The translations under genes and the position numbers were made by a program. DNA of 64,000 bases. It comes from an uncultured Burkholderiales bacterium (GTDB lineage Bacteria > Pseudomonadota > Gammaproteobacteria > Burkholderiales > Burkholderiaceae_C). Positions 1-64,000 of this stretch are shown one piece after another. Under the pieces are notes generated by a model that was not told the DNA's origin, did not search any database, and saw only the letters and a list, made by a program, of their open reading frames with translations. The stretch spans positions 1-64,000 of the forward strand of contig CAIWAO010000128.1 in assembly GCA_903910745.1 (NCBI GenBank). Reading direction: 5' to 3'. Within the stretch, counting starts at the first letter, position 1, and each line of letters begins with the position of its first letter.

Positions 1-150
1 CTAAGCGGGAAACTCGTCTTGAGATTAGTTTTGCCGGGGCCTCGAGCCCCCTGAAGAGTCGTTCTAGACCAGGACGTTGATAGGTTGGGTGTGGAAGCGC
101 AGTAATGCGTTAAGCTAACCAATACTAATTGCTCGTGCGACTTGACCCTA
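1..150 (+). rRNA. rrl: 23S ribosomal RNA, 3' end (partial)
   Basis: The first ~150 bases match the conserved 3' end of bacterial 23S rRNA: the segment with the gcgcagtaatgcgttaagct motif, followed by the ctaaccaatactaattgctc stretch and a terminal cgacttgaccct. The gene is cut by the window start, so its body and any tRNA genes in the 16S-23S spacer lie outside. The 3' boundary is approximate. A spacer of about 105 bases with no tRNA separates it from the 5S gene. Confidence 0.93.
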
Positions 151-257
151 TAACTTTGATGTTTACATCAAGGACTTATGCAAGTGACGCAGTTCAAAAA
201 ATGCTGATTGATTCTATGAATTCGTTTGCTTGATTTATTCAAGCGAACAAAAAGTTA

Positions 258-373
258 TGCCTGATGACCATAGCGAGGTGGTACCACTCCTTCCCATACC
301 GAACAGGACAGTGAAACGCTTCAGCGCCGATGATAGTGCGGATACCCGTGTGAAAGTAGGACATCGTCAGGCT
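258..373 (+). rRNA. rrf: 5S ribosomal RNA
   Basis: A segment of about 115 bases carries the 5S hallmarks: a terminal stem formed by gcctgatgac and gtcaggc, the loop motif ccataccgaacaggac and the 3' portion gtgtgaaagtaggacatcg. It follows the 23S gene in the standard order and is followed directly by a strong terminator, so it ends the rrn operon. A short reading frame crossing it is coincidental. Ends are accurate to a few bases. Confidence 0.95.
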
Positions 374-385
374 TTTATAGCCCTA

Positions 386-418
386 AAAACCCCATCCCAA
401 AAGGATGGGGTTTTTTTT
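386..418 (+). terminator. rrn operon terminator
   Basis: The inverted repeat aaaccccatcc / ggatggggttt with a short caaaa loop is followed by a run of eight T on the plus strand. It sits 13 bases after 5S rRNA and is a textbook intrinsic terminator for the rRNA operon. Confidence 0.92.
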
Positions 419-515
419 GTTCTGAAAATTTGTAGCTGTTTGATCCCGGTATAGATCGATTCATACCTGGTATTCAATGTATGAATAATGTAGGGACATT
501 GTTGAATCTATATAC

Positions 516-1277
516 ATGAATTTAGGGAAAACCCTTAAAATAGTATGTATGACTGAAACACAATCGATAGATAAAAAGACATCACCATTGAATGAATGGG
601 TAAATCTATTTAATCCCAAGTGGGTCGACTTTAGCGAACGTCCGATAGGTGTATTAGGTGTTGCAATCAACACTTTAGGAAAGTTACACAAATCTAAAAT
701 TAAAAAGCATTTATTGTCTCTAGATAATCAAGATAGGTTTATGCGTTTTGGGTACACGGCGACTGATGAACACATAGAGCGATACGTTGATGGTTTAAAT
801 TATGAGAGAGACGATATATACGGTATCTTTAGTGATTCAATGGAGTTAGTGGCAATGGCTCATTTGGCACTCCCAAATGAGAACGACAAAGAGAAGCAGG
901 CTGAATTCGGCGTGTCAGTATTAAAAACCCAAAGAGGTAAAGGGTACGGGAATAAACTTTTTGAGCGCGCATCAATACACGCTACAAACAATAATATAAA
1001 AACGATTTTTATACATGCCCTTAGTGAAAATGCACACATGTTAAAAATAGCGCGTAAACATGGTGCAGTTTTAAACCGAGAGGGATCAGAAACGGAAGCC
1101 TATGTCTCGCTCGCAAAGCCATCTATCGATACCCAATTGAATGAACTCATGTTGGAACAATACGCAAAAACCAACTACGATATAAGAAGAGAGATTAAAA
1201 AATTCTGGGATTTTATGAAAGATGTCCAAGAAATCAGACAAGGCGTAAAGCTAGCAAGGCAAAAGTCAGCGTCATAA
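516..1277 (+). CDS. GNAT-family N-acetyltransferase
   Basis: A 253-residue protein with a GNAT acetyl-CoA-binding motif (QRGKGYG, about residues 139-145) after a beta strand reading AEFGVSVL and before the helix FERASIHATNNN. This is the R/Q-x-x-G-x-G/A signature of motif A. The C-terminal 60 residues are charged, helical and outside the fold. The substrate cannot be deduced; GNATs act on amines of small molecules or proteins. It lies alone between the rrn terminator and corC, which is not the usual neighbour of corC. No clear ribosome-binding site precedes the first ATG, and an ATG at 549 is an alternative start. By eye the gene is richer in A+T than the genes further right. Confidence 0.8.
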   Translation: MNLGKTLKIVCMTETQSIDKKTSPLNEWVNLFNPKWVDFSERPIGVLGVAINTLGKLHKSKIKKHLLSLDNQDRFMRFGYTATDEHIERYVDGLNYERDDIYGIFSDSMELVAMAHLALPNENDKEKQAEFGVSVLKTQRGKGYGNKLFERASIHATNNNIKTIFIHALSENAHMLKIARKHGAVLNREGSETEAYVSLAKPSIDTQLNELMLEQYAKTNYDIRREIKKFWDFMKDVQEIRQGVKLARQKSAS

Positions 1278-1314
1278 TTTAGGTGCTTGAATCTATTAAA
1301 ATGTAGCAATCGTC

Positions 1315-2196
1315 TTGAACATAAGATCGAAACTATATTTAACATTAACAATCAAAGATTCTCAGTTGCCTAACAAAAGTTTAAAGTCGAGGTTCATAGA
1401 CTGGTTAACACCAGGGCTACGAAATATCAATGACGTAGAGGTTCTGCTCAATAAGGCACATCAAGATAAAGCAATTGGCGCAGAGACCTTGCGTATGATG
1501 CAAGGTGTACTAGAGCTTACACAGCAAACGGCTGGGGATATCATGGTAGCCGCTCCTGCGATGGATGTGGTGAACATTGAAGATCATATAGAGAAGATAC
1601 TATATTCTGTAATTGATATCGCCCATTCACGCTTCCCAGTTTATGAGGGTGAGCGAGAAAATATCATTGGAATATTGCACACCAAAGACCTAATTAAACT
1701 ACAAAAAGCACCAGAACTGAATTTAAGGACTTTGCTACGTCCTACGGTTTGGATCCCTGAGAGTAAAGGGCTGGTAGATTTGCTCCGTGATTTCCGACGA
1801 AGTAGGAGCCATATGTGCATTGTCATAGATGAGTTTGGAAGAGTCGCAGGCTTAGTGACTATTGAAGATGTTTTAGAAGAAATAGTTGGCGAAATTGAAG
1901 ATGAGTTTGATACGAACGAAGATACAGGTGAGATTTATGCCTTATCGGATGGCTCATATAGGGTAGCTGGTCGTACAGACTTGAATGATGTACTTAAAGA
2001 ATTTAATATTGAACTTACAAAATCTGAGGAGGCTGAAGAATTCAATACGATTGGAGGTCTAATTGCTCATGAAATGGGCTATGTTCCTCGAAGGGGAGAG
2101 ATATTCAATCTAGGATCGCACAAATTTGAGGTAATGCACACAAAATCTGGCGCAGTAAAGTGGTTTAGAGTTCGCCGCCAATCGCAAGCTTCCTAG
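1315..2196 (+). CDS. corC: CorC/HlyC-type CBS-domain protein
   Basis: A 293-residue protein with the family entry motif (DIMVAAPAMDVV, near residue 78), two CBS domains to about residue 190 including VIDEFGRVAGLVTIEDVLEEIVGEI, and a C-terminal CorC/HlyC transporter-associated domain (about 205-285). There are no membrane segments, as in the short CorC form. The family is linked to magnesium/cobalt efflux and to membrane or antibiotic tolerance; the mechanism is unsettled. The start is a TTG at 1315 with no clear ribosome-binding site. An in-frame TTG at residue 18 would also keep the conserved part. lnt follows 105 bp downstream, the usual pairing. Confidence 0.9.
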   Translation: MNIRSKLYLTLTIKDSQLPNKSLKSRFIDWLTPGLRNINDVEVLLNKAHQDKAIGAETLRMMQGVLELTQQTAGDIMVAAPAMDVVNIEDHIEKILYSVIDIAHSRFPVYEGERENIIGILHTKDLIKLQKAPELNLRTLLRPTVWIPESKGLVDLLRDFRRSRSHMCIVIDEFGRVAGLVTIEDVLEEIVGEIEDEFDTNEDTGEIYALSDGSYRVAGRTDLNDVLKEFNIELTKSEEAEEFNTIGGLIAHEMGYVPRRGEIFNLGSHKFEVMHTKSGAVKWFRVRRQSQAS

Positions 2197-2301
2197 ACTC
2201 TTTGAAGTGATCATAAGAATGTTTAGCGCTAAAAAGAATAAGAAACTGACCGTGTTTGAGAATATAGCTCTTTGAAGCAGCTCGTTCTGAAATAAAACAA
2301 C

Positions 2302-4041
2302 ATGAATGATTTGCTAAAAAATGACAATGGATTTAAAAAAACTTTAAAGCTGGGATTTTGGGTAAATTTTGGGCTAAATGCATTCATGCTTGGATTTGCA
2401 GGAATATTGCAAACATACGCCACCTCCAGTCCTGTAGATGCGAGCACAAAGGGATGGCTACAAGTGGCAAGTGCGGCCGTTCTGTGTTTCATCTTAGACC
2501 GCACGCAGTCCAATACTTCAGTTAGCGGGGTATCCAATTTAAGCAAATTGAAAACATCCTTTATTTATGGCTTTGTTTTTTCAATTTGTTGGCTCTCATC
2601 TATGTTTTGGTGGATATACGTCTCACTGCATACTTATGGAGGATTGCCTACATTCTTGGCCGTGATCTCTGTTCTGCTTTTAGCAGGGGCATTAAGCCTT
2701 TATTACGCAGTAGCTTGTGCTGCCTATGTCTTGGTCGGTAAACACTTGCCGAACCCGATGAGATGGATTTTATTTGGAACACTATGGACAACAGCGGAAT
2801 TAGCAAGGGGGCAGTGGTTCACTGGATTCCCTTGGGGTTCGGTTGGCTACGCACATATTGATAACGCCTTAAAGTTAGTTGCTCCACTTGGAGGTGTTTA
2901 CACAATTGGCGGTGTGGCGATGTCTCTTGCCTCGATGTGTAGTTGGGCAACCGTCATTGCATTAAAAAAATTGAGTCTTCGAGATCTCAAGTTGAGACAG
3001 TTTAAGCTGAAATTAAACAATACACGTTGGCTTTTTGCATTACTTGTGACTGCTACATTGACGGTCCCGTTGCCAAGCGAAATTAAAGTTTTGGAAAACC
3101 TCAGAGACAGTGAGGATTCATTTACTGCGCCGATAAGTTTTAGCTTGTTACAAGGAAATATTGGTCAAGAGATTAAGTATGGTCCTGAGGGACTCAAAGC
3201 TCTTAATTGGTACAAGCAAGAAATAATTGATGCTAAAACAAATTGGGTGATAACTCCAGAAACTGCATTGCCGGTATTAAAAAAATATTTGCCTCCCGAT
3301 TACTTAAGTGATATTGTCCAAAATCTTAAGCTCCCGCAAAACGAAAAAAAATCAGTTTTATTGGGTGTGATTGGGAATAGCCAAATGGGCTATACCAACT
3401 CAGCTGAAGGAATAAATGCAAGTGGAGAGGTCTATTTGTACAGTAAACATCACCTAGTTCCCTTTGGTGAGTTCATTCCACCATGGTTCAAATGGTTCAC
3501 AGATATGATGAACATTCCTCTTGGTAGCTTTACAAGAGGTGGTGAAGTACAACCAAGTTGGGAGTGGGGTGGTCAAAATATAGGGGTAAATATTTGCTAT
3601 GAGGATGTATTCGGTGAAGAAATAGCGTCTTCCTTTGATTCACGGCGAGAAAATCAACCCACCGTCTTGGTGAATATGAGCAATATTGGATGGTTCGGTC
3701 CCTTATTAGCTGTCGAGCAGCACCTGAATGCCTCACGTATGAGGGCTATTGAGATGCACCGACCCGTACTAAGAGCGACGAATACTGGGGCAACGGCTTA
3801 CATTGATGAAAACGGCTATGTCCTGGGGTTATTACCAAAATACGAGCAAGGTGTATTGGTCGGTGAGATAAAAGGAATAATTGGGCGGCCCACTGTTTAT
3901 GCAAGTTGGAGTGGTAAGTACGGGCTATTTCCAATTTGGTTCATTTGCTTCATATACATGTTGATATGCATAACGATTGCTCGAAAAAAATTCAAAAGAG
4001 GAGTCCTCATACACAACACAAGAAACCACCAGAATCCTTAA
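2302..4041 (+). CDS. lnt: Apolipoprotein N-acyltransferase
   Basis: Lnt transfers the third acyl chain from phospholipid to the N-terminal cysteine of lipoproteins in the inner membrane. The 579-residue protein has several hydrophobic segments in the first ~270 residues, then a periplasmic nitrilase-like domain. The catalytic triad is visible: Glu320 in TPETALP, Lys382 in YSKHHLVPFGEF and Cys432 in NICYEDVF. A last membrane helix lies near residues 540-560. It is slightly longer than the usual 500-550. It follows corC and precedes glyQ, as in other Burkholderiales. The 142-bp gap to glyQ holds no convincing gene. Confidence 0.95.
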   Translation: MNDLLKNDNGFKKTLKLGFWVNFGLNAFMLGFAGILQTYATSSPVDASTKGWLQVASAAVLCFILDRTQSNTSVSGVSNLSKLKTSFIYGFVFSICWLSSMFWWIYVSLHTYGGLPTFLAVISVLLLAGALSLYYAVACAAYVLVGKHLPNPMRWILFGTLWTTAELARGQWFTGFPWGSVGYAHIDNALKLVAPLGGVYTIGGVAMSLASMCSWATVIALKKLSLRDLKLRQFKLKLNNTRWLFALLVTATLTVPLPSEIKVLENLRDSEDSFTAPISFSLLQGNIGQEIKYGPEGLKALNWYKQEIIDAKTNWVITPETALPVLKKYLPPDYLSDIVQNLKLPQNEKKSVLLGVIGNSQMGYTNSAEGINASGEVYLYSKHHLVPFGEFIPPWFKWFTDMMNIPLGSFTRGGEVQPSWEWGGQNIGVNICYEDVFGEEIASSFDSRRENQPTVLVNMSNIGWFGPLLAVEQHLNASRMRAIEMHRPVLRATNTGATAYIDENGYVLGLLPKYEQGVLVGEIKGIIGRPTVYASWSGKYGLFPIWFICFIYMLICITIARKKFKRGVLIHNTRNHQNP

Positions 4042-4183
4042 TAAAAAGGGATCATTAAATGGACGCTGGATTTTTCGAATAATTAGTAACTACGCTCTAG
4101 ACTCAGGGATTAAAATAACAAAATCAGGTGAGCGATACATATACTACTTCATAAAAGAATACCCAAGTAAATAAGATCATTAA

Positions 4184-5089
4184 ATGCTGACATTTCAACA
4201 AATCATCCTCAAATTACAAAACTACTGGGACTCACAGGGCTGCGCTTTGTTACAACCCTACGACATGGAGGTGGGAGCAGGAACGTCACATACGGCAACA
4301 TTTCTTCGCTCGATAGGGCCAGAACCCTGGAGAGCTGCATATGTTCAACCAAGCAGAAGACCCAAAGATGGCCGATATGGACAAAATCCGAACAGACTTC
4401 AACATTACTACCAATTCCAAGTTGTATTAAAACCCGCGCCATCAGATATCCTTGATCTGTATTTGGGGTCACTCGAAGCATTAGGCTTTGACTTGAAAAA
4501 AAACGATATACGCTTTGTTGAAGACGACTGGGAGAATCCAACACTTGGTGCGTGGGGTTTAGGTTGGGAGGTCTGGCTCAACGGAATGGAGGTAACTCAG
4601 TTCACATACTTTCAACAGGTTGGAGGCATAGACTGCAAGCCTATAACCGGTGAAATTACATATGGGTTGGAAAGACTGGCTATGTATTTGCAAAGCGTTG
4701 ACAATGTATACGATTTAAAGTGGACTGATCATGTAAATTACGGCGATGTATATTTGCAAAATGAACAAGAGCAATCTGCATACAACTTTGAACACAGCGA
4801 TGTAGACTTCTTATTTCATGCATTTGGTGCAAATGAGAAACAAGCGCATTACTTGATTGAAAAAAAATTGGCGCTGCCCGCTTATGAGCAAGTACTTAAA
4901 TGTGCGCATAATTTTAATTTATTAGACGCAAGGGGCGCTATCAGCGTAACTGAACGCGCTGCCTACATTGGGAGAATTAGACAATTAGCGAAAGCAGTAG
5001 CTCAAAGCTATTTGGAGAGTCGAGAGCGCTTAGGATTTCCAATGGCCCCGCGGGAATGGATAGATCAGTTAACTGCAAAAAGCGCGTAA
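4184..5089 (+). CDS. glyQ: Glycyl-tRNA synthetase alpha subunit
   Basis: The 301-residue alpha chain of the heterotetrameric bacterial glycyl-tRNA synthetase carries the class II catalytic core that makes glycyl-adenylate. Diagnostic stretches are the N-terminal [20 protein letters not shown], the motif-2 region [20 protein letters not shown] and [20 protein letters not shown]. Length matches the family (about 290-320). It is followed after 44 bp by glyS on the same strand, so the subunits are almost certainly co-transcribed. An ATG at the predicted N-terminus fits the conserved start of the family. Confidence 0.97.
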
Positions 5090-5133
5090 ATAATTCAAAA
5101 CAAAGTAGTCAGTAAGCTAAAAAATAACAAAAG

Positions 5134-7290
5134 ATGAAATTAGATAATTTATTAATTGAGCTCTTGGTTGAAGAGTTGCCTCCCAAAGCACTGAAAAAAA
5201 TTGGGGAAGCCTTTAAAGAGGTAATTACACATAGCTTAAAAGATCAGGGGCTACTTATTGATAAAAGTAGATCAACAGGATTCGCAACCCCGCGCAGATT
5301 GGGAGTGCTGATTACTGACGTTTTGAGTAGAGCACCCGATAAGCAAATTTTGCAGAAAATAATGCCAGTCTCAGTAGCCCTTAACGATCAGGGTCAGGCA
5401 ACGCCGGCATTGACCAAGAAACTCCAGTCATTGGGCCTTGCAGGTCTAGAAATTGGTGAGATGCGGCGTGAGATGGACGGGAAGTCTGAGACTTTATTTT
5501 GTGATCGACTTCAGCCCGGTATTGAATTAGAGGCCGGTCTTCAGGTGAGTTTAAATCTGATGCTGAGTAAGTTGCCCATACCAAAAGTGATGAGCTATCA
5601 ACTCGATAAGGGTTGTGAGATGCCAGGCTGGAGTACCGTTCATTTTGTTAGACCGGCGCACTCCTTGATTGCGCTGTACGGGTCAAGTGTTTTGTCGGTC
5701 AAAGTTTTGGGATTGGACGCCGGTCAATCTACAAAGGGACACAGATTTGAGAGCCTCGATTCCGTCATCACAATTGGTCATGCAAACGATTACGAACGGG
5801 TCATGAAGGAGAGGGGAATTGTGATTGTAGGTTTTGAGCAAAGAAAGGCCATGATTCAGGAGCAACTCACAACAAAAGCTAAAGAACTTGGCTCAAACTA
5901 CCACCCATTAGAAGACGACTCACTTTTAGATGAGGTATGTGCTCTTGTGGAGCACCCTAACGTACTCACCTGTAGTTTTGAGTCTGAGTTTTTGCAGGTC
6001 CCACAAGAATGTTTGATCCTCACCATGAAGGCAAACCAAAAATACTTTCCCCTGCTCAATAATGAGGGACGGCTGACCAATAAATTTTTGGTAGTTAGTA
6101 ATATATCCCCCCTTGACCCGGGTGCGGTGATTGAAGGTAACGAGCGCGTGGTGAGACCAAGACTTGCTGATGCAAAATTTTTCTTTGATCAAGATAAAAA
6201 GAAAAGTCTTGAGTCAAGGGTCTTATCGCTATCAAAAGTTGTTTATCACAATCTACTTGGCACCCAAAGTGAACGCATGCAAAGAGTATGCTTGTTAACA
6301 CAACTTGTGTGTGAGCAAATTGGTGGCTCGCTCTTGACAGAACTAACAAAGTCAAATTCACTGATGGCTGCACGCCTTGCCAAGGCTGATTTGTTGACTG
6401 ATATGGTTTCAGAGTTTCCTGAGCTTCAAGGAATTATGGGAATGTATTACGCCTTGGATGAGGGATTGTCTGAGGAGGTTGCGTTTGCTATTGAGGACCA
6501 TTACAAACCCAGATTTGCTGGAGATAGTCTGGCTAGATCAATGACCGGTATCGTGGTATCGCTGGCTGACAAACTGGAGACATTGGTAGGTTTGTTCGGG
6601 ATTGGACAGGGGCCTAGTGGTGATAAAGACCCATTTGCACTAAGAAGACACACGCTAGGTGTTATTCGTATGATCGTAGAGCGAGACCTGCCCCTTGAAT
6701 TGACTCCTCTCCTAATGGCGGCCATTGAGGTGTTTGGGGATAAATTAAAGGTCCCCAAACAAGAGCTTGTGCAACAAATCAAGAGCTTCATCTTTGACCG
6801 TATGAGCAGTAGTCTGAGAGAACAGGGTTTTAGTGCAAAAGAAATTGACGCTGTCATTAGCCAAAGTCCAGACCATTTAACTCAGATTCCTCTCAGAGTT
6901 AAAGCGGTGCATGACTTTGGCGCTTTGCCTGAGGCGCCCGCTTTGGCCGCCGCGAATAAGCGCATAGGAAATATATTGAAAAAAGAAAACATCAGTATTG
7001 AATTCGAAAAAGAAATTAAAGTGAACGTGTCTTTATTAAATCTTCCTGCTGAGAAAGTGCTTTATCAAACCCTTGAACAGGTTGCGCCATTAGCAAACAC
7101 CAAATTACATCAAAAAGAATTCAGCTCTTCATTGGTCGAGTTAGCCGCGCTTAAAGGACCCACAGATATTTTCTTTGATGAAGTTATGGTGAACGATCCG
7201 GTTGAAGAGTTGAGGCAAAATAGGCTTGCATTATTGAGCGCTTTGCATTTGGAGATGAATAGGGTTGGCGACTTATCAAAACTTGCCTAA
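5134..7290 (+). CDS. glyS: Glycyl-tRNA synthetase beta subunit
   Basis: The 718-residue beta chain partners GlyQ and supplies tRNA binding. The N-terminus LLIELLVEELPPKALK is typical, as are the internal FATPRRLGVLI and MKANQKYFPL stretches, the HD-like region KADLLTDMVSEFPELQGIMG, and the DKLETLVGLFGIG...SGDKDPFALRR segment. The C-terminal ~100 residues form the anticodon-binding (DALR-like) part. Length is normal (about 690-720). It is the second gene of the glyQS unit; gmhB starts 69 bp further on. Confidence 0.97.
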   Translation: MKLDNLLIELLVEELPPKALKKIGEAFKEVITHSLKDQGLLIDKSRSTGFATPRRLGVLITDVLSRAPDKQILQKIMPVSVALNDQGQATPALTKKLQSLGLAGLEIGEMRREMDGKSETLFCDRLQPGIELEAGLQVSLNLMLSKLPIPKVMSYQLDKGCEMPGWSTVHFVRPAHSLIALYGSSVLSVKVLGLDAGQSTKGHRFESLDSVITIGHANDYERVMKERGIVIVGFEQRKAMIQEQLTTKAKELGSNYHPLEDDSLLDEVCALVEHPNVLTCSFESEFLQVPQECLILTMKANQKYFPLLNNEGRLTNKFLVVSNISPLDPGAVIEGNERVVRPRLADAKFFFDQDKKKSLESRVLSLSKVVYHNLLGTQSERMQRVCLLTQLVCEQIGGSLLTELTKSNSLMAARLAKADLLTDMVSEFPELQGIMGMYYALDEGLSEEVAFAIEDHYKPRFAGDSLARSMTGIVVSLADKLETLVGLFGIGQGPSGDKDPFALRRHTLGVIRMIVERDLPLELTPLLMAAIEVFGDKLKVPKQELVQQIKSFIFDRMSSSLREQGFSAKEIDAVISQSPDHLTQIPLRVKAVHDFGALPEAPALAAANKRIGNILKKENISIEFEKEIKVNVSLLNLPAEKVLYQTLEQVAPLANTKLHQKEFSSSLVELAALKGPTDIFFDEVMVNDPVEELRQNRLALLSALHLEMNRVGDLSKLA

Positions 7291-7359
7291 TTATTTATCA
7301 AGCGACGTTTTATGAGTTTTTAGTGTTTTAGATAAATTTCAAAATAGAGAGACGAGACT

Positions 7360-7962
7360 TTGAATACAAAACTTGTCATCCTTGATCGGGATGGAACGAT
7401 CAACCACGATAGAGACGACTACGTAAAGTCTGTTCAAGAGTGGCAACCTTTGCCTGGAGCGATAGAGGCTATTTCAAAAATGAATCATGCCGGATGGCAT
7501 GTTGTTGTTGCAAGCAATCAATCTGGGCTTGGACGGGGGCTTTTTGATGTAGATACACTAAACGCAATGCACAGCAAAATGAACAAGTTGTTAGCCGCAG
7601 AAGGTGGGCGTATTGACGCTGTTTTTTATTGCCCGCATACACCCGAGGATAAGTGCAATTGTCGAAAGCCTCTAAGCGGTTTATTTATCCAAATCGGGGA
7701 GCGATACGGTATAGATTTAAAGGGTGTACCGGCTGTAGGTGACTCTTTAAGAGATTTGCAGGCCTGTGAACAAGCAGGGTGTAACCCTCATTTGGTATTA
7801 ACGGGAAAGGGCGAACAGTATAGGTATGTTGAAATACCAGATCACTTCCCAAAGAAAACTGTTGTGCACAAAGACTTACTGGCGTTTGCAGATTGGCTTT
7901 TGCTAAATGACAAATCGCTTGGTAAAAATAGTATTTCAAGAGCCCGCAATAGCCCGCAATAG
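7360..7962 (+). CDS. gmhB: D-glycero-beta-D-manno-heptose 1,7-bisphosphate 7-phosphatase
   Basis: A HAD-superfamily phosphatase of LPS-heptose synthesis that removes the 7-phosphate of heptose bisphosphate. The 200-residue protein has the nucleophile motif DRDGT (Asp9, Asp11), SNQSG, the zinc-loop cysteines and histidine in CPHTPEDKCNCRKP that mark the GmhB/HisB-N branch, and GDSLRDLQ as the last HAD motif. Start is a TTG at 7360 with a purine-rich gagagacgag just upstream; no ATG exists before the essential DRD motif. The final residues are encoded by a 10-bp tandem duplication. It lies between glyS and plsC, the normal order. Confidence 0.93.
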   Translation: MNTKLVILDRDGTINHDRDDYVKSVQEWQPLPGAIEAISKMNHAGWHVVVASNQSGLGRGLFDVDTLNAMHSKMNKLLAAEGGRIDAVFYCPHTPEDKCNCRKPLSGLFIQIGERYGIDLKGVPAVGDSLRDLQACEQAGCNPHLVLTGKGEQYRYVEIPDHFPKKTVVHKDLLAFADWLLLNDKSLGKNSISRARNSPQ

Positions 7963-7964
7963 CC
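7941..7964 (+). repeat. 10-bp tandem duplication at the gmhB stop
   Basis: The unit agcccgcaat occurs twice in tandem, followed by a partial third copy (agcc). The second copy supplies the stop codon now used; without it the frame would end two codons later at a TAG near 7970. It looks like replication slippage with little effect on the protein. Confidence 0.8.
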
Positions 7965-8008
7965 AAGTCTAGGGGGGCGGAAATATTAATAAAAAATAAG
8001 GACTGAAC

Positions 8009-8806
8009 TTGGTGTTAAATCAAATCAATAGTGATAGATCTGCCGGCGAGTGGGCAATGATTTACCTTCGCTCAACACTTTACATGACTTGGTTGATCGC
8101 CTCTGTAATTCCGCACGCCCTTTGTGTTGTGATTATTAGTTTTTTGGGTTTACGGGGCGAACGACTTTATTGGTTTGCAAGCAGTTGGCTAAAAATGGCA
8201 ATATCTGCAGCAAGGTTGATCGCTGGTATTCGCTATGAGGTTCAAGGCTGGGAGAATTTGCCGCAACAGCGTAACCAAGGAGCCGTCCTTTTGGTTAAGC
8301 ACCAATCAGCGTATGAGACCTTCTTGCTCCCCTCAATAATGCCTCACCCTTTGGCCTATGTTTTCAAGAGAGAGCTTTTATACATTCCCTTTTTTGGATG
8401 GGCGATGTGGCGAATGGATATGATTCATATTAATAGAAAACTTAAAGCTGAAGCGTTTCAAAGAGTAGTTGAGCAGGGCAAAGAATTCTTAGAAAAAGGG
8501 ACATGGGTTATTATGTTTCCTGAAGGAACTCGGATTCCTAGGGGGCAAAGGGGGAAATACAAAACAGGAGGTGCAAGGCTTGCGGTTGCAACGGGGGTCG
8601 ATGTGATACCTATTGCTGTAACTTCTGCGAGGTGCTGGCCTAGAAAATCTTTTCTCCAGTACCCTGGAACTGTTGATGTATCAATCGGTCCCGCAATATC
8701 ATCTCAAAACTGCACGGCCGATGAGCTGAGCTTAAAAGTTGAGAATTGGATTGAGCAAGAGATGATCCGCCTAGATCCGATGGCCTATTTGCCTAAAGAA
8801 AACTAA
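8009..8806 (+). CDS. plsC: 1-acyl-sn-glycerol-3-phosphate acyltransferase
   Basis: PlsC acylates lysophosphatidic acid to phosphatidic acid at the inner membrane. The 265-residue protein has an N-terminal hydrophobic stretch (about 24-48), the catalytic block KHQSAYETF (His98, with Glu103 at the usual Asp position of HX4D) and block III FPEGTR (170-175). HX4E is, as I recall, common in the Burkholderiales homologues. Start is TTG at 8009, six bases after a good AAGGA; a GTG one codon later is the alternative. It lies 46 bp after gmhB and 10 bp before ygjP, so the three probably form one operon. Confidence 0.92.
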   Translation: MVLNQINSDRSAGEWAMIYLRSTLYMTWLIASVIPHALCVVIISFLGLRGERLYWFASSWLKMAISAARLIAGIRYEVQGWENLPQQRNQGAVLLVKHQSAYETFLLPSIMPHPLAYVFKRELLYIPFFGWAMWRMDMIHINRKLKAEAFQRVVEQGKEFLEKGTWVIMFPEGTRIPRGQRGKYKTGGARLAVATGVDVIPIAVTSARCWPRKSFLQYPGTVDVSIGPAISSQNCTADELSLKVENWIEQEMIRLDPMAYLPKEN

Positions 8807-8816
8807 GGACTTAAAA

Positions 8817-9896
8817 TTGAGACAGTTTGTCCAATTGGTTTTAGATCTATTTGATCCACCAGTGGTTAATTCTGTGGGTGGCTCTGTATTATCTACAAAT
8901 AAAGATACAGCTAGCATACCCAACCTAGATCCCACATCAAAAAAAATAGCGAATGGATTTTTTTTAGCTGATACCATATTGGAAACAAATGAGAGAGGTC
9001 ATTTCTTTAATAATGAAAAATTAAATCTCAGTGTTGAAAATACATCCTTACAAAGCAAAGCGAAGGTCACTCCATCAGATCTGCCTGTAAAACAAGTCCA
9101 ATCACAAGTTAATCTATTTAGGCACCCCGATGCCAAAAGAGTAATCGTGTTGCGAAACACTGAAATAGCTTACGCTTTTAGGCGTGCAAAGCGCAAAACG
9201 ATTGGCATGAGCGTTGGTTACGATGGGCTAACAGTGAGTGCTCCACGGTGGGTTGGGTGGGGAGAGATTGAGTCCGCTCTTCAAGGAAGAGCTGATTGGA
9301 TTGTGCGAAAGATTGTAGAAATGCAAGAGAAACAAAAGTTTCTCTCAAAACGTAAGCTTGTTTGGGCAAATGGTGAGACCTTACCCATACTTGGTGTTGA
9401 GGTTGAAATTGTTTTGGATCCAGCTCACTCATTTAATGAGTCAGGTGGCGTATTAAAGAGTTCAACAGGCAAAGTTCTCAACGGTTTAGGTGAAGTAGCT
9501 GAAGGTTGTAAACTTTATTTGGGTCTTGCTTTAAGTGCTCACAGTATTCAAATACAAGACGCTGTTCAGGCTTGGCTCATGAGACAGGCTAAATTACTTT
9601 TTAAAGATCGCCTTGATCAATACGCCCCTCAGTTGAATGTTACTTGGACCAAGCTTTCTTTAAGCAGTGCGAGCACAAGGTGGGGTAGTGCGGGCTCAGA
9701 CGGTGCGATAAGACTTAATTGGCGATTGATACATTTTAAGATGGATGTCATTGACTATGTAGTCGTGCACGAACTGAGTCACTTAAGGGTTATGGATCAC
9801 AGTCCTAGATTTTGGGACACTGTAAAGGAAGTGGTGCCAGATTTTAAAGAGCGCAGAGCCGTTTTAAGTGACAAACCTGTGCCCATATGGACATAG
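8817..9896 (+). CDS. YgjP-like zinc metallopeptidase-fold protein (DUF45)
   Basis: The C-terminal half (about residues 115-355) is the YgjP/WLM-like domain, with the zinc-binding HELSH (318-322) followed by a third histidine in MDHSPRFW and the typical WGSAGSDGAIRLNWRL strand region. The first ~100 residues are low in conserved features and may be disordered. The function of the family is not settled; a peptidase role is inferred from the zincin motif. Start is TTG at 8817, seven bases after AAGGA that overlaps the plsC stop. No better start retains the N-terminus. The position after plsC is the usual one. Confidence 0.88.
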   Translation: MRQFVQLVLDLFDPPVVNSVGGSVLSTNKDTASIPNLDPTSKKIANGFFLADTILETNERGHFFNNEKLNLSVENTSLQSKAKVTPSDLPVKQVQSQVNLFRHPDAKRVIVLRNTEIAYAFRRAKRKTIGMSVGYDGLTVSAPRWVGWGEIESALQGRADWIVRKIVEMQEKQKFLSKRKLVWANGETLPILGVEVEIVLDPAHSFNESGGVLKSSTGKVLNGLGEVAEGCKLYLGLALSAHSIQIQDAVQAWLMRQAKLLFKDRLDQYAPQLNVTWTKLSLSSASTRWGSAGSDGAIRLNWRLIHFKMDVIDYVVVHELSHLRVMDHSPRFWDTVKEVVPDFKERRAVLSDKPVPIWT

Positions 9897-9936
9897 AAGA
9901 CTACAGCAGTTTGCGCAACGCAAGCGAATAAAATAA

Positions 9937-11103
9937 TCAAATACCAAATCTAATAATTTGGTCTTCACTATGAAAGCGCTTTACTTCGCCTTTATGCCAC
10001 CACCAGTGAAGGTGAGCAAGTGCCTCGCCCATAGCAAATGTGATTTGATGAAGATCTAACTCACGTTTAAACATAATTTTGATCACATCATGAGCGCATT
10101 GTGGAGCGCTCCTACAGGCTTGCAATACTTCAGCCAATCGATCGGCGTGATGGACTCTTAATTCATTGACACGCCGCCCAATGCCCAAGAACGGAATTCC
10201 GTGGGAAGGGCATACAGTTGTTTGCGCTGGTAATTTCTCAAAATAAGTAAGGGATTCTAAAAAATCATGAACTGGATTTGATTCAGGTGCACTAGCCCAT
10301 ACACTCACGTTGGTTGAAATTTTAGGAAGCAACATATCTCCGCTGATCAGCAAATCAAGATCGGGGCTATAAAGAGCTATATGCTCGGGAGAGTGTCCGA
10401 AACCCTCAATACATTGCCATTGATGGCCTCCGATATCAATCAATTGATTATGTTTTAGTTGTATAAATTTCGCAGGTACTTTGGGTACCATTGAGGAGTA
10501 GGTGTTTGATCGGTTACCAATTATGCTCAACCACTCTTCGTTGCGCAGTCCATGTGAGGCCATAAACTCAGAAACCAGAGTGCCACCAAATCCAGTATCC
10601 CCGTTAAGTGCATGATGTGCAGCGTAAAACTCAGTTCCACTCATCCAAAGATTCAACTTAAAACGCTCGCAAATCCAGTGTGCATTGCCTAAATGGTCTG
10701 GATGCATATGAGTTGCGATAACTCGTAACAAGGGCTTGTTGTTCAAATGTTGAGCAAAGATTTGTTCCCACAAATCTCTTGTCATGTTTGAGTCAATACC
10801 GCAATCAATCAAGGTCCAACCTTGCAAATCCTCGATGCAGTCCTCTATTAGCCAAAGATTGATGTGATCTAGTGCAAATGGGAGTGGCATGCGGATCCAG
10901 TAAACTCCCTGCGCAATACACTGGGTATGCCCTGCAGATACTGGGTGAGTTCCAAATGGATACTCAATTGGGGGAGTTGCAGCACCGGAAATCGCAGAGG
11001 AGACGGGTGGAATAGATCTAGAAGTCAAAGGGATTAAGTAGGTTGTCGTGAGTAGTTGAATATTTTCCCTGATAATTGAGTGAAATAAAGAAATACTTCG
11101 CAA
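9937..11103 (-). CDS. Metallo-beta-lactamase-fold hydrolase
   Basis: A 388-residue protein with the metallo-beta-lactamase metal motif THMHPDH (His132, His134, Asp136, His137), a downstream GHSPEHIALY (third metal histidine), LISGDMLLP and CPSHGIPF. This pattern is of the glyoxalase II-like hydrolase branch, and the substrate cannot be told. The conserved part starts near residue 45 (EYPFG). The first ~40 residues, reached by a TTG start at 11103, are poor in conserved features, so the true start may be further in. It is divergent from the carbonic anhydrase gene with only 16 bp between starts. Confidence 0.85.
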   Translation of the reverse strand: MRSISLFHSIIRENIQLLTTTYLIPLTSRSIPPVSSAISGAATPPIEYPFGTHPVSAGHTQCIAQGVYWIRMPLPFALDHINLWLIEDCIEDLQGWTLIDCGIDSNMTRDLWEQIFAQHLNNKPLLRVIATHMHPDHLGNAHWICERFKLNLWMSGTEFYAAHHALNGDTGFGGTLVSEFMASHGLRNEEWLSIIGNRSNTYSSMVPKVPAKFIQLKHNQLIDIGGHQWQCIEGFGHSPEHIALYSPDLDLLISGDMLLPKISTNVSVWASAPESNPVHDFLESLTYFEKLPAQTTVCPSHGIPFLGIGRRVNELRVHHADRLAEVLQACRSAPQCAHDVIKIMFKRELDLHQITFAMGEALAHLHWWWHKGEVKRFHSEDQIIRFGI

Positions 11104-11119
11104 AAAATAGGATCAAGAA

Positions 11120-11773
11120 ATGAATACGCACCTAAATCATTTATTTGAAAACAATATTGCTTGGGCTGCTCGAATGGAGAAAACTCGGCCTGGATTTTTC
11201 TCTCAACTAGCCAAACAGCAATCGCCTAAATATTTGTGGATAGGGTGTTCTGATTCAAGGGTGCCAGCTAATGAGATTGTGGGTTTGGACCCCGGTGAGA
11301 TCTTTGTTCACAGAAACGTTGCCAACGTAGTCGTACATTCCGACTTAAATGCATTGTCGGTGATTCAATTCGCAGTTGAGCATCTAAGGGTTGAGCATAT
11401 CATGGTTGTTGGACACTACGGGTGTGGGGGCGTGATAGCCGCTGCTCGTGGACTCAGAATTGGGCTGGCGGATAATTGGCTCAGACACGTTCAAGATGTT
11501 CACCTACGCCACCGCAAAAGACTCAATCACCTTTCACAAATAGAGATGGAGAGAGTATTGTGCGAGATGAATGTAATAGAGCAGGTGGGCAACGTAGCTT
11601 TATCAAATGTTTTGCAAGATGCGTGGGCGAGAGATCAAAAAATAGTTGTCCATGGTTTGATATACGGCCTTGAGGACGGCCTTGTGAAAGATCTAAACGT
11701 GAGCATGACAGGACCGAGCGAGGTGGTGGACGTCTTTAGGAGAGCTTTTAAGAGATATCCCATTGGAGTGTAA
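11120..11773 (+). CDS. can: Beta-class carbonic anhydrase
   Basis: Interconverts CO2 and bicarbonate in the cytoplasm. All zinc and catalytic residues of the beta class are present in 217 residues: Cys43-x-Asp45-x-Arg47 in CSDSRVP, and His99 with Cys102 in GHYGCGG. HRNVANVV between them is also diagnostic. Length and the N-terminus (HLFENNIAWAARM) match the Can form of E. coli. An ATG at 11120 fits this N-terminus. It is divergent from the metallo-beta-lactamase-fold gene. Confidence 0.96.
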   Translation: MNTHLNHLFENNIAWAARMEKTRPGFFSQLAKQQSPKYLWIGCSDSRVPANEIVGLDPGEIFVHRNVANVVVHSDLNALSVIQFAVEHLRVEHIMVVGHYGCGGVIAAARGLRIGLADNWLRHVQDVHLRHRKRLNHLSQIEMERVLCEMNVIEQVGNVALSNVLQDAWARDQKIVVHGLIYGLEDGLVKDLNVSMTGPSEVVDVFRRAFKRYPIGV

Positions 11774-11925
11774 AAAGAGGTCTGAATCGTGGACTAATTT
11801 TTTTAGTGTGAAGTACAGGGTTAGAACAGAAGGCCTGATTAGAATATCCATTTACGCTCATAACTTAGAGTGGAGGCAACTCAAAGTTATAAATTTTTTT
11901 AATAGTCATATTTGGTGGGTTTCAA

Positions 11926-12591
11926 TTGTTTAAAGCTGTTTTGTTTGACTGCGATGGTGTATTGGTTGACAGTGAACCCATCACATTAGGCGTACTAACC
12001 AAATGTTTAAATGCCTCCGGTTGGGCTATCAGTCTTGATGAATGCATGACTCACTTTTTAGGGCGCGCAGTTAAAGATCAGTCGCACCTCTTTAAACAGA
12101 TGACGGGAAAGGAGCTCACCCATGATTGGCTAACAGCGTTTCGTTTTGATAGAGACCAAGCACTTAGTAGAGAACTAACAGCAATTAATGGAATACATGA
12201 GGCAGTCAGATTTATGCATGGTCATTTTCAATCAAAAATTGCTTGTGCCTCAGGAGCTGACCGTGTGAAGATAGAGCTCCAACTCTCAAAAGTGAATTTG
12301 ATAGAGTGGTTTGAGGGAAAAATATTCAGTGGTCATGAAATGCCAAAAACCAAACCTGCTCCAGACGTATACCTGGCCGCAGCAGCACATCTTCAAGTGG
12401 AGCCTAAAGATTGTTTGGTGATTGAGGATACTCCAACGGGAGTTACTGCTGGAGTGGCAGCTGGTGCAACTGTTTGGGCTTATTTGCCACAAGTCAATTC
12501 ACAAAAGATAAGTGAAATTGAATTGCTCAATGCAGGCGCAAAAAAAATATTTAAAAATATGCACGAGCTCCCTGGGTTTTTAATTTCTTAA
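11926..12591 (+). CDS. HAD-superfamily phosphatase (subfamily IA)
   Basis: A 221-residue HAD hydrolase with motif I FDCDGVLVDSEP (nucleophile Asp8, acid Asp10), a four-helix cap, motif II CASGA, the motif III lysine in KTKPAPDVYL and motif IV VIEDTPTGVTAG. This is the beta-phosphoglucomutase/phosphoglycolate-phosphatase-like branch; the substrate is not deducible. Start is TTG at 11926 with ggtggg a few bases upstream; the nucleophile lies eight codons in, so no later start works. It stands alone between can and the actP unit. Confidence 0.88.
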   Translation: MFKAVLFDCDGVLVDSEPITLGVLTKCLNASGWAISLDECMTHFLGRAVKDQSHLFKQMTGKELTHDWLTAFRFDRDQALSRELTAINGIHEAVRFMHGHFQSKIACASGADRVKIELQLSKVNLIEWFEGKIFSGHEMPKTKPAPDVYLAAAAHLQVEPKDCLVIEDTPTGVTAGVAAGATVWAYLPQVNSQKISEIELLNAGAKKIFKNMHELPGFLIS

Positions 12592-12759
12592 GATTTGCAC
12601 TTCGCCATTAAAGAGTGTGTACTAAGCTTGTTAGGGTTAGTGTGTAGTTGTCATGCTTGTCACATAGTTATTTACCCTTAAATTACTCATTTAAAGTTAA
12701 TCTGTCATCTGCGATAGCCCAAAAGATCTATAAAAAAGAGCATACTTAGGTAAAGAGAA

Positions 12760-12816
12760 TTGAAATGCGGGTGCGGTAATGTCGGTACTTCGGGCTAAGC
12801 CGACCAAGTATTTCAA
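12760..12816 (+). promoter_or_regulatory. Inverted-repeat element upstream of the DUF485-actP operon
   Basis: Outer arms ttgaaat (12760-12766) and atttcaa (12810-12816) are perfect complements, and inner arms gtcgg (12781-12785) and ccgac (12800-12804) form a second helix. It lies about 60 bp before the DUF485 start, where a leader RNA hairpin or operator could act. I could not assign a family. The rest of 12592-12875 shows A+T-rich promoter-like sequence without a convincing -35/-10 pair. Confidence 0.4.
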
Positions 12817-12875
12817 AGATTGTAAATATTCTTAATTAATTTTTGAATGGTTTTTTGCAAAAAGGGGGCCTAATC

Positions 12876-13184
12876 ATGAGTGATCCAATTGTCGACAAAA
12901 TTCAACATCATCCCAAATATCATGAGCTTCAATCGAAGCGAAACAATTTTGGTTGGCTACTTTGTATCCTAATGTTTATTGTTTACTATGGATACATCGG
13001 ACTTATTGCTTTTAACAAACCTTTCTTAGGGCAACCAATTGGGGAGGGGGTTACAAGTCTGGGTATTCCAATCGGGATGGGGGTCATCTTATTCACAATT
13101 TTGATTACCGGGATATACGTTAACCGAGCAAACAGTGAATATGACACATTAACCGCGGAAATTTTAGAGGATGTTTCAAAATGA
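12876..13184 (+). CDS. DUF485 small membrane protein (acetate permease partner)
   Basis: A 102-residue protein with two hydrophobic helices ([20 protein letters not shown] and [20 protein letters not shown]) and the family motif of a polar N-terminus followed by FGW. DUF485 proteins are nearly always encoded just before ActP-type sodium/acetate symporters and may help their assembly; the role is inferred. The start at 12876 is chosen because a strong aaaaggggg site precedes it by six bases; an in-frame ATG at 12843 lacks one. Its stop overlaps the actP start (ATGA), showing translational coupling. Confidence 0.9.
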
Positions 13185-14902
13185 AAATTAAAACACAACT
13201 CATTATTCTTTTTTCTATATTGAGCGGATTCGCATTCGCCGCCGGTGGAGATGTTGGCGATACAGCCAAGCAGTCGACCAATTGGACCGCTATCATTTTG
13301 TTTGTAGCGTTTGTTGCGGCTACGCTTGGAATTACCAAATGGGCCGCCTCCCGCACTCGCTCTGCTGCAGAGTTTTATACGGCAGGTGGCAGCATAACTG
13401 GATTTCAAAACGGATTGGCTATTGCCGGCGACTATATGTCAGCTGCCTCTTTTTTGGGGATCACTGCAGCGGTGATGGCAAATGGTTATGACGGTCTTAT
13501 TTACTCAATCGGTTTTTTGGTGGGTTGGCCTGTCATTACTTTTTTAATGGCTGAGAGGCTGCGCAATTTGGGCAAATTTACATTTGCTGATGTTGCTGGT
13601 TACCGCTTTCAACCAGGCCCCATCAGGGCGTTTGCTGCAACTGGCACACTCATCGTTGTGGCCTTTTACTTGATTGCTCAGATGGTAGGTGCGGGTCAAT
13701 TGATCAAACTCCTATTTGGTTTGGATTACTGGGTAGCTGTTGTGCTCGTAGGTGCATTGATGATGGTTTATGTGATCTTCGGTGGTATGACTGCAACCAC
13801 TTGGGTTCAAATTATCAAAGCATGTATGCTTTTATCTGGTGTTACCTTTATGGCATTTATGGTTTTAGCGCAGTTCAACTTTAGTCCAGAGGCACTCTTT
13901 GCCAAGGGGGTTGAGGTGAAGGCGGCTATAGCAATGGCAGGCGGTGCAACAGCAGAGGAGGCAGCCAAGAAAGGACTTTCGATCATGTCGCCTGGTGGTT
14001 TTATTAAAGACCCAATTTCTGCGATTTCCTTTGGAATGGCTCTGATGTTTGGTACTGCAGGATTGCCCCATATTTTGATGAGATTTTTTACGGTTCCTGA
14101 TGCAAAACAAGCCCGTAAATCTGTTTTTTGGGCAACCACTTGGATTGGTTACTTTTATATTCTTATTTTCATTATTGGATTCGGCGCAATCACGCTGGTT
14201 TTAACCGATCCTGAAATGGCCGATGTTGTTAAAGGGGTAATTAAAGGCGGCGCGGGTACAGCCAACATGGCGGCCGTTTTAGTTGCTAAATCCGTAGGCG
14301 GCGATGTCTTCTTTGGATTTATCTCTGCCGTTGCATTTGCAACGATCTTGGCTGTGGTGGCTGGACTCACTTTGTCCGGCGCCTCTGCCGTTTCACATGA
14401 TCTGTATGCAACCTTGATTAAGGGCGGTAAGGCAAATAGTGCAGATGAGCTGAGAGTTTCTAGAATCACAACTTTATGTCTAGGATTGGTTGCGGTTTTA
14501 TTGGGAATTGTGTTTGAAAAGCAAAATATTGCCTTCATGGTGTCACTTGCTTTTGCGGTTGCAGCGTCTGCTAACTTCCCCGTCCTCTTTATGTCCGTGC
14601 TCTGGAAGGACTGCACGACGAAGGGTGCAGTAACGGGCGGCTTCCTGGGTTTGATATCCTCAGTTGGTTTGACAGTGGTTTCTCCTTCTGTGTGGGAGGT
14701 AACTCTTGGTAATCCAAAGGGCTCAGCGCTATTTCCTTTCGCCTCACCTGCCTTGTTCTCTATGACCATCGCATTTGTGACTATTTGGATCGTATCTATT
14801 TTGGATAAAAGCCCTACAGCGCAAAAAGAGCGCGAGGCCTATCCTGCGCAAAGAGTTCGTTCCGAGACTGGATTTGGTGCGTCGGTGTCCTCAGGGCATT
14901 GA
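13181..14902 (+). CDS. actP: Cation/acetate symporter (SSS family)
   Basis: A 573-residue sodium:solute symporter. An N-terminal signal-like hydrophobic segment ends in FAFAAGG, as in ActP of E. coli. It is followed by about 13 membrane helices. Diagnostic stretches include [33 protein letters not shown] near the start and [15 protein letters not shown] in the middle, both typical of ActP rather than proline symporters. Transports acetate and similar short carboxylates; exact specificity is not determined. It overlaps the DUF485 gene by 4 bp and is followed by an intrinsic terminator. Confidence 0.93.
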
Positions 14903-14951
14903 GGGAGAGTTGCTAGCTAGTTAAAAGCTAAAAAACTATACAAACCAAATT

Positions 14952-14979
14952 AAAGGCCGACTCATCAGTCGGCCTTTTT
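14952..14979 (+). terminator. actP terminator (bidirectional)
   Basis: Perfect stem aaaggccgac / gtcggccttt around a tcatca loop followed by T residues, with A residues on the other flank. It can stop actP transcription and also the minus-strand exonuclease unit, whose stop lies 45 bp away. Confidence 0.92.
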
Positions 14980-15024
14980 CATAACTCAAAGAAAAACTGG
15001 CCAATAAAAAGTTACTTCCTTGGG

Positions 15025-15678
15025 CTAACTTTGCTTGATCGCTTGAAGTTTTACAAAGGCTAGTGCAGCCATTTCTGCATCATTAAATGCATCATGCCCT
15101 TGTCTAAGCGGCAGTTCAAGATCGGTCATCAAACTTATAAACCTTAGATCAATATCTGCATTGGCATATTGTTGATAGGGTGGGAGTTGGCTAAATTTAT
15201 AGTCATAGTAGATATTGCAGACGTCCAGTGCAGTGTTCGGCATTCGAATGCCGAGTAAAGGATAGACAAGTTTGTTTAGCATTGCAATATCAAACTCTGT
15301 GTAATAACCAACCAGTGGGCGAGGGCCGATAAATTTTAAAAATTGTTGAATCGCAGTGCTTGCGTCCAAGCCTTCCTCAAGATCGCATTCTCGAAGGCGA
15401 TGCACTTTTACGCTTTCTTTAGAAGGTCCTTGTGAAGGCTTGACCAATAGCTCCAGTCTACGGCTAGTGAGTAATTGCATATTTTTGATGGGTATCGCTG
15501 CAATTGAGATAATTTCATCTCGTCTTACATCAAGACCCGTTGTCTCACAATCGATGGCAACAAACTCATTTGGGGGGGGCGCATCAAACAAAAAGCTATA
15601 GGATGCATCTTTTAAAGAGCGCTTTTGCAGCTTATGGGTGAGTCGTTTGATCCAGTTACTTCGGAGTGGTTTTTGCAT
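15025..15678 (-). CDS. DnaQ-like 3'-5' exonuclease domain protein
   Basis: A 217-residue DEDDh exonuclease resembling the epsilon subunit of DNA polymerase III. Exo I is DCETTGL (Asp43, Glu45), exo II is YYTEFDIAML (Asp130), and exo III is HDAFNDAEMAAL (His195, Asp200). The four acidic residues and the general-base histidine are all present. It is not the replicative DnaQ, because its closest context is the CBS/DUF294 gene 9 bp upstream, a pair commonly found beside actP-type symporters. The biological substrate is unknown. Confidence 0.88.
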   Translation of the reverse strand: MQKPLRSNWIKRLTHKLQKRSLKDASYSFLFDAPPPNEFVAIDCETTGLDVRRDEIISIAAIPIKNMQLLTSRRLELLVKPSQGPSKESVKVHRLRECDLEEGLDASTAIQQFLKFIGPRPLVGYYTEFDIAMLNKLVYPLLGIRMPNTALDVCNIYYDYKFSQLPPYQQYANADIDLRFISLMTDLELPLRQGHDAFNDAEMAALAFVKLQAIKQS

Positions 15679-15687
15679 TTGTATGGA

Positions 15688-17532
15688 TCACATGGAATCT
15701 AATTTGAATTGTTGAGACAACAAAACCTTAAATCTGCGCACAACATTGATCGTATCCTTTAGCAAATCACGCTCAAGAGTAGATAAAACGTCTAAATCTA
15801 CACGCCCCGATATGGGCTGCCCAGACTCGGACTCTCTTAACCCTGACTTATACCTTAACTCTATCAATAGGTGCAGACTCTGAGTTAAATCTAGTCCCAT
15901 TGAGGGGTTTAGGTATCCAGAGTTTACCAACTCTTCAATTCTTTGAACGGTGCTTGTTTGGTAAATGCCGTGAGATAGAGCGAGACTTCTAACTCCGTGG
16001 ACCAGAGGAAATATGGCCTCACGCTTAATGCTAAAGTCATCTTGCTTACCGCCCAGTGTTAGGATTTTGTTCCACCACCCGCTATCGTCTTTGAATGAAT
16101 TGGCAGCAGACGCAAACCGTGAAAGCATCACGTCATTGTCGGTTGTGAACTGCATCAGGCTTTGCCTGACCTGCATTAATAGGGCCGCATCGCCGCAAAT
16201 TGCGTCAGAGTCCATAAAAATAGCCAAGTTCATGAGCCTGTCGGGAGTCGGCATAATGAACCACTCTCTAACCCGGTGCTTAAACTCGCCAACGCTTTGT
16301 CGCCACTCTGGGTTTGAGAGCATGATATGTCCAGGACACGGAGGGTATCCGAACTCGATCAAGGCATTTGAAAATTGATCCGAGATTTCTTGTAAATTAC
16401 TCGGTGGTGTGTACCCGTCTTTTAATAAAAGACCATTGTCTTGATCAGTTTTTAAGAGTTGCTCGCCCCGTCCTTCGCTACCCATGACGAACAAACAACT
16501 ATTGTCGATCAACTCTGGCGGTGCAATCAAAGTCCAAGCCTTCTCCATTAAACGCGCATTTAATTCTTGGACTAGACCACAAATCAAATTTATTTTTGAG
16601 CCGCTCTTGTAAAGAGTGTTCATCATGAAGGTGATTTTATCTGCCGCTTTTTTTAAGCTATTTAAATCTTGAGCTTCTTCGATAAGTGTGCTGATGAGGT
16701 AAGAATGATTTGATAGAAAACTAAATAAATCGAGTGACTCTAGAACGCCGTATATCTCCCCCTCATCTTGTACAACCAGTCGATGAATTCTGTGTCTTAG
16801 CATGAGTGCGAGAGCGTCTCCAACCGACTTGGAGGGCTCGATAGAGATTAGTTTGAAATTTGCAAACTCTATGACTTTAAGCTCACCCAGATGATCCGGA
16901 TTACTCAATATGGCTCTTTGTAGATCATTAGATGAAAAAATTCCGACCTGAGGCCCCTCCTCAGGTGAGTGACGGCTAAAAGTGCTGGGCTTAACTAACA
17001 CACAAGAAACCCTGTGCTTGTTGAAAATCTTAACTACATCAATTACGGTCGCCTCCTCGTTCACAAAATGTGCAGGTCTCAGAAATGCCTGATCAACCCG
17101 AGTGAGAGTTAAAGACTGAAGTTGATGGTGATCAGCTCGGTTGGAGAGTACATTTAGTTTTTGGCTTAAATCCGAGAAGAGCAGTGCTCCAAACCCCACA
17201 TTTGAAGCGATTAGATCGCGTACTGTTTGCCGGTCTAGTTGGTAAGCAATGACTTCTTGAGCCGCTAAAAATTGACTGCTAGACTTGCCTGCTACCAAGC
17301 CCCTACCGTCAAAGCAATCCTCAACGTCATAGGTTGCAATGATCTCGTTGTCTTCGATTTGAACCACTCGACCTTTGATGATGACGAAGAGATAGCTTGG
17401 AGCCTCATTGATATCTAAGATCACGGTGTCTTTGGGAAAATACACAACATCTACATGAGCTCTAACCCGTGCTTGTTCTTCCTTGGTTAAGCAATCAAAG
17501 GGAGAGGACTGAAAATTAAATGCATTAGGCAT
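15688..17532 (-). CDS. Cyclic-nucleotide-binding/CBS/DUF294 nucleotidyltransferase-like protein
   Basis: A 614-residue signalling protein: a cNMP-binding-like domain (about 15-125), a CBS pair (about 150-275), a DUF294 nucleotidyltransferase domain with GSEGRGE (from 351) and the metal acids Asp363 and Asp365 in KTDQDN, and a C-terminal DUF294_C helical domain. The layout resembles PII-uridylyltransferase-like regulators, and a regulatory nucleotidyl transfer is the inference. It is the first gene of a two-gene unit with the exonuclease (9-bp gap). The neighbouring actP suggests a link to acetate metabolism. Confidence 0.88.
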   Translation of the reverse strand: MPNAFNFQSSPFDCLTKEEQARVRAHVDVVYFPKDTVILDINEAPSYLFVIIKGRVVQIEDNEIIATYDVEDCFDGRGLVAGKSSSQFLAAQEVIAYQLDRQTVRDLIASNVGFGALLFSDLSQKLNVLSNRADHHQLQSLTLTRVDQAFLRPAHFVNEEATVIDVVKIFNKHRVSCVLVKPSTFSRHSPEEGPQVGIFSSNDLQRAILSNPDHLGELKVIEFANFKLISIEPSKSVGDALALMLRHRIHRLVVQDEGEIYGVLESLDLFSFLSNHSYLISTLIEEAQDLNSLKKAADKITFMMNTLYKSGSKINLICGLVQELNARLMEKAWTLIAPPELIDNSCLFVMGSEGRGEQLLKTDQDNGLLLKDGYTPPSNLQEISDQFSNALIEFGYPPCPGHIMLSNPEWRQSVGEFKHRVREWFIMPTPDRLMNLAIFMDSDAICGDAALLMQVRQSLMQFTTDNDVMLSRFASAANSFKDDSGWWNKILTLGGKQDDFSIKREAIFPLVHGVRSLALSHGIYQTSTVQRIEELVNSGYLNPSMGLDLTQSLHLLIELRYKSGLRESESGQPISGRVDLDVLSTLERDLLKDTINVVRRFKVLLSQQFKLDSM

Positions 17533-17562
17533 CTTGTGTGCTCACCTTAATGTAGATTAGGG

Positions 17563-18027
17563 CTATAGGGGCCTTTTTAGGGCCCTTGCTTGATCAAGTC
17601 TTTCTACCAGTTTAGTCCAAATTCGCAGTTGCTCAGTTGAGTCAAAGGAGGACCAGCCTGCAATCTCCTCAATGTGTCTTTGACAACCCATACAAATGCT
17701 ATGTTCATTCACCAGGCATACAGATACGCAGGGAGAGGGCAGCGGTGTTGTTAAGTCCATTTTTAATATCAAATCCCAGCGCCTTCTTATCATGGCTTCA
17801 TGGGTACGGGTTAGACTGCTATTTAATGTGATATTTGGATTATTATTTAATTTGTCACCCGCATTTGTATTTGATTCGGCCGTGGCTTTATCAAAATCCT
17901 CAGATCGTTGATTTTGTTGAATTTGTTGAATTTTTTTTATTGGCGGGTGATTCATGGGGGGGCGTTTAACTCGGAATGAGCGTTCAGTATTTTTTGGTGC
18001 TTTTTTAGTATGACTTAAGTATCGCAT
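17563..18027 (-). CDS. DUF1289 domain protein
   Basis: The C-terminal ~65 residues are a DUF1289 domain: PSPCVSVCLVNEHSICMGCQ with the conserved cysteines, then HIEEIAGWSSFDSTEQLRIW. The family is thought to bind a metal or Fe-S centre and has no firm function. The full frame gives 154 residues, but the first ~85 are Asn/Gln/Lys-rich and unlike the family. An ATG at 17760 gives a 66-residue protein of the usual size. Neither start has a good ribosome-binding site, so the N-terminus is uncertain. It is divergent from uvrA. Confidence 0.75.
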   Translation of the reverse strand: MRYLSHTKKAPKNTERSFRVKRPPMNHPPIKKIQQIQQNQRSEDFDKATAESNTNAGDKLNNNPNITLNSSLTRTHEAMIRRRWDLILKMDLTTPLPSPCVSVCLVNEHSICMGCQRHIEEIAGWSSFDSTEQLRIWTKLVERLDQARALKRPL

Positions 18028-18079
18028 GTGTCGCTAGATTAAGGTACAGGGTCAAAACCCTTTTGACCCTATAAACGAA

Positions 18080-18109
18080 TTGACTTCTAACATGCATAGA
18101 ATGTATGTT
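18080..18109 (+). promoter_or_regulatory. uvrA promoter with an operator-like inverted repeat
   Basis: TTGACT (18080-18085) and TATGTT (18104-18109) are spaced by 18 bp and sit 24 bp before the uvrA ATG. An inverted repeat, aacatgca-N5-tgtatgtt (18089-18109, 7 of 8 positions complementary), fills the spacer and the -10. It does not match the usual LexA box (ctgt-N8-acag). It may be an operator for an unknown regulator or a coincidence of A+T-rich sequence. Confidence 0.5.
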
Positions 18110-18132
18110 TTCTACAAAAAAGTACAGCTAGC

Positions 18133-21100
18133 ATGGACGACGGCATTATCAAAATTACAGGTGCAAGGCAGCACAACCTTAAAAATCTGAATGTTCACAT
18201 CAGAACCGGCGAATTAACTGTTGTAACGGGTCCTAGCGGATCAGGTAAATCGAGTTTGGTTTTTGATACTTTGTACGCCGAGGGGCAAAGAAGGTACGTA
18301 GAGACTTTTAGTGCCTATGCTCGTCAATTTCTTGACCGTATGGACCGACCGGCTGTAGACAAGGTAGAGGGCGTACCCCCAGCCATAGCAATAGATCAAA
18401 CCAATCCTGTGCGTAGCTCACGCTCCACGGTTGGAACAATGACCGAGCTTAATGATCATTTGAAATTGCTTTTTGCAAGAGCTGCGCAACTGTTTGATAA
18501 GAAAACTGCTCAATCCGTTCGTTTAGATAACTCCCAGACGATCTTTGCTGAGATACAGGCTAGAGTGTCTAATTTAGTAGGCCCCGCTATAAACTCCTCA
18601 GGCCATACTTTAGGTGTAAATTCTCCAGGCGCTGACCCAAGACTTTTCTTTACCTTCCCCGTTGAACTCCCCAACTCCGCGAGTCCACAAGAAATTGAGC
18701 AGTGGCTCAGTGCAAGTGGCTTTACCAAAGTGCAAGCTGAGCGCGAGATCGCAACCCCAAGTGGGCCCAGAAAGGTCATTGATGTGGTTGCTGATCGATT
18801 TCGTTTGGGCTCTGTTGAGCCTTCCCGAGTCATAGAGGCAATCGAGACAGCCATCAAACGCGGCTCAGGGCGACTGAATGTATATGTAGACCCTGCTGTG
18901 GATACTGGCAATACACCAGCAGCTCAAGGCTCTCAAATCTGGAAATTCTCCACCGGCCTTCATTGCCCTGAGAGTGACCTGACTTACAGCGCACCCACCC
19001 CCTCCATGTTCTCGTTTAATTCACCACTTGGTGCGTGTGAGACATGCCGTGGTTTTGGCAGAGTTATTGGGGTTGATTACGGTTTGGTTATTCCCAACGA
19101 TAAACTCACGCTGCGATCAGGTGCGATTAAAACGATCCAGACTCCCGCATGGTCTGAGGCTCAAGACGATTTGATGCGTCACGCCGAGAAAGAAGGCATT
19201 CCAAGAGATACGCCTTGGTACAAGCTATCTCAGGCTCACAAAGACTGGGTCATCAACGGATCCCCAGATTGGAACGGCAAATGGAACCAAAAATGGTTTG
19301 GTATCAAACGTTTCTTTGAGTACTTAGAAACCAAGTCCTACAAGATGCACATCAGAGTGCTTTTATCCAAATACCGCAGTTACACCCCGTGTCATGTTTG
19401 CATGGGATCGCGTTTAAAAACGGAGAGTCTTTTGTGGCGCATAGGCAGTTTGCAAAGTGCAAAAGAGGCCAGCCCACTTAGCACCCGATTCATGCCTGCC
19501 GGTGTGGACTGGTCCCTTGAGCAGTTAGCTGTATTGCCTGGTATGACGTTGCATGATTTGATGCTCTTGTCGATCGAGCGTTTGAGATTGTTTTTTGATG
19601 CGATGGCAAAAGACAACTCACTCATTGTTCATGACAGTGCCGAGCGCCAAGCACTGGAGATGCTCTTTGATGAAATTAGGACGCGACTTAAATATTTGTG
19701 TGATGTTGGGCTAGGATATTTGACTCTTGATAGGCAAAGCCGCACCCTCTCAGGGGGGGAGGTGCAACGTATTAATCTGACGACTGCGCTTGGAACGTCA
19801 CTGGTTAATACACTCTTTGTACTAGATGAGCCCAGTATTGGGTTGCATCCAAGGGATATGGCCCGGATCACGCAAGCCATGGAGCGTTTAAAAAATGCCG
19901 GCAATACACTCGTTGTCGTCGAACATGACCCAGCCGTAATGTTGGCCGCAGACAGGATCATCGACATGGGGCCTGGTCCGGGTGAGCGGGGAGGGCAAAT
20001 TGTTTTTGACGGTACGCCTTCTCAAATCAGAGGTGCAGATACTTTAACCGGAGACTACCTAGGGGGGCGCAAAACCATTGGACTTGGATTTACCCGCTTA
20101 GTGCGCGAGTCAACGAAAAGGCTAATTTTGGAGGGCGCTAGGGAGCACAACCTTAAGGACTTATCTATTGAGTTTCCCCTTGAGAGATTGGTTTGTGTAA
20201 CTGGCGTGAGTGGTTCTGGCAAGTCGACCCTCATACAAGACATATTGGCCCCTGCGCTTCTCAGGCACTTCGGGCGCTCCACTGAGACGCCTGGCCAACA
20301 CTCAAGACTTTTGGGTGCAGATCATTTGGGCGATGTGGTTTTTGTTGATCAGTCCCCTATCGGTAAAACGGCCCGCTCCAATCCGGTAAGCTATGTTGGA
20401 GCGTGGGACGCGATAAGAGAGATATTTGCTAACGCAACACTCTCCAAACAAAGAGGCTACACGGCAAGTAAGTTTAGTTTTAACGGGGGTGACGGAAGAT
20501 GTCCCACCTGTGGGGGCTCAGGTTTTGAGCACGTAGAGATGCAATTCTTGAGTGATGTGTACCTAAGGTGCCCAGACTGCAACGGTAAGCGCTACAGACC
20601 TGAGATTTTGGAGGTCCGCTTAGAGAGAAAAGACCCACTAACTGGTGCACTGGTGTATTTAAATGTCTCCGATGTCTTGGAGCTCACAGTTAGCCAAGCC
20701 GTTGCACTGTTTGCAAAAGACAAAGAGGTCATTAGAACGCTCTCTCCCATCGTAGATGTTGGCTTGGAGTACGTAAGACTGGGGCAACCTGTGCCCACGC
20801 TCAGCGGGGGTGAAGCGCAACGCCTAAAGCTTGCAGGTTATTTAGCTGAGGCCTCTAAATCCGCGTCCCATAGCAAACAATCATTGGCGAGACGAGGAAC
20901 GCTATTTTTGTTTGATGAACCAACCACTGGCTTACATTTTGACGATATCGCAAAACTCATGCGTGCACTTCGTCGACTACTCGAAGCTGGAGACTCTTTG
21001 GTGGTGATTGAGCACAACTTGGACGTCATCAGGTCAAGTGACTGGATCATTGATTTGGGTCCAGAAGGAGGCGAACAAGGGGGTGAGTTGGTGGCCCAAG

Positions 21101-24100
21101 GCTCGCCAGATGATTTGCGTGCCCATCCGGTTTCACACACAGGCCAAGCACTCAGAGAATACGACGCCTCTTTGGTTGGACAGGTATACAAGGTAAATTC
21201 TGAATCTGTGCAGGCTCAAACGAACCACTCAGATTTGAGCCTTCACGTCAAAGGCCCAAACAACATCAATCCATCTATTCAAATCATTCATGCAAGGGAA
21301 CACAATCTTAAAAATTTAAGCGTTGATATTCCAAGGCAGAAATTTAACGTGATCACTGGTGTTAGTGGCTCAGGTAAATCAACCCTTGCGTTTGATATTT
21401 TATTCAACGAAGGACAAAGAAGGTATTTAGAGAGTCTTAACGCATATGCAAGAAGTATTGTCCAACCCGCTGGGAGACCAGAGGTTGACGCAGTCTACGG
21501 CATCCCCCCGACAGTTGCGATTGAGCAAAGGCTATCGCGGGGAGGAAGGAAGTCAACCGTTGGAACGACCACCGAAGTGTGGCATTTTTTAAGACTCTTA
21601 TTTGTGAAGCTAGGCGTACAACACTGTGTGCACGATGGAGCTGGCGTTGAGCCCCAAAGTGTAGACCGTATCGTGGCTCATTTAATGAAAGAGTTTAAAG
21701 GCAAGATGATTGGTATCTTAGCGCCTTTGGTTATTAACCGCAAAGGTGTCTATACAGAGTGGGCGGACTGGGCAAGAGTTCGTGGGTATACGCACTTGCG
21801 TGTGGATGGGGAGTTTTTGACGACCTTAAACTTTCCACGAATTGATCGTTTTAAAGAGCACACGATTGAGTTACCCGTCCTGAGTTTGATCCCCTCGCCC
21901 TCCAAAGAGGCTGAGCTAAAACAGGCCTTGCTAACTGCTCTTGAACACGGCAAAGGTGTCTTGCATGTGTTGAGTGATTTAGGAGGGTTAGGTGCGGCGC
22001 TTAGTGAGGGTCGGTCCACTGCGAAAGAGGGTCGCCTGCAAACCTACTCAACAAAGAGGGCTTGTCCTGTTTGTAGCACCTCATACATGGAGTTGGATCC
22101 AAGGCTTTTTTCATACAACAGCAAACACGGTTGGTGTCCGGAGTGTGTAGGTACTGGGTTAAAGCTCTCCGGTGCGCAGAGAAAGGCCCTAGACGAAACT
22201 CTGCAAGAGGATAACAAGGGACGAGAGCAAAGTTTCGCAGAACCCGATGTTGACGACATAAGCGATCTGCCTTGCCCTAGTTGCGAGGGAACGAGACTCA
22301 ACTCAATTGCAAGACATGTAAAATTTCAATCCGTTGCGATCACAGACTTGGCCAAGCACAGCGTGGGGGAGTTAAGGTCTTGGATTTCTAAATTGAAATT
22401 AACAGGGCGAGATGCCGAGGTTGCAAGAGACTTAATCCCCGAGATTGCAAGTCGTTTGGAGTTTTTGGAGAAAGTGGGACTTGGCTACCTAACGCTTGAG
22501 CGAGGAGCGCCAACGCTCAGCGGGGGAGAGGCTCAAAGGATTCGACTTGCTGCGCAATTGGGAAGTAATTTGCAAGGGGTTTGTTATGTCTTGGATGAGC
22601 CAACAATTGGCCTACACGCACGAGACAATCAAATCTTATTATCAGCCCTTAAAGATTTAAGCGAAAAGGGCAACACATTGGTCGTGGTCGAGCATGATGA
22701 GGAGACGATACGCGCAGCAGATCACATCATTGATATTGGCCCAAGTGCGGGTAAAAGAGGGGGGCATTTGGTTGCACAGGGCAGCGCTGCCGATATAAGC
22801 GCGGCTAAAGACTCTCAAACTGGCCAATACTTGAGGGACGCGATGCGACACCCTTTCCAGTTAAGGCGAGGCGTTAAAGAGTTGAGCGATAGTGCGATAG
22901 CGGCGCTTCAAGAGAGCGCTCGGCTCGCGGTTAAGTCTGGAGTTAAGTCTGGAAATAAGACCGGAACTAAGACGGGAACCAAGACCGAGTCTAATGGGGA
23001 CGACAAAACAAATAAATCCTCAACCCTAACAAAGGCTGAGTTAAAAGCACTCAAGGCTCAGCAGTTGGTTGCACAAAGTGCAGAGTTCAATTCAGGTCTT
23101 ACGGATCCAAGTGCCCCCGTGCAGTGGCTGAGTGTAAAGGGTGCGAATTTACACAACTTAAAAAATGTAAACGTCAACATACCCCTAAGGCGCCTTGTCG
23201 CAGTCACTGGGGTGAGCGGATCCGGTAAATCAACGCTTGCGAGAGATGTTCTTCTGGCTAACGTTCAGGCTGCAGTGCTTAGAAAAAGTGAACAAACTTG
23301 GCACGGCTGTGACTCTATCGTCGGTTGGGAGCAGATCGACCGAGTTTTAGAGGTCGATCAAACCCCGATTGGTAAAACACCTCGCTCTTGTCCTGCTACC
23401 TATATTGGATTTTGGGATACGGTTAGAAAACTTTTTGCAGACACCTTAGAGGCCAAGGCGAGGGGCTACGCAGCTGCTAGGTTTAGTTTCAACACCGGGG
23501 AGGGAAGATGTCCTGGGTGTGAGGGACAGGGCATGCGAACGATTGAGATGAGTTTCTTGCCCGATGTGAAAGTGTTGTGTGAGATTTGTAAGGGTGCGCG
23601 CTTTAATCCAGAGACGTTGATGGTGAGCTGGCGTGGTAAGAGTATCGGAGATGTCCTCTCTATGGAGGTTGATGAGGCGGTAGAGTTTTTTGCTTCAATG
23701 CCTGCGATCTCTCATCCACTCCAGCTTTTAAAGGATGTAGGACTGGGGTACTTAACACTTGGGCAACCCTCACCCACACTGAGCGGGGGTGAGGCACAAC
23801 GCATTAAATTGGTCACCGAGCTCTCAAAAGTGCGAGACGACATTACCCGAAGAGGACAAAAGGCACCCCACACACTATACGTACTTGATGAGCCAACTGT
23901 GGGGCTGCATATGGCGGATGTTGATAAACTTATCCGAGTGCTGCACCGGTTGGTAGATGCTCGCCACAGTGTGATTGTGATCGAACACGACTTGGACTTG
24001 ATTGCTGAGGCTGACTGGATTATTGATCTAGGCCCAGAGGGAGGAGACGCGGGAGGGCGGGTCGTGATGTCCACCACCCCTGAAAAAGGCGTAAAGCTTA

Positions 24101-24144
24101 AAACTCACACCGCTGCTGCTTTGGCCCCGGTTCTGTCAAGGTGA
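18133..24144 (+). CDS. uvrA: Tandem (double-length) UvrA excinuclease ATPase
   Basis: UvrA is the damage-recognising ATPase of nucleotide excision repair. This protein has 2003 residues, about twice the usual 940, because two UvrA units are fused. Four Walker A motifs of the G-x-SGSGKS type lie near residues 32, 690, 1074 and 1692, and four SGGE signature motifs near 538, 890, 1462 and 1882. Zinc modules CPTCGG...CPDCNG and CPGCEG...CEICKG are intact, as is CPVC...CPEC in unit 2, but the matching finger in unit 1 reads CPES (Ser281). A Lys/Gly/Thr linker of 12-bp repeats separates nucleotide-binding halves three and four. Double-length UvrA is, as I recall, known in Burkholderiales, possibly beside a standard UvrA elsewhere. 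Confidence 0.93.
22930..22989 (+). repeat. Degenerate in-frame 12-bp repeats inside uvrA
   Basis: Five consecutive 12-bp units (gttaagtctgga twice, then aataagaccgga, actaagacggga and accaagaccgag) encode [16 protein letters not shown] and TKTE. As multiples of four codons, changes in copy number keep the frame. The units form a basic, probably disordered linker near residues 1600-1619. Confidence 0.85.
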
Positions 24145-24170
24145 TGCAAATGAAGGGGTTAGGTTGCAGC

Positions 24171-24256
24171 AATGCAATGCAATGCAGTGCAATTCATGCC
24201 GGTGCTGTTTGAAGTGGTCGTAACCACTCCAATAACCACTCCAATAGCCACTCCGG
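24171..24256 (+). repeat. Short tandem repeats between uvrA and prfC
   Basis: The 144-bp gap between the convergent genes holds two simple repeats: aatgc three times plus one variant copy (24171-24190), and a 12-bp unit aaccactccaat about three times (24222-24256). No terminator hairpin with a T-run is visible here. These look like slippage products in a non-coding spacer. Confidence 0.75.
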
Positions 24257-24288
24257 GAACGCAGGAGCCCCCATCAAATCAAAAAGTA

Positions 24289-25923
24289 TTAACTGGAGGC
24301 GTCTTGTAGGGCGAGTCCAGCGTGTTCTCGCAGTGGGTGAAATTCAATTTTAGGAAAGCGCTCTTGAGCGAGTCTGACATCGTAGGGAGATGTGCACAAA
24401 TAGGCAAGCGTATTGGCGGCGTCAAGCGCCATCCTTTGTGGGTACGCGTTTACAAACTCTTTCAACTCTGAATCGTTTGTTGCAGTGATCCAGCGAGCTC
24501 CCGTGTACTGACAAGACTCTAGTTTGACATCACAGTCGTACTCAGCCTTGAGTCTGTGTTGTACCACCTCAAACTGCAACGCTCCAATTGCCCCCAACAA
24601 CATTGAGCCACCCGCTTCCGGTCTAAATACTTGTATAGCCCCCTCTTCCCCGAGTTGAGCAAGACCGGTTTGGAGCTGTTTGGTTCTAAGAGGATTCTTC
24701 AAAATCACCGTCATAAAAAGTTCAGGCGCAAAAAAAGGTAAGCCGGTGTATTGAAGCGCAATGCCGTCCGTAATGGTGTCTCCTAGCTGTACGCCTCCGT
24801 GTGTGGTGAATCCGATAATGTCACCAGCAAAAGCCTCCTCAACAGCTTCTCTACGTTGAGATAAAAATGTAACCACTGACGTTGGTCTAAGCTCTTTCGC
24901 AGAGCGTTGAACTCTTAGTTTCATTCCGGGTAAATATTTACCAGATGCAACTCTTACAAATGCAATACGGTCTCTGTGGGAGGGGTCCATATTGGCTTGC
25001 ACTTTGAAGACGACACCAGAGAAATGCTCATTTTCTGGCTGTATCTCTTTGATGACCGGGGCTTTATCAACTAGGAGGGAGCTAGTACGGGGTCTTGGAG
25101 ACGGAGCCAGGTCAACGAGTGCGTCTAAAATCTCCATGACCCCGAAGTTGTTCACACCAGAGCCAAAAAATACGGGGGTTTGTTTGCCAGCTAAAAACTC
25201 TTCTAAATCAAATTTGGGTGATGCACCAGTTGCCAGCTCCATACTCTCTATGGAGGAGTCCCAAGTGTCTTTGAACCGCTCTCTAAGGGCGTCCTTGTTT
25301 GTCAGGGAAATAGCTTCAAAGTCCTCGGGTCTGCGTTCTGAGCCAGATTCGAAAACTGTCATCGTGTCGTTTCGAAGATTCAAAATTCCAGAGAACTGTT
25401 TGCCTTGACCCACAGGCCATGTCATGGGAGTGCAAGGCATACCCAGCTCGCGCTCAACTTCGTCAAGCAAGTCAAGTGGGTCCCGTACTTCGCGGTCCAT
25501 TTTGTTAATGAACGTCAAAATGGGAGTATTTCTTTGTCTACATACTTCGATCAAGCGCCGGGTCTGCGCTTCAACGCCGTTTGCAGCGTCAATCACCATC
25601 AGCGCCGAGTCAACAGCAGTTAAGACTCGGTAGGTGTCCTCACTAAAGTCTTTGTGGCCAGGTGTGTCAAGAAGGTTGATGACGTGATCTCGGTACAGCA
25701 TTTGCATCACCGAGCTCGCAACAGAGATTCCGCGTTGCTTCTCAATCTCCATCCAGTCGCTGGTTGCGTGACGTGAGGCTTTACGGGCTTTAACGGAGCC
25801 AGCAATTTGAATAGCTCCAGAAAACAGGAGAAGCTTCTCAGTCAGAGTGGTCTTACCCGCATCGGGGTGGGAGATGATGGCAAACGTGCGCCTGCGCTGC
25901 ACTTCTTGGGATACTGTGGTCAT
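24289..25923 (-). CDS. prfC: Peptide chain release factor 3
   Basis: RF3 is the GTPase that recycles RF1/RF2 from the ribosome. The 544-residue protein has G1 SHPDAGKTTLTEK (from residue 18), the switch region QRGISVASSVMQM, G3 DTPGHKDFSEDTYR and G4 FINKMDRE, which together distinguish RF3 from EF-G. The length fits the family (about 525-545). ATG at 25923. Its end faces the end of uvrA. Confidence 0.97.
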   Translation of the reverse strand: MTTVSQEVQRRRTFAIISHPDAGKTTLTEKLLLFSGAIQIAGSVKARKASRHATSDWMEIEKQRGISVASSVMQMLYRDHVINLLDTPGHKDFSEDTYRVLTAVDSALMVIDAANGVEAQTRRLIEVCRQRNTPILTFINKMDREVRDPLDLLDEVERELGMPCTPMTWPVGQGKQFSGILNLRNDTMTVFESGSERRPEDFEAISLTNKDALRERFKDTWDSSIESMELATGASPKFDLEEFLAGKQTPVFFGSGVNNFGVMEILDALVDLAPSPRPRTSSLLVDKAPVIKEIQPENEHFSGVVFKVQANMDPSHRDRIAFVRVASGKYLPGMKLRVQRSAKELRPTSVVTFLSQRREAVEEAFAGDIIGFTTHGGVQLGDTITDGIALQYTGLPFFAPELFMTVILKNPLRTKQLQTGLAQLGEEGAIQVFRPEAGGSMLLGAIGALQFEVVQHRLKAEYDCDVKLESCQYTGARWITATNDSELKEFVNAYPQRMALDAANTLAYLCTSPYDVRLAQERFPKIEFHPLREHAGLALQDASS

Positions 25924-26022
25924 GATTATTTTAAAACTTAACCTGCGATGATAGCTTGAAGAGGGCTGTTAGGTCTAGAGGCCTGCACAAGTTTTCTAAG
26001 GCCAACGTGTTCTTTGGTGAAT

Positions 26023-27552
26023 TTAAGAGACTTTCACGCTATTGATCAAATCCTCTAAGATACTCATATCTACGGGTTTAGTCAGTAAGTATGCAATTTT
26101 ATATTTTGAACTTAAACTTTGTATTTCTTGGTCAATCTGACCAGAGATCACAGCAATGGTGGTTTGAGGATTCACGACGTGGTGTATTTGACCAAGAAGT
26201 TGGGGGCCACTTAGTCCTGGCATATTCCAATCCAAAATTACTAAGTTAAAGAAATGAGTGCTTAAAAGATTTACTGCTTCTTGACCACTCCCCGTTTCCT
26301 CAACCTGCATGCGATTCCAATTGGAAGCGGGATTTGCAGGACTTTGTTTCGAACTTGCATCTGATTGACTCGCTAAATTTTTTTCCTCTATTCGTTTTAA
26401 TGCGAGTTTTAGTACGTGTCGATTGACAACCAAATCTTCAATAATTAGAACCTTTAAATTAGAAGTCTTTGAGTCTGCAATACATACAGGTGAAGACATT
26501 GGTACAGACATTGGTACAGACATAGGGGCAGACACAGGCGCAGGCATAAGCTCAGGCATAAGCTCAGGCATAAGCTCAGGCATAAGCTCAGGCATAAGCT
26601 CAGACAAAGGCGGCGCATCGTCTAAGCCTCTCAGCTCATCTGGTTGTGTCTTTGTTGCGATGATGAGTGAGAAAGTTGTCCCGTGACTTTTTGGGTTTAT
26701 CTTTTTACTCTCACTAATGACTTGAATTTGCCAGTCGTTTGCGTCAGCTAAACTTTTGACAATTGAGAGCCCCAGTCCCGTGCTTTCGTTGTGTATCAGA
26801 AGGTTACTTGGGCTTTCTGTGTCTAAGTTTGCATTGTCTAAGTTTGCCGTGTAAAAAGGCTCGAATATTCGGGTTAGGTTTTCCTTTTCTATTCCATCCC
26901 CCGAATCACTAACCAAAACCTGAAGTGCAGGCTCAATACCTAGTGATGTATTTGTTATTGAGATTTTTACAAATCCCTTACTTGTAAATTTTATTGCGTT
27001 ATGAACCAAGTTAATCAATATTTGCCTTAGGCGTTGGCCGTCTAAGAACATTTTTTCGGGTAAATTTTCTTCAATTTGTAACTGAATGTTTAGATTTTTA
27101 GCCTTTGCCAGTTCAGTAAAAGATTTATAAACATCTTCAGTTATTTGCACAACCGAAACCCATTGAGGTCTAACGGCAAAGGATTTAGAGCGGATTTGAG
27201 CACTATCCAAAATCTCATTCACAAGCGCCTTTAGATGATCGCTTGCTTGTATGGCAGCGTCGATATGCTCTGCTGCTTGCAAGGGCAGTGCGGGGGTTTC
27301 TTTAGAGAGACTTAAATGCATAAGGACGACTGACAAAGGAGAGCGAAGTTCGTGGCTAATAAAAGCGCTCCATAAATCTTGACGCCTAGATTGCTCTTTT
27401 AAAGATTTGATTTGATTTCTTAGTTTTAAATTGGCAGTTAAGAAAAAAAGAGAAACAATTAAGAAGCATAAAAGTATCAAAATAAAAGCCCAAACCATAA
27501 TCCCAGTGACATCGGTTTCCCAAAATGAACGACTTGGAGATAGGATTGACAT
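26023..27552 (-). CDS. Membrane hybrid histidine kinase with receiver domain
   Basis: A 509-residue hybrid kinase: one membrane helix (about 17-40), H box SHELRSPL (His67), N box LINLVHNAIKF (Asn185), G boxes SDSGDGIE and GLGLSIVKSL, and a C-terminal receiver with acidic pocket IED (near 371), phospho-acceptor Asp441 in VILDWNMPG and the conserved Lys in LLTKPVD. There is no periplasmic sensing domain, so the signal is unclear. A Met/Pro-rich linker of 12-bp repeats (about residues 318-355) joins kinase and receiver. No separate response regulator gene lies beside it, so phosphate may pass to a distant partner. Confidence 0.92.
   Translation of the reverse strand: MSILSPSRSFWETDVTGIMVWAFILILLCFLIVSLFFLTANLKLRNQIKSLKEQSRRQDLWSAFISHELRSPLSVVLMHLSLSKETPALPLQAAEHIDAAIQASDHLKALVNEILDSAQIRSKSFAVRPQWVSVVQITEDVYKSFTELAKAKNLNIQLQIEENLPEKMFLDGQRLRQILINLVHNAIKFTSKGFVKISITNTSLGIEPALQVLVSDSGDGIEKENLTRIFEPFYTANLDNANLDTESPSNLLIHNESTGLGLSIVKSLADANDWQIQVISESKKINPKSHGTTFSLIIATKTQPDELRGLDDAPPLSELMPELMPELMPELMPELMPAPVSAPMSVPMSVPMSSPVCIADSKTSNLKVLIIEDLVVNRHVLKLALKRIEEKNLASQSDASSKQSPANPASNWNRMQVEETGSGQEAVNLLSTHFFNLVILDWNMPGLSGPQLLGQIHHVVNPQTTIAVISGQIDQEIQSLSSKYKIAYLLTKPVDMSILEDLINSVKVS
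26493..26600 (-). repeat. 12-bp minisatellite in the kinase gene
   Basis: Nine 12-bp units in a row: five near-identical copies of caggcataagct (26541-26600, plus-strand reading) and four diverged copies to the left (cagacattggta type). On the minus strand they encode a repeated ELMP tetrapeptide and then related VPMS/APMS units. The repeats keep the reading frame at any copy number, so linker length between the kinase core and the receiver can vary. Confidence 0.93.
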
Positions 27553-27705
27553 GAATATGAAATAGTTTAAAAAATCAAAAAGTTTTTACAGATTAAGGGC
27601 TTAGACCTTATTCTTGTCAAAAGTCGTGTAATTTATAGGGTCTTAAAAGCTTAATCATCACACAAATCTTTACTAATTTTTAGTTTCAGATAGAATACTC
27701 GCAAA

Positions 27706-27783
27706 TCTGAGGAGCGCTGCAACCAAGTCTAGCTATTAGCACATTGGTGAGGCTCGGATCTTGATCACCCAACTGCGCTCACC
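27706..27783 (+). promoter_or_regulatory. SAH riboswitch aptamer upstream of ahcY
   Basis: The S-adenosylhomocysteine riboswitch (family known from beta- and gammaproteobacteria, upstream of SAH recycling genes) is recognised from the GAGGAGCGCTGCAAC core, GAGGCTCGG, and GCGCTCACC. P1 pairs tctgag (27706-27711) with ctcgga (27753-27758). The pseudoknot-like helix pairs gagcgc (27712-27717) with gcgctc (27775-27780). An inner arm ccaa...ttgg encloses a gcta/tagc hairpin. A TAGAAT -10 at 27691-27696 places the RNA 5' end at about the aptamer start. High SAH should raise expression of ahcY. This accounts for most of the 323-bp gap between the kinase gene and ahcY. Confidence 0.93.
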
Positions 27784-27794
27784 CACTGATAGAT

Positions 27795-27811
27795 GTGAGG
27801 TGAGCCTCAGC
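27795..27811 (+). promoter_or_regulatory. Candidate expression platform of the SAH riboswitch
   Basis: The segment ggtgagcctca is complementary both to gctcacc of the aptamer (27777-27783) and to tgaggctc of P1 (27748-27755), and can alternatively fold into its own tgagg/cctca hairpin. This suggests a switch between aptamer and anti-aptamer folds upstream of the ribosome-binding site gaatggagttg at about 27861. The pairings are visible; the regulatory outcome is inferred. Confidence 0.6.
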
Positions 27812-27875
27812 AGCCCCTGTTGGCGCTACACACGCACATCCTTCATTGGTATCAACAATGAATGGAGTTGAATAA

Positions 27876-29309
27876 ATGAGTGCTGTATTAAAACCCGTAG
27901 ATGCCCTAGATTACATAATCGCTGATATCTCTTTAGCTGCTTGGGGCCGCAAAGAGATCAAGATTGCTGAGACAGAAATGCCAGGTCTGATGGCAATTCG
28001 TGAAGAATTCTCAAAATCACAACCCCTCAAAGGCGCCCGTATCGCTGGTTCCTTGCACATGACCATCCAAACTGCTGTTTTGGTTGAGACATTACAAGCT
28101 CTTGGCGCACAAGTGCGTTGGGCCTCTTGCAATATTTTCTCAACTCAAGACCACGCTGCTGCAGCCTTGGTTGTGAACGGAACACCCGTTTTTGCTTACA
28201 AAGGTGAGAACCTTGATGAGTACTGGGACTACACACACAAAATCTTTGAATTTGGCGCAGCTGGCACCAAAGGCGAAGGTCCCAACATGATTTTGGATGA
28301 CGGCGGCGATGCAACCCTTTTGATGCACATTGGTCAAAAGGCTGAAAAAGATGCAAAAGTCATCAGCAATCCACAAACTGAAGAAGAGACTTGCCTATTT
28401 AATGCGATCAAAGCAAAGCTTGCTGTTGATCCAACTTGGTACACAAGAAAGAGTGCCGAGATCATCGGTGTTACTGAGGAGACAACTACAGGCGTTCACC
28501 GCTTGAATGAGATGTCCGCCGCAGGCACGCTGCTCTTCAAAGCCATCAACGTTAACGATTCAGTGACCAAGAGCAAGTTTGATAACCTGTACGGTTGCCG
28601 TGAGTCTTTGGTTGACGCAGTCAAGCGCGCTACAGATGTGATGATTGCCGGTAAAGTAGCAGTGGTTGCTGGTTACGGTGACGTTGGTAAGGGTAGTGCT
28701 CAAGCCCTGCGCGCATTGAGTGCTCAGGTTTGGGTCACTGAGATCGACCCAATCAACGCACTTCAAGCCGCTATGGAAGGCTACAAAGTTGTAACGATGG
28801 AGTACGCAGCTGACAAGGCTGACATCTTCGTCACAGCAACAGGCAACAAGCACGTGATTACACACGACCATATGGCTAATATGAAAGATCAAGCTATCGT
28901 TTGTAACATTGGACACTTTGACAATGAAATCGATATCGCAAGCGTTGAAAAATACACTTGGGAAGAAATTAAGCCACAAGTTGATCACATCATTTTCCCC
29001 AACGGCAAACGAATCATCATGCTTGCTAAAGGACGTTTGGTTAACCTAGGTTGCGGAACCGGTCACCCAAGCTTTGTGATGAGTAGCTCATTTGCTAATC
29101 AAACGATTGCTCAAATTGAACTCTTTACTCGTCCAACAGAATACAAAACAGGTCATGTTTATGTGTTGCCAAAGCATTTGGATGAGAAAGTAGCACGTCT
29201 ACACTTGCACAAAGTCGGCGCTATGCTGACAGAGCTCTCTGATGAGCAGGCTTCTTACATTGGAGTGGCTAAGACTGGTCCTTACAAAGCCGATACATAT
29301 CGTTATTAA
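27876..29309 (+). CDS. ahcY: Adenosylhomocysteinase
   Basis: Hydrolyses S-adenosylhomocysteine to homocysteine and adenosine, with NAD as a bound cofactor, in the activated methyl cycle. The 477-residue protein contains the NAD-binding [13 protein letters not shown], substrate-binding [11 protein letters not shown], and [10 protein letters not shown], and ends in the usual PYKADTYRY. The length is that of the longer bacterial form. The ATG at 27876 has ggagt about ten bases upstream. It is controlled by the upstream SAH riboswitch and followed by a terminator, then metF. Confidence 0.98.
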
Positions 29310-29370
29310 TTTGATGGATACGTTTCGCTTAAAACGATTCGCTGAAATCTTGCAGGCGTTTTAGAAATAG

Positions 29371-29402
29371 GGGTCGAGCCGTGAAGGTTCGACTCCTTTT
29401 TT
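29371..29402 (+). terminator. ahcY terminator
   Basis: A ten-base-pair stem gggtcgagcc / ggttcgactc (with G-U pairs) around a gtgaa loop is followed by cttttttt. It lies 62 bp after the ahcY stop and separates ahcY from metF, which therefore probably has its own promoter. Confidence 0.85.
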
Positions 29403-29534
29403 AATGCCCCCAATCCAGTTGTTTAAGACAAGCCCTGCTGACTAAGTCCATTTGGACGGATGTCTATTAGACCTACGTCAATAAGACCTCCATAATAGTG
29501 ATTAAAGACAAGTATTTAAAGACCGCAAAAAATT

Positions 29535-30359
29535 ATGAGCAATATAAGTATTGAATTTTTTCCTCCGAAAACGCCCGAGGGCGCACAAAAATTACGCGCA
29601 GTTAGAAAAACGCTTTATGAGTTAAAGCCGCATTTTTGTTCTGTCACCTACGGAGCCGGTGGCGCAACACAGGCGGGAACTTTTGCAACAGTTGCTGAAA
29701 TTCTTGCTGAAGGGGAGGAAGCTGCTTCACACTTCTCTTGTATTGGTGCAAGCACCGAGAAAGTACGCTCTGAACTGCTTGAATTAAAAAGCATGGGCGT
29801 TAAACGACTTGTCGCTCTTCGCGGAGACTTACCAAGCGGTTACGGCTTGGGCGGTGAGTTTCACTATGCAAGCGATTTGGTACGCTTCATCCGAGCTGAG
29901 ATGGGAGATTATTTTCATATCGAAGTTGCAGCTTACCCAGAGTTTCATCCTCAGTCACCAAGTCCACAGAGTGATTTAAAAGCACTTCTTGAGAAAACTC
30001 GTGCAGGTGCTAACTCTGCAATAACGCAGTACTTCTTTAACCAAGATGCCTACCTGCGATTTGTACACGATGCACTTGCTTTGGGTATTGAGATACCGAT
30101 AATTCCCGGCATCATGCCAATCTCTAGTGCAGCTCAGTTGATCAGATTCTCTGACGCCTGTGGTGCTGAAATCCCGCGTTGGCTCAGGCTAAGACTTCAG
30201 TCATTTGGTGACGATGTGGAATCGATTCGTGACTTCGGAGTTGAGGTGATTACGCATTTATGTGAACAGTTGTTAAAAGCTGGTGCGCCGAGTTTGCATT
30301 TCTATAGTATGAATCAATCAAGTGCTGTGATGCAGATCTGTAAGAATTTAAATCTCTAA
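29535..30359 (+). CDS. metF: 5,10-methylenetetrahydrofolate reductase
   Basis: Flavoprotein that makes 5-methyl-THF for methionine synthesis. The 274-residue protein starts ISIEFFPPKTPEGA (the conserved E-F-F-P-P-K), and has VTYGAGGA, LALRGD-like VALRGDLPSG, AAYPEFHPQSPS and ITQYFFNQDAYLRF, all MetF signatures. The length is normal (about 275-300). The ATG at 29535 is followed immediately by the conserved start, although the ribosome-binding site is weak. Functionally linked to ahcY upstream. Three short GTC...GAC hairpins lie in its leader at 29446-29487. Confidence 0.96.
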   Translation: MSNISIEFFPPKTPEGAQKLRAVRKTLYELKPHFCSVTYGAGGATQAGTFATVAEILAEGEEAASHFSCIGASTEKVRSELLELKSMGVKRLVALRGDLPSGYGLGGEFHYASDLVRFIRAEMGDYFHIEVAAYPEFHPQSPSPQSDLKALLEKTRAGANSAITQYFFNQDAYLRFVHDALALGIEIPIIPGIMPISSAAQLIRFSDACGAEIPRWLRLRLQSFGDDVESIRDFGVEVITHLCEQLLKAGAPSLHFYSMNQSSAVMQICKNLNL

Positions 30360-30414
30360 TATTGAGAGCAAACGTTGAGGGGATCAGTACTTATAAATGG
30401 TGTCATAAAAAGTT

Positions 30415-30444
30415 TTAAGAAAAGCTTCAAATTTTATTTATAAT
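30415..30444 (+). promoter_or_regulatory. Promoter of the tRNA-like gene
   Basis: A perfect -10 TATAAT (30439-30444) with a plausible -35 TTAAGA (30415-30420) 18 bp upstream. The start site would fall at about 30451, directly at the tRNA 5' end. Confidence 0.65.
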
Positions 30445-30452
30445 GCAACCGC

Positions 30453-30528
30453 GGGCTGTTAGCTCAGTGGTAGAGCAGAAGACACTTAATCTTTTGGTCG
30501 GAGTGTTCAAATCCTCCACAGCCCACCA
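30453..30528 (+). tRNA. tRNA-Lys-like (CUU), atypical
   Basis: A 76-base cloverleaf with encoded CCA. The acceptor stem gggctgt/acagccc is perfect, the D stem gctc/gagc is perfect, and the anticodon stem gaaga/tcttt pairs with one G-U. The anticodon loop reads CACTTAA, giving anticodon CTT (lysine) but with A instead of the nearly universal T at position 33. The T arm is irregular: ggag can pair with ctcc, leaving a T-C mismatch and an eight-base loop around ttcaaat. Either a divergent tRNA-Lys(CUU) or a tRNA-like/pseudo-tRNA. It has its own promoter and downstream terminator. Confidence 0.8.
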
Positions 30529-30597
30529 CTTAAGTGTTTAATTTTGACGTTAATTATTAGTGTATTTTTATCGGTGTTGTTTATCATCGCTGGTTAT

Positions 30598-30642
30598 AAA
30601 AATGGACCCAAGTGCGAATCATTTTGTACTGGGTCCATTTTT
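30598..30642. terminator. Bidirectional terminator between the tRNA and cysK
   Basis: A 13-bp perfect stem (aaaaatggaccca / tgggtccattttt) is extended inward by agtgc/gtact. Being A/T-flanked on both sides, it can end the plus-strand tRNA transcript and the minus-strand cysK transcript, whose stop is 33 bp away. Confidence 0.92.
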
Positions 30643-30675
30643 ATTTAATGCCAATGAGCGTTGAAACAAAGAATC

Positions 30676-31650
30676 TCAGCTAACAGCAAGCCCCTTTTCG
30701 TCAAACATTCCTTCAAACAAAGCAGAGCTTAGATAACGTTCTGCTAAATCGGGGAGGATCACAACGATAGTTTTACCGGCATATTCGGGTTGTTTGGCAA
30801 GCCGAACCGCAACCGCGGCAGCCGCCCCACAGGAGATTCCTACGAGTATCCCTTCCTCCCTTGCAAGTCTTCTCGCAAACTCAATGGCCTCTTCATTAGA
30901 GACTAGTTCGACTTTGTCAATCATGCTCAGGTCTAGGGTTTCAGGAATAAACCCTGCACCAATTCCTTGAATCTTATGGGGTCCTGGCTTTAGTTCCTCA
31001 CCCTTCATTTTTTGCGAGATCACGGGGCTGTGGGTTGGCTCAACCGCGACCGTCTCAATCGCTTTTTTCATGGTGTTTTTAATGTACCGAGAAACCCCCG
31101 TTAAAGTCCCCCCGGTACCGACTCCGCTGACGAAGACGTCAACGCCTCCTTTTGTATCTGTCCAGATTTCGGGGCCAGTTGTTTTTTCATGTATTGCTGG
31201 ATTGGCAGGGTTTTTAAATTGATGGAGCAACACATATTTAGAATCTGATGCGGCGATCTCAGTTGCTTTTGCAATAGCTCCATTCATCCCTTTGGCCCCC
31301 TCGGTCAAAACCAGTCTAGCGCCAAGGGCTGTGAGCAGTTTGCGTCGCTCCATGCTCATGGTCTCTGGCATCGTGAGCGTGATTGGAATCCCTTTTGCGG
31401 CAGCAACAAAGGCCAAAGCGATTCCCGTGTTGCCACTGGTGGGCTCTATCAGCTCTTTGCCTGCGCCGAGGAGTCCTTTATCGATCGCGTCATGAATCAT
31501 CGCCGCTCCGATACGACATTTGACCGAGTATGCTGGGTTGCGTCCCTCTATTTTTGCTAAAACAGTTGCATGTGCGCCCGCTGTTACTCGGTTCAAACGA
31601 ATTAAGGGGGTGTTACCAATTGAGAGAGAGTTGTCGTCGTATAAAGCCAT
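30676..31650 (-). CDS. cysK: Cysteine synthase (O-acetylserine sulfhydrylase)
   Basis: A PLP enzyme that makes cysteine from O-acetylserine and sulfide. The 324-residue protein has [12 protein letters not shown], the PLP lysine Lys44 in YSVKCRIG, the substrate loop [13 protein letters not shown] and the phosphate-binding [10 protein letters not shown]. The [11 protein letters not shown] form matches what I remember of the Pseudomonas-type CysK. CysM is the alternative label. The PLP site and length are intact. Transcribed toward the tRNA terminator; divergent from rlmJ over a 150-bp gap. Confidence 0.92.
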
Positions 31651-31800
31651 TGTGATTTACTTCCTTTGCAAATGAAGACAAAAAATAAAAACGAAAAACG
31701 AAAATTTTAAAAGTAAGAATCTATGCAAAAGATTCTAAAAGATCATTTGCTATTGTCCATCGTTGTTAATTTCGCCCTCATAAAGCGTTAACATCAGAGT

Positions 31801-32712
31801 ATGTTCAGTTATAGACACGCTTATCATGCAGGAAACCACGCGGACGTGCTTAAGCATACCGCGTTGATTGCAATTATTCAGTACATGATCCAAAAAGAGG
31901 TGGGCATTTCTGTCGTGGATACCCACGCTGGTGCTGGAATTTACCGTCTTGACAGTGACGCTGCCGAGTTGAGCAAAGAGGCTGACGAGGGACTAAGGTT
32001 ATTGCTTAAAAATGCCGGTGAAAAAAAAGTTGAGCTAGGGGAACTGCTTGGAGAGTATGTTCAAGAGTTGGAACGCTTTAACCCAAGTGGCGCTTTAAAG
32101 GTCTACCCAGGCTCTCCCATGATCGCTCAGGACTACTTGAGACGTCATGACAAGCTCAAGATATTTGAGCTTCACCCAACCGACAGTCGTGTTTTAGAAA
32201 AACACGTCGAACAACTTAGAGCAGGTCGGCAAATTAATTGCTACAAAGAAGACGGTTTTGAGGGCTTAAAAAAGCTGTTGCCGCCCCCAACCCGTCGTGG
32301 GCTTGTATTAATAGATCCGAGCTACGAGATGAAGTCCGATTACGCTCGCGTTGTGAATTGCATTCAAGACAGCCTGCGACGCTTTGTGACTGGCACTTAT
32401 ATGGTCTGGTACCCAGTTATCGCAAGACCAGAGGCGCATGATTTACCCAAACGTTTAAGGGCTCTGGCCCAAGAGGTTCACAAACCCTGGCTGCACACGA
32501 CCTTGCGGGTGAAGTCAGGTCAAATGGGCTCACAACTCGGGGTCTTGGGAACTAATAAAGGGCCTAAGAGACCTGGATTGTCAGCTTCAGGGCTTTTTAT
32601 TATTAATCCACCGCATACGCTCGAGCCACAGCTTAAGGGCTGTTTGCCCCAGATGGTTGAACTCATGGGACAAGATGCTCTTGCGGGCTTTACCCTAGAG
32701 GCGAGCAAATAA
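31801..32712 (+). CDS. rlmJ: 23S rRNA (adenine2030-N6)-methyltransferase
   Basis: RlmJ methylates A2030 of 23S rRNA. The 303-residue protein has the diagnostic N-terminus FSYRHAYHAGNHADVLKH, the SAM-binding region VVDTHAGAGIYRL (about 39-50) and the catalytic D-P-S-Y (172-175, the DPPY-type motif of N6-adenine methyltransferases). Length is slightly above the usual 280. The ATG at 31801 begins the conserved N-terminus, with no strong ribosome-binding site. It ends 200 bp before rplM. Confidence 0.94.
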   Translation: MFSYRHAYHAGNHADVLKHTALIAIIQYMIQKEVGISVVDTHAGAGIYRLDSDAAELSKEADEGLRLLLKNAGEKKVELGELLGEYVQELERFNPSGALKVYPGSPMIAQDYLRRHDKLKIFELHPTDSRVLEKHVEQLRAGRQINCYKEDGFEGLKKLLPPPTRRGLVLIDPSYEMKSDYARVVNCIQDSLRRFVTGTYMVWYPVIARPEAHDLPKRLRALAQEVHKPWLHTTLRVKSGQMGSQLGVLGTNKGPKRPGLSASGLFIINPPHTLEPQLKGCLPQMVELMGQDALAGFTLEASK

Positions 32713-32786
32713 GAGCAAGAGGATCATTGAGATTTGATCTGGATCGTTAAGTTTTGGCGAAAAAGCAACACTCCTTCGAAATGGGT

Positions 32787-32912
32787 TATAATGTAAGGCT
32801 TCGCAGCGAAAACGTGGCCCCGCGGCGTAAGATTTCACCCCACCTAAGAGGTTCTCGCTAGAAGAACACCGACCGTGGAAAAGGGCCCAACAACCCACTC
32901 AAGGATATCAAT
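32787..32912 (+). promoter_or_regulatory. rplM-rpsI promoter and leader
   Basis: A perfect -10 TATAAT (32787-32792) without an obvious -35 starts a leader of about 115 bases before rplM. The leader has G+C-rich self-complementary stretches such as ttcgcagcgaa, consistent with a structured 5' untranslated region that could serve autoregulation of the r-protein operon; that role is inferred. An AAGGA lies eight bases before the rplM ATG. Confidence 0.55.
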
Positions 32913-33341
32913 ATGTCAACGTTCAGCGCAAAACCCGCTGACGTGAAGCATGAGTGGTTTGTGATTGACGCCACCGATAAGGTGCTCGGAAGGATTGCCA
33001 GCGAAGCAGCCCTCCGTTTACGCGGTAAACACAAAGCCATTTATACGCCTCACGTCGATACTGGCGACTTTATTGTCGTCATCAACGCCTCCAAAATCCG
33101 TGTCACAGGCAATAAAGCCCTAGACAAGGTGTATTACCGACACTCGGGATACCCAGGCGGAATTTATGGCACAACATTTCGAGACATGCAAGCGAAGCAC
33201 CCAGGTCGCGCGCTTGAGAAAGCTGTAAAGGGCATGTTGCCCAAAGGCCCACTCGGATATGCCATGATCAAGAAGCTGAAAGTCTACGGAGGATCTGATC
33301 ATCCTCATAGCGCTCAGCAGCCCAAAGTTTTGGAAGTCTGA
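32913..33341 (+). CDS. rplM: 50S ribosomal protein L13
   Basis: The 142-residue L13 has the canonical [20 protein letters not shown] start, [26 protein letters not shown] and the C-terminal GMLPKGPLG...[11 protein letters not shown]. Length is normal. It lies 10 bp upstream of rpsI in the universal rplM-rpsI operon and has a good ribosome-binding site (AAGGA). Confidence 0.99.
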
Positions 33342-33351
33342 GGAGCTCAGT

Positions 33352-33744
33352 ATGATTGGTGAATGGAACAACGGAACCGGACGACGCAAATCAAGCGTTG
33401 CACGCGTATTTATCAAAAAAGGTACTGGTGTTATTACTGTTAACGGTAAAGACATCGCTGAGTATTTTGGTCGTCAAACTTCGATCATGATCTCTAGGCA
33501 ACCTCTTGAGCTCACAGGTCACGGCCAAACATTTGACATTCAAGTCAACGTGCATGGTGGCGGTGAGTCTGGTCAAGCAGGTGCAGTTCGTCACGGCATT
33601 ACACGTGCTTTGATTGACTATGATGCAACACTCAAGCCTTCACTCTCAGCCGCAGGGTTTGTAACCCGCGATGCGAGGGAAGTTGAGCGTAAAAAGGTTG
33701 GTTTGCACTCTGCGCGTCGTCGCAAGCAGTTCAGCAAGCGTTAA
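33352..33744 (+). CDS. rpsI: 30S ribosomal protein S9
   Basis: The 130-residue S9 shows [19 protein letters not shown], the YFGRQTSIM stretch and the basic C-terminal tail [17 protein letters not shown] that reaches the P site. The length is exactly typical. It is the second gene of the rplM operon with a strong gaggagc site in the 10-bp gap, and is followed by a strong terminator. Confidence 0.99.
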
Positions 33745-33769
33745 CCCTTTTCGTCCATTGGACGGCACG

Positions 33770-33805
33770 AAGCCGCGAGCAGTTAACAACTGCTTCGCGG
33801 CTTTT
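33770..33805 (+). terminator. rplM-rpsI terminator
   Basis: Stem aagccgcg-agcagtt / aactgcttcgcggctt with one bulged A and an aac loop, ending in TTTT, located 26 bp after the rpsI stop. Confidence 0.93.
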
Positions 33806-33917
33806 AAGTTTGTGTTTGTCAATTAACCTCTTTGCTAAACTGGGTAAATAGCGATTACTGGTATTGTTGACCAAAATACGCTACTATTACATTCAATTAA
33901 AGAGTTAGGAGTTCGCT

Positions 33918-34283
33918 ATGAGTGCTGTTGCAGAAAACATTGAAACCCAAATGCCAGATCCCATTATCTTCACCGATAGTGCAGCCGCAAAGGTGGCCGA
34001 TCTGATCGCAGAGGAAGGTAATCCTGATTTGAAACTTCGTGTTTTTGTACAAGGCGGCGGTTGCTCAGGATTTCAGTACGGTTTCACTTTTGATGAGATC
34101 GTAAATGAAGACGACACCACAATGTCAAAGAACGGCGTCTCCTTATTGGTGGACGCAATGAGCTACCAATATTTACTTGGCGCTGAGATCGATTACAAAG
34201 AAGACCTTCAGGGTGCACAGTTTGTGATTAAAAATCCAAATGCCACATCGACTTGTGGATGCGGATCTTCCTTTTCAGCTTAA
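33918..34283 (+). CDS. erpA: Iron-sulfur cluster insertion protein (A-type carrier)
   Basis: An A-type Fe-S carrier that delivers clusters to apo-proteins. The 121-residue protein has the three ligand cysteines: Cys49 in [11 protein letters not shown] and Cys113/Cys115 in TCGCGSSF. The N-terminal extension ends in [17 protein letters not shown], as in ErpA rather than IscA. A gttaggagt ribosome-binding site precedes the ATG. It is convergent with anmK. Confidence 0.95.
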
Positions 34284-34304
34284 TCGGTTTGAAATCTTAG
34301 CGAT

Positions 34305-35516
34305 TTAAGCTTGATATATCGCACCTAATATACGGGCGCCTCGTGCGCCCGTTACGCTTTTTAAGCTAGCAGTCTCGCCTCTCATACACTGTTTGGCCAG
34401 CCAAGCAAACGCCGACGCCTCGACCTGAAGGGGGGGGAGCCCGTGTGTCGCGGAGGACACCACCTTAACACCGGGTAGGTGCTTGGATAGTAAGTCCATT
34501 AAATGCGTATTAAGAGCACCTCCACCGCAAACGATCAACTCAACTAGACCAGGTGCAAGCGCTTGAATACTTAATGCACAACTCTTTGCAGTTAAAGCAG
34601 CAAGGGTGGCTTGAATATCTTGGGGGCTCAGGCCTAAGTCAATTTGGCGATTTGAGTTTTGTTGTTTGGAGTTTTGTTGCACTGAGTGTTCTTGATCAGA
34701 CTTAAACTGATTTAAACGCTTATCCAACCACTGCATGTTAAATAGGTCACGCCCCGTGCTCTTAGGTGCAGGCGCGTGAAAGTAATCCTCCTTTAGCAAT
34801 AGGTTCAAAAGGGGATCAATAACTTTCCCACCAAATGCCCAGTCTCCCGATTCATCGAAATCTTTGTTCGTGTGAATTTTGCACCACTCATCCATTAGGC
34901 AATTTGCGGGACCACAGTCAAATCCAACCACCTCTTGGGGGTGTTCACTTGTCACCCCAAAGGGTTGGGCCGAGTCTGTGGGGGGTAGCAAACTTATATT
35001 AGAGATACCCCCTAAATTTAAAATGCAAACACTGCGTTCTTCTCGACTGAAAAGGTTTTTATGAAAAGCCGGAACCAACGGCGCCCCTTGCCCGCCCGCG
35101 GCAACGTCTCTGGTTCTAAACTCTGCACAAACTGTAATTCCAGTGAGCTCCGCAAGGAGCGCAGGGTTGTTCAGTTGAACCGTGTACCCAATCCCATCAA
35201 ATGCACCAGGGCGATGTCTAATCGTTTGCCCGTGGGCTCCTATGGCCCTGATCTGAGAGGTTTTGAGGCCTAATTGTTTTAACAACTCAAGGCATAACTT
35301 GGCGTAGCTGATTGCCAATTTGTTGGCAATTAGATAGGCCTTGTGAATTTCGTTATCTGAGGGGGCATTCAGTAAAAGTAAATCTTCTTTTAGTGCACTC
35401 TCAAAGGGAATACTTGCATGACCTAAAACTTTAAAATCCCCGGAGAAGTCAACAACCACTGCGTCCACACCGTCTAGGGAGGTGCCAGACATTAAGCCAA
35501 TATAGAGCTCTTGCAT
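34305..35516 (-). CDS. anmK: Anhydro-N-acetylmuramic acid kinase
   Basis: Phosphorylates and opens 1,6-anhydro-MurNAc in peptidoglycan recycling. The 403-residue protein has the family N-terminus YIGLMSGTSLDGVDAV (phosphate loop), GAHGQTIRHRPG, FRTRDVAAGGQGAPLVP and the second phosphate motif GGISNISLL, with CGGGALNTHLM near the end. A Gln/Asn/Ser-rich insertion of about 20 residues (around 272-292) interrupts the second half and makes it longer than usual (about 370). The M23 peptidase gene lies upstream on the same strand, 139 bp away; both act on the cell wall. Confidence 0.95.
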   Translation of the reverse strand: MQELYIGLMSGTSLDGVDAVVVDFSGDFKVLGHASIPFESALKEDLLLLNAPSDNEIHKAYLIANKLAISYAKLCLELLKQLGLKTSQIRAIGAHGQTIRHRPGAFDGIGYTVQLNNPALLAELTGITVCAEFRTRDVAAGGQGAPLVPAFHKNLFSREERSVCILNLGGISNISLLPPTDSAQPFGVTSEHPQEVVGFDCGPANCLMDEWCKIHTNKDFDESGDWAFGGKVIDPLLNLLLKEDYFHAPAPKSTGRDLFNMQWLDKRLNQFKSDQEHSVQQNSKQQNSNRQIDLGLSPQDIQATLAALTAKSCALSIQALAPGLVELIVCGGGALNTHLMDLLSKHLPGVKVVSSATHGLPPLQVEASAFAWLAKQCMRGETASLKSVTGARGARILGAIYQA

Positions 35517-35565
35517 GAGGTGGAGTTGGGGTTGGGGTTATGAAGTTGGACTTGAACTTTAATTT

Positions 35566-35624
35566 GTCTGAGAGGGCTCAATTGTCTGCGGGGACACAGT
35601 GGTCTGAGGGGACTCAGTTGACTG
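35566..35624. repeat. Degenerate 23-bp direct repeat between anmK and the M23 gene
   Basis: Two copies of a 23-bp unit (gtctgagaggg... at 35566-35588 and gtctgagggga... at 35602-35624) differ at four positions and are separated by 13 bp. They lie in the 139-bp gap between the M23 stop and the anmK start. A duplicated regulatory site is possible; nothing identifies a regulator. Confidence 0.5.
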
Positions 35625-35655
35625 TGAACGTTGTAGAAAATGAATTATTTACAAA

Positions 35656-37086
35656 TCACTGTAAAAATGAGACCTGATCATCCCCTGAGTTGCCTGTGGA
35701 GCCGATTTGTATAAGAAATTCCTGTGCCTGCTTGTCAAATAAAGCCTTAGCCGCACCGGACAGTACTATAGGTACGCTTTGTCGAGCTATGGTGGATGGG
35801 TCTTTGTACTGATCGGAGATTCTGAATTCAAAGTGCAGGTGAGGGCCCGTTGCCCAGCCTGTTTCTCCAACAGTCCCGATGAGCTGTCCTTGCTCAACGG
35901 TTTGACCCGCCTTGACCTTGAATTGGTTGAGGTGAGCATACACCGTTGTTTGTGAGTTGCTGTGATCTACAAAAACAACGTTACCTAGCCCATTCATATA
36001 GCCTGCAACCCGCACCACTCCCTTGCCAACTGTGTGGACAGGGGTACCAATCGGTGCTGAGTAATCGATCCCCTTGTGTGCTTTCCAAGTCTGTAAGATA
36101 GGATGAAACCGCATTTTGTAGCCACTCGTAATTCTTGAGAATTTCAAAGGCGCTGCAAGGTAAGTGCGTTTTAGACTTTGACCCTTGAGGTTAAAGTAAT
36201 TGCCCTCACTAGCCCCCTTGTCCTTAAAGTACATAGCTCTGTGGGCTACGCCTGCACTTACAAATTCAGCACCCAAGAGTTTGCCGTATCCCATGGGCTC
36301 ACCGTCTGCGTCAAGTGCTTCGTATAAAAGTGTGAAATGATCTCCCTTTTGCAAGGTGCGGTGAAAGTCAATTTCACTTGCAAATACTTCAGCGAGTTGT
36401 GCTGCAACGCTGTCAGGTATTTGAGCCGCGTCAGTGGCTGCGAAAAGTGAGGTCTGTATTCGGGCACTAGCGAATCTAACAGTTGTGTGAAGAGGCAGAA
36501 TGCTTTGGTGCAGCTGGAAAACACTATTTGAATTTATTGCCTCAGACTCAGGTGAAGCTTGACGAGTCAACTCCATTAGTGTGTAAGTACTCTCAGAGGT
36601 TGACCAAATAAGTTTCAGTGAGAGTAACTTGTTTTGAGAATCCACCTCCACCTTCACCGGGCGAGAGGACTTACCGAGCAAGTTCCTGCGAAGTTGGACG
36701 TTTGCGCGAATAAAGGAGGCAGCCTGTTGATCATCAACACCTAAGCGTAAAAATAAACTCTCAACCGTGTCACTTGAGCGCGTTGTCTCTGCCCGGTAAA
36801 GTCTCATCTCTTTGCCAGCATTCAAAACGGAGTTGAGTTGGGCGGCAACACCAGGTGGGTTTAATAGTTCCTGCAACTCGTGTTGTGTCACTTGAGGCTT
36901 GGGTGCATTTAAACTCGATACCGCGTAAGTTGCACCACCCAGCAAAAAAAGCATTGCAGCAAGCCAATACAAACCATGATGGGTTTTAAAGGCGATGAAG
37001 TTCAAGCCAACTCTATGGACTGAACCAGAGGCCGGGTGTTGGGCTGAACTTGTGGCAGCGCTGGAGGAATTGGGGCGGTTAAACAA
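35656..37086 (-). CDS. M23-family metallopeptidase (cell-wall endopeptidase)
   Basis: A 476-residue inner-membrane-anchored peptidase: one membrane helix (about 39-56), a long coiled or OapA/LysM-like middle, and a C-terminal LytM domain (about 325-425). Zinc ligands are His337 and Asp341 in AHKGIDY and His418 in GPHLHFE, with His416 and His385 as catalytic histidines. All are present, so it should be an active peptidoglycan endopeptidase rather than an EnvC-type activator. Start is a TTG at 37086 inside a 10-bp tandem repeat (aaacaaagtt twice) with no ribosome-binding site, so the first ~20 residues are uncertain. Divergent from tyrS, as in related genomes. Confidence 0.9.
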   Translation of the reverse strand: MFNRPNSSSAATSSAQHPASGSVHRVGLNFIAFKTHHGLYWLAAMLFLLGGATYAVSSLNAPKPQVTQHELQELLNPPGVAAQLNSVLNAGKEMRLYRAETTRSSDTVESLFLRLGVDDQQAASFIRANVQLRRNLLGKSSRPVKVEVDSQNKLLSLKLIWSTSESTYTLMELTRQASPESEAINSNSVFQLHQSILPLHTTVRFASARIQTSLFAATDAAQIPDSVAAQLAEVFASEIDFHRTLQKGDHFTLLYEALDADGEPMGYGKLLGAEFVSAGVAHRAMYFKDKGASEGNYFNLKGQSLKRTYLAAPLKFSRITSGYKMRFHPILQTWKAHKGIDYSAPIGTPVHTVGKGVVRVAGYMNGLGNVVFVDHSNSQTTVYAHLNQFKVKAGQTVEQGQLIGTVGETGWATGPHLHFEFRISDQYKDPSTIARQSVPIVLSGAAKALFDKQAQEFLIQIGSTGNSGDDQVSFLQ

Positions 37087-37348
37087 AGTTAAACAAAGTT
37101 AAATATAAATAATTGATTTGAAATACTTCAAAGCAAGTTGTTTGTTTGCAGATCAAACCAGTAGCAGCATCAGCACCAGTAGAATCACACAAAGTAAAAA
37201 AGTAGACCGTTAAGAATCTGCACATCAAAGCGCTAATTGGCACAATACCACTAGCTCAATGATGGGTATTTCTAAAACAACCAAGAGTATACCTTTTATC
37301 AACGCAAAATCGCCCTGTTTTTGACTCGGCAAGTACTAAATTATCCTT

Positions 37349-38626
37349 ATGAATCAATTGCATACAACAATTACTTCAAATTCTGGTGCGTCAACCACTT
37401 TAGAGTCTTCACCTCAAATCTTGCCCGATGCTGTTCAAGAGGCTTTACTCGTAACTCGAAAGGGCTGCGATGAGTTGATTCCGGAAAAAGAGTGGATCGC
37501 TAAATTGATGCGCTCACACACCACGGGAGTGCCTTTAAGGATCAAGTTAGGACTTGATCCAACTGCACCAGATATACATTTGGGTCATACCGTTGTACTG
37601 AACAAAATGAGAGAGTTGCAAAACCTAGGTCATCAAGTGATCTTCTTGATTGGGGACTTTACAAGCATGATAGGAGACCCATCCGGTCGCAACTCTACTC
37701 GCCCCCCCCTCACTAAAGAACAAATAACTCAAAACGCTGAGACCTATTACAAACAAGCCAGTCTTGTATTAGATCCCGCAAAGACCGAGATACGCTACAA
37801 CAGCGAATGGTGTGACCCGCTTGGAGCAAGGGGTATGATCCAGTTGTCGTCACGCTACACCGTTGCACGCATGATGGAGCGTGATGACTTTCATAAGCGT
37901 TACACAAGTGGACAGCCCATTAGTGTGCATGAGTTTTTATATCCCCTAATGCAGGGCTATGACTCAGTGGCCCTAAAAAGTGATCTGGAGCTTGGCGGCA
38001 CCGATCAAAAATTCAACCTCCTGATGGGACGCCACCTCCAAGAGGACTACGGACAAGAGCCGCAGTGCATTTTGACAATGCCTTTACTCGAAGGGCTTGA
38101 CGGAGTGGACAAAATGTCCAAGAGTAAAAACAATTACATTGGTATCAGTGAGGATGCAAACTCCATGTTTGCAAAAGTGCTCTCAATCAGTGATGATTTA
38201 ATGTGGCGTTGGTTTCCACTTCTGAGTTTTAAGTCACTTGCACAGATCGATCAACTCAAAGAGGAAATTGCAAATGGACGAAACCCCAAGGAAGTCAAAA
38301 CTTTGCTGGCCAAAGAAATTACGTCACGCTTTCACGGCGCTGAGCAAGCCGACAGCGCAGAAGTTGACTTTAACAACCGAAGCAAAGGCGGGATCCCAGA
38401 CGACATTCCCGAGATGGCGCTTGGCGGTGCCCCTCAGGGTATTGGGGCAATTCTTAAGCAGTGCGGTTTAGCTTCCTCGGGGGGGGATGCAAACAGATTA
38501 ATTGAGGGCTCTGGCGTTCGCGTTGACGGGGTAACTATTTCAGATAAAGGTCTTAAGTTAGATGTCGGCACCTACGTAATACAAGTGGGCAAGCGAAAGT
38601 TCATCAAACTGACTTTGAATGCATAG
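37349..38626 (+). CDS. tyrS: Tyrosyl-tRNA synthetase
   Basis: A class I synthetase charging tRNA-Tyr. The 425-residue protein has the HIGH-type motif in DPTAPDIHLGH, the KMSKSKNN loop and a C-terminal S4 RNA-binding domain (about 355-425). LGLDPTAPDIHLGHTVVL and the length identify the TyrZ-like clade common in proteobacteria. ATG at 37349 gives an N-terminal extension rich in Ser/Thr. The CDF transporter gene starts 47 bp downstream. A 262-bp upstream gap has no gene; it holds the divergent promoter region with the M23 peptidase. Confidence 0.97.
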   Translation: MNQLHTTITSNSGASTTLESSPQILPDAVQEALLVTRKGCDELIPEKEWIAKLMRSHTTGVPLRIKLGLDPTAPDIHLGHTVVLNKMRELQNLGHQVIFLIGDFTSMIGDPSGRNSTRPPLTKEQITQNAETYYKQASLVLDPAKTEIRYNSEWCDPLGARGMIQLSSRYTVARMMERDDFHKRYTSGQPISVHEFLYPLMQGYDSVALKSDLELGGTDQKFNLLMGRHLQEDYGQEPQCILTMPLLEGLDGVDKMSKSKNNYIGISEDANSMFAKVLSISDDLMWRWFPLLSFKSLAQIDQLKEEIANGRNPKEVKTLLAKEITSRFHGAEQADSAEVDFNNRSKGGIPDDIPEMALGGAPQGIGAILKQCGLASSGGDANRLIEGSGVRVDGVTISDKGLKLDVGTYVIQVGKRKFIKLTLNA

Positions 38627-38673
38627 CATACTCAGCATAATTTTTTAAAAAATAAGAGCGCAAAACTAACAGC

Positions 38674-39615
38674 ATGATCTCAAGTTACAAATCAAATCCT
38701 TTAAAGAAATTGCTGTGGCTATCGGTTTTGGTTGCTGTGATGACCATCACAATCAAGACGTATGCCTGGTACGTGACTGACTCAGTGGGTTTGCTCTCAG
38801 ATGCAATGGAGTCTTTTGTTAATTTAGCAAGTGCCGTGTTTGCTTTGCTAATGGTCTCGGTGGCTGAGACTCCTGCTGATGAGGACCATCCTTATGGGCA
38901 CCATAAGGCTGAATACTTCTCCTCTGGGTTTGAAGGTGTTTTGATCATGGGTGCCGCTATTGGAATCATTTGGGCCGCTGTGAGTCGCTTCATGTCACCT
39001 AAGCCCGTTGAGGCTTTGTCCATTGGTATTGCATTGGCTGTGCTTAGCTCAGCCATGAATGCAGCGCTTGCATTTGTGATGTTTAAAGTTGCTAAAGAAC
39101 ACCGATCCATTGCGTTAGAGGCAGACGCAAGGCACTTGGTCGTTGATGTTTGGACCTCCGCTGGGGTAGTCATTGGTCTTGTTGCCGTCTCCCTCACTGG
39201 GTGGTACGTCCTTGATCCTTGTATCGCTATTTTGATAGCTATTAATATTTTGCGAGAAGGTGTTGATCTTATTTGGCAATCCTCAAGGGGCCTAATGGAT
39301 GAGGCGGTGGAGCCAGAGGTTAAAGCTCAAATTGAGGCCGTATTGGCCGAATTCTCCAACTACCAGGGCATTCAACAGAATTTAAGATTTGATCACATCA
39401 CCACAAGAAGAGCTGGGCAAAGGCGCTTTGTGGATATGCACATGCACATGCCGGGGGAGTGGACACTAGAGCAAGCGGCAACGCTTAGGGGAAATGTAGA
39501 AAAATCGTTGATGACCGCCATCCCTGGGCTTCGCGCTTCCATACAGCTTTTACCCAGCGGCGTAGAGGCGCACGTTGACTCTTCTGATGTGATTACAACG
39601 GACCCACGTCTTTAA
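38674..39615 (+). CDS. Cation diffusion facilitator family transporter
   Basis: A 313-residue CDF exporter of divalent metals (zinc, iron or similar). It has about six membrane helices, the metal-site aspartate in DSVGLLSDAMESFVNL (helix II), the HPYGHHKAEYFSS loop, a helix V aspartate in HLVVDVWTSAGV and a C-terminal cytoplasmic domain with HMHM. The metal cannot be decided from sequence alone; FieF is the nearest well-known relative. Its position between tyrS and ybeY/phoH is not one I know as conserved. Convergent with ybeY. Confidence 0.92.
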   Translation: MISSYKSNPLKKLLWLSVLVAVMTITIKTYAWYVTDSVGLLSDAMESFVNLASAVFALLMVSVAETPADEDHPYGHHKAEYFSSGFEGVLIMGAAIGIIWAAVSRFMSPKPVEALSIGIALAVLSSAMNAALAFVMFKVAKEHRSIALEADARHLVVDVWTSAGVVIGLVAVSLTGWYVLDPCIAILIAINILREGVDLIWQSSRGLMDEAVEPEVKAQIEAVLAEFSNYQGIQQNLRFDHITTRRAGQRRFVDMHMHMPGEWTLEQAATLRGNVEKSLMTAIPGLRASIQLLPSGVEAHVDSSDVITTDPRL

Positions 39616-39634
39616 AAAAAGACAGTTTAATCCT

Positions 39635-40171
39635 CTAGCACAGATAAGGATCGCTAAACCCAAGCGACATCATGAGTAAACTCTCCAAGGACTCCATCAT
39701 TAACGCGTCCGCTTCGTTGGTCTCATGGTCGTAGCCCTGTGCATGCAAGACTGCATGCACAATCAAATGAGCACAATGCTCCTTAAGCGACACTTTTAAT
39801 TTGACAGCCTCTTTAAGTACAACGGGTGCGCAAAGGACTAAATCTGATTGCACGTTGAACACCTCTGAGTAATTAAAGGTCAAGATATTCGTTGCATAGT
39901 CCTTGGCACGGAACTCTTTATTGATTCGTCTGCCTTCCCTAGACCCAACGATGCGAATTGCTAATTCCTTTAGGTGAGCATCGCCTGGGTCTAGCGCCCA
40001 ATTGACCCAACTTTGCAGGTGAGTCTTTTTAAAGACAGATTTGAATAAATTTATCTCCTCAGCGCCCAACTCTTCAGAGAACTGAACATCAATGTCTATC
40101 AGGTTTAGAGCGTTTACGGTCTTAGTCGTCTTGTTTTTCAATGGCATAGTTTGGAATTTTTTATTCTGCAT
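39635..40171 (-). CDS. ybeY: Endoribonuclease YbeY (rRNA maturation factor)
   Basis: A zinc-dependent RNase for 16S rRNA 3' processing and ribosome quality control. The zinc motif HAVLHAQGYDHE near the C-terminus and EFRAKDYATNILTF in the middle are diagnostic. The long frame starts at 40273 deep inside phoH and adds 34 residues that only mirror phoH sequence. I use the ATG at 40171, which overlaps the last 11 bp of phoH (178 residues). Another ATG at 40147 is equally possible. It follows phoH directly, the usual phoH-ybeY coupling. Confidence 0.92.
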   Translation of the reverse strand: MQNKKFQTMPLKNKTTKTVNALNLIDIDVQFSEELGAEEINLFKSVFKKTHLQSWVNWALDPGDAHLKELAIRIVGSREGRRINKEFRAKDYATNILTFNYSEVFNVQSDLVLCAPVVLKEAVKLKVSLKEHCAHLIVHAVLHAQGYDHETNEADALMMESLESLLMMSLGFSDPYLC

Positions 40172-41174
40172 CAGGGGATCTTTTAATTGCGTAAGCATCC
40201 ACAATTCTTGCGACCAAGGGGTGACGAACCACATCCTTGGAGGTGAAGTGAGCAAACCCAATTCCCTCAACACGTCTTAGCACACGCTCAGCATCAATTA
40301 ACCCACTTGGGTGACCCTTTGGTAAATCAATCTGACTGACGTCCCCTGTCACAACTGCTTTAGTCCCAAACCCCATGCGTGTGAGAAACATCTTCATCTG
40401 CTCGGGGGTGGTGTTTTGTGCCTCATCTAAGATTACAAACGCATGGTTGAGAGTCCTACCCCTCATGAATGCAAGAGGCGCTATTTCAAGGGTCTGGCGA
40501 TCAAATGCTTTTTGTACTTTGTCAAACCCCATTAAGTCATAAAGTGCGTCGTAAAGAGGTCTAAGATAGGGATCAACCTTTTGACCTAAATCACCAGGTA
40601 AAAAACCTAATTTCTCACCCGCCTCAACTGCGGGGCGGGTCAGGATGATGCGTTGAACACTGGCCCTTTCAAGCGCGTCCACCGCGCAAGCCACCGCGAG
40701 ATAAGTTTTACCCGTCCCCGCTGGCCCAATACCAAAGGTGATGTCATGCTGTGCAATACTATCTAAATAATGCGCTTGATTGGTAGACCTTGCCTTAAGA
40801 TCAGCGCGCTTGGTGAGTAGCGTTGGAACATCCTGGGTATGTGGGTTGATGAGGGTTTGGGTGGCCACTTTTCTTGTGCCCTTAGGCCTTAGTGCGCCAA
40901 CCCAAACATCCGTGTGTGAGCCTAAATCCTCGGCAAGCATGAGTTGCACCTTGTCCTGTGATATTGGACGCGCCGCCATCTCATAAATTGATTGTAAGAT
41001 CTCCATCGCACGCATCGCATTGGTTTTGGTACCCTCTACTTTGAAGTGCTCATGTCTGTGCGCGATTTTGGTTTGCGTGCCTATCTCAATGGTGCGCAGG
41101 TGCGAATCAACAGGCCCGCAAAGGTTTGTCAAGCGGGTGTTGTTTGATGGTGTAAAAGCGTGTCTAAGTATCAA
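40161..41174 (-). CDS. phoH: PhoH-family ATPase
   Basis: A 337-residue PhoH-like P-loop protein: Walker A GPAGTGKTYLA (150-160), Walker B VILDEAQNTTPEQMKMFLTR and a KH-like RNA-binding N-terminal region (about 10-75). The family is linked with YbeY in RNA metabolism, with an ATPase/helicase role inferred. Start is a TTG at 41174 that preserves the conserved N-terminus (NNTRLTNLCGPVDSHL). It overlaps ybeY and is divergent from ruvA across 40 bp, leaving very little room for two promoters. In other Burkholderiales phoH-ybeY normally precede corC-lnt, which here are about 38 kb away. Confidence 0.93.
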   Translation of the reverse strand: MILRHAFTPSNNTRLTNLCGPVDSHLRTIEIGTQTKIAHRHEHFKVEGTKTNAMRAMEILQSIYEMAARPISQDKVQLMLAEDLGSHTDVWVGALRPKGTRKVATQTLINPHTQDVPTLLTKRADLKARSTNQAHYLDSIAQHDITFGIGPAGTGKTYLAVACAVDALERASVQRIILTRPAVEAGEKLGFLPGDLGQKVDPYLRPLYDALYDLMGFDKVQKAFDRQTLEIAPLAFMRGRTLNHAFVILDEAQNTTPEQMKMFLTRMGFGTKAVVTGDVSQIDLPKGHPSGLIDAERVLRRVEGIGFAHFTSKDVVRHPLVARIVDAYAIKRSPDAE

Positions 41175-41214
41175 GGGATAATCTCTAAAGTTGTGTTTTT
41201 TAAGGACCTGGTTA

Positions 41215-41802
41215 ATGATTGGTCAATTAAACGGTATTCTCCTAGAAAAAAATCCCCCTCAAGTTTTAGTGGACTGCGGGGGTGTCGGCTATGAGGTCGA
41301 TGTACCCATGAGTACGTTTTACCAACTGCCCCAAACGGGGGAGCGTGTCAAACTCTTGATTCACTTCGTAGTCAGAGAGGATGCCCAGATTCTTTACGGC
41401 TTTTCAACCCCCCAAGAGAAAGCCGCTTTCAAACAGCTCGTTAAAATCTCAGGTGTCGGTCCCCGAACTGCCCTTGGCGTACTCTCTGGCATGAGTGTTC
41501 AAGAGCTTACCCACGCCATCGTAACCCAAGAAAGCGCTAGACTTACAAAGATTCCAGGAATAGGTAAGAAAACGGCTGAGCGTTTGTTGCTTGAACTCAA
41601 AGGCAAAATGGCTGATGCTATTGCCCCTGAAGGTCAGGGTATAACGCTTGGCGTAGGAGATCATAAACAAAACGATATCTTGTCAGCGCTCGTTGCACTT
41701 GGCTATAGTGAGCGCGATGCGGTGCTTGCTTTGAAAGCATTGCCAGCAGATATTGGAGTCTCAGACGGTATTAAAGCAGCACTTAGGGCTATTTCTAAAT
41801 GA
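41215..41802 (+). CDS. ruvA: Holliday junction branch migration protein RuvA
   Basis: RuvA binds Holliday junctions and loads the RuvB motor. The 195-residue protein begins [20 protein letters not shown] (OB-fold domain I), has two helix-hairpin-helix motifs in domain II ([16 protein letters not shown] and [20 protein letters not shown]), and a C-terminal domain III. The start at 41215 is chosen over an upstream TTG because it gives the canonical MIG and has AAGGA eight bases before it. It overlaps ruvB by 4 bp (ATGA). ruvC is not next to it. Confidence 0.97.
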
Positions 41803-42860
41803 GTATTCAAACGGATGATTTTTCTACGCCCGAGCCCGCGCGTATAGTTTCTGCAACTCCAGCAAGTCCCAATGAGGAAGCCGTTGAGCGTGCACTGCGT
41901 CCCAAGCTCCTTGGTGATTATGTGGGCCAGAAAAAGGTCAGGGAGCAACTGGAGATTTTCATCAGCGCCGCCTCCAAACGAGGTGAGGCGCTTGACCATG
42001 TGTTGCTCTTTGGACCTCCAGGACTTGGTAAAACAACGCTCTCTCATATCATCGCCAATGAACTCGGCGTAAACCTTAGACAAACCAGCGGACCCGTGCT
42101 CGAGAAGCCCAAAGATTTAGCCGCACTTTTAACCAATCTAGAAAAAAACGACGTGCTTTTTATCGATGAGATCCACCGTCTATCGCCCGTTGTTGAAGAG
42201 ATTTTGTACCCCGCCCTAGAGGACTATCAGATCGACATCATGATTGGAGAGGGGCCTGCTGCGAGAAGTATTAAATTAGATTTGCAGCCCTTCACGCTCG
42301 TGGGTGCAACAACCAGAGCAGGAATGCTTACCAATCCACTCAGAGACCGCTTTGGCATCGTCGCAAGGTTGGAGTTCTACACCCCTGAGGAGTTGCAAAA
42401 AATTGTGATCCGAAGTGCAGGATTACTAAAAGTGCAGATGGATGAGGCCGGAGGTTTTGAGATCGCCAACCGCTCAAGAGGGACACCTCGTATTGCCAAT
42501 CGCTTGCTAAGAAGGGTCAGAGACTTCGCAGAGGTAAAGGGCCGGGGCATCATTGATGAGCAGATTGCCAAGGCAGCCCTGGCGATGCTGGATGTGGACC
42601 CTCAAGGATTTGATGTGATGGACAGAAAATTACTTGAAGCCGTGATTCACCGATTTGACGGTGGACCCGTTGGACTTGACAATGTGGCTGCAAGTATTGG
42701 CGAGGAGCGAGAGACCATAGAAGATGTGATAGAGCCTTATTTGATTCAGCAAGGTTATTTGCAAAGAACGCCCAGAGGTCGAATCGCAACGCTTGCTGCC
42801 TATAAACACTTGGGAGTCACCCCTCCTAAAGGGCTACAGCCCGGGTTGGAAATTGATTAG
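41799..42860 (+). CDS. ruvB: Holliday junction branch migration ATPase RuvB
   Basis: The 353-residue AAA+ motor for branch migration. [18 protein letters not shown], Walker [14 protein letters not shown] (71-83), Walker B FIDEIHRL, the arginine-finger region [18 protein letters not shown] and a C-terminal winged helix ([12 protein letters not shown]) are all present. The length is typical. It is translationally coupled to ruvA by the ATGA overlap. Confidence 0.98.
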
Positions 42861-42876
42861 ATATGCGTGAGTTATC

Positions 42877-43524
42877 TTAAGCCGCGCTGTCGTCTTTTGA
42901 AATGGAGTCCAGATGCTCTTTGTCTCCCCAACTGAGCAAACTAAGCCCACCTGGCGTCCATAAAAGTCTGTTGATCACGGCGTTCTCAATGGACCAAGTG
43001 CGCGGGGCTTGAATATCTTGACCTGTCGCCCATCTGTATAAAATATCCATCACACCACCGTGGGAGACGATCACAATTTGAGATCCCAAATGACGATTCG
43101 CAAGCTCGCTCACCACCACTTTAACGCGGGCATCTAAATCATACAAACTCTCAGACCCCTCACCTGGGCGCCAAACTGGATCTCGTTCTTTCCATTTTAT
43201 GGACACCTCGGGTGAGTGCTCATCAATGTCAATCCATGTTTTGCCCTCAAAGTCCCCAAAGTGACGCTCCCTGAGTCTGGAGTCCTTAGTGATCGGTAAT
43301 TCCGTAGCAAGTGCTATAGGCTCTGCGGTGCTGAAAGCTCTTTGCAGATCACTAGAGTAAATTGCATCAACAATAATATCTGAAGTGGAGAAAGCTTGAC
43401 CAACCAAATGCGCTTGCTCCTTGCCTTTCTCGTTCAATCCAATATCAATATGACCTTGAATCCTGCCCTGTGTGTTCCAAATAGTCTCCCCATGGCGAAT
43501 GGCGATAATGCGTGTTGATTCCAT
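42877..43524 (-). CDS. Histidine phosphatase family protein (GpmB/CobC-like)
   Basis: A 215-residue histidine phosphatase of branch 1: the RHG motif with catalytic histidine in AIRHGETIWNTQGRIQGH, the acid-containing RERHFGDFEGKTW and the second histidine in IVSHGGVMDILYR. Could be a phosphoglycerate mutase-like, alpha-ribazole phosphatase or nucleotide phosphatase; substrate not determined. The position near ruvAB/tyrS matches the gpmB-like gene of other Burkholderiales, though the usual dtd gene between is absent. ATG at 43524. Convergent with ruvB, 16 bp apart. Confidence 0.9.
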   Translation of the reverse strand: MESTRIIAIRHGETIWNTQGRIQGHIDIGLNEKGKEQAHLVGQAFSTSDIIVDAIYSSDLQRAFSTAEPIALATELPITKDSRLRERHFGDFEGKTWIDIDEHSPEVSIKWKERDPVWRPGEGSESLYDLDARVKVVVSELANRHLGSQIVIVSHGGVMDILYRWATGQDIQAPRTWSIENAVINRLLWTPGGLSLLSWGDKEHLDSISKDDSAA

Positions 43525-43670
43525 TGAATTTTTACTAGGTTTGAAGGGTTGATTTAATAATTTCTAGGGTATTTGAGAGTAAGGCTCGGTGAGTAACGAG
43601 TCTACACTTCTGAGAAAATACCTTTAACCACAAAGTGTAAGCTTAAAAATATTCAAAGGAAAACACAGAC

Positions 43671-44435
43671 ATGTCAGATATCTTAGTCCATGAGCAAGGC
43701 GGTGTTTGTACACTCACACTAAATCGTCCAGATAAAAAGAACTCACTCACGAGTTCGATGTATGCGGAGCTTGCAAATCTTTTCACGCAAGCTCAGGAAA
43801 ACCCAAGTGTTCGTGTGTTGGTGATACAAGGCAGTGAGACCGTGTTTTGTGCGGGCAATGATATTTCAGATTTTATTGAAAATCCGCCAAGTACTTTGCA
43901 ATCGCCTGTGTTTAAATTCTTACAGGCCTTGGTCCAATTTCCCAAACCCTTGATTGCGGCTGTTTGTGGTCCCGCTGTTGGGATTGGGACGACCTTGCTC
44001 TTTCATTGTGATTTGGTATATGCGGGTGATAATGCAGTGTTCTCTATGCCTTTTGTGAACCTGGGTATTTCTCCCGAGGCGGCGTCCTCCATACTCGCCC
44101 CTCAAGTGATGGGCTATCAACGGGCAGCACAGGCATTGCTCTTTGGTGAGCCCTTTATGGCTGAAGCGGCTATGGAGGCTGGACTGGTGAATCAAATTAT
44201 TCCCCCAACAGAGCTCAAAGATTTTGTGCAAAGACAGGCGCTAAAGCTGGCTGCTAAGCCACTTAAGTCAGTACTCGAGACCAAGATACTCCTAAAAGGG
44301 CATCTCATCCCCGAGATGCAAAAACGCGTTAAAGAGGAAGGAGAGATATTCTCAAAAATGCTCACCGAGCCAGCAGCCCTTGAGGCGATGAAAGCCTTTA
44401 AAGAAAAAAGAAAGCCTGATTTCACGGGGCTATAA
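43671..44435 (+). CDS. Enoyl-CoA hydratase/isomerase family protein
   Basis: A 254-residue crotonase-fold enzyme. The oxyanion-hole and CoA motifs are visible: FCAGNDISDF (about 61-70) and AAVCGPAVGIGTTLLFHCDLVYAGD (about 101-125), followed by FVNLGISPEAASS at the site of the catalytic glutamate. LNRPDKKNSL at the start is typical. It may hydrate or isomerise fatty acyl-CoAs; specificity is open. AAAGGAAA precedes the ATG. Convergent with the thioesterase gene, 12 bp apart; both act on acyl-CoAs. Confidence 0.92.
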   Translation: MSDILVHEQGGVCTLTLNRPDKKNSLTSSMYAELANLFTQAQENPSVRVLVIQGSETVFCAGNDISDFIENPPSTLQSPVFKFLQALVQFPKPLIAAVCGPAVGIGTTLLFHCDLVYAGDNAVFSMPFVNLGISPEAASSILAPQVMGYQRAAQALLFGEPFMAEAAMEAGLVNQIIPPTELKDFVQRQALKLAAKPLKSVLETKILLKGHLIPEMQKRVKEEGEIFSKMLTEPAALEAMKAFKEKRKPDFTGL

Positions 44436-44447
44436 AAAAAGGACCTT

Positions 44448-44870
44448 TTACTTTAACTTGGGAACGGGCTTGGGTTTGCCGTTCTCATCAACAGCTACAT
44501 ACGTTAATGTAGCTTCAGTCACTTTGACGTGCTTGCCGTTTGAATCTATTCGCTCAGCGAACACTTCAACATCAACCGTGATGGAGGTGGTACCGATGCG
44601 AATAATTTCAGCATAAAAACTTAGCAAGTCTCCCAGACGCACGGGCTCTTTAAAAACAAACTCTTTCACAGCAACCGTTGTGATCCGCCCCTTTACGTGT
44701 CGAAAGGGGAGTACCGAACCTGCTAAATCAACTTGTGCCATCACCCACCCCCCAAAGATGAGCCCGTATTGGTTGCAATCTGCGGGCATGGGGATCACCT
44801 TTAAAACCAACTCCTTGGTGCTGGGAGGCAATGGCCTAGGAGAATTTTGTTGAAGTGTGTTTGAGTACAT
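44448..44870 (-). CDS. Acyl-CoA thioesterase (hotdog fold, YciA-like)
   Basis: A hotdog-fold acyl-CoA thioesterase of the YciA/BACH type, with NQYGLIFGGWVMAQVDLAGSV (the N-x-x-G-x-x-F-G-G motif with the catalytic aspartate) and LGDLLSFYAEIIRIGTTSITVDVEV. It hydrolyses acyl-CoA to free acid and CoA. The start at 44870 (140 residues) is preferred because AAGGA lies upstream; an in-frame TTG at 44900 would add ten residues. It faces the crotonase gene. Confidence 0.92.
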   Translation of the reverse strand: MYSNTLQQNSPRPLPPSTKELVLKVIPMPADCNQYGLIFGGWVMAQVDLAGSVLPFRHVKGRITTVAVKEFVFKEPVRLGDLLSFYAEIIRIGTTSITVDVEVFAERIDSNGKHVKVTEATLTYVAVDENGKPKPVPKLK

Positions 44871-45318
44871 TATTCGTGAGTTCCTTTTTTCACAAAACAA
44901 TTAAATTTGAATATCATTAAACTTTTTTACGACGAGAATAAAACTTAGATTTATGGGGCCGTTATTGTCAGGACTTGTTTAGAATCTTGTTGTTGAGATT
45001 ATTTAATACTAAATCAATAAAAGTGTTAGATTGCAATTATGATGTACTTTTAATCGATTGAAATTAACAATAACATGAGCTATTTTCTAAGACATGAGCG
45101 ATTTTCTAAGAAAGCGTGAAGAGCGTGACGCCTTCGATGGTTTTTTCGTTAATCAGTACATTAAGCACAAGAATTTGCTAACTCTGCAAAGGGGTTTAAT
45201 TCGTTGACGGTTGATCAGCAGTTTGCCCAGTGAGGAGATCTAAACCGTATAGAGATTAACACCTTGCACTGACATTCTTCATAACTCCCACCTCTTTTTT
45301 TAAATTATTTTTATTTTA
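44871..45318. other. 448-bp gene-poor interval
   Basis: This gap between the divergent thioesterase and ABC exporter genes is A+T-rich and holds promoter-like sequence for both. It contains a 19-bp tandem duplication at 45073-45110 and a 37-codon open frame at 45094-45207 without a ribosome-binding site, which I do not call as a gene. No riboswitch, tRNA or terminator is recognisable. Confidence 0.6.
45073..45110 (+). repeat. 19-bp tandem duplication
   Basis: Two adjacent copies of acatgagctattttctaag differ at one base (t/g). Each copy contains an ATG and each opens a different short frame. It looks like a recent local duplication. Confidence 0.85.
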
Positions 45319-47271
45319 ATGAGATCAAACTCCTCAAGCGCTCACTCACCCCATAGCCCAAGTTCAACCAAAGAGTCGCCCTCAAGGTCAGAGCCAGGAC
45401 GAGACTGGAAAACTCTTCAACGTTTATTTCCCTATCTTTGGGAATACAAATGGCGTGTGATGGCAGCCTTGTCTTTCATGGTCGGTGCTAAAGTAGCCAA
45501 CGTGGGTGTGCCCATAGTTCTGAAAAAATTGGTTGATACGCTCAATACTGTGACTCAGACTGGAGCTGAGTTAGGTTCAAAAGCCGTTGATACGCAGACT
45601 GTCAACAACGCATTGGGTACTCTGGATTCAAATGCAGGAGCCATCAGCAATTTTGAGAGTTATTTGCATAACGCTTTTGTTTTGGTCCCAGTCGCTTTGT
45701 TGCTCAGTTATGCACTTCTTAGACTCAGTGTCTCGGCTTTTACAGAGCTCAGAGAACTCGTCTTTGCCAAAGCAACCCAAGGTGCAGCAAGACGTATTGC
45801 ATTGCAAACCTTTGATCATCTCCACGGCATGAGTTTGAGGTTTCACTTAGAGCGTCAAACAGGGGGGATGACTAGAGATATTGAACGAGGTGTGAGAGGG
45901 ATTGAATCACTCATTTCATACTCCCTTTACAGCATCATTCCAACCTTCATCGAAGTCACTCTAGTCCTTGGAGTTATGGCAGTTCAGTACGATATATGGT
46001 TTGCGCTTATCACCGTGGTTGCTTTGACGTTGTATGTTTACTTTACAGTTGTCGTGACCGAGTGGCGAACCAAATACAGACGCCAAGCCAATGAGTTTGA
46101 CTCTGCAGCAAACACCAAGGCCGTTGACTCATTAATTAACTATGAAACAGTTAAATACTTTGGCAACGAAGCTTTTGAGTCCGAGAGGTACGATAAAAGC
46201 CTCGTTCGTCTTCGTGATGTTAGGCTCAAAGCTCAAAGGTCACTTAGCTTGCTCAATACGGGTCAACAGTTAATTATCGCCTGTGCACTAGTTGCTATTT
46301 TGTACAGGGCAACTGTTGGCGTTATTGAACACCGTTTGAGCTTAGGGGATTTGGTCATGATCAATGCATTCATGATTCAACTCTATATTCCGCTTAATTT
46401 TCTTGGTATGGTTTACCGGGAAATAAAGCAAAGCTTGACCGACTTGGACCGCATGTTTGCACTACTGGATAAGAATCAAGAAATTGCCGACACTCCCCGT
46501 GCAACACAATTAAGGCTGAGTGCAGCGCCGACCGTACGTTTTGAGGACGTGAGGTTTAGTTACGAGCCTAATAGAGAAATATTGAAAGGTATAGATTTCA
46601 CTATACCGGCCGGTAAAACTGTCGCAGTTGTCGGTCCCTCGGGCTCGGGCAAATCAACTCTTGCAAGACTGATGTTTCGTTTTTACGATATTCAAAGTGG
46701 CAGTATAAAAATCAACGATCAAGACGTTCGAGAGCTCACGCAAGCAAGTCTAAGACGAGCTGTGGGTATAGTCCCACAAGATACGGTGCTCTTTAATGAA
46801 ACGGTTTACTACAACATCGCCTACGGCAGACCAAGTGCAACTCGGGAAGAGGTCGAGGAGGCTGCTAAGTCAGCCCGGATTCATGACTTTATCATCTCAA
46901 CTCCCAAAGGTTACGAGACCATGGTGGGAGAGCGAGGCCTAAAACTCTCGGGGGGTGAGAAACAAAGGGTGGCAATTGCACGAACGCTTCTAAAAAATCC
47001 GCAGATCTTGATTTTTGATGAGGCAACATCGGCTCTTGATAGTGCAAATGAGCGAGCCATACAAAGCGAGCTACAAACGGCAGCACAAAATAAGACAACA
47101 TTAGTCATCGCCCACAGGCTCTCAACTGTTGTTGATGCGCACGAAATTTTGGTGATGTCTGAGGGCCAGATCCTAGAGCGTGGCAATCACCACACACTAT
47201 TGGCAATGGATGGGCATTATTCAAAAATGTGGGCTATGCAACAAAACTCTGAGAACATTGATACTGTTTAG
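45319..47271 (+). CDS. Atm1-type ABC exporter (fused permease-ATPase)
   Basis: A 650-residue half-transporter. The membrane domain (about residues 40-350) has the ATM1/HMT1 features MSLRFHLERQTGGMTRDIERGVRGI and NYETVKYFGNEAFE. The ATPase domain has Walker [15 protein letters not shown], signature LSGGEKQRVAIARTLLKNP and Walker B ILIFDEATSALD. Atm1 relatives export glutathione-linked or sulfur-containing species for iron-sulfur or heavy-metal homeostasis; the substrate here is inferred from family. It works as a homodimer in the inner membrane. ATG at 45319 without a clear ribosome-binding site. Stands alone. Confidence 0.93.
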   Translation: MRSNSSSAHSPHSPSSTKESPSRSEPGRDWKTLQRLFPYLWEYKWRVMAALSFMVGAKVANVGVPIVLKKLVDTLNTVTQTGAELGSKAVDTQTVNNALGTLDSNAGAISNFESYLHNAFVLVPVALLLSYALLRLSVSAFTELRELVFAKATQGAARRIALQTFDHLHGMSLRFHLERQTGGMTRDIERGVRGIESLISYSLYSIIPTFIEVTLVLGVMAVQYDIWFALITVVALTLYVYFTVVVTEWRTKYRRQANEFDSAANTKAVDSLINYETVKYFGNEAFESERYDKSLVRLRDVRLKAQRSLSLLNTGQQLIIACALVAILYRATVGVIEHRLSLGDLVMINAFMIQLYIPLNFLGMVYREIKQSLTDLDRMFALLDKNQEIADTPRATQLRLSAAPTVRFEDVRFSYEPNREILKGIDFTIPAGKTVAVVGPSGSGKSTLARLMFRFYDIQSGSIKINDQDVRELTQASLRRAVGIVPQDTVLFNETVYYNIAYGRPSATREEVEEAAKSARIHDFIISTPKGYETMVGERGLKLSGGEKQRVAIARTLLKNPQILIFDEATSALDSANERAIQSELQTAAQNKTTLVIAHRLSTVVDAHEILVMSEGQILERGNHHTLLAMDGHYSKMWAMQQNSENIDTV

Positions 47272-47478
47272 GGTTGTGATTTTGAGAGAAAAATATTTAA
47301 AACTTTATTAATTTTAAATACATGAACTTTAGTTAAGAATTCAATAATCCATACCGAATTTGCGGCAATAGAGGCTGACAGACTTAGGATTAATCAAAGG
47401 GTGAGTAATTGATATGTAGAATTAATGAGTGCAAACAAATTTGAAGCTTCGCTATTTTTAACTAAACTAAGAAATTAA

Positions 47479-48276
47479 ATGACTAAATCTTTTTTAAATT
47501 TATTACGACTGTGTTTTTTATTTGTAGCGATGTTTGCTTTTGCAAGCGGATCTAATGCTCAAAATGCGTTGGATGGAATCCTGAAATCCAAATCCATCAA
47601 AATAGCCATCCCAACGGATTTCCCCCCCTACGGTTTTGTTGGTTTGGACATGCAACCCCAAGGCCTTGATGTAGAAATGGCCCAGTATATTGCTCAAAAA
47701 TTAGGCGCTAAAGTTGAACTAGTACCTGTTTCAAGTCCTAACCGCATTCCTTATTTGCAAACTAAAAAAGTTGATCTCGTGATCTCCACGTTGGGTAAGA
47801 ATCCAGATCGTGAAAAAGTCATTGACTTTACCTTTGCCTACGCTCCATATTATCAGGCTGTGTACGGACCTAAGAGCCTTTCAATCAAGAGCTTTAATGA
47901 TTTAGCCGGTAAAACCATCTCCGCAACCAGAGGCGCTTTAGAGGATACTGAGCTTACCAAATTGGCGCCTCCAAGCGCTCAAATCAAACGCTTTGAAGAC
48001 AACAGTTCCACTGTAGCCGCGTTCGTTGCTGGACAAGTGCAGGTCGTCGCAACTGGGGCCTCTGTCGCTGCGAGCATGATTCAAAAGAACCCTCAACTGG
48101 GTGCTGAGTACAAGCTTTTAATTAAAGACTCACCCTGTTTTGTTGGTGTAGCAAAAGGGGAAGACTCACTTCGGACAAAGGTGAACGAAATCATCAGCGC
48201 AGCCCATAAAAATGGGGATTTAGAAAAATTGTCAATGAAGTGGCTTTCAAGAAGTACGGGTGAACTTCCTGAGTAA
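47479..48276 (+). CDS. Amino-acid ABC transporter substrate-binding protein
   Basis: A 265-residue family-3 periplasmic binding protein with a signal peptide (hydrophobic core LLRLCFLFVAMFAFASG, cleavage near SNAQN). IPTDFPPYGFVGLDMQPQGLDVEMA and DLVISTLGKNPDREKVIDFTF are the family signatures for polar amino acids. It starts a unit with two permease genes. It sits 207 bp after the exporter gene in an A+T-rich gap with probable promoter sequence. Confidence 0.92.
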   Translation: MTKSFLNLLRLCFLFVAMFAFASGSNAQNALDGILKSKSIKIAIPTDFPPYGFVGLDMQPQGLDVEMAQYIAQKLGAKVELVPVSSPNRIPYLQTKKVDLVISTLGKNPDREKVIDFTFAYAPYYQAVYGPKSLSIKSFNDLAGKTISATRGALEDTELTKLAPPSAQIKRFEDNSSTVAAFVAGQVQVVATGASVAASMIQKNPQLGAEYKLLIKDSPCFVGVAKGEDSLRTKVNEIISAAHKNGDLEKLSMKWLSRSTGELPE

Positions 48277-48317
48277 TTTAAATTTTCTTTTGCATTTACA
48301 TAAACACTGATTAGCTT

Positions 48318-49031
48318 GTGAATATCGCATTCGACTTTTGGGCCGTCTTTGAGCAGTGGCAGTTGCTGTTAACAGGTATTGTCTGGACGCTTGGATTGAC
48401 CGCTTTGAGTGGTATCTTTGGCTTGAGCTTAGGCGTAGTTATGGCCTGGGCAAGGCTAGAGGCGGCGCGAAGAAGACATGATTTGCATAAAAACAAGATT
48501 TCCAGAGTCTTCGATAAACTGATACTGATTTACGTCGAATTAATTAGAAATACGCCTTTTATAGTCCAGCTGTTCTTCATTTTCTTTGGCTTACCAGCGC
48601 TTGGACTTAGACTCAGTGCAGAGGTGGCATCCGTACTGGCAATGGTCATTAACTTAAGCGCATATTCCTGCGAGATCGTTCGAGCAGGTTTGGAGGCAAC
48701 CCCGCCCGCACAGGTTCAGGCGGGTGAGAGTTTGGGACTAAAACCCGTTCAAATATTCACGCATGTCGTGCTTCCTCCTGCGCTGTTTAAAGTTTGGCCT
48801 GCTTTAGTTTCTCAAATCATTATTGTCATGTTAGGTTCTGCTGTATGCGGACAAATATCGACTGAGGAATTGTCGTACTCAGCAAATTTGATTCAAAGCA
48901 GGAACTTCAGAGCCTTTGAATCCTTTATCACTGCCGCCCTTATTTATTTATCGTTATCGATCGCGATCCGTTGGTTGCTCAATAAAGTGGGTAGGCAAGT
49001 GATCTTCAAAGGCATGGTATCTCATGATTGA
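48318..49031 (+). CDS. Amino-acid ABC transporter permease (HisM/GltJ type)
   Basis: A 237-residue permease with about five membrane helices, the polar amino-acid HisMQ-type N-terminal segment (LLLTGIVWTLGLTALSGIFG), YVELIRNTPFIVQLFF and the EAA-loop region AGESLGLKPVQIFTHVVLPPAL that contacts the ATPase. Start is GTG at 48318. Its end overlaps the next permease by 8 bp, consistent with a coupled heterodimer. Confidence 0.92.
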   Translation: MNIAFDFWAVFEQWQLLLTGIVWTLGLTALSGIFGLSLGVVMAWARLEAARRRHDLHKNKISRVFDKLILIYVELIRNTPFIVQLFFIFFGLPALGLRLSAEVASVLAMVINLSAYSCEIVRAGLEATPPAQVQAGESLGLKPVQIFTHVVLPPALFKVWPALVSQIIIVMLGSAVCGQISTEELSYSANLIQSRNFRAFESFITAALIYLSLSIAIRWLLNKVGRQVIFKGMVSHD

Positions 49032-49683
49032 ATTTAGTCTTTGGGATATTTTAAGAAACCTGCTCCTGGCTACAAGGTGGACACTCGTGCTGTCTGTCAT
49101 CGCAATTCTTGGAGGAGGATTGATTGGATTTGTATTGTTGATTTTGAGGCTTCTCCAGATTAAGCCTTTATGTGTCTTGATTAGCCTCTACGTTGAACTG
49201 TTTCAAGGTACACCATTGTTGATGCAGCTTTTTCTCTTTTATTTCGGATTAGCCTTATTTGGAATTGATACCTCTGTTTGGATATCTGCAAGTGCAGCTC
49301 TTATTTTGTATGCTGCTGCTTATCTAACAGAGATCTGGAGCGGTTGTATTCGGGCTGTACCAAAGGGGCAGAGTTTAGCGGCAAAGAGTCTGGGCCTAGA
49401 TTTTATACAGGAGCTCAAATATATAATTTTTCCTCAAGCTTATAAGCTCAGCATCGCACCCACAGTTGGATTTTTGGTTCAACTTATCAAGGGAACTGCA
49501 ATAACATCAGTGATAGGTTTTGTAGAGCTTACAAAATCCGCAAGTATGATCTCTAATGTTACTTTTAAACCTTTTCTTGTATTCAGCAGTGTTGCTTTGA
49601 TTTACTTCGTGATTTGCTTTCCAATCTCATGGTTGGCAACAAAAATAGAGTCAAAGATAAGTTTAAATACGCTTGCTTCCTAA
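49024..49683 (+). CDS. Amino-acid ABC transporter permease (HisQ/GltK type)
   Basis: A 219-residue second permease: LLATRWTLVLSVIAILGGGLIG, YVELFQGTPLLMQLFLFYFG and AKSLGLDFIQELKYIIFPQA (EAA loop). It overlaps the previous permease by 8 bp and forms a heterodimer with it by family analogy. No ATP-binding subunit gene follows; a small gcctgat/atcaggc hairpin lies just downstream. The ATPase must be supplied from elsewhere. Confidence 0.92.
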   Translation: MIEFSLWDILRNLLLATRWTLVLSVIAILGGGLIGFVLLILRLLQIKPLCVLISLYVELFQGTPLLMQLFLFYFGLALFGIDTSVWISASAALILYAAAYLTEIWSGCIRAVPKGQSLAAKSLGLDFIQELKYIIFPQAYKLSIAPTVGFLVQLIKGTAITSVIGFVELTKSASMISNVTFKPFLVFSSVALIYFVICFPISWLATKIESKISLNTLAS

Positions 49684-49689
49684 TTAGGG

Positions 49690-49706
49690 GCCTGATGTTA
49701 TCAGGC
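49690..49706 (+). terminator. Short hairpin after the amino-acid permease operon
   Basis: Perfect 7-bp stem gcctgat / atcaggc with a gtt loop, 7 bp after the permease stop. It lacks a T-run, so it may be a weak terminator or an RNA 3' stabiliser. Confidence 0.45.
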
Positions 49707-49826
49707 ACGCACTAAGTTATGAAACGTTTTAACAATGCGTCAGATTAAGCAGCGCAAGTTCAATAGCTACGGCAATATCAATAGCAACCGCAACCACTTA
49801 CACATAACAAATCAGTCTGCGCTTAT

Positions 49827-50261
49827 TTAATTCCAAGGCGTGCAAGGAGGTATTGCGCAAGGGCCCTCAACGGAAATAGATCCGAAATCAGCAGGCCCAA
49901 CAATTTCCAGATACTCCATATCCTTAGAGTAGTCAAATAGGTAGTGCACGATGCCAGGTCTTTGGTGAACACAGTCTCCTTCGGCAACCAAAGTGACCTT
50001 GTCTTCGTACATAAACCTAGCCCAGCCTTTGAGCATATAAACAATTTGAAACTCTGCAACGTGATAATGCCAGCCTGTGCCCTCCTCAGGGGCAAGGTTG
50101 GCTTTGACCACGTGAGCAATAACTTTTCCTTTTGTTGCTGTTGATACACCCAAGTCCTTGTAGAGAAAGAAGTCTCTTAATCCTCCTGGTAAAAACTTAG
50201 TGTCCGCCACCTTTGTATGAACGAAATCTGTATCACTTTCAATTGTTGCAACTGTATTCAT
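49827..50261 (-). CDS. Cupin-domain protein
   Basis: A 144-residue single-domain cupin. Motif 1 is seen as GWHYHVAEFQIVYMLKG (two His and a Glu), motif 2 as GDCVHQRPGIVHYL (His). These are the residues that bind a metal in enzymatic cupins. Enzyme, regulator and storage roles are all possible, so no function is assigned. It begins 2 bp after the GST-like gene, in the same operon. ATG at 50261. Confidence 0.85.
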   Translation of the reverse strand: MNTVATIESDTDFVHTKVADTKFLPGGLRDFFLYKDLGVSTATKGKVIAHVVKANLAPEEGTGWHYHVAEFQIVYMLKGWARFMYEDKVTLVAEGDCVHQRPGIVHYLFDYSKDMEYLEIVGPADFGSISVEGPCAIPPCTPWN

Positions 50262-50263
50262 GA

Positions 50264-50920
50264 TTAATACTCCACTTCAAGTTCTTCAATATCATCAGGC
50301 TCTGCCTGGGCCGCTTCAATCCATTCCTTAATAAAAGGGTTGGCAATGATTTGTTCACAATATTTCATACACGCAGGCGTTAGCTCTATCCCGTATGTTT
50401 TAAAGCGCATTACAACTGGTGCGTACATCGCATCGGCAAGCGTCATGTGCTTACCAAAAAGATAAGGACCTTTGTAAGTTAATAAACAATGTTTCCAGAT
50501 TTCCTTTATGCGCTCGATATCAGCCTCGGCTTTAGACCAAACTTTAAAGCTTTTTATTTTTGCCTTGATGTTCATGGGCAAGGAGGACCTCATGGCCGAG
50601 AACCCTGAATGCATCTCTCCGCAAATAGCTCTGCAGTGCGCGCGGTGCACCTGATTGGACGGGAGAAGATTTGCTTTTGGTGCAATCTCGTTTAAATATT
50701 CCCCAATAGCGAGTGTGTCCCAAACCTTAACTTTATTGTGCGTTAGGCAGGGAACCAAAATGGAGGGGGACAACAACAAGAGCTCTGCTCTTGCATCTGC
50801 GGTATCAGTTTGTATAGGTAATTCAACAAATTCCAGACCCGCCATCTTAACCATCAACCACCCCCTGAGTGACCAAGACGAGTAATTCTTACTGCTGATG
50901 GTGAGGGTGGTTTTGGTCAT
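50264..50920 (-). CDS. Glutathione S-transferase family protein
   Basis: A 218-residue thioredoxin-fold GST. The N-terminal SSKNYSSWSLRGWLMVKMAG resembles the YfcF/zeta-like group with Ser near the catalytic position. VPCLTHNKVKVWDTLAIGEYLNE contains the cis-Pro and glutathione-binding Asp/Ser-like region, and the C-terminal helical domain has the LFGKHMTLADAMYAPVV stretch (N-capping motif). Substrate unknown. It precedes the cupin by 2 bp, so the two are co-transcribed. Divergent from phaZ. Confidence 0.87.
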   Translation of the reverse strand: MTKTTLTISSKNYSSWSLRGWLMVKMAGLEFVELPIQTDTADARAELLLLSPSILVPCLTHNKVKVWDTLAIGEYLNEIAPKANLLPSNQVHRAHCRAICGEMHSGFSAMRSSLPMNIKAKIKSFKVWSKAEADIERIKEIWKHCLLTYKGPYLFGKHMTLADAMYAPVVMRFKTYGIELTPACMKYCEQIIANPFIKEWIEAAQAEPDDIEELEVEY

Positions 50921-51083
50921 TTGATCTAATATTTAATATTGAGGCATAGTTTTTCAGTGCAACTTATATGCCATAAATAAATCTTCATGTTGGTGCGTAA
51001 ATAGATCAAATTCATAGGCATAAGAAATGCTTCATTTCTTAAAATATTAATTAATGTTTTAAAAAAATACCAACTAGGGCGGT

Positions 51084-52304
51084 TTGATGATCTATCAAAA
51101 CTATCAGTTCATGGCCAATTTAAGTGACCCACTTAGGCTATTTGCCGATGGTGCATCTTGTGTATTGAAGTCTTGGAATGCAAGCAGTGACTTAAACCCG
51201 ATTAGAAAAATGGCCGCTTATTACGAGCAAGTTTCTCTGCTTGGAATGACCCACAAGTGCCCACCCTTCAATATAGAGCCTGTAACTTCAATAAATGCAG
51301 AGATCTATCCTGTCATAGAAACCGTTATCACGAGTACTGATTTCTGTACTCTAAGGAGGTTCAAGAAAGATTTGTCAACAGAGTTGCCCAAAATTTTATT
51401 GGTCGCCCCCATGTCAGGTCACTTCGCCACATTACTTAGGGGCACCGTTCAGACCTTGGTACAAGACCATGATGTTTACTTAACGGATTGGCTAAATATT
51501 CGAGACATTCCCTATAAGGCAGGAAAGTTTGGTCTAGATGAGTACATAGAGACCATCATTACATTTTTAAAGTATCTAGGACCTGGTATTCATTTAATGG
51601 GGGTATGTCAACCCACTGTTGCGTGTTTGGCCGCTACTGCCTTGCTTGCCGAGGACAAGGACGAATGCGTACCCGCTAGCCTTACATTAATGGCGGGACC
51701 CATAGACGCCAGGATTAACCCCACCCAAGTTAATGAACTTGCCATGAGTAAGCCAATTCAGTGGTTTAAGCAAAATCTGATTGGAGTTGTACCGCTACAG
51801 TTTCCTGGATCTGGGAGAGCCGTGTACCCAGGATTCCTACAACTCATGGCTTTTTTAAATATGAACCTTGAGAGGCATAAAAAATCTTTTGCCGATATGA
51901 TGGAACATAGGATAAACGGCGATGATGAGAGGGCAGATCTCATCAAAGAGTTTTATCAAGAATATTTTGCAATTATGGATTTATCAGCGGATTTTTATTT
52001 GGAAACCGTTGAAAACGTGTTTCAAAAGCATTTGTTACCCAAAGGCGAGCTTTACTTTAAGGGCAGGCTCATCAAACCTGAGAGTATTAGAAAAACATTT
52101 CTCTTAACCGTAGAAGGGGAGAGGGACGATATTTGTGGAATCGGTCAAACTTTGGCTGCACAGGACCTTTGCTCCAAAATCCCACCTTATATGAAAACCC
52201 ATCACCTCCAAGCCGGAGTTGGTCACTACGGAGTTTTTAATGGAAAAAAGTGGTCAAATCAAATCTATCCAGTTATTAGGTCTATGGTTCACAGCACAAT
52301 TTAA
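51084..52304 (+). CDS. phaZ: Intracellular polyhydroxybutyrate depolymerase
   Basis: Mobilises the cytoplasmic PHB store by cleaving the polymer to hydroxybutyrate units. The 406-residue protein belongs to the PhaZ class with a cysteine nucleophile: Cys175 lies in GVCQPTVA, the lipase-box equivalent G-x-C-x-P known from the Ralstonia type. The N-terminal MMIYQNYQF and AAYYEQV resemble that class, and the His of the triad fits GVGHYGVFNG near the end. agggcgg precedes the ATG closely. A PII gene follows after 18 bp, probably in the same operon. Confidence 0.92.
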   Translation: MMIYQNYQFMANLSDPLRLFADGASCVLKSWNASSDLNPIRKMAAYYEQVSLLGMTHKCPPFNIEPVTSINAEIYPVIETVITSTDFCTLRRFKKDLSTELPKILLVAPMSGHFATLLRGTVQTLVQDHDVYLTDWLNIRDIPYKAGKFGLDEYIETIITFLKYLGPGIHLMGVCQPTVACLAATALLAEDKDECVPASLTLMAGPIDARINPTQVNELAMSKPIQWFKQNLIGVVPLQFPGSGRAVYPGFLQLMAFLNMNLERHKKSFADMMEHRINGDDERADLIKEFYQEYFAIMDLSADFYLETVENVFQKHLLPKGELYFKGRLIKPESIRKTFLLTVEGERDDICGIGQTLAAQDLCSKIPPYMKTHHLQAGVGHYGVFNGKKWSNQIYPVIRSMVHSTI

Positions 52305-52322
52305 ACCAACTCAATCACCTGT

Positions 52323-52661
52323 ATGAAATGGGTCATCGCTATCATCAAACCTCATAAACTAAATGAAGTTAGGTCTGCTTTGGAGCTCATTAACGTGCAG
52401 GGCATGACGGTCTCTACAGTGGAAGGTTTTGGTAGACAAAAGGGACGTACAGAAGTCTATAGAGGCGCTGAGTATCAGTATGATTGGGTACCAAAAATAA
52501 AGTTGGAGATAGCTGTCAAAGATGAAACTTTAGACGAAGTTATAGAAACTATCGTAAGTACAGCTAAAACAAATAAAATTGGAGACGGAAAGATATTCGT
52601 TGTAAATCTCATGCAAGCAATACGAATCAGAACATCAGAATGCGGCAACGAAATTTTATGA
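52323..52661 (+). CDS. Nitrogen regulatory PII protein
   Basis: A 112-residue trimeric PII signal protein (GlnB/GlnK type) that senses ATP/ADP and 2-oxoglutarate. PII signature 1 YRGAEY places the uridylylated Tyr at residue 51, and signature 2 TNKIGDGKIFV is intact. The C-terminus (IRTSECGNEIL) is unusual; GlnB and GlnK normally end in a Thr-Gly-Glu...Glu-Ala-Ile-like sequence. It is probably a second, specialised PII. It lies 18 bp after phaZ and runs toward nasA, whose 3' end is 40 bp away. Confidence 0.95.
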   Translation: MKWVIAIIKPHKLNEVRSALELINVQGMTVSTVEGFGRQKGRTEVYRGAEYQYDWVPKIKLEIAVKDETLDEVIETIVSTAKTNKIGDGKIFVVNLMQAIRIRTSECGNEIL

Positions 52662-52701
52662 ATGTTGTTAAATAGAGTCTGTTGTGTTGTGATAAATTAC
52701 T

Positions 52702-55584
52702 TTATGTAATGTCAGCTACAACCTCGGTTTGATCGATCATTCTTCGTAACTCGGGTACGCAGGAACCGCATTGAGTACCGCACTTTAGTGCGCTTTGTAA
52801 TGAAGTGAGTTTTTGATCGTGTGCGCCACCCTCGCTCAATTTTAAGTGCTCCAGAATAGCGATATCTTTAACACCTACACAACTACACACTGTTTTGCCA
52901 GTCTCTGCCAATGCAACTGGTGCTTTGCTGCCCGTCATCAGTAAGCGACGACCATAGTTTTTGGTGGATGATTTTGATTGAAGTAATGTTTTAAGCCAAC
53001 CCTCAGATGACGTATCCCCTGCAATGATAAAGGCCTCAAGCTGGGTATCATCTGAGGAGGGTGTATTTACTTGGGGAGTTGGATAGCTATTATTGCTTTG
53101 TGTACCTAAATTACTTTGCAAACGAATGATTCGCAACTGACACCTTCTTGCATCTAAATATCGCAAACTCTCGGTACCATTAAATTTTAAAATCTTCTCT
53201 ATCGCAAATAGAATTTCTGTTCCTGGGGGTTCGCTACAAGCGGCACGAAATAAAACACCGCTGCGCTTTGCGCCTTCAGCCGCTGATTCGCTAAACGGCG
53301 TGCAGCTAGCAAACTCGAACTCCACCATCAGGGAGCGCAGACTTTGCAATACAGTTTGCACCTCTTTTTGATCGATCCAAGCAACCGACAATAGTTTCCA
53401 GGGGAGCTCTGCTTTAAGAATTTTGACGGCTGAATGTTTGAGTTCAGGCTGTTTGGAGGTGGGACAGAATGTGGAAGTGGTGAGCGCGTTCACACCCATC
53501 AAGGGTTTATTTTGATGATCTCGCCCGCTCAAATAAGCAGCTCCCCAGTGCATAGCAATAAATGCTTGATTAGCCCCTTGGTCTGAACTGCTTTGAGCTG
53601 GAAGAACTATAGAGCCGCGTTTACTGGTGACGTGGACCAATGTTCCGTCTCTTAGACCCAGCCTTTGCATGTCCAAAGGACTGAGTTGAACAACTGGCTC
53701 AGGAACGTGACCAAAGAGTTTGTCAACCAAGCCTGTGCGCGTCATGCCGTGCCACTGATCTCGTATTCGCCCAGTGTTGAGTGCAAATGGATAGCGCTGA
53801 TCGCGCTGTTCTGCAGTTTGCAAATAGGGTAGTGCTGCAAATTTGGCACGACCACTGGAAGTGGCAAATACTCCGTTTCCATATAAACGCGCTTGCCCGC
53901 TTGTACAGCCCTCAGCCATGGGCCATTGCTCCGGAGTATTCTCTAAATGCGCGTAACTCAGACCCGTAATATCTAAGTCACGTCCGCGTGTAGATTCGCG
54001 GTGTTCATTCCATATTTCCTCAGGTGAGCTGTAAGACATGTGCAGATTGCTCTTATCCTCAAAGCCAGGTTCCCGCCTTAAACGAGCAGCTAAATCTACA
54101 ACAATTTGCCAATCCTGTTTAGCCAGACCCGGTGCAGCAACAGCTGCTCGCACTCTGGTAATCCTTCGTTCACTGTTGGTCACCGTACCTTCTTTCTCAC
54201 CCCATGTGCTTGCAGGCAGCAAAAGATCAGCAAACTCGCATGTCTCAGATGTTGCAAATGCTTCTTGTACAACCACAAACTCAGCGCGTTCTAACGCCCT
54301 GCGGACTGCGTTTTGATTGGGCATAGACTGCGCTGGATTGGTACAAGCGATCCATAGCATTTTGATTTGACCGTCCGCAGCGGCTTCAAACATTTCAACT
54401 GCAGTTTTACCGGGAAGGGCTGGCACATCTTCGATGCCCCAAAGAGCTGCAACTTCTCTGCGGTGCTCAGGGTTGCTCATATCTCTGTGTGCACTGATCA
54501 AGTTAGCCAAGCCCCCAACCTCGCGACCCCCCATTGCATTGGGTTGTCCAGTTAGTGAGAAAGGGCCAGCACCAAGCTTTCCAATTTGTCCAGTCGCCAA
54601 GTGCAAATTAATAAGTGAGGCATTTTTAGCGGTACCACTGCTCGATTGATTCAATCCTTGGCAGTACAGACTAAGTGTGCTTGAATTCTTATTGCGATGG
54701 CCCTTCTCGTCTACTCCAGCAAACCACCTTGTAGCTTGAATAAGTTGTTCGGGAGTGATCGCGCAAAGTGATGTCACGCTACTCGGCGTGTAATTTTTAA
54801 CCAGTTCTTGAAGTGCTTCAAATCCTTCTGTGTGTGTATTAATATAGGCTGTGTCTGTCCATCCCTCCCTTAACATCAAATTCAACATGCCGTGAAAAAG
54901 TGCAACATCAGTTCCGGGTTGAATAGGTAAATGCAAATCAGCAGTACTGGCCGTATCAGTGCGCCTTGGATCTACAACAATGGTTTTTAGATTTGGATTT
55001 TTTAAACGGGCATCCTCAATTCTTCTAAACAAAACAGGATGTGCGAAGGCGGTGTTACTTCCAACAATAAAAAGACAGTCCGTGTGCATGACATCGTCAT
55101 AACAAGCAGGGGGCGCATCTGCGCCAAGCGTGAGTTTGTAACCCGCAACCGCACTGCTCATGCATAGGCGAGAGTTGGTGTCGATATTATTGGTGCCAAT
55201 CAAACCTTTCACCAATTTGTTGAACACATAGTATTCTTCAGTGAGCAGTTGCCCGGATACATAAAAACCAACGGCATCTGCTCCGTGCTCTCGAATAACG
55301 TTGGCCATGGTAGAGCCAGCCAGATTCATCGCGCTATCCCAGGTCACTGCCTCCAAGGCTCGTTCTCCGCGTTTTACTCTATGCATGGGTTGTAGTAAGC
55401 GAGTTTGAGCAGCTAAGACCGAACTGGCTGATAAATGAAGTGTTGCCCCCTTACTGCACAAACGACCAAAGTTTGCTGGATGCAGGGGGTCTCCGCGTAC
55501 GCCCGTGATCTCTTCGCCAGTTGACTCAATGATCACGCCGCAACCTACACCACAGTAAGGACAGGTAGAGCGGGTTTCTTTCAT
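52702..55584 (-). CDS. nasA: Assimilatory nitrate reductase, catalytic subunit
   Basis: Molybdenum (bis-MGD) enzyme reducing nitrate to nitrite in the cytoplasm. The 960-residue protein has the N-terminal 4Fe-4S ligands Cys8, Cys11, Cys15 and Cys43 (TCPYCGVGC...RLCSKG), molybdopterin-binding segments such as SRLCMSSAVAGYK, and GQPNAMGGREVGG. A C-terminal BFD-like 2Fe-2S domain follows: VCSCVGVKDIAIL with CGTQCGSCVPEL. The fused BFD domain is characteristic of NasA types that accept electrons from an associated reductase or ferredoxin. It is the last gene of the operon, 18 bp after nirD. Confidence 0.96.
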   Translation of the reverse strand: MKETRSTCPYCGVGCGVIIESTGEEITGVRGDPLHPANFGRLCSKGATLHLSASSVLAAQTRLLQPMHRVKRGERALEAVTWDSAMNLAGSTMANVIREHGADAVGFYVSGQLLTEEYYVFNKLVKGLIGTNNIDTNSRLCMSSAVAGYKLTLGADAPPACYDDVMHTDCLFIVGSNTAFAHPVLFRRIEDARLKNPNLKTIVVDPRRTDTASTADLHLPIQPGTDVALFHGMLNLMLREGWTDTAYINTHTEGFEALQELVKNYTPSSVTSLCAITPEQLIQATRWFAGVDEKGHRNKNSSTLSLYCQGLNQSSSGTAKNASLINLHLATGQIGKLGAGPFSLTGQPNAMGGREVGGLANLISAHRDMSNPEHRREVAALWGIEDVPALPGKTAVEMFEAAADGQIKMLWIACTNPAQSMPNQNAVRRALERAEFVVVQEAFATSETCEFADLLLPASTWGEKEGTVTNSERRITRVRAAVAAPGLAKQDWQIVVDLAARLRREPGFEDKSNLHMSYSSPEEIWNEHRESTRGRDLDITGLSYAHLENTPEQWPMAEGCTSGQARLYGNGVFATSSGRAKFAALPYLQTAEQRDQRYPFALNTGRIRDQWHGMTRTGLVDKLFGHVPEPVVQLSPLDMQRLGLRDGTLVHVTSKRGSIVLPAQSSSDQGANQAFIAMHWGAAYLSGRDHQNKPLMGVNALTTSTFCPTSKQPELKHSAVKILKAELPWKLLSVAWIDQKEVQTVLQSLRSLMVEFEFASCTPFSESAAEGAKRSGVLFRAACSEPPGTEILFAIEKILKFNGTESLRYLDARRCQLRIIRLQSNLGTQSNNSYPTPQVNTPSSDDTQLEAFIIAGDTSSEGWLKTLLQSKSSTKNYGRRLLMTGSKAPVALAETGKTVCSCVGVKDIAILEHLKLSEGGAHDQKLTSLQSALKCGTQCGSCVPELRRMIDQTEVVADIT

Positions 55585-55602
55585 ACCTTATTCAATTATT
55601 TT

Positions 55603-55941
55603 TTATTCAAGTGCTAGAGAATTGAGCTCATTGATGTTCAAGGATACTTCCCCGTTAGCCACCAAAACCTCAAATCGTTGAGCGCAACCCTCATCAGGCG
55701 CCTTAGCACATCCATCTGAAAGACCGATCTGCCAGTTGTGCAAGGGACAAGCAACGGTCTCACCGTAAACAATCCCTTGACTAAGCGGTCCACCTTTGTG
55801 GGGACACCGGTCGAGTAGGGCAAAGACCTTATTCTCTTCGCAGCGAAATACAGCTACCTCATGACCCCTGGCCCTGCGAACACGACGTGCACCGAGCATG
55901 GGGATGTCTTCTACCTTACAAATTATTTTCCATTCAGACAT
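55603..55941 (-). CDS. nirD: Nitrite reductase small subunit (Rieske protein)
   Basis: A 112-residue Rieske-fold subunit of NADH-dependent nitrite reductase. The Rieske box 1 is CPHKGG and box 2 is CPLHNW, so the 2Fe-2S ligands (Cys, His, Cys, His) are retained. The start at 55941 (MSEWKIICKVEDIP) is preferred over the in-frame TTG at 55956 because it matches the NirD N-terminus. It follows nirB by 56 bp. Confidence 0.93.
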   Translation of the reverse strand: MSEWKIICKVEDIPMLGARRVRRARGHEVAVFRCEENKVFALLDRCPHKGGPLSQGIVYGETVACPLHNWQIGLSDGCAKAPDEGCAQRFEVLVANGEVSLNINELNSLALE

Positions 55942-55997
55942 GGTGAGTTCCCACAAAAAATAGAGCTTAAGAATACTAAACAGTTATTAAATAGGTA

Positions 55998-58448
55998 CTA
56001 GATTGATATGGCCTCAAACTGTCGGGTATCGACCTGTGCCTTGTCAAATTCAAACCACGGATCAGGCTCTCCCTCAAGTGCGAACTGTAATCTCGCCCAA
56101 AGTGCTTTACGACCCACCACATCGTCTAAGATTTTTTTCTTCACATAATCCAAACCCACACGGTTCACGTAGTGGACCGTTCTCTCTAAGTACCAACCCT
56201 CTTCTCTGTAGAGTTGCATGAAAGCGCCTGTGTACTCGAGTACTTCATCTTCAGTTTTTAGTTTAGTGAAGAAATGAGCTACTTCGGTTTTGATGCCCCC
56301 GTTGCCAGCGATATACATCTCCCAGCCACTGTCCACGCCGATGATGCCAACATCTTTAATGCCTGCCTCAGCGCAGTTGCGTGGGCATCCTGAGACCGCA
56401 AACTTTACTTTGTGTGGAGCGTACATACGCCACATTGCACGCTCTAAGTCCTTGCCCATTTTTGTACTATCTTGAGTGCCCATTCTGCACCACTCACTGC
56501 CCACACATGTTTTAACAGTTCGAAGAGCTTTGGCATATGCATGACCTGAGGGCATACCAATGTCTTTCCAGACATTAACCAAGTCCTCTTTTTTAACACC
56601 TAACAAATCAATACGCTGTCCACCAGTTACTTTGACGGTTGGAATTTTGTATTTATCAACCACATCGGCTATGCGGCGCAACTCATCCGCTGTGGTCTCT
56701 CCTCCCCACATCCGCGGGATCACACTATAGGTGCCATCTTTTTGGATATTTGCGTGACTGCGCTCGTTGATAAAACGGCTTTGCGGATCATCTAACGCTT
56801 CTTTTGGCCAACTGCTCAATCGGTAGTAATTCACAGCAGGTCTACAACTTGCACATCCGCTCGGGTGACGCCAGTTAAGGGCTTTAAAAACCGCCTCGTT
56901 TGTGAGTAATTTTTTCTCTCTAATTGCGTCCCGTACCTCTTGGTGCGAGCTGTCTGTGCAACCACAAATTGCCTTCTTCTTGGGAGTTGCTGAGTAGTCA
57001 CCTCCTGCAGTGAACATGAGAATTTGTTCAACTAAACCAGTACAAGAGCCGCAAGACGCGCTAGCCTTGGTTTGTTTGCGTACCTCGTCCAGTGTGAACA
57101 AACCTTTTTCTTTAATAGCCTTGCATATCGCACCCTTACTTACGCCGTTACAACCACACACTTCAGCACCCTCTGGCATGCTGACTGCTTTGTTGTGACC
57201 CTCGTGACCTACATCCCCAATGTTGGATTCACCAAACATGAGTTTTTCACGTATGTCCGCAATATTTCTACCGTCTCTTAGTAGTTTGAAATACCAACTA
57301 CCGTCAACCGTGTCCCCGTACAAACAAGCACCAATCAACTGATCGTCTCGAATGACAAGTTTTTTATAAACCCCTTCTTTTGGATCGCTCAGGATGATCT
57401 CCTCAGTCAATCCGTCTTTACTTCCCATAAAGTCACCAGCACTAAATAAATCTATACCTGTTACTTTTAATTTAGTTGAAGTCAAAGACCCTGTGTAACG
57501 ACCAATACCGTATTCGGCCAAATGGTTTGCCAAGACTTTACCTTGTTCAAACAAAGGCGCAACCAAGCCGTAAGCAATGCCACGGTGTGCAGCACATTCA
57601 CCCACAGCATATATCCGTGGATCGGTGACTGTTTGCAGCGTATCAGTGACGACAATTCCGCGGTCACAGTGAAGACGCATTTTCTCAGCCAATGCCGTAT
57701 TGGGGCGAATTCCTACAGCCATTACAACCAGGTCGGCCGCGGCGTAAGTGCCGTCTTTGAACAAAACTTGCTCAACTCTTCCTTTAGGGTTTCCGACTAA
57801 GGCCTGAGTTTGTGCGCCAATCCTAAACTGCATACCTCTTGCTTGAAGTGAGTTTTGAAGCATCTGCCCCGCAGTCTTGTCAAGTTGACGCTCCATAAGC
57901 CAATCCGCAACATGCACAACCGTCACCTTCATGCCCCGTTTCATCAAACCGTTGGCAGCCTCTAAGCCGAGCAGTCCACCACCGATGACAACAGCATTTT
58001 TGTATCTAGTAGCCGCATCGATCATTGCCTCAGTGTCGGCAATATCCCTGTATGCGAGCACCCCTTCTAGCTCCCGTCCTGGGATGGGGAGCATGAAAGG
58101 GTTGGAGCCTGTTGCTAAGATTAAGCGGTCATAGGGCGCACTGCATTTATCTCCTTTTGAGTTTTCTGCGTAGACAATACGCTTGACACGGTCAATCTCT
58201 GTGACAGTCCAACCTGTGTGAAGAGTAATCCCGTTGTCGCTGTACCAACTGAGAGGGTTAAGAATAATCTCATCTAATTGCTGCTCTCCAGCGAGGACGG
58301 GAGATAACAAAATGCGGTTGTAGTTGGGGTGGGGCTCACTGCCAAAGACAGTTATGTTGTAGAGCTCGGGAGTGAGTTTGATCAGTTCTTCTAAAGAGCG
58401 CACACCCGCCATGCCGTTGCCCACCATTACCAGGTTCATTTTTTTCAT
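55998..58448 (-). CDS. nirB: NADH-dependent nitrite reductase, large subunit
   Basis: Reduces nitrite to ammonium with siroheme and a 4Fe-4S cluster. The 816-residue protein has an N-terminal FAD/NAD pyridine nucleotide-disulfide oxidoreductase part (VMVGNGMAGV, VVIGGGLLGLEAA), two BFD 2Fe-2S domains (VCGCNGVSKG with CGSCTG; ICGCTDSSHQ with GCASCRP), and the C-terminal siroheme ligands TCVGSEWC and SGCPRNCAEAG. Length and order are typical. It overlaps the upstream nrtD by 4 bp. Confidence 0.97.
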   Translation of the reverse strand: MKKMNLVMVGNGMAGVRSLEELIKLTPELYNITVFGSEPHPNYNRILLSPVLAGEQQLDEIILNPLSWYSDNGITLHTGWTVTEIDRVKRIVYAENSKGDKCSAPYDRLILATGSNPFMLPIPGRELEGVLAYRDIADTEAMIDAATRYKNAVVIGGGLLGLEAANGLMKRGMKVTVVHVADWLMERQLDKTAGQMLQNSLQARGMQFRIGAQTQALVGNPKGRVEQVLFKDGTYAAADLVVMAVGIRPNTALAEKMRLHCDRGIVVTDTLQTVTDPRIYAVGECAAHRGIAYGLVAPLFEQGKVLANHLAEYGIGRYTGSLTSTKLKVTGIDLFSAGDFMGSKDGLTEEIILSDPKEGVYKKLVIRDDQLIGACLYGDTVDGSWYFKLLRDGRNIADIREKLMFGESNIGDVGHEGHNKAVSMPEGAEVCGCNGVSKGAICKAIKEKGLFTLDEVRKQTKASASCGSCTGLVEQILMFTAGGDYSATPKKKAICGCTDSSHQEVRDAIREKKLLTNEAVFKALNWRHPSGCASCRPAVNYYRLSSWPKEALDDPQSRFINERSHANIQKDGTYSVIPRMWGGETTADELRRIADVVDKYKIPTVKVTGGQRIDLLGVKKEDLVNVWKDIGMPSGHAYAKALRTVKTCVGSEWCRMGTQDSTKMGKDLERAMWRMYAPHKVKFAVSGCPRNCAEAGIKDVGIIGVDSGWEMYIAGNGGIKTEVAHFFTKLKTEDEVLEYTGAFMQLYREEGWYLERTVHYVNRVGLDYVKKKILDDVVGRKALWARLQFALEGEPDPWFEFDKAQVDTRQFEAISI

Positions 58449-59278
58449 ACCTTCTCCACATGAACTTGTCGCGTATACAAAAAATCAATCACTGCTTTGC
58501 GATAGCCTAAATAGGCAGGGTTATCGGCCAAAGTCACCCGGGAGCGTGGCCTTGGTAGATCAACCTTTAGGACCTCACCAATCGTTGCAGATGGACCGTT
58601 GGTCATCATCACGATCTTGTCAGATAAGAGCACTGCCTCATCAACATCATGGGTCACCATTACCACTGTGCTTTGTGTGTTGGCGACGATCCCAAGCAAC
58701 TCGTCTTGGAGCTTTGCTCGGGTCAAAGCATCGAGTGCGCCAAAAGGCTCATCCATCAAAAGTACTTGTGGCTCCATCGCTAGGGCTCTTGCAATACCAA
58801 CGCGTTGTTTCATACCACCCGATATTTCGCCAGGACGCTTTTGAGCGGCTTGACTTAGACCCACCATCTCAAGTGCAGCTTGTGTGCGAGCAATCAATTG
58901 AGCTTTATCCTCCTTGGTCTTGCGGTCAACCAGGTTGTTACGACCAAAGACTCGTTCAACGCCCAAATAGACATTTTCAAAACAAGTTAGCCAAGGCAGT
59001 AAGGAGTGATTTTGAAAGACCACGGCGCGCTCTGGACCAGGGCCCGCGATTTCTCGGTTTGCACAAATCAAATGGCCCTGTGTTGGCATCGTAAGACCAG
59101 CAATCAAGTTCAGCAAAGTAGATTTGCCACACCCTGAGTGACCTATCAAAGCAACGAACTCACCCTTTGCCACTGTCAAGTTGATATCCCTTAGGGCTGG
59201 GAAATTACCCTTTGCAGTTTTAAATGTTTGAGCGACGTTTTGTATCTCTAAATATTTGGTGTTCATTGACTCGGTCAT
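58445..59278 (-). CDS. nrtD: Nitrate ABC transporter ATP-binding protein
   Basis: The 277-residue ATPase of the NrtABD/TauB-like nitrate importer: Walker A GHSGCGKSTLLN (46-57), signature SGGMKQRVGIARALA, and Walker B LLMDEPFGALD. It follows nrtB with a 4-bp overlap and overlaps nirB by 4 bp, so the three are tightly coupled. ATG at 59278; an in-frame ATG five codons later is possible. Confidence 0.94.
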   Translation of the reverse strand: MTESMNTKYLEIQNVAQTFKTAKGNFPALRDINLTVAKGEFVALIGHSGCGKSTLLNLIAGLTMPTQGHLICANREIAGPGPERAVVFQNHSLLPWLTCFENVYLGVERVFGRNNLVDRKTKEDKAQLIARTQAALEMVGLSQAAQKRPGEISGGMKQRVGIARALAMEPQVLLMDEPFGALDALTRAKLQDELLGIVANTQSTVVMVTHDVDEAVLLSDKIVMMTNGPSATIGEVLKVDLPRPRSRVTLADNPAYLGYRKAVIDFLYTRQVHVEKV

Positions 59279-60066
59279 GACTTCACCTCTTCATAAGTAA
59301 AAGCGGTTGCAATCTTGATCAACGCGTATTCCAAAATTAATCCAACGATGCCAATCACAAAAATAGCAATAATGATGTTCTTCACATTCAAGTTATTCCA
59401 CTCGTCCCAAACCCAAAAGCCAATACCCACTCCACCTGTTAACATCTCTGCAGCAACGATGACCAGCCACGCTGTTCCAACAGCCAAACGAACCCCAGTC
59501 AACATGTAGGGCAAAACTGCAGGAAATAAAATGCTACGAATGATCTTCCACTCTGAGAGGTTCAGTACTCTAGCCACATTCATGTAATCTTGCGGGACGC
59601 GTTGCACACCCACAGCAGTGTTGATGATCATGGGCCAAATGGAGCAAATAAATATGGTCCAAATCGCAGCTGGGTTAGCCCCTTTGAACACCAAAAGCCC
59701 AATAGGCAACCAAGCCAGAGGGGAGACCGGACGAAGCAAACTGATGAGGGGATTGAACATGCGTGACATAAACTCAAACCGGCCAATCACAAATCCCATA
59801 GGTATACCTACAAGTGCTGCCAAGCCAAAGCCAACGGCGACTCTCTTTAAAGAGCTATAAACGTTCCAACCAACACCTTGATCATTGGGGCCATTGCTGT
59901 AAAAAGGATCCTTAAAGACTTCAATTGCTTGCAATAAAGTGTCCTTTGGGGAAGGGAAATTATTGGTACTTGTTAAGGACACTATTGACCACAACCCTAC
60001 CAACAAAGCCAATCCCGTTAGAGGCGCCAAGACGTTGAGGATGCGTTGCTTGGAAAAATCGTTCAT
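59275..60066 (-). CDS. nrtB: Nitrate ABC transporter permease
   Basis: A 263-residue permease with about six helices: LTGLALLVGLWSIVSL (first helix), YSSLKRVAVGFGLAALVGIPMG and the EAA-like loop NVARVLNLSEWKIIRSILFPAVLPYMLTG, typical of nitrate/taurine-type inner membrane subunits. It overlaps nrtD by 4 bp and lies 9 bp after nrtA. Probably acts as a homodimer. Confidence 0.94.
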   Translation of the reverse strand: MNDFSKQRILNVLAPLTGLALLVGLWSIVSLTSTNNFPSPKDTLLQAIEVFKDPFYSNGPNDQGVGWNVYSSLKRVAVGFGLAALVGIPMGFVIGRFEFMSRMFNPLISLLRPVSPLAWLPIGLLVFKGANPAAIWTIFICSIWPMIINTAVGVQRVPQDYMNVARVLNLSEWKIIRSILFPAVLPYMLTGVRLAVGTAWLVIVAAEMLTGGVGIGFWVWDEWNNLNVKNIIIAIFVIGIVGLILEYALIKIATAFTYEEVKS

Positions 60067-60075
60067 ATCTGTACC

Positions 60076-61320
60076 TTAAGCGTGTACTTTAAAGTTGTCT
60101 GCGTATTTCTTTGGATCTTTGCCGTCCCACACTACGCCATCAATTAATTTAGACGTGCGCATCACATCTTTTGGAATCGGTGTTTTAGTTGCTGTTGCAG
60201 CGTCCTTGTAGATATCAATTTGATTGATCTCTTTGGCCACTTTCAAATAATCAGGATGATCTTTAATTAAACCCCAACGCTTGTGTTGAGTTAAGAACCA
60301 CATGCCGTCCGATAGGTAGGGGAAGTTGGTTGTCCCATCTGCAAAAAATCTCATGCAATGCGCATCATCCCAAGTCTTACCCAAACCGTTTTGGTAGCGA
60401 CCTAAGATGCGTTGATTGATCACGTCCACACTGGTGTTAACGTAAGCTTTATCAGCGATGGTCTCAGCCATCTTTAGTTTGTTTTGTAACCCAGTGTCGA
60501 TCCATTTACTGGCCTCTAAGATGGCCGCAGTTACAGCGCGGGCAGTATTGGGATATTTGTTTACAAACTCAGCAGATGTGCCTAGTACTTTTTCTGGATG
60601 ATCAGGCCAAATATCTTGTGTTGTGCAAGCAGTGATCCCAATACCGTCAGCAATTGCACGGTGCCCCCACGGCTCACCTACGCAGTAGCCATCCATATTT
60701 CCAACCCGCATATTTGCAACCATCTGAGGAGGAGGAACCGTAATGACCTTTGCATCTTTGAGGGGGTTAATTCCCACACTGGCTAACCAGTAGTACAACC
60801 ACATTGCATGCGTGCCGGTCGGAAAGGTCTGAGCAAATGTATATTCACGCTTTTCGTCGTTCATTAACTTTAATAAACTAGGCGCGTCAACAGCCCCTTT
60901 TTCAGCAAGTTTTTTAGACAAAGTAATGGCTTGTCCGTTTTGGTTTAAACCCATTAAAACAGCCATATCTTTTTTAGGACCTGAAGTACCTAAATGAACA
61001 CCGTATATGAGACCATAGAGTGCGTGCGCAAAATCAAGTTCACCGCTCACTAATTTATCACGCACGCCCGCCCAGCTAGCTTCTTTTGAGGGGGTGATTT
61101 TGACGCCGTATTTTTTATCTATACCAAGGACTGATGCCATCACTACGCTTGCACAATCGGTGAGGGGTATGAAGCCAATCTTGACTTCTTCTTTTTCTGG
61201 TTTATCTGAACCACCAGCGTAGACTGCGGCGCGCAACGCGGGATCAATTGTTAGGGCTGTGGCTGTAGCGGCTTGCAAAACTTTACGGCGGCTCATGGGG
61301 GTCTCCAAAAGATCAGACAT
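60076..61320 (-). CDS. nrtA: Nitrate ABC transporter substrate-binding protein
   Basis: A 414-residue CmpA/NrtA-like binding protein, with a twin-arginine signal (SRRKVLQAATATALT) near the N-terminus and the conserved GFIPLTDCASVVMA that starts the mature part, then the nitrate-binding segments ALYGLIYGVHLGTSGP, TFPTGTHAMWLYYWLA and DGYCVGEPWGHRA. The ATG at 61320 has aaggag seven bases upstream; an in-frame ATG eight codons later also precedes the RR. It is the first structural gene of the nitrate operon, under the control of the upstream leader. Confidence 0.96.
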   Translation of the reverse strand: MSDLLETPMSRRKVLQAATATALTIDPALRAAVYAGGSDKPEKEEVKIGFIPLTDCASVVMASVLGIDKKYGVKITPSKEASWAGVRDKLVSGELDFAHALYGLIYGVHLGTSGPKKDMAVLMGLNQNGQAITLSKKLAEKGAVDAPSLLKLMNDEKREYTFAQTFPTGTHAMWLYYWLASVGINPLKDAKVITVPPPQMVANMRVGNMDGYCVGEPWGHRAIADGIGITACTTQDIWPDHPEKVLGTSAEFVNKYPNTARAVTAAILEASKWIDTGLQNKLKMAETIADKAYVNTSVDVINQRILGRYQNGLGKTWDDAHCMRFFADGTTNFPYLSDGMWFLTQHKRWGLIKDHPDYLKVAKEINQIDIYKDAATATKTPIPKDVMRTSKLIDGVVWDGKDPKKYADNFKVHA

Positions 61321-61345
61321 ATCATTACTCCTTAAATAATTCCCA

Positions 61346-61403
61346 AAAACGAAAAAGGCGTCCGCGCACCACCTGGAGAAACAAGTGGTATGCGGACGCC
61401 TTT
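61346..61403 (-). terminator. Leader terminator before nrtA
   Basis: On the minus strand aaaggcgtccgc (61403-61392) pairs perfectly with gcggacgccttt (61365-61354), around an inner ccact/ggtgg arm, and is followed by tttttcgttttt. It lies 25-80 bp before the nrtA start, so it would stop most transcripts before nrtA unless prevented. It overlaps the hexaloop hairpin, as expected of an attenuator. Confidence 0.9.
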
Positions 61404-61425
61404 GTCCTTGAGCTTAAATTAGCCC
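61394..61425 (-). promoter_or_regulatory. Candidate ANTAR-binding antiterminator (two hexaloop hairpins)
   Basis: In the nrtA leader, minus strand, gggct-aattta-agctc (61425-61410) is followed two bases later by ggac-aaaggc-gtcc (61407-61394). The second loop has the A1 and G4 that ANTAR proteins recognise; the first has A1 but T at position 4. The second hairpin shares bases with the 5' arm of the terminator, so forming it would disrupt the terminator. nasT, encoding an ANTAR protein, is just upstream. The remaining part of the 345-bp gap shows no gene. Confidence 0.75.
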
Positions 61426-61665
61426 ATTAAGATGAATGATGCAAAAATGATGCCTGAAGTTTGTTCAAAAAATGGAGAGAAATCTCCCGTGCTTGGTGCG
61501 TTTTGTAAGATTTGCACCATGTTGACACCAAAAGGCAAGCGCCAAATTGATGCTGAGGATTGTTTTTAAGTAAACAATTTGGAAGGTACACAATAATTAT
61601 CCTGTCAAATTAATTTACCTAAAAAGTCAGCCCAAGAGGTCGGCCCCGCATATCAGCCCCGCATA

Positions 61666-62319
61666 TCAGCCTAACAGGTCAGCCATATCCAACATTCTCT
61701 TTGCTACTTCTCCTAATTTGATACCTTGATCCATCGCGGCTTTGCGAAGTTTGTTGAACGCAACTTTTTCGCTAAGCCCAAGTCGCTCCATGAGTAAAGC
61801 CTTAGCCCTATCAATATAGGTGCGTTCTTGAAGTGCACTGCGCGCGTCATCACGCTCAAGGCGCAGATTTTGTTCATACTCAAAACGCGCCATCGCAACT
61901 TCAAGTATGGGACGAATACGTTTGCTTGCCAGCCCATCCACAATATATGCGCTGACCCCAACAGCCACAGCGTCCCGAACGTGTGAAGTGTCCTTGTCAT
62001 CTGTAAACAGTACGATTGGACGCCGCTCGTCTCTGGTAGCAAAAACCACATGCTCTAAAGCGTCTCGAGCCTCAGACTCAGCATCAACAATGATCAAATC
62101 GGGTTGAAGTTGTTTGATTCGATCAGCTAAAAAAACATCTGCAGGTAGTGATGCAATTAAATTGAAGCCGCTCTCAAGTAAACCAATACGAAGCGCTCTG
62201 GACCTCTCAGCTTGGGTAATCGCGTGCTCGTCACTTGGATCTTGAATATCCAAATCAGGAACCACAACAACAATCTTGAGTGCTGTAGAGGGGGTATTTT
62301 GGGAATGCTTAAGTTTCAT
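61666..62319 (-). CDS. nasT: NasT-like ANTAR response regulator
   Basis: A 217-residue regulator: an N-terminal receiver-like fold (about 14-135; LIIVDAESEARDALEHVVFAT and PIVLFTDDKD) and a C-terminal ANTAR RNA-binding domain (about 150-212; ERTYIDRAKALLMERLGLSE). ANTAR proteins bind paired hexaloop hairpins and prevent termination. A NasS-type sensor is not encoded beside it in this window. It lies directly upstream of the nitrate operon leader on the same strand. Confidence 0.9.
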   Translation of the reverse strand: MKLKHSQNTPSTALKIVVVVPDLDIQDPSDEHAITQAERSRALRIGLLESGFNLIASLPADVFLADRIKQLQPDLIIVDAESEARDALEHVVFATRDERRPIVLFTDDKDTSHVRDAVAVGVSAYIVDGLASKRIRPILEVAMARFEYEQNLRLERDDARSALQERTYIDRAKALLMERLGLSEKVAFNKLRKAAMDQGIKLGEVAKRMLDMADLLG

Positions 62320-62471
62320 GGACTGATTTACTGAATCTAGTCATTTTCAGCAAGTATCAAGCCAAAGAGCCTCTTATACGTACTCAACCCTAAAAATATA
62401 GGTACTTAAATTGATATTTCTACCGTTTAAGCCTTTTATTTAATTGTTTTTAAGTTTTTCAAGCAGACAAC

Positions 62472-63863
62472 TTAAATGCAGACTGGCAATTTCTCATGCC
62501 AGTCTGTTGTCATTTGATAATCGTATCCAATCCTCAAAGCCTTAGCTTCTTGGTACGCTTGGCAAACGATTTGGAGTGACAAAGGCAATCCCTCGTTTGT
62601 GAAACCATTTGGTAGGGATAAAGCACATAAATCAAGCAAATTCACAAAGCGCTGGAAACGCGTGGGTTGCTCTTTTTGATCGACTTTATCAAGTGCAATG
62701 GCCGCTGTCTGAGTACTCGGCGTGAGGAACGCGTCAATCCCTTTCATTGCTGCGTTCATCTCTCGCTTCATCTCTTCACGCCGACTGAGTGTTTCTAAAT
62801 ACTCACGGGTCGAAACACTTGCACCACTGAGCATTCTTTTCCTAACAGATTCATCCATCTTTGAATTTGGATCCTCTACGACCGCTTTATTAAGGAAATA
62901 GGCCTCACCCATGGTAATGCTTGTAATAGATAAGAAAATCTCTAACGGAAATGGCAGTTTAATATCAACAATTTCTGCACCTAAACCCTCGAGGTGCTTC
63001 AAAGAATTGTCATATGCATCTAGAACATCTTGATCAACTCCAAGTCTCTCTTGCTCGGGTAAGCGCGCAAGGCGCAGACCCTTAACCCCCCCCTCAAGAG
63101 TGGGCATCACGTCAGAGACGGGGCGCCCTATCGTTTGTTTATCCTTTGGATCTGCCCCTTGAAGCACTTCGTAAAGAATTGCAACGTCCCTTACAGTCCT
63201 TGCCATCGCCCCAGGTGTGTCTAGTGTTGTGCTCAGTGGCAAGATTCCGTAAGTGCTGATTCTGCCCATCGATGTTTTTAGACCCGTGATACCGCACCAA
63301 GCAGCGGGTTGCCTAACAGAGCATCCCGTATCCGTTCCAAGCGCCCAAGGCGCAAGTCTGGCTGCAACGGCAACACCAGAGCCACTGCTAGAACCACCGG
63401 GGGTGCGGTGTACATTTGCATCCCAAGGGTTCCAAGGTGTACCCATGTGTTGGTTGGTACCCCACGCACCACAAGCTAACTCAACTGTATGTGTCTTTCC
63501 AAGCACGATCATTCCTTGGCTAATTAACCGCCGCACAACAGTTGCCGTAGTAGATGCCTTGTGATTAAGACGTGTTGCTGACCCACCCGTTGTGACTCTG
63601 CCCTCGATGTCAATAATATCCTTCACAGCTATTGGTATTCCGTGCAAGGGGCCAAGAGAATGTCCAGAGCGTATGGCTTTATCTGCAGCCTCCGCGGCAA
63701 GACGAGCCTCGGGTGCATATACATCAATGAAAGCATGTAGTTTGGGATCTAAACGCTCTATTCGGGCTAACTGAGCGTCCATGATATCTACAGGCGAGAG
63801 TCGACCAGCAACAATCTCTTTGGAGAGTTCGTAAGCTGGTAAAAGGGTGGGATCATTTTTCAT
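62472..63863 (-). CDS. Amidase (amidase signature family)
   Basis: A 463-residue Ser-cisSer-Lys amidase. Lys81 lies in PIAVKDIID and the Gly/Ser-rich TPGGSSSGSGVAVAA (154-167) is intact. The nucleophile segment reads GTDTGCSVRQPAAWCG, with Ser182 preceded by Cys181 instead of the usual Gly. It may hydrolyse a small amide or act as an allophanate/glutamyl amidase relative; substrate is open. Its ATG overlaps the stop of the upstream binding-protein gene by 4 bp, which suggests it processes an imported substrate. Confidence 0.9.
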   Translation of the reverse strand: MKNDPTLLPAYELSKEIVAGRLSPVDIMDAQLARIERLDPKLHAFIDVYAPEARLAAEAADKAIRSGHSLGPLHGIPIAVKDIIDIEGRVTTGGSATRLNHKASTTATVVRRLISQGMIVLGKTHTVELACGAWGTNQHMGTPWNPWDANVHRTPGGSSSGSGVAVAARLAPWALGTDTGCSVRQPAAWCGITGLKTSMGRISTYGILPLSTTLDTPGAMARTVRDVAILYEVLQGADPKDKQTIGRPVSDVMPTLEGGVKGLRLARLPEQERLGVDQDVLDAYDNSLKHLEGLGAEIVDIKLPFPLEIFLSITSITMGEAYFLNKAVVEDPNSKMDESVRKRMLSGASVSTREYLETLSRREEMKREMNAAMKGIDAFLTPSTQTAAIALDKVDQKEQPTRFQRFVNLLDLCALSLPNGFTNEGLPLSLQIVCQAYQEAKALRIGYDYQMTTDWHEKLPVCI

Positions 63864-64000
63864 TTCTGAAGACTAACCAATGTTAAATCTACAAACCAAG
63901 ACTGAGCGGAGACCATTCCGGTAACTTTTTTATTGATCGCGCGTGGGTTTAAATCGTGCACGATATAAAGCCACGGCGGATCATCAACCAAACGCTCGTG
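63860..64000 (-). CDS. Peptide-type ABC transporter substrate-binding protein, C-terminal end (partial)
   Basis: The last 46 residues of a protein that runs off the window: PWLYIVHDLNPRAINKKVTG and AQSWFVDLT match the C-terminus of family-5 (peptide/nickel-type) binding proteins, where W-x-L/P-x-x-H-x-x-x-P-R and a final aromatic-rich stretch are usual. The stop overlaps the amidase start (ATGA) by 4 bp, so the two genes are coupled. The assignment is by motif only, since most of the gene is missing. Confidence 0.75.
   Translation of the reverse strand, partial: HERLVDDPPWLYIVHDLNPRAINKKVTGMVSAQSWFVDLTLVSLQK

What the first reader, a model, noticed from the sequence alone, without database searches (positions are those of the whole stretch)
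30453..30528. Transcribed tRNA-like gene with A33 and an irregular T arm
The cloverleaf is perfect in acceptor and D stems and has an encoded CCA, but the anticodon loop is CACTTAA (A at position 33, normally U, beside a CUU anticodon), the T stem has a mismatch and the T loop gains a base. A strong TATAAT promoter abuts it and a 13-bp bidirectional terminator follows, so it seems expressed. It could be a tolerated odd tRNA-Lys, a decaying copy, or a tRNA-like RNA with another role.
Basis: partly seen in the sequence, partly recalled or inferred. Interest (0 to 1): 0.72.

Follow-up and report, generated by a model that had tools for sequence, protein, structure and literature searches.

The report
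Conserved lysine tRNA with odd loops
A lake bacterium and its six closest held relatives keep, almost letter for letter, a spare lysine tRNA whose anticodon loop and T arm break rules that nearly all tRNAs obey, so it is probably a working RNA with an unusual job and not a broken gene.

Summary
The gene is real: ARAGORN and Rfam call tRNA-Lys(CUU) at 30453-30528, with A33 and a base bulged from the T stem. It is neither a sequencing error nor a decaying copy. Seven of 84 genomes of the genus carry it, all just downstream of metF, as one branch of a metF tree. It is 76/76 identical in five and 74/76 in two, while metF four-fold sites differ by 57-75% in 20 of 21 pairs. A promoter block is conserved in all seven; six of seven have a clear downstream terminator-like hairpin. 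Elsewhere, one pattern scan found the loop in one other called tRNA (Succinivibrio MAG); in 398 other genomes of the order a non-U33 pattern found none. LysRS anticodon determinants are kept. A33 and the bulge should weaken decoding and EF-Tu delivery (inferred). I favour a charged tRNA-Lys under-used in elongation and kept for a specialised role; an inefficient AAG decoder is a close rival. Three transferase families searched gave no match in the seven genomes, so no partner is known.

The parts
30402..30424 (+). conserved upstream block GTCATAAAAAGTTTTAAGAAAAG (UP-element or activator-site position plus -35 region)
   Evidence: Found at this locus in 6 of 7 A33 genomes with up to 3 mismatches; the seventh (G061) has a one-base deletion seen in the alignment; one other hit, G069:C18, 3 mismatches
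30415..30444 (+). sigma-70-like promoter: TTAAGA, 18 bp, TATAAT
   Evidence: TATTTATAAT is invariant in 7 of 7
30453..30528 (+). tRNA-Lys(CUU) gene with encoded CCA
   Evidence: ARAGORN; RF00005 55 bits; 76/76 identical in five of seven genomes, 74/76 in two
30470..30470 (+). position G19, which is T in G060 and G078
30484..30484 (+). A33 (normally U33)
   Evidence: sequence; A in 7 of 7 orthologues
30485..30487 (+). anticodon CTT
30504..30504 (+). bulged pyrimidine of the T stem, between positions 52 and 53 (T in five, C in two orthologues)
30598..30642 (.). hairpin with 13-bp outer stem, A-run and T-run (terminator-like), between convergent transcription units
   Evidence: different hairpins, also far better than shuffles, in G061 and G060 and G019 and G078
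29535..30359 (+). metF, conserved upstream neighbour
   Evidence: TIGR00676 above cut-off; syntenic in 7 of 7
30676..31650 (-). cysK, downstream neighbour in this genome
   Evidence: TIGR01139 above cut-off; no such gene listed directly downstream in the other six loci

Best explanation
This is an actively maintained tRNA-Lys(CUU) of one subclade of an uncultured Burkholderiales genus. Shown here: it is orthologous in seven genomes, sits downstream of metF in each, has a conserved promoter block, and is conserved about as tightly as the ordinary tRNA-Lys(UUU), with the deviations (A33, T-stem bulge) included. Inferred: it is transcribed alone, trimmed, and charged by ordinary LysRS, because the CUU anticodon and A73 are kept. 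Its A33 disfavours the U-turn, and the bulge lies in the T stem, the region by which EF-Tu recognises tRNA. So it is probably under-used in ordinary elongation, where tRNA-Lys(UUU) can read AAG by wobble, and is kept for a specialised task: as a lysyl donor outside the ribosome, or as a slow reader in particular conditions. No partner enzyme is identified.
For: Seven of 84 genus genomes carry it downstream of sahH and metF, one branch of a 30-row metF tree at 100/100. It is 76/76 in five and 74/76 in two, while metF four-fold sites differ 57-75% in 20 of 21 pairs. tRNA-Lys(UUU) is identical in the five of seven genomes where it was found, so the constraint is of the same order. A promoter block is conserved in 7 of 7. 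The cloverleaf pairs hold in 7 of 7. 68 of 84 genus genomes (many of them incomplete) have no CUU tRNA-Lys fitting the pattern (16 of the 20 genomes with a match have a tRNA there, read), so the gene seems not to be needed to read AAG. A review passage states that EF-Tu recognises tRNA mainly through the T stem and that U33 is critical for the turn (PMC11415595); a selection study saw no mutation at position 33 and calls it likely essential (PMC4764823, passage).
Against: No RNA data. PF09924, PF02388 and PF13480 gave no match in any of the seven genomes; CDPS was inconclusive. A33 does not bar translation: tRNA-ProX with A33 is described as delivered to the ribosome in E. coli (PMC11415595). 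tRNA-Lys(UUU) was not found by pattern in G019 (99% complete) or G012 (68%), so redundancy is not shown in all seven. AAG usage in the fetched loci was uninformative.
Confidence: 0.43

Rival explanations
1. It is an ordinary but inefficient AAG-decoding elongator tRNA in which A33 and the bulge are tolerated, or help to tune its rate.
For: Full cloverleaf, CCA, LysRS anticodon determinants and tRNA-Lys(CUU) ancestry: of 69 distinct tRNAs compared, apart from its own two-base variant, the best score (64, matches less gap penalties; identity would be 76) is a tRNA-Lys(CUU) of the genus. A33 tRNA-ProX reaches the ribosome in E. coli (PMC11415595).
Against: U33 is one mutation away, yet A33 persists in seven genomes across near-saturated synonymous divergence. 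The bulge persists too, and two genomes also lost G19. AAG is not raised in A33 genomes: 0.354 against 0.479 in loci of CUU-less relatives, but gene sets and GC differ.
Confidence: 0.32
2. It is a tRNA-shaped regulatory RNA, acting by base pairing through its loop or by binding a protein, like tRNA-Other of Bacillus cereus.
For: Own promoter block, downstream hairpin, no evident translational need, irregular anticodon loop; tRNA-Other is a precedent (PMC3399842, abstract and introduction).
Against: The acceptor end and LysRS anticodon determinants are intact and CCA is encoded. The flanks are not conserved beyond the promoter block and, in five of seven, a hairpin. The palindrome that complements the loop just after CCA occurs only in the window among the seven.
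Confidence: 0.13
3. It is a backup tRNA-Lys that resists anticodon nucleases or toxins which cut tRNA-Lys at the loop.
For: tRNA-Lys is a known target of anticodon nucleases and toxins, and phages evade such systems with their own tRNAs (titles and abstract starts in the listings: PMC11555353, PMC7033543, PMC2610378; not read further). A changed loop could be a poor substrate.
Against: It does not explain the T-stem bulge or the shortened D loop. No nuclease was searched for in these genomes.
Confidence: 0.06
4. It is a decaying or pseudogene copy, or an assembly error.
For: It is non-canonical, and most genomes of the genus show no CUU gene (68 of 84 by the pattern).
Against: Identical in five genomes and near-identical in two at an orthologous site, with the promoter block kept; separate MAGs with differing flanks.
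Confidence: 0.03

Closest known systems
Canonical bacterial tRNA-Lys(CUU)
   Same: Anticodon, A73, G1-C72, overall body (alignment scores 62-64, with 76 for identity, against six of the genus's other seven distinct CUU tRNAs and 53.5 against one), encoded CCA
   Different: A33 in place of U33, bulged base in the T stem, D loop one base shorter
Streptomyces tRNA-ProX (PMC11415595: abstract, passages, sections 17 and 18 read)
   Same: A bacterial family with A33, rare, host function unknown
   Different: ProX has Pro elements, A34 and a partner ProRSx and mistranslates; here the body and the anticodon agree on Lys and the wobble base is C34
Staphylococcus aureus non-proteinogenic tRNA-Gly (PMC9976931, passage read)
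   Same: Extra isoacceptor with T-stem changes said to escape EF-Tu
   Different: There the changes are at pairs 49-65 and 51-63 and the tRNAs serve peptidoglycan synthesis; here a bulge between 52 and 53, and no FemAB (PF02388) match in any of the seven genomes
Bacillus cereus tRNA-Other (PMC3399842, abstract and introduction read)
   Same: Pseudo-tRNA kept in a bacterium beside the working set
   Different: Trp anticodon, poorly charged in vitro, beside a pathogenicity island and part of longer RNAs; here a housekeeping locus with a promoter close to the 5' end and a downstream hairpin
selC* tRNA-Cys (PMC7609411, passages read)
   Same: An unpaired base bulges from the T stem (A51a)
   Different: 8/4 architecture; here 7/5 architecture

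Membership tests
tRNA (Rfam RF00005) | covariance score above the gathering cut-off | tested here: met
   55 bits against 29
Canonical elongator tRNA-Lys | Lys anticodon with U35 U36 and discriminator A73 | tested here: met
   sequence; U35 and U36 as determinants in PMC9976931 (passage); the weight of A73 for class II LysRS is recalled
Canonical elongator tRNA-Lys | U33 | tested here: not met
   A33 in 7 of 7 orthologues
Canonical elongator tRNA-Lys | uninterrupted 5-bp T stem | tested here: not met
   bulged base at 30504; present in 7 of 7
Canonical elongator tRNA-Lys | charged with Lys and found on ribosomes | not testable with these tools
   needs RNA work
Non-ribosomal lysyl donor (MprF or Fem type system) | a matching tRNA-dependent transferase in the genome | tested here: not met
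   PF09924 matched 0 of 7 A33 genomes (7 of 84 in genus); PF02388 0 of 7 (9 of 22 examined); PF13480 0 of 7 (15 of 22 examined); one of the seven is only 68% complete
Non-ribosomal lysyl donor (cyclodipeptide synthase) | CDPS gene | tested here: inconclusive
   0 of 22, but no control genome rang either
tRNA-ProX | Pro body with A34 | tested here: not met
   C34 and a tRNA-Lys(CUU)-like body
tRNA-ProX | partner ProRSx | not tested
   no search made
Decaying tRNA gene | loss of constraint | tested here: not met
   74-76 of 76 conserved beside near-saturated synonymous sites
Phage-borne tRNA | same gene in phage or viral contigs | tested here: not met
   16 viral contigs matched the loop pattern, none called tRNA there by ARAGORN; 31 phage records match at 60-90% identity, none above 90%

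The most novel reading that the evidence does not exclude
A dedicated non-ribosomal lysyl-tRNA: a lysine isoacceptor that a bacterial clade has taken out of elongation by two separate lesions (A33 and a T-stem bulge) and keeps to feed an enzyme of an unknown family. A second set of genomes of the genus may have done the same by another route (a U1-U72 mismatch).
Probability: 0.2. Interest if true: 0.8.

Novelty: new variant of a known kind. Interest (0 to 1): 0.55.

Why it matters
U33 is among the most constant bases of tRNA. A natural bacterial tRNA that has kept A33 and an interrupted T stem over deep species divergence is a test case for what those features are needed for. The review read here says that the role of A33 in the mistranslating tRNAs that carry it is unexplored (PMC11415595, passage). 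If the tRNA is charged but barely translates, it points to a lysyl-tRNA-using pathway in Burkholderiales that the families tested here do not explain. The gene is short and can be tested in E. coli.

Tried and rejected
Sequencing or assembly error: rejected, seven genomes agree. Decay: rejected. Mobile or phage origin: the neighbours are housekeeping genes and the locus is vertical; viral pattern hits were not tRNAs; phage and plasmid matches lie at 60-90% identity (31 and 36 records), and their base 33 was not looked at. Lysyl-tRNA users: PF09924, PF02388 and PF13480 gave no match in the seven; CDPS inconclusive because no control rang. Mistranslation by a hybrid body: the best non-orthologous score is a tRNA-Lys(CUU) of the genus (64), but one tRNA-Met from another family of the order scores 62 and the genome's own tRNA-Lys(UUU) only 55, so the ancestry is likely and not proved. 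Loop-to-trailer pairing (CACTTAA with the palindrome after CCA): only in the window among the seven, so taken as chance. Codon usage: the AAG fraction gave no support for either side, and gene sets and GC differ. Promoter block as a regulon motif: found only here plus one 3-mismatch hit in G069. Consensus fold: tRNA pairs do not vary among the seven, so covariation says nothing about them. Terminator in G069: a 9-bp inverted repeat before a T run is seen by eye, but the fold of the stretch I chose preferred another structure, z -1.6, so I count six of seven.

Literature: ten searches were made. In these listings I saw no paper on an A33 tRNA-Lys(CUU) in Burkholderiales; the library lacks most subscription journals, so this does not show that none exists. 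Effects of A33 and of T-stem changes on decoding and EF-Tu rest on the passages cited and on general knowledge; none was measured for this RNA.

Full report
What is there. The window carries one tRNA gene found by ARAGORN, tRNA-Lys(CUU) at 30453-30528 on the + strand (RF00005 55 bits, gathering score 29). Read on the sequence, acceptor, D and anticodon stems pair fully, CCA is encoded, the loop is CACTTAA and so base 33 is A (30484). The D loop is one base shorter than in the other tRNA-Lys genes of the genus read here. Of 29 distinct tRNAs read from loci of 30 of the genome's 33 RF00005 hits, 28 have U33 and this one A33. An ordinary tRNA-Lys(UUU) is present elsewhere in the genome.

Who else has it. 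In the 84 held genomes of the genus, a pattern for tRNA-Lys(CUU) with any base 33 matched 20 genomes; reading the matches, 16 have a CUU tRNA and 4 only chance matches. Seven have the same A33 family: the window's genome, G012, G019, G060, G061, G069, G078. An eighth, G070, has an otherwise canonical CUU gene with A33 on one contig and the same gene with U33 on another. All seven A33-family loci lie downstream of sahH and metF (sahH, metF, cysK and rplM of the window named by NCBIfam; the downstream gene that I call rlmJ had no NCBIfam match and is named from memory, as is prfC upstream). In G012, G019, G061 and G069 the next large ORF is the rlmJ-like one; in the window cysK lies before it; in G060 and G078 a LysR-like gene (named from memory) follows. 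On a tree of 30 metF proteins the seven are one side of a branch with support 100/100. The 23 other metF loci read have no tRNA within the fetched flank; 72 of 84 genomes had a metF match, and those beyond the best 30 loci were not read. One scan of the collection of 84,980 species with the pattern GTAGAGCA-N5-CACTTAA-N6-GGT gave 8 hits: five are this genus, one is a Succinivibrio MAG with a tRNA-Lys body (57.9 bits, one mismatched T-stem pair), one a degenerate piece in Rhizobium aethiopicum and one in Clostridium algoriphilum; ARAGORN calls no tRNA in these last two loci. That pattern misses G060 and G078, and the tool leaves out the window's own genome, so the count is a lower bound. In 399 genomes of the order a pattern for tRNA-Lys with non-U33 matched only the window's own.

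It is under selection. The RNA is 76/76 identical in five genomes and 74/76 in G060 and G078, where G19 is T and the bulged T is C. In metF, which lies next to it, four-fold sites differ by 57-75% in 20 of 21 genome pairs; the one close pair, G060-G078, differs by 17%. The ordinary tRNA-Lys(UUU) is identical in the five of these seven genomes where a pattern found it; it was not found in G012 (68% complete) or G019 (99% complete). So this gene is held about as tightly as the main lysine tRNA, deviations included. Upstream, GTCAYAAAAAGTTTYAA...AAAAG (one base shorter in G061) and TATTTATAAT are shared by 7 of 7, while the bases further up align poorly. In the window the -10 ends 8 bases before G1, so the 5' leader must be very short if this is the promoter (inference). 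A hairpin with a T run follows: -29 kcal/mol, z -8.5 in the window, z -7.2 and -6.3 in G061 and G060, z -7.2 and -6.4 in G019 and G078. The aligned hairpin is shared by five of seven (G012, G019, G060, G061, G078). In G069 a 9-bp inverted repeat before a T run is seen by eye, but the stretch folded prefers another structure (z -1.6).

How it may work. U35 and U36 are LysRS determinants (PMC9976931, passage); they are kept, as is A73, so charging with lysine is likely (inference). A review states that U33 stabilises the sharp turn of the anticodon loop and that EF-Tu recognises tRNA mainly through the T stem (PMC11415595, passages). A33 and a bulge in the T stem should therefore both hamper elongation, and two genomes have in addition lost G19, which normally pairs with C56 (recalled). 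Because 68 of 84 genomes of the genus show no CUU gene of this kind (many are incomplete), AAG can probably be read without it. My best reading is a charged tRNA-Lys that is under-used in elongation and kept for a special task. The close rival is an inefficient AAG decoder: tRNA-ProX of Streptomyces has A33 too and is described as reaching the ribosome in E. coli (PMC11415595, section 17).

A partner was sought and not found. PF09924 (MprF C-terminal domain) matches 7 of 84 genus genomes at E 0.001 (6 over cut-off) and 0 of the 7 A33 genomes. PF02388 (FemAB) matches 9 of 22 and 0 of 7. PF13480 matches 15 of 22, that is all 15 others and 0 of 7. For the last two I examined 22 of the 84 genomes. 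CDPS was 0 of 22 but no control rang, so that result says nothing. This weakens the donor reading but does not exclude an unknown enzyme.

A parallel in the genus. Five other genomes (G018, G063, G066, G077, G083) share a different tRNA-Lys(CUU) at another conserved locus. It has U33 but a U1-U72 mismatch at the end of the acceptor stem; four are identical and one (G066) has a further change at base 3. A 1-72 mismatch is a recognition element of the bacterial initiator tRNA for the formyltransferase (PMC9976931, passage), though PMC7949028 says that the C1-A72 initiator can bind EF-Tu when formylation is deficient (passage). That two sets of genomes each keep a differently deviant CUU tRNA suggests that this isoacceptor is free of normal elongation duty in the genus, but it could also reflect separate relaxations.

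Limits. All evidence is from sequence. The genomes are mostly fragmented MAGs. The identity of genes beyond those named is from memory. The effects of A33 and of the bulge are inferred from general tRNA biology.

Noticed in passing
L082, L070, L071, L087, L088 (G018, G063, G066, G077, G083): A second deviant tRNA-Lys(CUU) family with U33 but a U1-U72 mismatch, at one conserved locus in five genomes of the genus; four identical, one with a further change at base 3.
   Followed up: partly
L074/L097/L105 (G070:C46) against L085/L106 (G070:C89): An otherwise canonical tRNA-Lys(CUU) with A33, one base from a U33 copy on another contig of the same MAG with related flanks; perhaps a second, independent origin of A33, or a mixed bin.
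   Followed up: partly
L098, 6872-6947 minus strand: A Succinivibrio MAG has a tRNA-Lys body with the same CACTTAA loop (57.9 bits) and one mismatched pair in the T stem.
   Followed up: partly
L091 near 7459-7534: Rhizobium aethiopicum carries a degenerate tRNA-Lys-like piece with a CACTTAA loop, not called a tRNA by ARAGORN or Rfam; perhaps an attachment-site remnant.
   Followed up: partly
L174, L177, L178, L179 (viral contigs): A stretch not called tRNA holds a CACTTAA loop closed by a stem that differs in both arms between the two pairs of contigs (TTGG/CCAA against TCAG/CTGA). Whole-stretch folds of two of them are not better than shuffles.
   Followed up: partly
Seven A33 genomes against 15 other genomes of the genus: PF13480 (Acetyltransf_6) has no match in the seven A33 genomes and matches in all 15 others examined, which looks like a clade-specific loss.
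   Followed up: no
window 26023-27552: The sensor kinase beside sahH is only 36-48% identical between A33 genomes (78% for G060-G078), while sahH is above 91% and metF about 80% or more.
   Followed up: no
window 30527-30536: A CACTTAAGTG palindrome overlaps the CCA end and could pair with the anticodon loop; it is not found in the six relatives.
   Followed up: yes
window 30676-31650: cysK lies between the tRNA and the rlmJ-like gene in the window's genome but is not seen there in the other six loci, a local insertion or rearrangement.
   Followed up: no
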